The notes beneath the pieces were generated by a model, which saw nothing but the letters and a program-made list of their open reading frames with translations, ran no database searches and was not told where the DNA came from. A DNA stretch of 36,378 bases from the NCBI GenBank assembly GCA_937923565.1, contig CALDTX010000088.1, forward strand, positions 1 through 36,378, in the 5' to 3' direction. A program made the position numbers and the translations under genes. This document shows, piece by piece, positions 1-36,378 of the stretch; within the stretch, counting starts at the first letter, position 1, and the number at the start of each line of letters is the position of its first letter. The stretch comes from an uncultured Granulosicoccaceae bacterium. Its GTDB lineage: Bacteria; Pseudomonadota; Gammaproteobacteria; Granulosicoccales; Granulosicoccaceae.

Positions 1-176
1 CTGGCACAGACTCCATTCGCAGCTTACTGAGTTCAATAACCGACCCAATTTTAACGCCCATTCGAAAATACGTTCCACCAATTGGAGGCCTCGACCTTTC
101 ATCTTTGGTGGCCATTATTGGGCTTATATTTGTGCAGAAACTGGTCATCGGCACGCTCATCAGCGCACTTTTTTAA
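1..176 (+). CDS. YggT family membrane protein, C-terminal fragment (5' end outside window)
   Basis: Frame from base 3 reads GTDSIRSLLSSITDPILTPIRKYVPPIGGLDLSSLVAIIGLIFVQKLVIGTLISALF*; the DPxLxPIRxxxPxxGGxDLSxxxxxI pattern is typical of YggT. Confidence 0.8.
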   Translation, partial: GTDSIRSLLSSITDPILTPIRKYVPPIGGLDLSSLVAIIGLIFVQKLVIGTLISALF

Positions 177-228
177 AGTAACGCTAACATCTCAATGTTT
201 TAGTTATTCCCACCGAAATAAGTAAAAA

Positions 229-288
229 AACACTGTATTTAGGGTATTTTCTACCTCCGTTGTTCAGATTTACTACAAATACAGTGTT
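229..288. repeat. Perfect 12-bp inverted repeat AACACTGTATTT (229-240) / AAATACAGTGTT (277-288), 36-bp spacer
   Basis: Read directly; flanks nearly extend it (GTAAA...TTTAC). Upstream of the HU-like gene, downstream of yggT. Confidence 0.7.
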
Positions 289-462
289 ATTTACAAAAAA
301 TGTTCTATAAACATTGTGCGCGATAATAAAAACTGTGTTAACTTTCGCGCGCTAAAACAGGTAACGCAGTTGTATAAAACACTATGTACGCAGCGATTGC
401 CGGCACGTGTGCATATCAAGCATGTGCACTTCCGACAACATTAATTACTCGAGGATTCCATC

Positions 463-834
463 ATGGCGGCGAAAAAAAAAGCCACCAAGAAAAAAGCTAG
501 TGGAAAGAAAAAAGCCACGGCCACAGCAGTAAAGAAGCCACCTACCAAATCGGAAATCATGTCATCGATTGCCGAAACTACTGAACTTAGCCGCAAAGAA
601 GTTGCTTCAGTTTTCGAAGCGCTTGGTGGTTTAATTCAGGAAAACCTAAAGCCACGCGGCCCTGGCACGTTCAGCATTCCTGGTTTAATGAAGGTTCGCG
701 TAATCAAGAAGCCAGCAACTAAAGCACGTAAAGGTATCAATCCTTTCACGGGCGAAGAAGCTATCTTCAAAGCAAAGCCTGCACGCAAAGTTGTAAAAGT
801 ATTACCGCTGAAAGGTTTAAAAGACATGGTTTAA
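463..834 (+). CDS. HU/IHF family DNA-binding protein with lysine/alanine-rich (H1-like) N-terminal tail
   Basis: MAAKKKATKKKASGKKKA... tail followed by HU fold (TKSEIMSSIAETTELSRKEVASVFEAL... INPFTGEEAIFKAKPARKVVK); GAGGA Shine-Dalgarno upstream. Confidence 0.88.
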   Translation: MAAKKKATKKKASGKKKATATAVKKPPTKSEIMSSIAETTELSRKEVASVFEALGGLIQENLKPRGPGTFSIPGLMKVRVIKKPATKARKGINPFTGEEAIFKAKPARKVVKVLPLKGLKDMV

Positions 835-873
835 ACCTAGGTGCATAGCATTTGCTAAACACTCATAAGGCAT

Positions 874-908
874 GGAAGGTTGATATGCATCCGTTATATC
901 AACCCTCC
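874..908. terminator. Hairpin GGAAGGTTGATAT-N9-ATATCAACCCTCC downstream of the HU-like gene
   Basis: 13-bp stem with one mismatch; no T-tract, so terminator function is uncertain. Confidence 0.45.
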
Positions 909-1181
909 ACAAGCGACAACATATTGACGATCATTGCTTCTATTTAATGGCCTCGTGCAGGCAACATGTATTTACCTGCCAATTTGTCATCTCCCACATA
1001 CGAATTATCCGCGTAACCTCAGGTCCAACAAAGCAACTAACAATTTTACAAGCCGTAATCTTTAGAAAATTTAAGGAATAACAGCAAATAACTGCTTAAT
1101 TGGTCATTTTTCGTACAACAAACCGCAATATGTCCGCTTTCGCAATGAACAGACGCAAAACCTGCGCATCTGGCGTCAATA

Positions 1182-1210
1182 TTGAACCATTGACTTGAGT
1201 ACCCTATAAA
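1182..1210 (+). promoter_or_regulatory. Candidate sigma70 promoter for the gsp operon: TTGAAC-N17-TATAAA
   Basis: -35 at 1182-1187, 17-bp spacer, -10 at 1205-1210, about 86 bp upstream of gspC. Confidence 0.5.
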
Positions 1211-1295
1211 ACGATAAACTGCGCGGCCGTGCCTTAATAGCTATGGTTCTAGTAGTGGTTTTTCGCGACAACAAAATTAGACAGGTTTAAGTGAA

Positions 1296-2213
1296 ATGAG
1301 CGCGACTTCAGCAAGCTTACTATTGGACAAACAACAGCAAAAATTGCCGCGTTGGGTTAACACGCTACTGGTTATTTTGTTGGGCTGGGCGCTAGCCGTT
1401 CTCACTATGAAAATGCTGCCCAATTCTCAAGCGACAACAAGCTTGCCAACGAATACCGTACCCGTCAAAGCGACCAACAAAGCACCCGACCCTGCGAAGC
1501 TTGCGCAAGCAATCGCTAGCATGCATCTGTTCGGCAATGCGGCAGCGCCAAAGCCAGTCGTTAAAGAAACCGTCGTTGAAGAAAAAATAGAACAAACCAA
1601 ACTCAATTTAAAGCTGGCTGGCGTTTTCGCGTACACACCTGCAGAGAAAGCCATAGCGATAATCAGCGCCGGCTCAGGTGAACAAAACGCTTACGGCATT
1701 GGCGATAAAGTATCCGGAGAAACAACGTTAAAGTCGGTTCACGCCGATCACGTTGTGCTGAATAACCGAGGTAAGAACGAAAAACTACCGCTTGCAGACG
1801 ATATAAAACCTATAACGTCCGCTGCTATCCCGCAAGCGCAAGTTAGCAATAATCAAAACACAAGCCCTTCAGAGGGTGGACAAAGCAATATAGAACTACC
1901 CAGTACACCGGGTGCTCTGAGAGATACCTTGGCACGCAACCCGTCGATGTTGGGCAGAATTGTCTCTGCGGAGCCCTATCAGGAAAACGGCAAATTACTC
2001 GGTTACAGAATTACGCCAAAACAAAATCCGGAAATACTCGAAGCGCAAGGCATTGTTGCTGGCGACGTGATCACCCGGGTAAATAACATCGACTTAAACA
2101 GTCAAAAACAAGGCATTCGAGCGCTTCGAAATGCAGTGAAAGCGCAGAGTCTCGACATCGTTGTTTTGCGTGATGGTGTTGAAGTTCCTCTTAATATTTC
2201 ACTTGCTCAATAG
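1296..2213 (+). CDS. gspC: Type II secretion system inner-membrane protein GspC
   Basis: N-terminal TM, HR domain (LNLKLAGVFAYTPAEKAIAII..), C-terminal PDZ (GIVAGDVITRVNNIDL); followed by gspD. Confidence 0.9.
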   Translation: MSATSASLLLDKQQQKLPRWVNTLLVILLGWALAVLTMKMLPNSQATTSLPTNTVPVKATNKAPDPAKLAQAIASMHLFGNAAAPKPVVKETVVEEKIEQTKLNLKLAGVFAYTPAEKAIAIISAGSGEQNAYGIGDKVSGETTLKSVHADHVVLNNRGKNEKLPLADDIKPITSAAIPQAQVSNNQNTSPSEGGQSNIELPSTPGALRDTLARNPSMLGRIVSAEPYQENGKLLGYRITPKQNPEILEAQGIVAGDVITRVNNIDLNSQKQGIRALRNAVKAQSLDIVVLRDGVEVPLNISLAQ

Positions 2214-2281
2214 AAGCCATTTTTGTCAGTTTATACGAGTGAAAAGGCTACACTCCTAAGTAAGGTGAATTTGCTCTGAAT

Positions 2282-4453
2282 ATGATGATTAATCCGATTA
2301 AGTTAAAAAATTTATTTGCACTGTTGTGTGTAGCCGTTTGTCTGCAGCTACCACCTGCCTACGCGCAGGAAGATACGTTCACATTGAATTTAAAGAACGC
2401 CGACATCCATTCGCTCATTCAGACAGTTTCACGTCAATCAGGCAAAAACTTTGTGGTAGATCCTCGTGTTAAAGCGCGGGTAACTGTCATTTCTGCAAAA
2501 CCATTAAGCGCAGATGAGCTTTACGAAACTTTCTTGTCGGTTCTGCAAGTGCACGGCTATGCCGCAGTACCGGGTGAAGACTTAATCAAGATCGTTCCCG
2601 ATGTCAACGCTAAGCAAGGGCCTGTGCCCGCCTATGACGGCACGGCTTCAGACCAGCTTGTTACCCAAGTTATAAAAGTAGAAAACGTTCCCGCAGCGCA
2701 ATTGGTGCCAATTTTACGGCCGTTAGTACCCCAGCAAGGCCATCTGGCTGCCTACGCTGCAACCAACACGTTAATCGTTACAGACAGAGCGTCGAACATC
2801 CAACGCTTAATCAGCATTATTCAAGGCATCGACCGGCCAGACAACGAAGAAGTTGAAGTTATCAGGCTTAGCCATGCGTCCGCCAGCGAAGTTATTCGTA
2901 TCTTGGGTTCTTTGCAAACACGCGCAGGTCAGGCAACGGGCTCACCGGGTGCAGTTCGTTTTGCTGCCGATGAACGCACTAACAGCATTTTACTCAGTGG
3001 CGATTCAGCCGCCCGTATTCGCATGCGTGGTCTTATCGCTAATCTGGACACACCGGTAGAATCTGGAGGCAACACCCGCGTTGTCTATTTGCGTTTTGCC
3101 AATGCTGCCGATCTTTTAAAAATTCTGACTGGCGTATCGGCTGGGCAAGCCAAAATTGGTACCGGCAGTAGCGACGGCGACGGCGTAGGAACTGCCACTG
3201 CAGTTGCCGCAACACCTACCGTTAACGCCAACGGTGTTGCTGCACCGCAAGCGCCTACCGCTTCTATCGTTCGCAGAGTATCGCAAACCGAAAGCGATCG
3301 ACCAAACGTTGATATCCAAGCCGACGAAGACACCAACGCATTAATCATTACCGCACCACCTGATGAAATGCGTAGCATTCTGGCTGTTATTGAGCAACTG
3401 GATATTCGCAGAGCACAGGTACTCGTCGAAGCGATTATTGCCGAGCTTTCCGAGAACAACAGCGCTGCCTTGGGTGTGAACTTTGCGATAGACGGCTCCA
3501 ATAACAACCGACCCTTAGCCTATACCAACTTAGGCGGTGCAACCCAGGCCTTGGCGGCAACCGTTGCAAGTGAAGGCGCCTCTTTGGGCACAGGCTTATC
3601 GTTGGCTTTAGGCCGATTTGGCAGTGGTGGTATCGACTTCGGTTTCCTGCTCTCAGCCATCGCTTCCGATTCAGACAACAACATTTTATCCACACCAACG
3701 CTTGTCACCATGGATAATCAGGAAGCTGAAATCGTGGTCGGACAAAACGTGCCTTTCGTTACCGGCACACAGCTTTCGTCGTCGAACAACAACCCGTTTC
3801 AAACCATCGAACGGCAAGATATCGGTATTAGTTTGAAGGTAAAACCTCAGATTAACGAAGGCGACAACATCAAAATGGAAATTGAACAGGAAGTGTCTGA
3901 CGTTAGCAGCACATCGGTTACCGGCGCATCCGACATCACCACTAACAAGCGTTCAATTAAAACCACGGTATTGGTTGAAGACGGACAAACGCTGGTGCTT
4001 GGTGGTCTCATTGACGACCAAATCAACGATACACACGATAAAGTACCCTTATTGGGCGATATCCCTCTGTTGGGCAGCCTGTTCCGCTATCGCACAACCA
4101 CGAAGAGCAAGCGCAACCTAATGGTATTTTTACACCCAACAATCTTGCGCGATATCGAAACCGCCGATTATTACAGCCGCAGCAAATACGACGATTTGCG
4201 TACCGCTCAGCTCGGACTCTTTGACAGCGACGACCTCCTCGGTCGGGGCGTACCTAAGCTGCCACCACTGCATCTGTACTTTAACGGTACGCGTGTCAAA
4301 GATGTAAAGGACACACTCAGCACAATTGTGCCAACCTCTGACCTTAGCCTCGAGGAACAACGTCAATTGCACGCCAAATTGCCTCTGATCGACAGCCTAC
4401 CACCACAGGCTGGCGCGAAGGATGCAACAGGACCATTTGACAGTAGTAACTAA
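2282..4453 (+). CDS. gspD: Type II secretion system secretin GspD
   Basis: Signal peptide, N0-N3 domains, secretin core (VPLLGDIPLLGSLFRYRTTTKSKRNLMVFLHPTIL). Confidence 0.96.
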   Translation: MMINPIKLKNLFALLCVAVCLQLPPAYAQEDTFTLNLKNADIHSLIQTVSRQSGKNFVVDPRVKARVTVISAKPLSADELYETFLSVLQVHGYAAVPGEDLIKIVPDVNAKQGPVPAYDGTASDQLVTQVIKVENVPAAQLVPILRPLVPQQGHLAAYAATNTLIVTDRASNIQRLISIIQGIDRPDNEEVEVIRLSHASASEVIRILGSLQTRAGQATGSPGAVRFAADERTNSILLSGDSAARIRMRGLIANLDTPVESGGNTRVVYLRFANAADLLKILTGVSAGQAKIGTGSSDGDGVGTATAVAATPTVNANGVAAPQAPTASIVRRVSQTESDRPNVDIQADEDTNALIITAPPDEMRSILAVIEQLDIRRAQVLVEAIIAELSENNSAALGVNFAIDGSNNNRPLAYTNLGGATQALAATVASEGASLGTGLSLALGRFGSGGIDFGFLLSAIASDSDNNILSTPTLVTMDNQEAEIVVGQNVPFVTGTQLSSSNNNPFQTIERQDIGISLKVKPQINEGDNIKMEIEQEVSDVSSTSVTGASDITTNKRSIKTTVLVEDGQTLVLGGLIDDQINDTHDKVPLLGDIPLLGSLFRYRTTTKSKRNLMVFLHPTILRDIETADYYSRSKYDDLRTAQLGLFDSDDLLGRGVPKLPPLHLYFNGTRVKDVKDTLSTIVPTSDLSLEEQRQLHAKLPLIDSLPPQAGAKDATGPFDSSN

Positions 4454-6063
4454 TGAAAATGGTCGTGTCACCTGCTGAATTCATAGATGTTGGAGATCCT
4501 CCTGAAAACGGAGCTGCCAACGACAGTGCCGAAGAGCTTTTCGGTGCGGAAGATTCAAACTCCAGCACCCCTATTGGCGCTACAGCCAATAAGGCGGCTG
4601 TGGATCTGCCCTATACCTTTGCCAAACGTCATGGCGTACTGCTGGAACGTGGCGAAAACGGCGATTTAAAACTTATTCATCGAGCAGGAGTGTCAGTGAT
4701 GGCACTTACCGAAGCTCGTCGCAAAGCCGGACAAACCCTTAAGCTTGAAAAAATCAGCGCCGACGATTTCGACGCCCGACTAACCCGGCACTACGAAGGT
4801 GATACGGGTCAGGCGATGGACATCATGGACGACTTCGGCGACGATCTCGACCTTGCGCAACTGGCCGATGCTCTGCCCGAGCCTGAAGACTTACTCGAAT
4901 CTACCGACGATGCACCGGTTATTCGGCTAATCAATGCCATGCTGACCGAAGCGGTTCGCAGCCAGGCATCTGATATTCATATCGAACCTTTTGAAAAACG
5001 CTTGGCTGTTCGTTATCGCGTAGATGGCGTTATGCAGAAAATGATCGATCCTCCCAGAGAGATCGCACCGCTCATCATTTCGCGTTTAAAGGTTATGGCC
5101 AAGCTAGACATCGCTGAACGCCGCTTACCACAAGATGGGCGTATTTCGTTGCGTGTTGCTGGCAGGCCTGTGGATGTGCGTGTTTCTACCCTGCCTTCCG
5201 GCCATGGTGAACGCGTGGTATTGCGATTACTCGACAAACAAGCAGGACGCCTAGACTTAGAAAACCTGGGTATGCCGAGTGCGGCATTTCAAAATTTGAC
5301 CAAGAGCCTGTCGTTGTCGCACGGCATCGTATTGGTAACCGGGCCTACCGGTTCTGGTAAAACCACAACACTTTATGCAGCATTGTCCAGACTGAACACA
5401 TCACGCTATTCCATCTTGACCGTCGAAGACCCCATCGAATACTACATTGACGGCATCGGACAAACACAAGTCAATAACAAGGTCGATCTAGACTTCGCAC
5501 GAGGCTTGCGCGCCATCCTACGACAAGATCCAGATATCGTTATGGTTGGGGAAATTCGAGATATCGAAACGGCTGAAATTGCGGTACAAGCCAGTTTGAC
5601 TGGTCACCTGGTACTTTCAACTTTACACACGAATACAGCGGTTGGCGCCGTTACACGTTTACGCGATATGGGCATTGAACCATTTCTTTTAGCATCAAGC
5701 CTTGTGGGTTTGGTAGCACAGCGGCTTGTGCGTTTGCTTTGCCCACACTGCAAACGCAACACCACGCCAACGCACAGTGAATTGAAATCTTTGGGTGCAA
5801 CGGTTAGCCAAACAGAGAACGTTTGCACCTCACACGGCTGTGATAAATGCAATCACACCGGCTATGTTGGCCGAACCGGCATTTATGAAGTTATTCAAGT
5901 AGATGAACATATGCGCACCATGATCCACGACGGTGAGTCAGAGCACGACCTTGAAAAGTATGCGCGTTCAAAACACGCCGGCATTCAGGACGATGGTGCC
6001 CGGTTAGTGCTGGAAGGTAAAACCTCGCTAGAAGAAGTTCTTCGAGTTACACGAGAAGCATAG
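4453..6063 (+). CDS. gspE: Type II secretion system ATPase GspE
   Basis: Walker A GPTGSGKTTTLYA, VGEIRDIETAEIAVQASLTGHLVLSTLHTN, CxxC zinc motifs (CPHC, CDKC); TAATG junction with gspD. Confidence 0.96.
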   Translation: MKMVVSPAEFIDVGDPPENGAANDSAEELFGAEDSNSSTPIGATANKAAVDLPYTFAKRHGVLLERGENGDLKLIHRAGVSVMALTEARRKAGQTLKLEKISADDFDARLTRHYEGDTGQAMDIMDDFGDDLDLAQLADALPEPEDLLESTDDAPVIRLINAMLTEAVRSQASDIHIEPFEKRLAVRYRVDGVMQKMIDPPREIAPLIISRLKVMAKLDIAERRLPQDGRISLRVAGRPVDVRVSTLPSGHGERVVLRLLDKQAGRLDLENLGMPSAAFQNLTKSLSLSHGIVLVTGPTGSGKTTTLYAALSRLNTSRYSILTVEDPIEYYIDGIGQTQVNNKVDLDFARGLRAILRQDPDIVMVGEIRDIETAEIAVQASLTGHLVLSTLHTNTAVGAVTRLRDMGIEPFLLASSLVGLVAQRLVRLLCPHCKRNTTPTHSELKSLGATVSQTENVCTSHGCDKCNHTGYVGRTGIYEVIQVDEHMRTMIHDGESEHDLEKYARSKHAGIQDDGARLVLEGKTSLEEVLRVTREA

Positions 6064-7293
6064 ATGGCTGCGTTTGAGTACGTTGCCCTCGACCTTAAAG
6101 GGCGAGAGAAGAAAGGGGTTCTGGAAGCCGATACCGCAAGGCTTGCTCGCTCTCAACTACGCGCCCAAAATCTTACCCCGTTGCAGGTTGATGAAACGAC
6201 GGTTCGTAGTAAAACCAAAAACCAGCGCGGCGGCAAAGCAACACCCACCTTCCGTGGCAGTCTAAAAACTAACGACTTGGCATTGCTGACTCGACAAATT
6301 GCCACGCTTAGTGCCGCCGGTACTCCATTGGAAGAGTCATTGGCAGCCGTTAGCCGACAAACAGAAAAGCCGCGGATACAGTCTTTGATACTCTCTGTGC
6401 GATCCAAGGTATTAGAAGGGCATAGCTTTGCCGCAGCCTTAAAAGACTACCCCAAGGTTTTTCCGGAAATTTACCAAGCCACAGTTTCTGCAGGTGAACA
6501 ATCAGGGCATTTGGATGCTGTGTTGGAGCGCTTGGCAGACTACACCGAAGAACGGCAAGTTGCTAACGCTACCGTAAAAAAAGCGCTTATTTACCCGAGC
6601 ATGCTGGTCATTGCATCGGTGCTCATTGTGGCTTTTTTGTTGTCCTACGTTGTTCCACAGGTAGTCACGGTGTTCGACGGCATGGGACAAGACTTACCTC
6701 CGTTAACCAAAGGGCTACTGGCCACCAGTGCTTTTGTACGCGAATGGGGCTTGCTTGCTGCGATCGTATTCGTACTAGCCATTTTTGCGTTTGGTCGGGC
6801 GATGCGCGGAGAGGCATTCAAAACGCGCATACACGGTGTATTGCTAAGAACTCCGCTGATTAAAAAAATCATACGCGGCTTTAACACATCGCAGTTTGCT
6901 CGAACCTTAAGTATTTTGTCGGCCAGTGGTGTTCCCGTTTTACAAGCGCTGGATATAGCAGCACAAGTAGTTACTAACCGCCCAATGCGCAAAGCAGTAG
7001 ACAAGGCGGCAGGCCAAGTGCGCGAGGGCACCACATTGGGTAATGCTTTGGAAAAAACGGGCTATTTCCCGCCGATGATGTTACATCTGGTTGCCAGCGG
7101 AGAGGCGTCGGGAAAACTGGATTCAATGCTGGAAAAAGCTGCCACTCACCAAGAACGAGAGTTAAATTCATTAATGGCGATATTTCTTGGCTTGTTTGAG
7201 CCGATCGTGATTCTGATAATGGGTGGAGTCGTTCTAACGATAGTGCTCGGGATTCTATTGCCCATATTCGAAATGAACCAACTGGTTGGCTAA
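6064..7293 (+). CDS. gspF: Type II secretion system inner-membrane platform protein GspF
   Basis: GspF/PilC duplicated domains (LTRQIATLSAAGTPLEESL; FARTLSILSASGVPVLQAL); immediately follows the gspE stop. Confidence 0.95.
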   Translation: MAAFEYVALDLKGREKKGVLEADTARLARSQLRAQNLTPLQVDETTVRSKTKNQRGGKATPTFRGSLKTNDLALLTRQIATLSAAGTPLEESLAAVSRQTEKPRIQSLILSVRSKVLEGHSFAAALKDYPKVFPEIYQATVSAGEQSGHLDAVLERLADYTEERQVANATVKKALIYPSMLVIASVLIVAFLLSYVVPQVVTVFDGMGQDLPPLTKGLLATSAFVREWGLLAAIVFVLAIFAFGRAMRGEAFKTRIHGVLLRTPLIKKIIRGFNTSQFARTLSILSASGVPVLQALDIAAQVVTNRPMRKAVDKAAGQVREGTTLGNALEKTGYFPPMMLHLVASGEASGKLDSMLEKAATHQERELNSLMAIFLGLFEPIVILIMGGVVLTIVLGILLPIFEMNQLVG

Positions 7294-7357
7294 TTTCGAT
7301 TAGGCTTTTCGTGCTTTATATCCGCGTTTTATAAAGGCTAACTTTAAACGATAGAGG

Positions 7358-7564
7358 TTAAACCTTAACGGCTCTAACTTGCTTGTTAGCGCAAAAGGGA
7401 AATTGCTGCTGGCTTTCGATTTCCTGACAAGCTCGTCGAATCATAAAATCAGTGATTTGATGCTCTTCGCCATACATATCGATGGTTGCACCATAGGTAA
7501 GCTTGGCAGGTAGCGGCCTGAGTAAACGGCTATCGATAGATTCCAAATTTTCTAATGCTTGCAT
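7358..7564 (-). CDS. Small hypothetical protein (about 68 aa from internal Met)
   Basis: MQALENLESIDSRLLRPLPAKLTYGATIDMYGEEHQITDFMIRRACQEIESQQQFPF...; longer ORF to 7636 would overlap ppk2. Confidence 0.5.
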   Translation of the reverse strand: MQALENLESIDSRLLRPLPAKLTYGATIDMYGEEHQITDFMIRRACQEIESQQQFPFCANKQVRAVKV

Positions 7565-7628
7565 AGTGCACTCCGTTGTTTCATGTTGTAAGTACAAACT
7601 CTCATACGCAAATCTTTGACCAAAACCG

Positions 7629-8525
7629 TTATTCATTGTTCAAACTAACAATATGATCTTCAAATAATGCAACTTCTTCGGCAGACTTTTCTGGGAACCT
7701 CAGTGGCAACTGAGCCATTGTGTCTGCAATAATTTGCGCAACACACAGACGCATATAAGGTTTGTTGTCTGCCGGAATGGCATACCACGGGGCGTAATCT
7801 CGTGAGGTCTCATTTAATAAACTTTCGTAAGCCGCCATGTACTCGCTCCACATTCCCCGCTCTGACAAATCAGATTTTGAAAACTTCCAGTACTTCTCGG
7901 GTGATGTGAGTCGTTTTAAAAACCGAGCTTTTTGTTCCTCTAACGAAACATTCAGCCAGAATTTCAAAATAATGGTGCCATTCCGAGCTAAATGTTGTTC
8001 ATGAGCTCGAATGGACTCAAAGCGTTCCTGCCAAATTGAATCGTTATCGACTGTTGGCAGCCTCTGGTTGGCCAAATATTCGCTGCGTACACGAACCGCT
8101 AGCACCTCTTCGTAATAACTGCGATTAAAGACACCGATACGGCCTCGTTCTGGTAACCGACGCGCTGTACGCCAGAGAAAGTCGTGATCGAGTTCTTCCG
8201 AAGAAGGAGACTTAAATGAGAACACCTGACACCCAGCCGGATTAACACCACTGAGAACCGAGCGAATAGTGCCGTCTTTACCGGCCGCATCCATCGCTTG
8301 GAATACCAGCAAAATTGAGTAGCGGTCATCGGCGTAAAGCTTGCGTTGAAGCGTTGAGATTTCCTTAACACGCTTAGCAAGCGATTTCTCTAAGGCCTTA
8401 CGACTGCCAAGCTGTTCAGACGGTGAGCTGTTGTATTCAGCCACACGAAATTGCCCGTCAAAAGGCACGACCATCGCTGTGGTAGGAGGCTGAATCATCG
8501 GCTGTCCATCCAACCCATCATCCAA
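7629..8525 (-). CDS. Polyphosphate kinase 2 (PPK2) family protein
   Basis: FQAMDAAGKDGTIRSVLSGVNPAGCQVFSFKSPSSEELDHDFLWR...RGRIGVFNRSYYEEVLAVRV. Confidence 0.93.
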   Translation of the reverse strand: MDDGLDGQPMIQPPTTAMVVPFDGQFRVAEYNSSPSEQLGSRKALEKSLAKRVKEISTLQRKLYADDRYSILLVFQAMDAAGKDGTIRSVLSGVNPAGCQVFSFKSPSSEELDHDFLWRTARRLPERGRIGVFNRSYYEEVLAVRVRSEYLANQRLPTVDNDSIWQERFESIRAHEQHLARNGTIILKFWLNVSLEEQKARFLKRLTSPEKYWKFSKSDLSERGMWSEYMAAYESLLNETSRDYAPWYAIPADNKPYMRLCVAQIIADTMAQLPLRFPEKSAEEVALFEDHIVSLNNE

Positions 8526-8617
8526 GTAACCACCGCATAAGCAGCACGCATAGCCAGGCGCTCAATGGCGACGGCTGATACTGCTACAAAATGGTTCCGG
8601 TGGATTTTCACGTTCAG

Positions 8618-8681
8618 ATGCTTCGGGTTGTTTCGGTAGACCAAGACATTACCGAAGCATGCTTAAACGAAACTGAAACGT
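8618..8681. promoter_or_regulatory. Nested/alternative hairpins upstream of ppk2
   Basis: ATGCTTCGG (8618-8626) and TTCGGTA (8632-8638) both complement the same segment TACCGAAGCAT (8650-8660); outer CACGTTCAG / CTGAAACGTG arms. Confidence 0.45.
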
Positions 8682-8708
8682 GAACTGAATCGGTATTAAT
8701 GCCACAAT

Positions 8709-8725
8709 AATTTACGGCGTAAATT
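8709..8725. promoter_or_regulatory. Palindromic operator-like site AATTTAC-GGC-GTAAATT
   Basis: Perfect 7+7 palindrome in the intergenic region upstream of ppk2. Confidence 0.4.
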
Positions 8726-8893
8726 TGACTGTCAGTACGTATTTATGTGAATTGATACACTAAAAGCTTGCATACAACGATTAAGTAGCGCTTTTTTAGG
8801 GGTTTTTCGGGTTATTTCGAGCAGAAAAAAAATCGCATAATTTAAAAAAAAAAGTCGAAAAATGTTGCTTGATAGTCTACCCGTACGCCATGA

Positions 8894-9349
8894 CTAGAGC
8901 CTGGGCGTTACATACACAACAATTAACAGCGATACGCCGATGAGCAAGTTGATCAGCACGACATGCCTGATACGATTAAGCAGGTTGGCAGCGATTGGCC
9001 AACTCTCTGAGGCAACAGCGGATTTGAACGGCAAATAGAGCTTGAAGTACAAATAGATAAATAGCGCCATCATTATCCAACCCAACAAATGCATTGTATG
9101 AATGTACGGAGCTGTGTTTTTGAAACCGCCAAACACACCAAACAACATGTAATAACCAGTGAGCAATAACAACACAATAGCCAGCCAAACCCACGGAAAG
9201 AATTTTTTAAAAACGGCTGCCCATAACCGTAAACGTTCAGGCGGCTGTAACGATAAAGCTGATGGTCGCAACACCATGTAAGAGAAAAACAAGCCTCCAA
9301 TCCACAGCACGGCGGACAGGACGTGAAGAATTATCGCTAAAGCATGCAT
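8894..9349 (-). CDS. CopD-like integral membrane protein
   Basis: MHALAIILHVLSAVLWIGGLFFSYMVLRPSAL... four predicted TM segments, His/Trp-rich first helix; start taken at internal Met. Confidence 0.7.
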   Translation of the reverse strand: MHALAIILHVLSAVLWIGGLFFSYMVLRPSALSLQPPERLRLWAAVFKKFFPWVWLAIVLLLLTGYYMLFGVFGGFKNTAPYIHTMHLLGWIMMALFIYLYFKLYLPFKSAVASESWPIAANLLNRIRHVVLINLLIGVSLLIVVYVTPRL

Positions 9350-9413
9350 AAGGAAAACTGAGGTTGGTAAAGCGTTGCAGTCAGTGTAACTCAGGCCCCT
9401 GCGGCTTGCTAAA

Positions 9414-10817
9414 TTAACATTCCGGGAAGCTGACCGGCACCTCAATTACATTGATGGCTAAACCTCCACGCGCTGTTTCTTTGTATTTTGTTTTCATATC
9501 AGCGCCGGTGTCTCGCATGGTTTTAATCACCTTATCCAGAGAAACGAAATGCGTGCCATCGCCTCTTATGGCGATGCGCGATGCGTTAATGGCCTTTACC
9601 GACGCCATTGCATTGCGCTCGATACAGGGCACTTGCACAAGCCCGCCTACTGGGTCGCAGGTTAGTCCAAGATTGTGCTCCATACCAATTTCAGCCGCGT
9701 TTTCTACTTGTTCAACGGTTCCGCCCATAACGGCAGTTAGAGCACCAGCAGCCATCGAACAGGCCGACCCTACTTCGCCTTGGCAGCCAACTTCGGCACC
9801 CGATATTGACGCATTTTTTTTGTACAAAATACCAATGGCACCCGCAGTGAGTAGAAAATCTACAATGCCATCGTCATTACTGCCTGCAACAAAACGATCG
9901 TAATAATGCAAAACAGCAGGAATAATGCCTGCGGCGCCATTGGTTGGTGCGGTAACCACCTTGCCACCCGCTGCATTCTCTTCGTTAACGGCTAACGCAT
10001 AAAGGTTGACCCAATCAATAATTGTTAGCGGGTCGCGCAATGCTTGCTCTGGCTGCGACGACAGTTTTTCATATAAATCCGCAGCTCGTCGTTTAACCTT
10101 CATGCCACCCGGCAAGATGCCCTGGTTGGCACATCCACGTTGAACACAAGATTTCATGACCGCCCAAATGCCAAGAAGCTCAGTTCGAATAGTTTGCTCA
10201 GAGCGCCAGACAGTTTCATTAGCCAGCATGAGTTGAGCGATACTCAGACCAGCACTATTGCAAAGTGATAACAGTTGATCACCAGAATCAAACTCATAAG
10301 GTAACTTGGTATCGTCGGCTTTTATGATTTCGTCATCACTGGTAGCACTTTCATCAAGCACAAAACCACCGCCCACTGAATAGAAGTTTTTGCTTGCTAG
10401 CTCAGTGTTGTTTGCAGCCAAGGCTCTGAACGTCATGCCATTTGGATGAAACGGCAAAGAGCGGCGCTTATGCATGATTAAATCTTTAGGCTCATCAAAG
10501 GCGATAGTTAATGCGTTGCCTAATTTTATTTTTTTATCAGCTCTGATTTGCTCTAGTTTGGATTCAATACTATCAACATCAACCAGGTTTGGTAGTTCGC
10601 CTTGCAAACCAAGCAATATCGCTTTGTCACTACCATGCCCTTTTCCGGTAGCCCCTAAAGAGCCAAGCAGCTCAACTTTGACCCGCACAATATCGTTGGC
10701 GTAAGGCGCTGACAATATGGCCTCTGAAAATAAATTGGCAGCAACCATGGGCCCTACAGTATGCGAGCTAGACGGCCCAATACCCACTTTGAATAAGTCG
10801 AAAACGCTGATAGCCAT
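9414..10817 (-). CDS. sdaA: L-serine ammonia-lyase (iron-sulfur type, single chain)
   Basis: [30 protein letters not shown]..., [26 protein letters not shown]. Confidence 0.95.
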
Positions 10818-10990
10818 GACCATTACCCAGTAAACGTATCGCGTATTATGGGTTTATTGCCTCGCCACAATTGCTAGCAAAACGGTAGATTCTGAGGAGT
10901 TTACGACACGCCGTGACGCAGATACCCGGTATAAGCCAGAATGCGCTTCAGAAAAAACGCGAGGCTCACAGAGCAATAAACAGCTTGATA

Positions 10991-11629
10991 TTACTGATAG
11001 GTTCCAAGAAAACGCTGGATTGTGGCAGCCGCCACACTAACTGAGTGATTTTGCAGTTTCACATAGCGATCGCCGCTCAAATACGCACCATAACCGCGAA
11101 GCATACCGAGTAATTGGTAAGACCCTTTTTGGCACGTTAGCAGCCCACCACCGGATTGCCCTGAATCGATGGGTGCACTGGTATGCAAAGCGCCCTCTCT
11201 GTTGCGTTGAAAAACCCCGCTTGAAGTGGTTTTGCCCTGAGCTCTGGGAAAGCCAACTGCCCACACCGCCTGCTTGGCAGTGGGTAGGGAGCGCGCCAGT
11301 TGCATTGGCTCAATACCTTGAGTATCCACTGACAAAACGGCAAGATCTGAGGCGCTGTCGATCATCAGTAAGCTAGCTACACGAAAACCGTCATCAACTC
11401 GCACAAAAAACTGACCAGCACCGGATACGGCATGAGCGGCAGTAAGAACCCGATTAGGTGCGAATACAACACCACTAGCATGACTACCGTGATCGGTAGC
11501 AACAGGCAGGATCGCAGCCAGCGCTTTGTTATCTGGCCATGCACATTGCGGTGCGGCTAATGCTATTGAGCCTATAAAAGAACTCGCACAGAGCAATAGC
11601 GCCGCTATATTTTTTATTGCGCGTTGCAT
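10991..11629 (-). CDS. Secreted S1 (trypsin-like) family serine protease
   Basis: Signal peptide; triad motifs VLTAAHAV, SDLAVL, DSGQSGGGL; GGGGAAG SD before ATG at 11629. Confidence 0.85.
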   Translation of the reverse strand: MQRAIKNIAALLLCASSFIGSIALAAPQCAWPDNKALAAILPVATDHGSHASGVVFAPNRVLTAAHAVSGAGQFFVRVDDGFRVASLLMIDSASDLAVLSVDTQGIEPMQLARSLPTAKQAVWAVGFPRAQGKTTSSGVFQRNREGALHTSAPIDSGQSGGGLLTCQKGSYQLLGMLRGYGAYLSGDRYVKLQNHSVSVAAATIQRFLGTYQ

Positions 11630-12006
11630 TTCTTCCCCGGCAGCGAAAACTAGCTGCGTGTTACGTGATAGCGACGGGTATTGGTATCCATTAAGCGCCC
11701 ACACCCATCGGATGCGCTAGCTTGCGGCATGGTTACCAGTTGATTCACGTATTGGTGGGGTCGCCCCCACCCCCAAATTAATTTTATATACCGGCCCCGG
11801 CGATCTTTGTCGCATACGGTGGTTGTTTCCGGCTGAAGAGTCTCGAGCGTTACACCTGAGCTCAGCGCCAGTTTAGCGCAACATTTTGAAGGAAGATAGG
11901 ACAGTTGGAGTCGGGTTACTGACGGCTAACTCGTTGAATTTCATAACAAGTTTAATGAGAAAGTTGCTTCAAGTGATTGATTTAACGAACTTGAAACAGA
12001 CTAAAA

Positions 12007-12510
12007 TCAGTTTCCGATGTTGATACCGATCCCAAAAATAAATCGTGGTTTTTCATGAAATTCGTCGGTTTTCCACAAATGAACATCGTTGAGTGTCACT
12101 GTCGGGAACTCATATTGTGCATTGTCTATTTCGCCAGCCGTTACTCCCTGCAACGATCCAAGCACAGTGAGTTTGCGACCTGCGGCATAGTCTGTGGTTT
12201 CAAAATAATCGGGCGATTGCAGCAAAAAACGGCCCGTGCTGGGCTTTTCAGTACGCGGACGTTGAAAGTTATCTAACGGATATGCCAGCACTTCTATTTG
12301 CGTTCGGTTTTCTAAATTTTTACTACTAACAATCACGCCTCCCCAAATAACAGTTCCGGAGGCCGCCGACGGGTCGTCCAATACCTCACCGGGACTCAAA
12401 TTAGTTGTTGCACCTTCTGAGTTCAAAGGCGCGGTTACACAACCGCTAAGCAATTGCAGCAAGAGCAACAGCAAGAGAGAGAGACGGAAATAAACTGCCG
12501 GTATACTCAT
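12007..12510 (-). CDS. Slp family outer-membrane lipoprotein (copy 1)
   Basis: Lipobox LLSGC; GTVIWGGVIVSSKNLENRTQIEVLAYPLD...; VHLWK. Confidence 0.85.
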   Translation of the reverse strand: MSIPAVYFRLSLLLLLLLQLLSGCVTAPLNSEGATTNLSPGEVLDDPSAASGTVIWGGVIVSSKNLENRTQIEVLAYPLDNFQRPRTEKPSTGRFLLQSPDYFETTDYAAGRKLTVLGSLQGVTAGEIDNAQYEFPTVTLNDVHLWKTDEFHEKPRFIFGIGINIGN

Positions 12511-13073
12511 TATTCTATGGTCCTTTTAGATCGAACAACACCGCGCGGCCGTTGATACGGCCATCGGTGCCAAAATGGGCTGTAGGTCCAATAATTGAGA
12601 TAAGGGTCATAGTTTTGATCCGCCTTAATGTCTTTCCACAATTGGTACTGATCGACAGCTAACAGTGGGTAAGCATAATCCGCTTGTTCAACGCGACCTT
12701 GCTCCACACCTGCCACACTGCCGGTAAAAGAAACGTCCCGCCCTTTTTGGAAAATCTCCGGTTCAACAAAGCCGTCAACCAAAGCTTTAAACCTGCCATA
12801 ACTGACATCATTATGTTTCGGTCTACCATTCACAGACAATGGTCGGGAAACAACCTCAATAATGGTGCTTTCAGACTGAATTGACACCGACACAATTGTT
12901 CCGCCCCAGCGTAGCGTTGCAGACTGATCAACTTCAGTTGTTTGCGCATCTGCAACAGTTAACGGCGTTACGGATTCGCCTTTAGGCAAACTTGGTAAAG
13001 CGGTTACACAGCCCGACACCACCAACAAGATTACCCAAATCGTGGCATTTCGCAGCATTTCGACGTCCTTCAC
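12510..13073 (-). CDS. Slp family outer-membrane lipoprotein (copy 2)
   Basis: Lipobox VVSGC; ATLRWGGTIVSVSIQSESTIIEVVSRPL...; 1-nt overlap (TAATG) with copy 1. Confidence 0.85.
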   Translation of the reverse strand: MKDVEMLRNATIWVILLVVSGCVTALPSLPKGESVTPLTVADAQTTEVDQSATLRWGGTIVSVSIQSESTIIEVVSRPLSVNGRPKHNDVSYGRFKALVDGFVEPEIFQKGRDVSFTGSVAGVEQGRVEQADYAYPLLAVDQYQLWKDIKADQNYDPYLNYWTYSPFWHRWPYQRPRGVVRSKRTIE

Positions 13074-13456
13074 AAGGTTAAAAGCTTCTCCGCATTACAG
13101 GCTCAATCCGATAGCTAAACTTAGATTCTCCCTACTGCGATCATTATGCTGCCAACTTAGTAATCTCTTTGTAGGTGATTTCATGCGTTTGCATTGTTTT
13201 ACTTATTTATGATTGCTATGAATTATGGATTACTGCACGTATTCAACGAAAAATGTGATATTGATTAGCTTTCCTCAATGATGAGCATTTCATAGAGGTA
13301 TGGCATAAAAAAGGCATGTAGCAATCAGGATCGTGGTTTTGCAGCCGCTACCCAATAAATAGTTGGACGCACCTAAGCAGTCTATTTATCAGGGTATCGT
13401 TATTGCTAAGCCACAATGCTCGATGAATACAGCTGTTTGTCAGATTCACGTAAGGT

Positions 13457-13473
13457 GAGCTAAGAGGTAGCTC
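13457..13473 (+). promoter_or_regulatory. Hairpin GAGCTA-agagg-TAGCTC followed by a T7 run in the leader of the 99-aa ORF
   Basis: Read directly; T7 begins 8 nt after the stem; about 30 nt from the start codon. Confidence 0.4.
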
Positions 13474-13504
13474 GATAACATTTTTTTGCAGAGGGGATAA
13501 AAAA

Positions 13505-13804
13505 ATGCAAACAATAAGCAAAGCAGCAAGCCTTCTCAATATCAGTGAATACCGCCTTTTCAGCGAAGCCTACCTAACTTGGTTCGGCGACAGGGCCAGC
13601 GAAAACGACATCGCTATGGTTTTTGCGCAGTTCAAAATGTTTGGTGAAGTTCCACAATGGGCAAACGAGTTTGCTCGCAGCGTTCTGGACGACCTTGAAG
13701 CTAACAGACAGGTTTCACTAAATTCATATTGTTTGCTTAACCTATCTCCTCGCATTGGTGCCAAACCAGAAATAAGCTTTACCCTCCTCAAGAACGACAA
13801 ATAA
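13505..13804 (+). CDS. Hypothetical protein, 99 aa
   Basis: ATG with strong GAGGGG SD; followed by a strong hairpin at 13826-13855; no family recognised. Confidence 0.65.
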   Translation: MQTISKAASLLNISEYRLFSEAYLTWFGDRASENDIAMVFAQFKMFGEVPQWANEFARSVLDDLEANRQVSLNSYCLLNLSPRIGAKPEISFTLLKNDK

Positions 13805-13825
13805 TCACAGCACAACCAATTTCCT

Positions 13826-13855
13826 GCTAAACGCCAACTCTGCTTGGCGTTTAGC
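13826..13855 (+). terminator. Intrinsic terminator-like hairpin GCTAAACGCCAA-ctctgc-TTGGCGTTTAGC
   Basis: Perfect 12-bp stem with 6-nt loop, followed by GTTTAACTTGTT. Confidence 0.7.
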
Positions 13856-13878
13856 GTTTAACTTGTTACCGTTAGACG

Positions 13879-14793
13879 ATGGATAAAAACTACCCTCGAG
13901 ACATGCTTGGCTACGGCCAAACGCCCCCCCACCCACAATGGCCAAACGATAGTGCCATTGCTGTGCAATACGTTATCAATTACGAAGAAGGTGGCGAAAA
14001 CTGCGTGCTGCACGGCGATGTTGCCTCCGAGGCCTTTTTATCAGAAATAGTCGGAGCGGCGGCCTGGCCGGGCCAACGACACATGAACATGGAATCAATT
14101 TACGAATACGGTTCGCGCGCAGGATTTTGGCGGCTACACAATATGTTCACCAGTCGTTCACTACCGGTTACTGTTTTTGGCGTGGCGCTGGCGATGCAAC
14201 GCGTTCCTGACATTGTTGCTGCCATGAAAAAGGCCAACTGGGAAATTGCCACACACGGCTTGCGATGGATAGATTACAAAGACTTCACTGCCGAACAAGA
14301 GTCAGAACATTTAGAGCAAGCCATCGCCTTACATGAAAAAGTGACGGGCGAGAAACCCGCAGGGGCTTATATTGGCCGCACATCTGAAAACTCTCAGGAT
14401 CTTTGCGCGCAACACAGTCATTTTGAATATAGCGCAGATACTTACGCCGACGAACTACCCTACTGGCGCACTAGCCCGTCTGGGCAGCAACTCATGGTGC
14501 CCTATACCCTCGATGCAAACGATATGCGCTTTGCAACGCCACAAGGTTTCAACAGCGGAGACCAGTTTTACCAATACCTTAAAGACAGTTTCGATATGCT
14601 TTATGCGGAAGGTTTAGCAGGTGCACCTAAAATGATGTCGGTTGGCCTGCATTGTCGATTGGTTGGACGGCCAGGACGAGCAGCCGCACTTGCGCGCTTT
14701 CTCGATTACGTGGCAACCCATGATAAAGTGTGGACGACACGCCGTATTGATATTGCGCGTCATTGGAAAGCACTTTACCCAGCACCTGAATAA
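13879..14793 (+). CDS. puuE: Allantoinase PuuE (polysaccharide deacetylase-like)
   Basis: YPRDMLGYGQTPPHPQWPNDSAIAVQYVINYEEGGENCVLHGD..., ESIYEYGSRAGFWRL, SVGLHCRLVGRPGRAAAL. Confidence 0.93.
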   Translation: MDKNYPRDMLGYGQTPPHPQWPNDSAIAVQYVINYEEGGENCVLHGDVASEAFLSEIVGAAAWPGQRHMNMESIYEYGSRAGFWRLHNMFTSRSLPVTVFGVALAMQRVPDIVAAMKKANWEIATHGLRWIDYKDFTAEQESEHLEQAIALHEKVTGEKPAGAYIGRTSENSQDLCAQHSHFEYSADTYADELPYWRTSPSGQQLMVPYTLDANDMRFATPQGFNSGDQFYQYLKDSFDMLYAEGLAGAPKMMSVGLHCRLVGRPGRAAALARFLDYVATHDKVWTTRRIDIARHWKALYPAPE

Positions 14794-14798
14794 ACGCT

Positions 14799-15701
14799 CT
14801 AAACAAGCCTGTAAGCTTGCGCCGCGTTGTTTTTAAAAATATGTTGCAACGACGATTCAGGTAGATGCTGTAACGCCAAAAGCAGTTGTTCAATGCCATA
14901 ATCAAACGTGTTCATTAACTTATCAACGGGAAAATTGCTTCCGTACATCACTCGCCTATCACCGAAGGTGTCGACAATGCAGTTAACTATTGCCTGAACG
15001 CTTACGGCAGACCACTTCTGATCGAACATACCAAAGCCTGATAACTTGATGGATACATTAGGTAATTGCGCTAACAACTGCAAACCATCTGCCAGCATTT
15101 TTAAACCCGCTTGCGACTGATCATAAGGACTGCCAGCGTGATCAATAATCACATGGGTGTCCGGGTGCTGGCTAATAAACTCAGCCGCCTCCGCCATTTG
15201 CTCTGGATACAGTTGCAAGTCGAATGAAAAGTTGTACGACTTTAACAAGGCATAGTTACTGCGCCATTGATTGTTACGCAAGAAATGTTCACCGGCAAAA
15301 CTTAATGTCGGGTTGTTATCCTGACGGCTCAATATGTGTCTGATACCACACACGTAAGGTACTTTCGACAACGCCGCAAGCGTGGTTTCAGCATCCTCAT
15401 TCGATAAATTGGTTAACGCAACAATGGCATGCTTGGCATTCGACTGAGCAAACACCGATGCCACCCATGCAGCCTCATTAACAACATCAGCGATAGCACC
15501 ATCCACTTGTACATAGACTGATCCATCAAGGCTGTGCGAAGCTGATTCGCTGTGGTATTCAGACCAGATGTAATCTCGTTGGATCGGAGTTGGGTCGCCA
15601 AAGGGTTTAATGGCGCCGATATCGCGCAACCAAGCGTAGCCTAAGTCGGGCTCTGAGCGCTCAGGTATCCATAGATGATGATGTGAATCGATAATATTCA
15701 T
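14799..15701 (-). CDS. Amidohydrolase family (TIM-barrel, fuconolactonase/PDC hydrolase-like) protein
   Basis: MNIIDSHHHLWIP, VIIDHAGSP, YGSNFPVD; 18 bp downstream of uraH on the same strand. Confidence 0.85.
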   Translation of the reverse strand: MNIIDSHHHLWIPERSEPDLGYAWLRDIGAIKPFGDPTPIQRDYIWSEYHSESASHSLDGSVYVQVDGAIADVVNEAAWVASVFAQSNAKHAIVALTNLSNEDAETTLAALSKVPYVCGIRHILSRQDNNPTLSFAGEHFLRNNQWRSNYALLKSYNFSFDLQLYPEQMAEAAEFISQHPDTHVIIDHAGSPYDQSQAGLKMLADGLQLLAQLPNVSIKLSGFGMFDQKWSAVSVQAIVNCIVDTFGDRRVMYGSNFPVDKLMNTFDYGIEQLLLALQHLPESSLQHIFKNNAAQAYRLV

Positions 15702-15719
15702 GATTGCAGCAACAGCCTA

Positions 15720-16061
15720 TTAAGAGCCACGATAGGTGGAATAGCCAAACGGGTTTAGCAGCAGCGGTACATGATAATGCTGACCATCCGCTTCAATTTC
15801 GAACACAACATCGACAAACGGGTAAAACGATTGCTGATTTTTTTGAGCGTAATAATCGCTTAAATAAAACGTTAACTTGTAAATTCCGCCGGGCAACGGA
15901 TCTTTCGAGCTGGTAAAGTCGGTTACTCGTCCGTCGGCATTGGTTTCACCGGTGCCTAGCATGACCCAGTCGTCGGCACTTTGCTGTTGTAAAATAATTA
16001 ACACATTAGCAGCCGGCTTACCCAGCGACGTGTCCAATATATGTGAAGTAATTTGCGTCAT
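15720..16061 (-). CDS. uraH: 5-hydroxyisourate hydrolase (transthyretin-like)
   Basis: ITSHILDTSLGKPAANV..., HYHVPLLLNPFGYSTYRGS C-terminal signature. Confidence 0.96.
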   Translation of the reverse strand: MTQITSHILDTSLGKPAANVLIILQQQSADDWVMLGTGETNADGRVTDFTSSKDPLPGGIYKLTFYLSDYYAQKNQQSFYPFVDVVFEIEADGQHYHVPLLLNPFGYSTYRGS

Positions 16062-16117
16062 AAGGCTTTCTTAACGTTGGTAAACAAACATTGAGTACAT
16101 GAGTACACTTTAGTCGA

Positions 16118-17062
16118 TCAAGCCCCCTCACTGCTTTCCAGTGAGCGCCGCAGCTGCCCTGCATTTTGTGCCAACAACTCTGTGGCATCGGACACGCTGC
16201 ATTCTTTTGCTACCATAAGCACCGCATTTTTTACCTGCCAATCGGCCTGTTTCAATGCCAGCAAAGCTTGCTTCTTATTAGCCCCGGTGATATCCACCAC
16301 CAAATTGACTGCTCGGGCCTTGAGCTTTTCGTTACTGGCGTTTAAGTCAACCATGCGGTTACCAAAACATTTACCAATGCGCACCATGGCACCAGTGGAT
16401 ATCATATTCAGAACCATTTTCTGCGCGGTTCCGGACTTTAACCGTGTGGACCCCGTTAAAACTTCCGGTCCAACATTTACGCACACACTTATATTAGCTA
16501 TTTTTTCCAAAGGGCTCACTGGATTACAGCTTACGCCTACTGTTGTGGCAGCGCGTTTGTCTGCTTCCGCTAAAGCGCCTAAAACAAAGGGGGTGCGCCC
16601 CGATACAGCTAATCCTATGACGATATCTCGTTGATCAACATTGCATTCAGCAAGCGCATTTGCGCCTAGCGTAGGGCTGTCTTCAACCCCTTCCTGTGCT
16701 TTGAACATAGCATCAGGACCACCGGCTATTAAGGCCAATACTTTTTCGCCAGGCATGGAGAAAGTGGGCGGAATTTCAGAGGCATCCAAGATCCCTAACC
16801 GACCACTGGTACCGGCTCCCACATAAATAATACGCCCACCACTGAGTAAAGCGCTAGCCGCAGCATCAACCACCTGTGCAATAGCAGGCTTAACTGCCGC
16901 TACAGCTTCAGCCACTTGCTGATCCTGTTGATTCATCAGTGTTACAAGTTCGAGCGCGGTCAGTTTGTCGAGCTCAACCGAGTGCGAACTTGAGGCTTCG
17001 GAAGGCAGATGTGAGAGCTCAGCGGCCAGAATTAAAATCTTTTCATCCATTTTTGGAATCAT
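16118..17062 (-). CDS. murQ: N-acetylmuramic acid 6-phosphate etherase
   Basis: SIS motif RIIYVGAGTSGRLGILDASEIPPTFSMP, VGPEVLTGSTRLKSGTAQKMVLNMIST; start may be 17050. Confidence 0.95.
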   Translation of the reverse strand: MIPKMDEKILILAAELSHLPSEASSSHSVELDKLTALELVTLMNQQDQQVAEAVAAVKPAIAQVVDAAASALLSGGRIIYVGAGTSGRLGILDASEIPPTFSMPGEKVLALIAGGPDAMFKAQEGVEDSPTLGANALAECNVDQRDIVIGLAVSGRTPFVLGALAEADKRAATTVGVSCNPVSPLEKIANISVCVNVGPEVLTGSTRLKSGTAQKMVLNMISTGAMVRIGKCFGNRMVDLNASNEKLKARAVNLVVDITGANKKQALLALKQADWQVKNAVLMVAKECSVSDATELLAQNAGQLRRSLESSEGA

Positions 17063-17102
17063 ACTGGCATAGTAAAACCATTGGTAGCGAATTCATGCAA
17101 GC

Positions 17103-19004
17103 ATGAACACACTTTGGCAAACACTTATGTATAAACTGCGCGCAATCGGCGCAAGCTATACGCTGCTCGCTGCACTTCTGTTTGGCGCAGGATTATGGTG
17201 GTTATTGACGCCTGCAATGTTCCACAAAGGTTGTTTAAAACTTGAAAACGGGTTGGTTATTTGCGCCAATAGCGATATGGCCAGATTCCACCAGACACAA
17301 GCCATCAGTGCCGATCACGATAGTTTCGACCTTCAGGATAAACGCCTAACTATTGAGGCAGCCCGCAATGAGAGTATCAGCTTCCAGCTGATGCTACGTT
17401 CAACCAGCGACGCGATCACTGATCCAATCAATATCATCCACTCTAATTGGCGTAGCGATAAAAAACATAACACAGCGGCTCAAAGCAAGGCCAAACCCGA
17501 TACAACGTTGCATTTGGCGCATTATCATTTTGTGAACAACGGTGGGTATCAATGGGGCCCAAAGAGCGAAGTGCTGACATGGCCAGCGGCTTACCCGGAT
17601 GCATTGATCCCGCAAGTCAAACAGTGCGGCACTGCGAAAAACACGCTGTTCGATGCTGTAAAGGCACCAGACAAAGACACCAATCAGGCGGTTTGGGTTG
17701 AAACCTTTGTACCGGCTGAAACACCAGCCGGGCTGTATCGGCAAACCATCAGTTTGAATATCGCCGATACAACCGTAGCACTCGATGTTGAACTAACTGT
17801 TCATGCTGTCACATTGCCACAAAAACCAAGCATCGCCGCTGTCGGTGAAATTTATCGCAGCTACAAACTCGAAGGTGCAGGCGAAAACCCAAATTCTGAT
17901 GCCTGGCGAGACATGTCATATTGCTATCAACAGTTAGCGCATCAACACAGAATGGTGTTTATTGAACGCTATGATGAGCAACCGATAAAAGAAGATTGGG
18001 CATACTATCAAGCACATGTTGAGCCTTTACTCAGCGGCGCTTTATTCAGTGATGCGTTTAACTACACAGGCACTGGAAAAAACGTGGCTGTATCTACCTG
18101 GCGTACACCATGGCCACAACAATTTAATGTTTCTTTACAGGAACCTTTGAGCGAATCTACGCTGAGCAGGTATACAGACATGGCGGCTCAATGGGATGAG
18201 TGGCTGCACAAGAATAACTTCTCCAACACTTATTTTTTCGCTTACGTTTTTGATGAACTCGATGGTCCCAGAAAACCTGATGTGGAGATGGCAGCATACC
18301 AACAGTACATAGCCATGGTTCACGAACAAATGGGCGAGCTGCAAAAAGCAATCGACAAAGGCACAACCTTTACATCGTTAGACTTACTCTGGACCAGCCA
18401 CTCCAATCCAGCGCAATGGCAAAACGATACTGCGCTTGATCTCACCGGAAAAATTAGACTGTGGGCACCGAACGCCAGTGCTGCTGATGTTACCTTTTTA
18501 CAAAAAAGAATTAAAGCAGGTGAACAAGCTTGGTTCTACCACAGCGGACATCCAGCGATCGGCATCCACAGCATTAATGCATCTGGCAGCGAAATGCGCA
18601 CATGGGGCATCGCAGCAGCCCGTTACGGTTTCCAAGGACAGCTTATGTGGGCAGTGAATTTGGGTAATGATGATCTGCCGTTTGCTCAGCCCAGTTACAA
18701 ACCTGAAGACGACAGGTTTGGTAACGGCGTTATGGTTTATCCCGGCAATCAACTCGACAAAATTGGCTTCAAAGCCTCACCCGGACCAATCGCTTCTATG
18801 CGCCTTAAAGCATGGAGACGTGGCTTACAGGATGCTGAATTGTTTTTTTTAGCTATGCAGAAAAATCCACAAAAAGCGCAGCGATTAATAACGGAAATTA
18901 TGCCAGCCGCGTTATCGGAAGGTCGCAAAAAAGCTGCATGGCCATCGGATGCCGCAAGTTGGATGCATTTTAGAAGCCGCTTGCTTGAGCTTGCCAGCAA
19001 ATAA
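17103..19004 (+). CDS. DUF4091 (GH123-related) protein, membrane-anchored or exported
   Basis: N-terminal TM; C-terminal RTWGIAAARYGFQGQLMWAVN...GNGVMVYPG...SMRLKAWRRGLQDAELFFLA; VFDELDG acidic pair. Confidence 0.8.
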   Translation: MNTLWQTLMYKLRAIGASYTLLAALLFGAGLWWLLTPAMFHKGCLKLENGLVICANSDMARFHQTQAISADHDSFDLQDKRLTIEAARNESISFQLMLRSTSDAITDPINIIHSNWRSDKKHNTAAQSKAKPDTTLHLAHYHFVNNGGYQWGPKSEVLTWPAAYPDALIPQVKQCGTAKNTLFDAVKAPDKDTNQAVWVETFVPAETPAGLYRQTISLNIADTTVALDVELTVHAVTLPQKPSIAAVGEIYRSYKLEGAGENPNSDAWRDMSYCYQQLAHQHRMVFIERYDEQPIKEDWAYYQAHVEPLLSGALFSDAFNYTGTGKNVAVSTWRTPWPQQFNVSLQEPLSESTLSRYTDMAAQWDEWLHKNNFSNTYFFAYVFDELDGPRKPDVEMAAYQQYIAMVHEQMGELQKAIDKGTTFTSLDLLWTSHSNPAQWQNDTALDLTGKIRLWAPNASAADVTFLQKRIKAGEQAWFYHSGHPAIGIHSINASGSEMRTWGIAAARYGFQGQLMWAVNLGNDDLPFAQPSYKPEDDRFGNGVMVYPGNQLDKIGFKASPGPIASMRLKAWRRGLQDAELFFLAMQKNPQKAQRLITEIMPAALSEGRKKAAWPSDAASWMHFRSRLLELASK

Positions 19005-19047
19005 GCCGTACGTCCAAGCCAACGAATCGTTTAGCCTTAGTACAACT

Positions 19048-19761
19048 TTAAATAGCGAACTGCAAGGTGATGCGTCTGTTGTGTTTGCTTTTCTTCTGAA
19101 TTTTTGAACAAACAACCTCCCCAATTTCAGCGGTTCCCGCTACATGTGTACCGCCACAAGGTTGTAGGTCGATATCGGCGATTTTTACCAAACTGACAGC
19201 TCCACCAATGATGGGAGGTTTGACATATTTGCTGCGGGTTAAGCGCTCGATTTCCTGCTCTATATTTTCTGTGATATGAAGCTTTTGCACTTCGTGATTA
19301 GCCACTATGAGCTCGTTAAGCTGATCACTTAGCTCAGTCTTATCGAGCGTCATTTCTGGCAGATCGAAATCCAAACGACCTTTATCGGTCGAGATGCCGC
19401 AGCCCGTAACTGGCGCATCAATCAAGCTACACAACAAATGCAAGCACGTATGCATTCGCATATGCAAATATCGCCTGTTCCAATCTATTTTCAAACAAAT
19501 CTGATCACCCACGGACGGTAACTTAGTTGGGTTTTCTATTTCATGCCAAACCAGTTCCAGGTTCTGTTTATCGCGATAAGTATTACTGACTGACAATAGT
19601 TCCTGAGCAAACCCAATGCTACCAGTATCACCCGGTTGGCCACCACCCACCGGATAAAAACAGGTTTGATCCAATGCTATCGCATTGTCGGCAACTGCTA
19701 TGACACTTGCATCAGTGGCCTGCTCATAGGCCGACTGGTCAAAAATTAAGTTTGTATTCAT
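19048..19761 (-). CDS. Stand-alone alanyl-tRNA editing protein AlaX
   Basis: FYPVGGGQPGDTG, HTCLH zinc motif, QPCGGTHVAGTAEIG. Confidence 0.9.
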   Translation of the reverse strand: MNTNLIFDQSAYEQATDASVIAVADNAIALDQTCFYPVGGGQPGDTGSIGFAQELLSVSNTYRDKQNLELVWHEIENPTKLPSVGDQICLKIDWNRRYLHMRMHTCLHLLCSLIDAPVTGCGISTDKGRLDFDLPEMTLDKTELSDQLNELIVANHEVQKLHITENIEQEIERLTRSKYVKPPIIGGAVSLVKIADIDLQPCGGTHVAGTAEIGEVVCSKIQKKSKHNRRITLQFAI

Positions 19762-19853
19762 ACTAAATCTCGATGCCCATTAAACATCACTGACAAATGC
19801 GTAAACGCTTGCCAATCAGGAAAATTGTGAAATAATTTTAAGGATACAAAAAA

Positions 19854-20885
19854 TTACGTCAACACAGAGTTGAATTGCGCAACCCGAGGTTTGACGTCTG
19901 CAACCATTAATCTGCGCATTAATTCAGATAATCCCACTGGCCGCATGAAATACGATACAGCGCCTTTTCTGCACAGGCGCAAATTTACTTGCGAAGGCAC
20001 TTCATAGACAAAATCATGATCACAATTTATTGCATACTCGACAATCGCTCGGTCTGAATAAATTCTGGATAAGCTAAATCCTTCTATAAGTGCCAAGCGC
20101 TCGTCCAACAAAGAAAGCGAATACTCTTTCGCCTGTATGCCTAGAATATGCAGTAGATCCCCCTTCACATAAGCTAACAAGGGTTGAACTGACGGTGATT
20201 TTGCATTGCTGTCTTTTTGAATAAGCAGTTGATTAACAATGCTTACCTTTGATTGCGCAGGCACATCAGTTACCACAACACTATAAGGACTAATAAATAC
20301 GGCGTCGCCTATCGAAACCGGGCCTAGAATGCGAGCATGTGCACCGACTTCCACATTATTGCCGATTCTGGGATGTCTACTGGCTTGAGGATTATTTGAA
20401 ATACCCAACGAACCTAGAATCACACCATTGAGAATGTAGCAGTCGTCACCTATTACGCAGGTTTCACCGATAACCGTACCAAAGCCATGGTCAATCACAA
20501 ATCTGGAACCGATTTTGGCACTGGGGTGTATATCAATGCCAGATGCCAGCTTCCCTCTTCCGCTTAACTTATGTGCGATATTCATCTTCTGCGCGCGACG
20601 CAAAGGAAAGTTGTTAACCACAAAGTGAGCGATTCGATAAGACAGAACAGCTTGAAATGACACATAGCTTTCAACAATCAACAATGGATCGTTATGGGAT
20701 GACGGGTCTTTAGCCGCAAACGCTTCTGCATCCAATACCAGCTCACAACAAACCGTAAGCATTAGGTCATTGATGTTGTCGCCGCAGCGCTCAAGCTCGT
20801 GAGCGGTAAAGCATGCTTGAAGTTCGTTGAGCATTCGACCTTCAATACTATTTAACAAGTCGCCGTTAACCATGTTGATATGCAT
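19854..20885 (-). CDS. Serine O-acetyltransferase (CysE-type) with about 118-aa C-terminal extension
   Basis: Hexapeptide LbH: IDIHPSAKIGSRFVIDHGFGTVIGETCVIGDDCYILNGVILGSLG...SRHPRIGNNVEVGAHARILGPVSIG; both CysE catalytic His contexts kept (DHGFG, SRHPRI). Confidence 0.88.
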   Translation of the reverse strand: MHINMVNGDLLNSIEGRMLNELQACFTAHELERCGDNINDLMLTVCCELVLDAEAFAAKDPSSHNDPLLIVESYVSFQAVLSYRIAHFVVNNFPLRRAQKMNIAHKLSGRGKLASGIDIHPSAKIGSRFVIDHGFGTVIGETCVIGDDCYILNGVILGSLGISNNPQASRHPRIGNNVEVGAHARILGPVSIGDAVFISPYSVVVTDVPAQSKVSIVNQLLIQKDSNAKSPSVQPLLAYVKGDLLHILGIQAKEYSLSLLDERLALIEGFSLSRIYSDRAIVEYAINCDHDFVYEVPSQVNLRLCRKGAVSYFMRPVGLSELMRRLMVADVKPRVAQFNSVLT

Positions 20886-20888
20886 TTT

Positions 20889-21815
20889 CTATTCAAAATC
20901 TGAAAGATAGGACTCTAGTCCATCGTACGCCATAGTCAGCACAGTGCTTCCGTTCGGCAGCTGTGACGCTAGCATTTCTATAGCTACTAAATTAGCAGCT
21001 GATGAAATGCCTAAACTCAATGATTCGTTGCGAAGTGCAAACAATGCCATATTCATACAGCTTTGTTTGCTTACTTTAAACATACCGTCTATGCAACTTA
21101 AATTCAGGACATCTGGTACCAATCCGATAGAAAGCCCTTGAATCTCATGGGCGCAATGCTTATCGTTGAGTAGATCGCATTGTTCTGGCTCAACACCATA
21201 GGTTTTCATGTTGGGCCATTTAGCTGTTAGTACTTCCGACACTCCGGTTATGTGACCACCTGTTCCTATGCCCGCGACATAAGCGTCTACTTGTCCAGTC
21301 GGAAAATCATCGAGTATTTCTTGTGCGGTAATTCGTCGATGTACCTCAGGATTTGCCAAATTTCTTTGCTGATTCAGCATCACATAATTGGAGTTTTCCA
21401 AGATTAACTCCAGGGCTTTTTCACCATGCGAGTTATTTCCAGTACTACTGTCAGACAAAATTACTTGCGCACCGTAAAGCCTAAGTAGTTTCTGCTTCTC
21501 AACGCTGTAGTTATCCGGAACCACTAAAATAACGTTGTAACCGTATAGGTTCGCACACATGCTTAGGCCAACCCCTGTGTTACCGCCACTGGGCTCAACA
21601 ATGGTTTGTCCGCTCCCACGAGTGAGTACGCCTTTACGTTCGGCATCCGCGATCATGTTGCTGGCTACACGAACCTTATGGCTGCCACCGGGATTAAGTG
21701 ACTCCATTTTCATCAGAACGTTCAATTGCAACGCTTCGCTCAATGCATTGAGCCTAACAATAGGTGTATTGCCAATTACACCAAGTATGTTCTGATGTAT
21801 CAAAGAAATATCCAA
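20889..21815 (-). CDS. Cysteine synthase family PLP enzyme (O-acetylserine sulfhydrylase-like), apparent TTG start
   Basis: GNTPIVRLN, NPGGSHKVRVASNMI (PLP Lys), EPSGGNTGVGLS, GIGTGGHITGVSE; in-frame TAA just upstream leaves only non-ATG starts. Confidence 0.9.
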   Translation of the reverse strand: MDISLIHQNILGVIGNTPIVRLNALSEALQLNVLMKMESLNPGGSHKVRVASNMIADAERKGVLTRGSGQTIVEPSGGNTGVGLSMCANLYGYNVILVVPDNYSVEKQKLLRLYGAQVILSDSSTGNNSHGEKALELILENSNYVMLNQQRNLANPEVHRRITAQEILDDFPTGQVDAYVAGIGTGGHITGVSEVLTAKWPNMKTYGVEPEQCDLLNDKHCAHEIQGLSIGLVPDVLNLSCIDGMFKVSKQSCMNMALFALRNESLSLGISSAANLVAIEMLASQLPNGSTVLTMAYDGLESYLSDFE

Positions 21816-21867
21816 GCAAAGAAAGTCGAACTGCGCTTAATGGAAATTAAGTCGTCAGCAATTAAAA

Positions 21868-23295
21868 TTAATAAATTGGCATCGATGGTTCAACTTCTCT
21901 CACCCATCGCTTCATGCCACCAGCTAAAACACAGACGTTTTCCACGCCTGCATTAATAAGTTCTTCAGCAGCACTTTTAGCTCTCACACCCGAATAGCAA
22001 ACAATACATTTATTCTGCGATCCGTGCATTTGCGCTAATTTCAGCGATATATCATTAAGCGGGATGTTAACAACCCCAGGTAGTGCGCAAACTTCTAATT
22101 CATTTGGATCTCTAACATCAACGAGCAAATATTGATCAATCTTCGTTTCCAACTCTTTTGGCGAAATGTAGAAATCTTTTGGCAGTGACGATTCGGAAGC
22201 TATTGATTCCACAATACATTGGGCAGCTTCTTCCGTATGTCTGATTGTTTTTCGATTGGAGCTGCAATCTGGACAGTCGTCTCTTTTGGCATAGCTTACT
22301 TCGTTAAAACGCATACTCAGCGCATCCATTACCAGCAACCTACCACTAAGAACATCTCCAAGCTCAATGATAACTTTAATAGCTTCAGTTGCTTGAATAA
22401 CACCGATAATACCGGGTAAAACACCGATTACACCACCACTGGAGCAATTTGGTGCAAGTTCAGGCGGAGGACTTGTTGGAAATAAACAGCGATAGCATGG
22501 ACCATTTTTATAATTTAATACGCTCACTTGACCATCAAACCGGTAAATAGCACCAAAAACCAGTGGTTTTTGCAGCATGCTGCAAACATCATTAACCAAA
22601 TACCGCGAATTAAAGTTATCGGTACCATCAACAACAAGATCGTATTCTGAGATTAGCTCCAACGCATTGTCTTCACCCAACCGAACCTGATGAGTGTTTA
22701 CAGTGATATCCGGATTTAAATCCATTAACCGAGACTTCGCAGATTCCACTTTCGACATACCGATGGTTTTGGAGCCATGCACTATTTGCCGCTGCAGATT
22801 GCTTAGCTCTACTAAATCAAAATCAACTAAGCCGATCGTGCCTACTCCGGCCGCTGCTAAATAAAGACTAACCGGGGAGCCTAATCCGCCTGCACCAATA
22901 ATGAGCACGCGAGCATTTTTTAATTTTGCCTGACCATCTCTGCCTACACCAGGCAACGTGATATGGCGAACATAACGCTTCACTTCTTCATTTGATAGTT
23001 CTTCTATATCCGCTTGATTTAGCGGGCTGCCCATGCCACCAGCACTGGCTAAGAGAATATTGACTTTGGCATCAGCCGGTAAGGTTTGTTCAGGCGTTAC
23101 CTGTGCACCATCGGAGGTGAGCAAGAAATGTTCTTTAATCTGACCGTTTTGATGAAACAAGTGAGTTTGTAATGCGCAGTTTTCGCTGCATATGCTTTTA
23201 ACCACGTCATTAAGTGTATTACCTTCAGCGTAAAATGCTTTGTTGTTGAGTTTAGCTGCCTTAACAAGCGCATCTGGCAATATGACTTCTATCAT
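21868..23295 (-). CDS. Ubl (MoaD/ThiS/CysO-like)-E1 (MoeB/ThiF-like)-rhodanese fusion protein
   Basis: Residues 1-87 beta-grasp-like ending ASAGG; E1 core RVLIIGAGGLGSPVSLYLAAAGVGTIGLVDFD, VDGTDNFNSRYLVND, zinc CYRC/CPDC; rhodanese VDVRDPNEL...CYSGVRA; GGAG SD, ATGA overlap with the JAMM gene. Confidence 0.93.
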   Translation of the reverse strand: MIEVILPDALVKAAKLNNKAFYAEGNTLNDVVKSICSENCALQTHLFHQNGQIKEHFLLTSDGAQVTPEQTLPADAKVNILLASAGGMGSPLNQADIEELSNEEVKRYVRHITLPGVGRDGQAKLKNARVLIIGAGGLGSPVSLYLAAAGVGTIGLVDFDLVELSNLQRQIVHGSKTIGMSKVESAKSRLMDLNPDITVNTHQVRLGEDNALELISEYDLVVDGTDNFNSRYLVNDVCSMLQKPLVFGAIYRFDGQVSVLNYKNGPCYRCLFPTSPPPELAPNCSSGGVIGVLPGIIGVIQATEAIKVIIELGDVLSGRLLVMDALSMRFNEVSYAKRDDCPDCSSNRKTIRHTEEAAQCIVESIASESSLPKDFYISPKELETKIDQYLLVDVRDPNELEVCALPGVVNIPLNDISLKLAQMHGSQNKCIVCYSGVRAKSAAEELINAGVENVCVLAGGMKRWVREVEPSMPIY

Positions 23296-23774
23296 TGTAC
23301 TGCTCCGATTTCTGGTTCCAAACGACCATATTCCATAATATTTAATGGGAATGTGTAAACACATTCATAGTTATTGTTAGTCCAGGCAAATAGCTTTGCC
23401 TCAGACACTTCATGCTTTTTTACGTCAACCACTAAATACTTCACGGGATAAACCGGTTCACCGCAATATAAAGCGTTGGCAACATCCTCATCACTAAAAT
23501 AAGCACCAACATCGGGGTGTGAATGATAAATGATTGATGCAGGCGCATCAGACTCAAAGCTCATGTTTAAATTAATGGTGTCTTCGACTGATAAAGTATA
23601 AGCCTGACGAGCGTTGCGTTTATGCACTTTTGGATCTTTCCGGTGCAAGCGGTTCTGAATATTCTCACAGCGTACAACTTGACCAGACTCTCGCACAAAC
23701 CCGCAACATTCCTCCGGGTATTCTTTAATTGCATGCAAAGCAATTTTTCTTAATTGTTGGGAATTTAAATTCAA
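23292..23774 (-). CDS. JAMM/MPN metallopeptidase (Mec+/QbsD-like)
   Basis: YPEECCGFV and exact HxHx7SxxD motif HSHPDVGAYFSDED (codons 23484-23525); GAGGAAG SD. Confidence 0.93.
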   Translation of the reverse strand: MNLNSQQLRKIALHAIKEYPEECCGFVRESGQVVRCENIQNRLHRKDPKVHKRNARQAYTLSVEDTINLNMSFESDAPASIIYHSHPDVGAYFSDEDVANALYCGEPVYPVKYLVVDVKKHEVSEAKLFAWTNNNYECVYTFPLNIMEYGRLEPEIGAVQ

Positions 23775-24739
23775 CCTGGCTTCCTCGACAGTATTTTCAA
23801 TACCTGCGATCTAGCCGGCAATTTCGTTAAACTAAACCCGAATAAAATCAGGATTAAATAAAAGAGGCTATCGAAACCGAATCTGGAACCTTCGTACCAG
23901 GCACCAATTGCAACTGCTAATGCCGGAAAAATAATAAAGACAAAAGACAACACATTAGGACTCATGTGCTTGAGCAAATAGAAATATGTGATGAACCCAC
24001 CCACTGACGCCACAATGCCTAAATAGAGCGTGGCTAGCACTGATCTTTCCGAGATCATCGACAACGAAGGTTGTTCAATAAATATACCGGCAATCGTTAG
24101 CAGTAAACCGGCTATTCCGATGGGTAATACATTAAACGTTAAAACGCTGATGGAACCACCATAGCGTTTCGTTAGAACGTACGATAATGCATGCATTATG
24201 GCGGCAACAAGAATGCAAAAAACACCAAGTAAGCGCGTGTGCTCCAGATGCAAACCTTGCGATCGGATGATCAGCATTAAGCCAAGAAAACCAACCAACA
24301 TACCGATTGATTGCGTAAACAGAATTTTTTCGTTGAGTATTAATGCTGAAAAAATAAGGATAAAAACCGGCATTGTGCTGAACAGTAAAGCCGTTAAGCC
24401 AGACGATACGTACAACTCACCAAAATTCAGCAGCCAATAAGGGACAGCAAAATAAAACAGCGTGGTAAAAATAAAAAAGATATTCAGCCTTTTTGGAAAA
24501 AAAATGGATTCGCCGCGAACTATTGCAAAAAGAAAAAACAGAGGGAACGCAACAAGAAATCTTAGGCCAGCTGACGTGAGGGGAGGAATTGACTCTACCG
24601 CTATACCGATACCAAGCCAGGTTGTTCCCCAGCAAACGCACACAACCGCATACAGAAATGGAATTACCAGTGCCTTATGAAAGCTAAACCTCGGTAATAG
24701 AAAAGAAACCTTCGCTAATGATTTGGGTTCAAGTTGCAT
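23771..24739 (-). CDS. EamA/DMT superfamily transporter
   Basis: About ten hydrophobic segments, two EamA repeats (VCVCWGTTWLGIGIAVESIPPLTSAGLRFLVAFPLF...); ATG at 24739 preferred over TTG at 24745; 4-nt overlap with the JAMM gene. Confidence 0.9.
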   Translation of the reverse strand: MQLEPKSLAKVSFLLPRFSFHKALVIPFLYAVVCVCWGTTWLGIGIAVESIPPLTSAGLRFLVAFPLFFLFAIVRGESIFFPKRLNIFFIFTTLFYFAVPYWLLNFGELYVSSGLTALLFSTMPVFILIFSALILNEKILFTQSIGMLVGFLGLMLIIRSQGLHLEHTRLLGVFCILVAAIMHALSYVLTKRYGGSISVLTFNVLPIGIAGLLLTIAGIFIEQPSLSMISERSVLATLYLGIVASVGGFITYFYLLKHMSPNVLSFVFIIFPALAVAIGAWYEGSRFGFDSLFYLILILFGFSLTKLPARSQVLKILSRKPG

Positions 24740-24780
24740 CAGCAACTGTCGCGATCAATTGTCTGCTCTGCTTAACAAAT

Positions 24781-24809
24781 ATATTATTGCAAGGTGTCAT
24801 TTGGTTCAA
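24781..24809 (-). promoter_or_regulatory. Candidate sigma70 promoter of the Ubl/JAMM/cysteine operon: TTGAAC-N17-TAATAT (minus strand)
   Basis: -35 at 24809-24804, -10 at 24786-24781, spacer 17 nt. Confidence 0.55.
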
Positions 24810-24825
24810 ATTCCCTTAGAATGAC
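24796..24825. promoter_or_regulatory. Operator-like inverted repeat GTCATT-N18-AATGAC
   Basis: Overlaps the -35 of the operon promoter, between the divergent MocR-type regulator and the operon. Confidence 0.35.
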
Positions 24826-24861
24826 CGTCAATGTATTCAATGAAAGGATACGACTTTATTT

Positions 24862-26271
24862 ATGCATGTCAATAGCAAAATTGACAGAGTGTCAATTCTC
24901 AGAAAAGCGTTAACAGAAGGATCCGACCTTAAATACAAAAGGCTTTCGGCTCAACTAGAAGCGATGATTCGTGAAGGTCACTTTGCGCAGGGAGAAAAAC
25001 TTCCTACTCATAGAAGATTAGCAGACCAACTTAGCGTAACAGCGGGTACGGTCAGCAAAGCCTATTCTGAATTACACCTCAATGGTTTGGTGAATTCGCA
25101 CGTGGGCAGCGGTACTTATGTTGGCCCTATCGAGCATGGAAAAACGTTTAGTAACTTTGAAAACTATGAAGATTTTCCACGTGAGAATTTTGATCTAAGT
25201 AGAAGCTCTGCACTAACGCTAAAAGACAACCCTGTTTTCAGAAAGACTCTGGAACAAATGACGTTACGTCAGGATGTCATAACGCAAATGTCTCAATACG
25301 GGCCAGAACAAGGCTATGTTGAACATAGGAAAGCCGGTGCCAACTGGATCAGCCACCAGAGTTTCAAAGCATCTTACGACCAAGTCATTTGTACAAATGG
25401 CGCGCAACACGCGTTGTTTTGCATTCTACTCGCGTTATTAAAACGCGGCGATGCACTTCTGAGTGAAAGTTTTACCTACCCCGGCTTAATATCAGCTTGT
25501 CGTTCTTTGGGTATCAATATTATTGGTTTAGCCATGGACGATGAAGGCATTCTACCCAGCGCACTTGATGCGGCTTGCAAAAAGAACAAGGTAAGTGCGC
25601 TTTACTGTATGCCAACAATGCAAAACCCAACGACCGCTGTAATGAGTGAAGCTCGCCGTGTTGCAATTGCTGAAATATGCTTAAAACACAATATATTAAT
25701 TTTAGAAGACGAAGCACACGCGGTACTGGAAAAAGAGCGGCCACCACCAATAAGTTTTTACGCACCTGAAAGGTCAATTATCATTTCTAGTTTAAGTAAA
25801 GCCGTAGCAGCTGGAATTCGTGCCGGGTTTATTCATGCTCCTTCTACACTGGTTCAACGCATAAGCAGAGCTGTTCGCAGTACCTGCTGGATGCCAACAC
25901 CTATTGCTATGTCTGTGGCTTGCCACCTAATTGAAACCAACGCCATTAAGTCTTTACTGGATCTACAAATCAGCGAAATTAGTCGGCGAAAAAGCTTAGT
26001 CAGCCCCATGTTTCAGCATAAAAACGTTAAAACACACAAACACAGTCCGTACTACTGGATTGAAGTGCCTCATGGTTGGAGAGCGTCTGATATTGCAGAA
26101 GAAGCAAAACAAAAAAACTGTTTAGTCTCTACTGCAGAAGCTTTTGCCGTTGACCGACATCGAACCGCACCTTATCTGCGCGCCAGTGTCAGCAACCCAA
26201 CAGTTAGTGAACAAGGCATCGTATCGGGTTTTAAAATATTACTGGATGTATTAAATAACCCAGCAACTTGA
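24862..26271 (+). CDS. MocR/PdxR-type transcriptional regulator (GntR wHTH + aminotransferase fold)
   Basis: IREGHFAQGEKLPTHRRLADQLSVTAGTVSKAYSELHLNGLVNSHVGSGTYV; PLP-fold with SSLSKAVAAGIRAGF. Confidence 0.93.
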   Translation: MHVNSKIDRVSILRKALTEGSDLKYKRLSAQLEAMIREGHFAQGEKLPTHRRLADQLSVTAGTVSKAYSELHLNGLVNSHVGSGTYVGPIEHGKTFSNFENYEDFPRENFDLSRSSALTLKDNPVFRKTLEQMTLRQDVITQMSQYGPEQGYVEHRKAGANWISHQSFKASYDQVICTNGAQHALFCILLALLKRGDALLSESFTYPGLISACRSLGINIIGLAMDDEGILPSALDAACKKNKVSALYCMPTMQNPTTAVMSEARRVAIAEICLKHNILILEDEAHAVLEKERPPPISFYAPERSIIISSLSKAVAAGIRAGFIHAPSTLVQRISRAVRSTCWMPTPIAMSVACHLIETNAIKSLLDLQISEISRRKSLVSPMFQHKNVKTHKHSPYYWIEVPHGWRASDIAEEAKQKNCLVSTAEAFAVDRHRTAPYLRASVSNPTVSEQGIVSGFKILLDVLNNPAT

Positions 26272-26281
26272 TTTATCGGCG

Positions 26282-27100
26282 CTAAAGGATTTTTAAAGCG
26301 GCTCGGTTCAGTTGATGGGCAGCATTCAACGCCAGTAATTCTGCGCTTACAGCCACGGCAATTTCCATGGGTAAATTGCCAGTGGCGTATGCTTGCCCAA
26401 TAGGCGTAATGAGTTTGCCTAATTCGTCACCTGTGAATTGTTGCTTACGCAGTTTGGAACGAAACTTCGCCGCCTTAGACTTTGACGCAATCAAACCACA
26501 AAAAGGAACTTCTGGTTTCGACAAAATTGCTTCAACTAAGTCGTAGTCCAATTCATGCGAATGCGTCATCACTAAGTAACTAGCCTGATCAGCGCATTGC
26601 TCTACTAGCTCAAACGGATTGTTACCCATTAACTCACCCAACAACACACCTTGCGCGGTTTCGCTACTGGGTAATTGGTCTAACCAGCTCTGTCTAGTAT
26701 CATAAAACGTTGCATGACAATCTAATTGGTGAACAATTTTAGCCAACGCTTGCGCCACATGCCCAGCACCGAAAACAATGAGCTCAAAGGCCTTTTTAGG
26801 ATGCAACTCATATTGCAGCTTTACACTACCACCGCAACATTGGGATAAAGCAGACCCTAGAATCAGCTTGTTGTGCCGAATCAGTGGAACGTTACTGTTT
26901 TCGGCGAGAATTGATCTGGCTGCGGCAATAGCTTCTAACTCTAACGCACCGCCGCCAATGGTGTCACTGGCATCGTGTTCAGTAACAACCATACGCGCAC
27001 CAACATCACGGGGCGTTGATCCATCAACCTCCACAATGCTGACAACCACGCAATCGATATTGCGGTTACAGGCATTATTGAGTGCTTGCAGCCAGCGCAT
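26282..27100 (-). CDS. xdhC: Xanthine dehydrogenase accessory protein XdhC
   Basis: VEVDGSTPRDVGARMVV...TIGGGALE; VFGAGHVAQALAKIV; start at the Met overlapping the xdhB end. Confidence 0.93.
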   Translation of the reverse strand: MRWLQALNNACNRNIDCVVVSIVEVDGSTPRDVGARMVVTEHDASDTIGGGALELEAIAAARSILAENSNVPLIRHNKLILGSALSQCCGGSVKLQYELHPKKAFELIVFGAGHVAQALAKIVHQLDCHATFYDTRQSWLDQLPSSETAQGVLLGELMGNNPFELVEQCADQASYLVMTHSHELDYDLVEAILSKPEVPFCGLIASKSKAAKFRSKLRKQQFTGDELGKLITPIGQAYATGNLPMEIAVAVSAELLALNAAHQLNRAALKIL

Positions 27101-27104
27101 AAAA

Positions 27105-29432
27105 TCAAACCACACCCGTTTTATTGCTTTGTTCAGCAACTAAATCACACACTCGTAGAACCTCTTCCGGTGTTGCCGGTGCGTTCAAAGCAGGAAAAAC
27201 CTCGTGATTTGCGATGGAGGCTATGGCATCGCGGATAGCGCAAAAAACCGAAATGGCTAACATCAATGGTGGCTCACCCACTGCCTTTGAGCGAAATACC
27301 GTTGGAGCTTCATTCGGGCTGTTCTGCAATAAATCAACATTAAATTGTGTTGGAGCATCGCTGATCGCAGGTATTTTATAAGTTGCAGGCCCAACAGTTA
27401 ACAAACGACCTGCACCGTCCCATTTAAGCTCTTCACTGGTTAGCCAACCAAGACCTTGAATATAGCCACCCTCTATCTGCCCCCGATCGATAGCAGGGTT
27501 AATCGAATGCCCAACATCGTGCAAAATATCTGTACGCAATAATCGGGTTTCACCGGTAAGAGTATCTATGATGACTTCACTAACAGCTGCACCATTGGCA
27601 AAGTACAAAAACGGACTGCCACTTGCTGTTGTTCTGTCGTAGAAAATATTCGGCGTTTTATAAAACCCGGTAGCACTTAGCTGCACTCTCGCTAAATACG
27701 CTTCGTTTGCAAGCGCGGGCCATGTATAGTGTTGTTGCTTACTGCTCGCGTCTATCCCACTGACCACAACTTCATCGTTAAGGAACTGAATATTATGTTC
27801 CGAAACATTGTGTTTCTCAATCAGAAAATCTAACAGCCGTTGTTTGAGTTTATTCGCGGCATCCAACGCAGCCATACCATTTATATCGGTTCCCGAAGAC
27901 GCCGCCGTTGGCGATGTATTTGGTACCTTATCTGTTCTGGTCGCGCTAATAGCCACCCTGTCTAAATGCATACCCAACGTGGTAGCGACCACCTGAGCCA
28001 CCTTTACCATTAGACCCTGGCCCATTTCCGTGCCACCATGATTTAACATAACACTGCCATCATTATACAAATGCAACAAAGCACCACCTTGGTTCAGGTG
28101 GCTAACGGTAAACGAAATGCCGAATTTAACCGGCGTAAGTGCCAGCCCCTTTTTTAGAACCTGACTGTGTTGATTAAATTCACGTATGGCTATGCGACGT
28201 TTGCGATAGTTGGAAGTTGCTTCCAGTTCGTCAATAAGACGCGGCACTGAAAACGCATCTATTGTTTGTTTGTACGGCGTAATATTTCTGCTTCCAATAT
28301 CATACAAATTACTTTTGCGTACATCGAGCGGATCAAGTTTCAATTTAAACGCAATAGCATCGATAACCGCTTCCGCTGCCATCATTCCTTGTGGCCCACC
28401 GAATCCTCGAAATGCAGTATTCGACACGGTGTTGGTTTTACAACGAATTCCATCGATTAACACATTCGGCAAGTAATAGGCGTTATCGCAGTGAAACATC
28501 GCTCTATCGACAATGGCATCCGAAAGATCAGGGGAATTACCACATTGTCCGGCTAGTACATGATGAACGCCGACGATAACGCCGTTGTTATCGAAACCCA
28601 CTTCGTACTGGTTGTAAAACGGATGCCGTTTGCCGGTTAATATCATGTCTTGAGATCTTGATAATCGGCAGTTCACTGCACATTGATTTCGAACTGCAAA
28701 CAAGGCTGCAAAAACACAGCACGCTGTTGCTTGAGTCTCTTTACCGCCAAACCCACCCCCCATACGACGCGTTTCAACAGTGACGCTGTGCATGGTCAAC
28801 CCGAGTACACCTGCTACCAAATGCTGTGCTTCGGTGGGATTTTGATTAGAGGAATATACAGTTACACCACCTTGCTCTGTGGGTATCGCCAGTGCCACCT
28901 GCCCTTCAAGGTAAAAATGCTCCTGACCTCCAATATACATTTCTCCACTGATACGATGCGGAGCCGCATCTAAGGCCGCACTGACATCACCCCGCCTCAT
29001 TTGATGCGGCGGCCGCACATAATGCTTTTGATGCAGCGCAGCTTTTAAAGTGAGTATCGGTTCGTGTTCGGTGTAAGTTATCGACGCTTTGCGAACAGCG
29101 ATCTGTGCTTCTCGGTACGAACGAGCGGCCACCGCGAAGATCGCCTGCCCACAAAACTCCACCGTGGTGGATGTCAACAAGGGATCACCAGGGAAAACAG
29201 CGCCAATATCTTTTAAGTGGTGTAGATCTGATTCCTGCAAAACATCGACAACTCCTTCGCTACTTTTCACCGCCTGCAAGTCAATTGATTGTATTGCACC
29301 GGCGGCAATTTCAGCCATGCCAATAGCTACATGCAATTGCGCAGCTCTGGGAGGGATATCGTCTACATAGATTGCGCTGCCTGTTACATGGGCAGCAGCG
29401 CTATCGTGCTTTATGCCCTTACCTACCGACAT
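27105..29432 (-). CDS. xdhB: Xanthine dehydrogenase molybdopterin-binding (large) subunit
   Basis: GKGIKHDSAAAHVTGSAIYVDDIPP, GGFGGKETQA, TNTVSNTAFRGFGGPQGM, GGTEMGQGLMVKVAQV. Confidence 0.96.
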   Translation of the reverse strand: MSVGKGIKHDSAAAHVTGSAIYVDDIPPRAAQLHVAIGMAEIAAGAIQSIDLQAVKSSEGVVDVLQESDLHHLKDIGAVFPGDPLLTSTTVEFCGQAIFAVAARSYREAQIAVRKASITYTEHEPILTLKAALHQKHYVRPPHQMRRGDVSAALDAAPHRISGEMYIGGQEHFYLEGQVALAIPTEQGGVTVYSSNQNPTEAQHLVAGVLGLTMHSVTVETRRMGGGFGGKETQATACCVFAALFAVRNQCAVNCRLSRSQDMILTGKRHPFYNQYEVGFDNNGVIVGVHHVLAGQCGNSPDLSDAIVDRAMFHCDNAYYLPNVLIDGIRCKTNTVSNTAFRGFGGPQGMMAAEAVIDAIAFKLKLDPLDVRKSNLYDIGSRNITPYKQTIDAFSVPRLIDELEATSNYRKRRIAIREFNQHSQVLKKGLALTPVKFGISFTVSHLNQGGALLHLYNDGSVMLNHGGTEMGQGLMVKVAQVVATTLGMHLDRVAISATRTDKVPNTSPTAASSGTDINGMAALDAANKLKQRLLDFLIEKHNVSEHNIQFLNDEVVVSGIDASSKQQHYTWPALANEAYLARVQLSATGFYKTPNIFYDRTTASGSPFLYFANGAAVSEVIIDTLTGETRLLRTDILHDVGHSINPAIDRGQIEGGYIQGLGWLTSEELKWDGAGRLLTVGPATYKIPAISDAPTQFNVDLLQNSPNEAPTVFRSKAVGEPPLMLAISVFCAIRDAIASIANHEVFPALNAPATPEEVLRVCDLVAEQSNKTGVV

Positions 29433-30909
29433 GGTCTATTACCTGTGTGCGCACCGAAGGGCTATTGACGTTTAGCCAGCAGCGTTTAACCAAATTAGCA
29501 GCAACTCGTTGGCGATAAGTTGCGCTTGCTCTGGCATCGCTAATGGGTGAGAAGTCTTCGGCTAAGGCTTTCTGGACGTTGGCAAGTGAAGAATCATCCA
29601 GAACTTTACCCACTAGAGCTACTTCTGCATTTGTTGCTCGCTTGGGTACTTCTGCCATTCCGCCGAAGGCAATTCGCGCTTTACGGACAAGCCCTTCGTT
29701 TAACTCAAGACTAAAAACGCCACATACGGCAGATATGTCGTCGTCTAACCGTTTACTAATTTTATAAACAAAGGTTGTTGACCCTGCAACAGGGATAGGA
29801 ATATGAATGCTTCTTATAAACTCATCGTTAGACAACGCTGTTTTTTTATAAGCAATGTAGAACTCTTCAAGCTTTAGCTGGCGAGACTGTTCACCACATT
29901 GAATACATAGACTGGCATCCATGGCTAACAATAACGGTGGCAGGTCTCCAATGGGAGATGCGTTTGCAATATTCCCGCCTATGGTTCCTTGGTTGCGTAC
30001 TTGTTCAGAACCAAAACGCAACATCATCGCTTTACTATTCGGCACTATTTTTTGTAATGCGTCCATACAGCGGTTTAACGAAACTGCAGCTCCAATAACC
30101 AGCGTATCAGCACTTTCTTTAATGCCTATTAGCTCCGGCACGTTCTTCAAATACAGAACGGTATCGATACTCTTTTGAAATTGCGTTACTTCCAAACCTA
30201 AATCGGTGCCACCGGCTAACAATCTGGCTTCAGGATAGTTAATACGCAAGTTCGCCAGTTCACCTAGGGAGCTCGGTAAATAAAACCGAGCATCCATCGG
30301 GGGATTCTCAACAAGTGAGTTTAATTTTTTTATGGTGGCTAGTTCTGCCTGCTCAAATTGATCTGGCTTGTAGAGTTGTAAGGCACTCAGCGCAGCTCGA
30401 CGAATAGGTGCATAGCCAGTACAACGGCATAAATTGCCACCCAGGTAGCGATCTATTAAGTGCAATAGTTCAGTCGGTGACTCGTTTATAGCATTGGCAG
30501 CTTCTGCTTTACCCAGCACAAGCGCTTGGCGGTTATGCACCAACGCAAACAAAGACATAATAAAACCCGGAGTGCAGAAACCACATTGCGAACCGTGCAG
30601 ATCAACCATTGTCTGTTGAACCACATGCAGTTGCTTATTCTGAGCCAGTGCTTCAACGCTAATAAGTTGTTTTGCATGCAAGGAACCCACAAACGCAATA
30701 CAACTGTTTATTGAAAAATAGTTTAATGTTGCCGTGCCATCAGTTGCAGGCTCAGCAACAACCACCGTGCAAGCACCACAATCGCCAGTGCCACAACCCT
30801 CTTTGGTACCGGTTTGTGCGGCATGCTCTCGAAGCCACTCTAAAACTGTGGTATCAGCCCGACTCTGCTCTAGCGTAATAACTTCGTTATGGTATAAAAA
30901 TCGTATCAT
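29419..30909 (-). CDS. xdhA: Xanthine dehydrogenase small subunit (2Fe-2S + FAD)
   Basis: GCGTGDCGACTVV, GSQCGFCTPGFIMSLFAL, GGNLCRCTGYAPI, FAD domain LLAGGTDLGLEVT. Confidence 0.96.
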   Translation of the reverse strand: MIRFLYHNEVITLEQSRADTTVLEWLREHAAQTGTKEGCGTGDCGACTVVVAEPATDGTATLNYFSINSCIAFVGSLHAKQLISVEALAQNKQLHVVQQTMVDLHGSQCGFCTPGFIMSLFALVHNRQALVLGKAEAANAINESPTELLHLIDRYLGGNLCRCTGYAPIRRAALSALQLYKPDQFEQAELATIKKLNSLVENPPMDARFYLPSSLGELANLRINYPEARLLAGGTDLGLEVTQFQKSIDTVLYLKNVPELIGIKESADTLVIGAAVSLNRCMDALQKIVPNSKAMMLRFGSEQVRNQGTIGGNIANASPIGDLPPLLLAMDASLCIQCGEQSRQLKLEEFYIAYKKTALSNDEFIRSIHIPIPVAGSTTFVYKISKRLDDDISAVCGVFSLELNEGLVRKARIAFGGMAEVPKRATNAEVALVGKVLDDSSLANVQKALAEDFSPISDARASATYRQRVAANLVKRCWLNVNSPSVRTQVIDHVGR

Positions 30910-32714
30910 GAGCCGCCAACAAATAAATCGGTCTTAGAAAACGTCGTTACATCAATAAGACCAATATCCGAAATACGTAATTCGGGAATAACAACCAAAG
31001 CAAGCAGCGAATGCTGCATATAGGCATTGTTTAGATCACAGCCGCAGGTTTGCATTGCTTCAACCATGCTCTGCGCTTTTTGTGCAACCGATTCTGCTCG
31101 CTCATCCGACATCAAACCTGCTATTGGCAATTCTATCAACGCGAGCTGCTCACCGTCTGCGTAAACAGTTACACCACCACCAACATCGCCTAACTTGTTA
31201 ACGGCTAAGGCCATTTGTTCATGGCAGGTACCAACAACAATCATGTGATGTGAGTCGTGCGCAACCGTAGAAGCAACCGCACAAGGAACAGTGTACTTAA
31301 ATCCCGATACAAAGCCGTTGACAACATTGCCTGTAGCGCGATGTCTTTCCACCAGCGCAATCTGACAAATATCGTTAGACAGATCCATGCCAACCAATGA
31401 GTTCTCAACAGTTAAAGTGGCTTGTAAGGCTTTAGTGGGTGCTTGGTTTTCGATAACACCGATAACGCGCACATCAACACTACCGCTCTGTTGCCCTTCA
31501 GGTGCAGCTATCTGAAAATCCTGGGCCTGATACCGTTTGCCCAAATGCACGGTATTTTTAGCACTGTCTGGGTAATGAGCCGCTGGAATATCGCATTGCA
31601 GTTGCGCATTTTCAGCCAATACTTCGCCCCTAGCGATCACCATATCGATAGGCAAAGTGGCTAAATCGCTACTGATAATAATATCGGCTAATCGCCCCGG
31701 ACTGATTGAACCCAGCTCGCGCTCCAAACCAAAATGTTGTGCTGTATTCAAGGTTGCCATCTGAATGGCAGTTATGGGTTTCAGGCCCTGCGCAATAGCA
31801 TGCCGGACTACTCGGTTCATATGCCCGTCGTTAACCAAGGTGCCGGAGTGTGAATCGTCGGTGCACAAAATAAAATTTCGAGAGTCGAGCCCAAGTTCGG
31901 TTATCGCTTTAACTTGCGGCGCAACGTCATACCATGCTGAACCCAATCGGAGCATGGCCCGCATGCCTTGTCGCACTCGGGCAACAGCATCTTCCAAACA
32001 AGTGCCTTCATGATCATCGGCTGGTCCACCAGCAACATAACCATGGAAGGCTCTACCTAAATCGGGAGAAGCATAATGACCACCCACTGTTTTATTGGCC
32101 AATTGTGCAGCAGCAATTTCGCCGAGCATGGTTTCGTCGCAGGCTGCAACACCGGGAAAATTCATGACTTCACCCAAACCAATAATATTGGGCCACGACA
32201 TCGCATGATTAACTTCGGCAACTCCGATTTGCGCGCCTGCATTTTCGAGCCCGGGGGCTGACGGCACACAACTGGGCATTTGAACAAATACATTGATGGG
32301 CATTTGCACGGCTTCATCGTGCATCAATTTGACACCCGGCAAACCGAGCACATTGCCGATTTCATGCGGGTCAATAAACATTGACGTGGTGCCATGAGGA
32401 ACGACGGCGCGGGTAAATTCGGTTACCGTAACCATACCGCTTTCAACATGCATATGAGCATCGCACAGGCCGGGCACCAGATAACGGTCAGCGGCCTCGA
32501 TAATTTGGGTTTTACTACCTTCAGTATGGGCGGCATCCGGGCCAACGTAGGCGATTCGACCATCAACAATGGCAATATCAGTATTCGGGATAATTTCGCC
32601 GGAATACACGTTAACCCATCGGCCTGAACGAATAACCGTATCAGCTGGGGTTCGCCCCATGGCGACATCAATGAGCTTTTTAGCGTTTTCGGCCCACGGT
32701 TTCACTTGTTGCAT
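30906..32714 (-). CDS. ade: Adenine deaminase
   Basis: YLVPGLCDAHMHVESGMVTVTEFTRAVVPHGTTSMFIDPHEIGNVLG, CTDDSHSGTLVNDGHMNRVVRHAI; start at Met 32714. Confidence 0.93.
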   Translation of the reverse strand: MQQVKPWAENAKKLIDVAMGRTPADTVIRSGRWVNVYSGEIIPNTDIAIVDGRIAYVGPDAAHTEGSKTQIIEAADRYLVPGLCDAHMHVESGMVTVTEFTRAVVPHGTTSMFIDPHEIGNVLGLPGVKLMHDEAVQMPINVFVQMPSCVPSAPGLENAGAQIGVAEVNHAMSWPNIIGLGEVMNFPGVAACDETMLGEIAAAQLANKTVGGHYASPDLGRAFHGYVAGGPADDHEGTCLEDAVARVRQGMRAMLRLGSAWYDVAPQVKAITELGLDSRNFILCTDDSHSGTLVNDGHMNRVVRHAIAQGLKPITAIQMATLNTAQHFGLERELGSISPGRLADIIISSDLATLPIDMVIARGEVLAENAQLQCDIPAAHYPDSAKNTVHLGKRYQAQDFQIAAPEGQQSGSVDVRVIGVIENQAPTKALQATLTVENSLVGMDLSNDICQIALVERHRATGNVVNGFVSGFKYTVPCAVASTVAHDSHHMIVVGTCHEQMALAVNKLGDVGGGVTVYADGEQLALIELPIAGLMSDERAESVAQKAQSMVEAMQTCGCDLNNAYMQHSLLALVVIPELRISDIGLIDVTTFSKTDLFVGGS

Positions 32715-32826
32715 GATCGTATACCCCAATTGTTTACGCACAGGCTCAGCAGTTATTGATACACAGCGCAAATATGGCCAGAAAAGTGCACTGAGCTTAA
32801 CCCTTAATGACGTCTAGGTCCGGTAT

Positions 32827-32861
32827 ACTTGCGGGTTTCGCACCGCAAACCCTCAGCAAGT
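32827..32861. promoter_or_regulatory. Hairpin ACTTGC-GGGTTT-N8-AAACCC-tca-GCAAGT between ade and typA
   Basis: Two perfect 6-bp stem segments separated by a 3-nt bulge, overlapping a TATACT -10-like element (32824-32829). Confidence 0.45.
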
Positions 32862-32913
32862 AACGGGCAGCATTATCAATTGGCGCACTTTAGTCGCGCA
32901 GCAGGACAAACCC

Positions 32914-34737
32914 TTGATCCAGAAACTACGCAACATAGCAATCATAGCCCATGTTGACCACGGCAAAACGACCTTGGTTGACAAGTTGTTACAGCAATCG
33001 GGCACATTAGACTCACGCTTGGCGCCAACCGAACGCTTGATGGACTCCAACGCCATCGAAAAAGAGCGCGGCATTACCATTTTGGCAAAAAATACCGCCA
33101 TTAAATGGAACGACTACCGTATCAACATTGTTGACACGCCGGGACACGCCGATTTCGGTGGTGAAGTGGAACGCGTACTCAGCATGGTAGATTCAGTTCT
33201 GCTGCTGGTTGATGCCGCAGAAGGCCCAATGCCGCAAACCCGATTTGTAACGCAAAAGGCGTTTGCAATGGGATTTCGACCCATTGTGGTTATTAACAAA
33301 ATTGATCGTGAAGGCGCTCGACCTAGCTGGGCACTCGACCAAACTTTCGAATTATTCGACAACTTGGGCGCAACCGATGAGCAGTTAGACTTCCCGGTTA
33401 TCTATGCTTCAGCTATCAATGGCTTCTCTGGCGTAGACCCAAGCGTATCCGAAGGCGACATGACGCCTTTATTTGAAACCATCATCGAAGAAGTACCAGC
33501 ACCCGATGTCGATACCGATGGGCCGTTCCAAATGCAAATTTCATCGCTCGATTACAACAGCTACGTTGGTGTTATTGGCATCGCGCGCATCAAGCGCGGC
33601 AGGCTAACGCCAAACCAGCAAGTTAAAGTGGTCGACGTTGAAGGCAAAATTCGCTCAGCGAAAATTTTACAAGTTCTTGGCTTTCATGGATTAGAGCGTA
33701 TCGAAACTGATATGGCACAAGCCGGCGACATCGTTTGCATAACCGGTATCGACAAACTGCACATATCAGACACCCTCTGCGATCCCAACCACGTTGAAGC
33801 CTTGCCAGCGCTAAGCGTTGATGAGCCAACCATCAGCATGATGTTCCAACCTAACTCTTCCCCGTTTGCGGGTAAAGAAGGCAAGTACGTTACCAGTCGT
33901 AACATCTGGGACCGACTGCAAACTGAGCTACTCCACAATGTAGCTTTGCGGGTTGAGCGAACTGAAATGAGCGAAACATTCAAAGTCTCGGGTCGTGGTG
34001 AATTGCATTTATCGGTACTGATCGAAAACATGCGCCGTGAAGGCTATGAGTTGGGTGTGGGCCGACCCGTTGTTATCACACGCGAAGTTGATGGCAAAAT
34101 AGAAGAGCCGTTCGAGCAAATTACGATTGATGTCGAAGAAAAGCATCAAGGCACCATCATGGAGAAAATGGGTGAGCGCCGTGCAGATTTGAAGGATATG
34201 GTTCCCGACGGTAAGGGCCGGGTTCGTCTTGACTACATTGCGCCAGCTCGAGGCATGATTGGTTTCAGAACTGAATTTCTAACAGCCACTTCAGGCTCTG
34301 GTTTGATTTACAGCGTTTTCGATCACTACGGACCAAAACTGAATTTCAGTGTTGGGCAACGTCGTAATGGCGTGCTAATTTCTAACGGACAGGGTAAAGC
34401 GCTTGGCTTTGCATTGTGGAATTTACAAGAACGTGGCCGTTTAATTACCAGCGCGAACGATATCGTGTACGAAGGTCAGATCATTGGTATTCATTCACGC
34501 GATAACGATTTAACCGTGAACTGCCTTAAGGGCAAACAGTTAACCAACGTTCGTGCATCAGGTACTGATGAAAACATCGTGCTGACGCCACCGATCATCA
34601 TGACCTTAGAACAAGCGCTGGAATTTATCGATGACGACGAACTGGTTGAAGTTACGCCAGAATCAATCCGAATTCGCAAAAAGCATTTAACTGAAAACGA
34701 GCGCAAACGCAATTCGCGACAGGCAAAAGCCAGCTAG
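32914..34737 (+). CDS. typA: Ribosome-associated GTPase TypA/BipA (TTG start)
   Basis: [59 protein letters not shown]. Confidence 0.97.
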
Positions 34738-34750
34738 TTAAATCAAAACA

Positions 34751-34783
34751 CTGAGCACGCTCCAAACTTGTGTGCGTGCTCAG
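34751..34783. terminator. Hairpin CTGAGCACGC-N13-GCGTGCTCAG in the convergent typA/zapE gap
   Basis: Perfect 10-bp stem; on the minus strand followed by TGTTTTGATTT, so more likely terminates zapE transcription. Confidence 0.65.
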
Positions 34784-34790
34784 CATCACT

Positions 34791-35930
34791 TCACGATTTC
34801 GACGCAACTAACGCGACCACCTGCGCTGCCAAATAAGCTTTGGTTTGCATTTCAGTTAGCCGGCTAGCTGCTCTTACAAATTCAAATTCGAGTTTTTTCC
34901 CTGTATATAAAGCGTCTGGCGCAGCTGCTGCTGAAACAATCAGTTTCACATTGCGATCATAAAACTCATCAACCAAATTGACCAAGCGTCGCGCAGCGTC
35001 GTTGTCGTCGTCGTTCATGATAGGAATGTCGCTGATCATCACCGTATGATAAGTGCTCGCTATTTCAATATAGTCATCGGTGGATCGCGCGGTTTTAAAC
35101 AGAACATCAAAATGAAACCAGACTAGATCGGTCGATTTCTCAATAACCGGTAAGTCGCGTTGATTGATGGTTAGCATCCGTTCTGTACTGTCGGCACCTA
35201 CTTTCAAACGTGAATAATGCGTTTTCATCGCCGCCAGCGTGGCATCGTCTGCCACTCCCTGCACATACTCACCAACAAGATACGTGGACTCTTTTTGTAA
35301 AAGTCTTAAGCGGTAGTCTGTGGTACCACACATTTCATAAACCAAGGTATGCTTTTTTATTTGTTCTATCGCAGGTAGAAAACGCGAACGTTGCAATCCA
35401 TCTTTATACAAATTATCTGGCTCGATATTTGAGGTAGTCACCAAGCAAACACCACGATCAAACAGCTCAGTTAGCAAAGTGCCCAATAGCATGGCATCGG
35501 TGATGTCGTTAACATGAATTTCATCAAGCAACAGCAAGCGGGCTTTACTGGCCCATTTATCCGCTACCAACGGTATCGGGTTTTCAACCTGCCCTAGTTC
35601 GGTTAGGTCTTCATGGATGCGGCGCATGAAGTGATGGAAGTGCAAACGGGTTTTGTCTTTAAACGATACGTTTTCGAAAAACATATCGCAAAGATGTGTT
35701 TTCCCCCGACCGACGCCACCCCACAGATACAAGCCATCCACCTTTTCAATTGGCGTTTTAGTTCGCTTGAATAGTTTTTTGAAAAAGCTTGTTGATTCGG
35801 CGGAGAACGGGCCTCGGTTTGCAAGCGCAACCGCGATTGCATCAAGCTTTTGCATAACATCGTGCTGTTCCTGATCAGCACTGAGTGAGCCGTCTTCAAC
35901 CGCTCGTTGGTAATGCGCAAGAGGGCCCAC
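34791..35930 (-). CDS. zapE: Cell division ATPase ZapE (AFG1-like)
   Basis: GLYLWGGVGRGKTHLCDMFFENV, LLLDEIHVNDITDAMLLGTLLTELFDRGVCLVTTSNIEP. Confidence 0.95.
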   Translation of the reverse strand: MGPLAHYQRAVEDGSLSADQEQHDVMQKLDAIAVALANRGPFSAESTSFFKKLFKRTKTPIEKVDGLYLWGGVGRGKTHLCDMFFENVSFKDKTRLHFHHFMRRIHEDLTELGQVENPIPLVADKWASKARLLLLDEIHVNDITDAMLLGTLLTELFDRGVCLVTTSNIEPDNLYKDGLQRSRFLPAIEQIKKHTLVYEMCGTTDYRLRLLQKESTYLVGEYVQGVADDATLAAMKTHYSRLKVGADSTERMLTINQRDLPVIEKSTDLVWFHFDVLFKTARSTDDYIEIASTYHTVMISDIPIMNDDDNDAARRLVNLVDEFYDRNVKLIVSAAAAPDALYTGKKLEFEFVRAASRLTEMQTKAYLAAQVVALVASKS

Positions 35931-35937
35931 GATTGAC

Positions 35938-36318
35938 CTAGCGGATACTGCTTAAGCCATTATTAGCTCGAATAGCTCTTAAGGCTTCTTTCTGGCGCAC
36001 CAACACATAGTGATGCAAAGCCTCGGTTTCATCCACTGACAATTCAACAAACCGACAAAACAACTCATCGTTTTTATCTTCAGTCGTTACATCGACGTAG
36101 CCCTTTATTGAGCGCTTCATGGTTGGAAGGTCAAGCGTGAACGGGTATCGACTACCCGATGTTATCGATTCAGACGTGGTGGCAAAACCTGCCGCACTAA
36201 TGTCCAGAATACGCGTTAACGCACCGTCAAGCTGCAAAATAACGGGTTCATCAGGGTTCGGTACTACCGAGTAAGCCTTACGACCGGAAGAAGGCGCGCT
36301 AACCGTAATGTCACTCAT
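35938..36318 (-). CDS. PilZ-like domain protein
   Basis: LDISAAGFATTSES matches the D/NxSxxG motif; beta-barrel-like pattern; N-terminal RxxxR not evident. Confidence 0.6.
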   Translation of the reverse strand: MSDITVSAPSSGRKAYSVVPNPDEPVILQLDGALTRILDISAAGFATTSESITSGSRYPFTLDLPTMKRSIKGYVDVTTEDKNDELFCRFVELSVDETEALHHYVLVRQKEALRAIRANNGLSSIR

Positions 36319-36378
36319 ATCAGCGTTTAACCACGCAAACCATAAGGTACGAGTGAATTGAGCCTGGCTCTTAGTCGC

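Follow-up and report, generated by a model that had tools for sequence, protein, structure and literature searches.

Inspection of the window (the whole stretch of 36,378 nucleotides analysed here, from an uncultured Granulosicoccaceae bacterium) revealed five minus-strand genes and, divergent from them, a plus-strand gene for a MocR-type regulator, as the first-pass annotation had described them; their families were confirmed with Pfam and NCBIfam. The regulator (24862..26271, plus strand) combines a GntR DNA-binding domain (E 8.6e-16) with an aminotransferase fold (Aminotran_1_2, E 6e-27), and its best NCBIfam match, EhuR, scores 402 bits, under the cut-off of 480. The minus-strand genes code for an EamA-family exporter of uncertain exact start (23771..24745; Pfam EamA, E 1.6e-40; 55-63% identical to its relatives), a JAMM metallopeptidase with a TTG start (23292..23774; Prok-JAB, E 1.8e-13), a 475-amino acid fusion of a ubiquitin-like (Ubl) domain, an E1 domain and a rhodanese domain (21868..23295; ThiF, E 1.6e-84; Rhodanese, E 2.4e-14), a CysK-like PLP enzyme (20889..21815; PALP, E 4.8e-68) and a serine-acetyltransferase-like protein, SAT (19854..20885; TIGR01172, E 3.6e-40). 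A seventh member of the cassette, encoding an AlaX alanyl-tRNA-editing protein (19048..19761, minus strand; tRNA_SAD, E 1.9e-11), lies 92 bp downstream of the SAT gene. The intergenic region between the regulator and exporter genes (24746..24861) is, by its position, the presumed control region; no operator motif common to the window and the Pseudomonas intergenic regions was found there. Two ATGA overlaps had been reported, of which the one at 23292-23295 does read ATGA and the one at 23771-23774 reads TTGA, from the TTG start. The 52-bp gap at 21816-21867 depends on an uncertain start of the CysK-like gene, since relatives start at the position equal to the window TTG at 21803; with that start the gap would measure 64 bp.

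The peptidase carries the active-site motif HSHPDVGAYFSDED (23484..23525, minus strand), read from the sequence, which together with Glu22 supplies all the ligands and yields the JAMM/MPN+ signature E...HxH-x7-S-x2-D. Motif pattern and upstream glutamate recur in all 28 loci checked and are invariant in A1; the closest solved sequence is 2kcq (E 2.7e-5). Peptidase and Ubl-E1-rhodanese protein are two chains in the window and a single chain in most Pseudomonas carriers; in one genus they are joined in 32 of 35 carriers, those sampled forming a single clade.

The N-terminal Ubl domain of the fusion (residues 1-87; 23035..23295, minus strand) is genuine. It aligns end to end with a free 87-amino acid MoaD/ThiS protein having the same AGG end (BLASTP, E 9e-8), the equivalent segment of relatives matches Pfam ThiS (E 5.6e-5 and 4.4e-4; the window's own segment, searched alone, falls under the threshold), and the structure model gives a beta-grasp-like pattern over residues 1-80 (block pLDDT 75-87). 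The Gly86-Gly87 pair (23035..23040, minus strand) is invariant in 27 fusions and in 14 further loci and coincides with the C-terminus of the free Ubl, and the linker that follows it varies in length among copies and is of low confidence in the model (residues 84-112). The two structure models produced here have modest confidence, with pTM 0.51 and 0.53, and domain positions in them were therefore left uninterpreted. In every readable copy the Ubl is fused to the E1-rhodanese part, with Gly-Gly internal, and no free Ubl is found. The domain would be a pro-Ubl, for which cleavage by the cassette's own JAMM would be necessary before thiocarboxylation, a step with a published precedent in the cutting of MoaD-MoaE fusions by JAMM (PMC8832034); the invariance of Gly-Gly, the free-Ubl C-terminus and the modelled linker point to a cut after Gly87. 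The mycobacterial-style scheme initially put forward cannot stand as it is, since a Ubl with no free C-terminus calls for an added cleavage step. The E1 domain (ThiF/MoeB by Pfam; 22270..22974, minus strand) resembles MoeB/Uba4, with zinc cysteines C267, C270, C341 and C344 and the catalytic-position C284 invariant in 16-27 copies, and the rhodanese domain with its active-site Cys433 loop (Pfam; 21898..22164, minus strand) has C433, G436 and R438 invariant. In a tree the cassette E1s group together as a single clade (98/90), separate from MoeB-rhodanese proteins.

The CysK-like enzyme carries NPGGSHK[VA]R and EPSGGNTG in each full copy checked, unlike E. coli CysK and CysM. The canonical motifs SVKxR and TSGNTG are absent, with SHKVR and SGGNTG instead and the PLP lysine kept, and a QGLSIGLVP segment stands where the CysM proteins of E. 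coli and of the window's own genome have IRRWP. In a tree the enzyme groups with CysK on a long stem. As OAS/sulfide CysK is its nearer kin, with CysM and the Ubl-linked Aliarcobacter synthase further away, free sulfide could be its substrate. The co-encoded SAT, and a synthase that is of CysK and not of CysM type, fit the earlier proposal of O-acetylserine as acceptor. SAT itself, at 137.6 bits against a TIGR01172 cut-off of 210.65, falls short of canonical CysE, and the residues matching the CysE catalytic positions D132, H133 and H171 are invariant. Its canonical C-terminal CysK-binding tail is replaced by an extension of about 110 residues (19857..20192, minus strand), predicted by the structure model to be a beta-rich domain and without a family match in Pfam; Foldseek matches to Ig-like folds were weak (E 0.02-0.1) and that fold is not claimed. 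The AlaX assignment follows from tRNA_SAD together with zinc motifs HxxxH and CxxxH in 28 of 28 loci checked, with a score against NCBIfam AlaXM of 193 bits, under the cut-off of 300. AlaX proteins are Ser-tRNA(Ala) editors. Intact motifs are present in JAMM, E1, rhodanese, the CysK-like enzyme (PLP lysine) and AlaX. The earlier description of the set as complete is supported in so far as a source of sulfur, an activating enzyme, a carrier, synthesis of the acceptor, the condensation step, a peptidase, an exporter and a regulator are all represented, with catalytic residues intact; it had missed AlaX.

The search for relatives covered the genomes of the window's phylum, and plasmids and viral contigs were scanned besides. 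The order MocR<>EamA-JAMM-Ubl/E1/rhodanese-CysK-SAT-AlaX is intact in 39 of 42 related loci, well beyond close relatives, and about 12% of the Pseudomonadaceae genomes sampled carry the cassette. The complete order recurs in other genera with proteins roughly 35-65% identical, which places it far beyond chance. CysK and SAT are encoded together in 41 of the 42 loci, AlaX adjoins the cassette in all but one and is truncated in one more, and the regulator and exporter genes are divergent everywhere except in L037. AlaX is lost in L136, and EamA and MocR are absent from L037, so that none of these three is strictly required. In L037 alone, a non-ribosomal peptide synthetase (NRPS) gene directly follows the cassette. 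Apart from these loci, when the whole fusion was used to scan genome contigs, all matches were E1/MoeB-type proteins lacking the cassette, which served as tree outgroups only; a viral-contig scan with the CysK alignment found one contig, phage-like, whose CysK is ordinary (NPGGSVKDR); a plasmid search with JAMM gave no match, and the best plasmid match to CysK, from Sphingomonas, has no cassette around it.

By comparison of gene order with published descriptions of PAO1, the cassette matches PA2100-PA2106 of P. aeruginosa: PA2100 is a regulator (mdrR2), PA2101 EamA, PA2102 JAMM, PA2103 MoeB-like, PA2104 a cysteine synthase, PA2105 an acetyltransferase and PA2106 an AlaS-domain hydrolase (PMC9431628, PMC9866376, PMC13256707). 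Expression of PA2100-PA2103 rises with N-acetylcysteine (PMC9431628), and that of PA2101-2104 and 2106 rises 2- to 4-fold upon RpoH induction (PMC9866376). The cassette had been called self-contained, a claim at odds with the PAO1 cysE mutant, which is a cysteine auxotroph under standard conditions although PA2105 is present (PMC13256707). With this phenotype, and with a canonical CysE also found in all four carriers tested, the cassette is not a housekeeping cysteine route. Nor is the window cassette the housekeeping set, as its genome encodes elsewhere a separate MoeB-like E1, three other ThiS-family proteins and a CysM. Most probably the cassette is inducible and has a specialised role.

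Beside what is observed directly, namely gene content, conservation, intact catalytic residues and an invariant Gly-Gly at a variable junction, we propose, with a probability of roughly 55%, that the cassette is a specialised sulfur-carrier-protein system, expressed on induction, which builds cysteine, or a product derived from it, on the fused Ubl. Judging only from the anatomy of the cassette, MocR would sense an amino-acid-like ligand and switch the operon on, and JAMM would free the C-terminus of the Ubl by cleaving the Ubl-E1-rhodanese precursor after Gly87. As the protein families suggest, E1 would then adenylate this C-terminus and the rhodanese persulfide, passing via the E1 cysteine, would convert it to a thiocarboxylate; SAT would supply O-acetylserine, and the CysK-like enzyme would couple the aminoacrylate with Ubl-COSH to give, after rearrangement, Ubl-Cys, from which JAMM would release cysteine and return the Ubl to the cycle. 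Anatomy again suggests that EamA may export product or overflow and that AlaX may remove mis-acylated tRNA(Ala) arising from the amino acids handled. A more speculative and rather improbable version sees a self-processing sulfur-carrier polyprotein, in which one chain unites peptidase, Ubl carrier, activating enzyme and sulfur donor (JAMM-Ubl-E1-rhodanese, as in most Pseudomonas carriers; two chains in the window). A cut after Gly-Gly would first turn the carrier on and later set the product free, and that product would be an amino acid for export, toxic to alanyl-tRNA charging, which would account for the AlaX gene.

The product might, rather tentatively, not be cysteine itself but another beta-substituted alanine, or else a small sulfur metabolite, exported by EamA while AlaX shields the producer from misuse by alanyl-tRNA synthetase. 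The almost constant company of EamA and AlaX, the unusual SHK and SGGNTG motifs and long stem of the CysK-like enzyme and the NRPS gene of L037 would suit such a product; that NRPS gene is confined to one genome, however, no other biosynthetic gene recurs beside the cassette (Pseudomonas loci show only fixed chromosomal neighbours), and the sulfur-transfer core indicates cysteine chemistry. It is doubtful that the cassette serves as a stress response to an imbalance of serine and cysteine, with SAT and CysK draining serine, AlaX clearing Ser-tRNA(Ala), EamA exporting the excess and the Ubl giving bound sulfur without free sulfide. Induction by RpoH and N-acetylcysteine in P. aeruginosa (PMC9866376, PMC9431628), the editing of Ser-tRNA(Ala) by the AlaX family and the canonical CysE retained by carriers agree with this, but it overlaps the sulfur-carrier explanation and differs in purpose only. 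A Ubl serving as protein modifier, like archaeal SAMPylation, with JAMM as de-conjugase, is very improbable: a desampylase model is indeed the best match of JAMM (28.5 bits) and there is a weak match of the Ubl to SAMP1 (E 3.4e-4), but CysK and SAT are co-encoded almost throughout and the rhodanese is fused to E1. A role in making molybdenum cofactor for the adjacent xanthine dehydrogenase, suggested by the MoeB-like E1-rhodanese and the adjoining xdh genes of the window, was rejected as scarcely credible, since none of the other loci has XdhC beside the cassette, the cassette has no moa genes and the genome encodes a MoeB-like E1 of its own, together with further ThiS-family proteins, elsewhere.

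The sulfur-carrier interpretation offers a testable function for PA2100-PA2106, an uncharacterised operon of which PA2104 and PA2105 had been loose ends in recent papers on cysteine biosynthesis. If true, it describes a new architecture, in which JAMM acts at the start as well as at the end of the carrier's cycle, like ubiquitin-precursor processing, and connects tRNA proofreading and export with sulfur-carrier chemistry; should it use bound sulfur, cysteine would be made under stress without sulfide. The type of pathway is known; this is an uncharacterised version of it, fused and apparently induced by stress, that also includes an exporter and a tRNA proofreader. What is new is a Ubl that is never free, fused to E1-rhodanese in all readable copies with an invariant Gly-Gly.

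One close likeness is to the CysO/CysM/Mec+/MoeZ system of M. tuberculosis, with its Ubl thiocarboxylate, E1-rhodanese, synthase and release of cysteine by JAMM. CysO is a free Ubl, whereas the Ubl of the window cassette is fused, and CysM uses O-phosphoserine, whereas SAT and the CysK-like synthase of the cassette would fit O-acetylserine. To our knowledge, the CysO operon holds no SAT, exporter, AlaX or MocR. That chemistry is published (PMC3227635). The general kind of cassette is likewise already known, its core being listed, uncharacterised and with P. aeruginosa included, among the class 4c operons of Iyer et al. 2006 (PMC1779556); the first-pass annotation missed this listing of the core, and missed that the set is PA2100-PA2106 in PAO1. 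Class 4c and the window cassette share a Ubl, an E1 fused to rhodanese, a JAB/JAMM peptidase and a cysteine synthase in one operon. In the text and table for that class the Ubl counts as a normal component; SAT, AlaX, EamA and MocR go unmentioned there, and neither a Ubl-E1 fusion nor GG conservation is discussed (PMC1779556). The thioquinolobactin (qbs) and PDTC (pdt) modules have the E1-rhodanese, Ubl and JAMM core, but with a separate Ubl and with an acyl-AMP ligase and CoA transferase, not CysK and SAT (PMC1779556). On the Aliarcobacter cibarius plasmid pACIB (L039), a cysteine synthase, M67 JAMM, MoaD/ThiS, E1, rhodanese, cysE and cysK lie together, but all as separate genes, with a CysM-like synthase and with sulfate uptake, encapsulin and cysteine desulfurase genes. 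Finally, M. tuberculosis MoaX, which must be cleaved after Gly82 (PMC4326299), and D. radiodurans MoaD-MoaE, whose cleavage by a JAMM, DRJAMM, is published (PMC8832034), are likewise Ubls made fused and cut after Gly-Gly, but their partner is MoaE, their product is molybdopterin and their chain carries no E1 or rhodanese.

Examination of the window locus revealed all six genes that the first-pass annotation had named for a sulfur-carrier-protein operon at 19854-26271, each belonging to the family proposed. The coordinates were correct, and of the two overlaps read as ATGA one stands while the other reads TTGA. The cysK-like gene has two candidate TTG starts, at 21815 or 21803; its relatives start at the 21803 position. 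Left out of the original gene set was a seventh member, alaX (19048-19761), located 92 bp after the gene for the serine-acetyltransferase-like protein (SAT). In relatives these two genes mostly abut or overlap, and AlaX belongs to the cassette unit there. Genes coding for XdhC, two xanthine-dehydrogenase-like subunits and an adenine-deaminase-like protein adjoin the cassette at 26282-32771, a neighbourhood that is not conserved with it, and a glycoside hydrolase 123-like protein with a hydrophobic N-terminal stretch is encoded at 17103-19004.

The cassette is real and conserved. Searches with the JAMM peptidase recovered carriers in 3 of 48 genomes from the window's order, 2 of 369 in the class sample and 6 of 399 in the phylum sample, as well as in 35 of 200 genomes of one Pseudomonadaceae-like genus and, spread over four genera, in 48 of 399 genomes of the Pseudomonadaceae-like family. 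We read this family as Pseudomonadaceae from its P. aeruginosa PAO1 gene order and ppsA-type flanks. All seven genes keep their order and orientation in 39 of 42 related loci, including two (L105 and L146) with one frameshifted gene each. Chromosomal flanks are common to most of these Pseudomonas loci, so the cassette is an old one there; its distribution in the window's genus is patchy. Locus L136 lacks alaX after SAT (11700-13200), the rest being intact; in L037, eamA and mocR are missing and the E1 frame is broken. An NRPS-like gene with condensation and adenylation regions directly follows alaX on the same strand in L037 (13427-16375). The cassette can decay, as shown by a deletion in L137 (8179-9437) that takes out rhodanese, cysK and SAT, so that the E1 coding sequence runs straight into the end of alaX. 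In the E1 tree, the cassette proteins form one clade with MoeB-rhodanese outgroups outside (98/90), although long branches call for caution.

Key residues and motifs are preserved, namely the JAMM ligands, the zinc and catalytic-position cysteines of E1, the cysteine of the rhodanese loop, the lysine for PLP and the zinc motifs of AlaX. The CysK-like enzymes carry NPGGSHK[VA]R and EPSGGNTG, in contrast to SVKxR and TSGNTG in E. coli CysK and CysM, and form their own clade, closer to CysK than to CysM. SAT keeps the residues aligned with CysE catalytic positions, scores under the CysE cut-off and is extended at its C-terminus by about 110 residues that match no Pfam family. In the Pseudomonas loci L056, L057 and L087, but not in the window, this extension ends in IVGG, a Gly-Gly tail like that of the ubiquitin-like carrier (Ubl).

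The Ubl is joined to E1 and rhodanese (Rhd) in every readable copy. Its family call is the weakest by direct profile, the window segment having no Pfam match; the segments of relatives match ThiS. The window segment aligns from end to end with an 87-residue MoaD/ThiS protein from Paraburkholderia, a free Ubl with the same AGG end, and the structure model places the elements of the segment in beta-grasp-like order. An invariant Gly86-Gly87 precedes a linker whose length varies and, beyond it, a conserved LSN[ED]E motif; the low model confidence at residues 84-112 fits a linker, and the free Ubl terminates at the position of G87. A second Ubl/E1 setting occurs on a Paraburkholderia megapolitana plasmid (L038, 5198-10597), where YcaO, TfuA, MoaD/ThiS, ThiF and MFS genes lie in a row.

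Since adenylation is not possible while the terminal glycine is tied up in a peptide bond, cleavage of the Ubl is needed by logic, and the cassette JAMM would be the obvious candidate for cutting it free. Such cleavage may be expected by analogy: DRJAMM cleaves MoaD-MoaE, leaving a C-terminal Gly (PMC8832034), MoaX requires a cut after Gly82 (PMC4326299), and similar processing was proposed for fused ThiS/MoaD proteins generally (Iyer et al. 2006; PMC1779556). In 32 of the 35 carriers of one genus, the JAMM open frame continues through the fusion, giving JAMM-Ubl-E1-Rhd chains, and those sampled in the tree form one clade. In these genomes a ribosome-binding-like GGAG precedes the internal ATG, so a separate Ubl-E1-Rhd may also be produced. 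One such chain (L105, 8452-10342) is frameshifted precisely at the Ubl/E1 boundary, its protein ending in LATSGERA, through either a sequencing error or a real mutation.

The window genome, 75% complete, also encodes a separate MoeB-like E1 adjoining a prmC-like gene, a CysM and three further ThiS-family proteins. A search of this genome for canonical CysE found none; as CysE is present in 10 of 10 tested genomes, four of them cassette carriers, its absence is probably an assembly gap. Mutation of cysE (PA3816) renders PAO1 auxotrophic on sulfate as well as thiosulfate (PMC13256707), so PA2105, within the PAO1 counterpart of the cassette, does not compensate. PAO1 cysK-cysM double mutants are auxotrophic and recover late, for which PA2104 or PA1061 was suggested by the authors (PMC12800425). 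N-acetylcysteine induces PA2100-PA2103 (0.7, 1.7, 1.2 and 0.8 in the source table; PMC9431628), and RpoH induces PA2101-2104 and PA2106 (PMC9866376). Together, the counterpart genes elsewhere, the cysE auxotrophy and the induction data indicate that the cassette is most likely an inducible, specialised module.

In the open-licence texts searched we found no description of the seven-gene unit as such, of an obligatory pro-Ubl fusion with a conserved GG, of JAMM-Ubl-E1-Rhd chains or of a link to AlaX. On the Aliarcobacter cibarius plasmid pACIB (L039, 1684-12780), a Ubl sulfur-carrier cluster adjoins a family 2A encapsulin with cysteine desulfurase cargo, cysE and cysK. The core of the cassette is of the known kind designated class 4c by Iyer, where P. 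aeruginosa is named, and would work much like CysO/CysM/Mec+, but without the free Ubl of that family.
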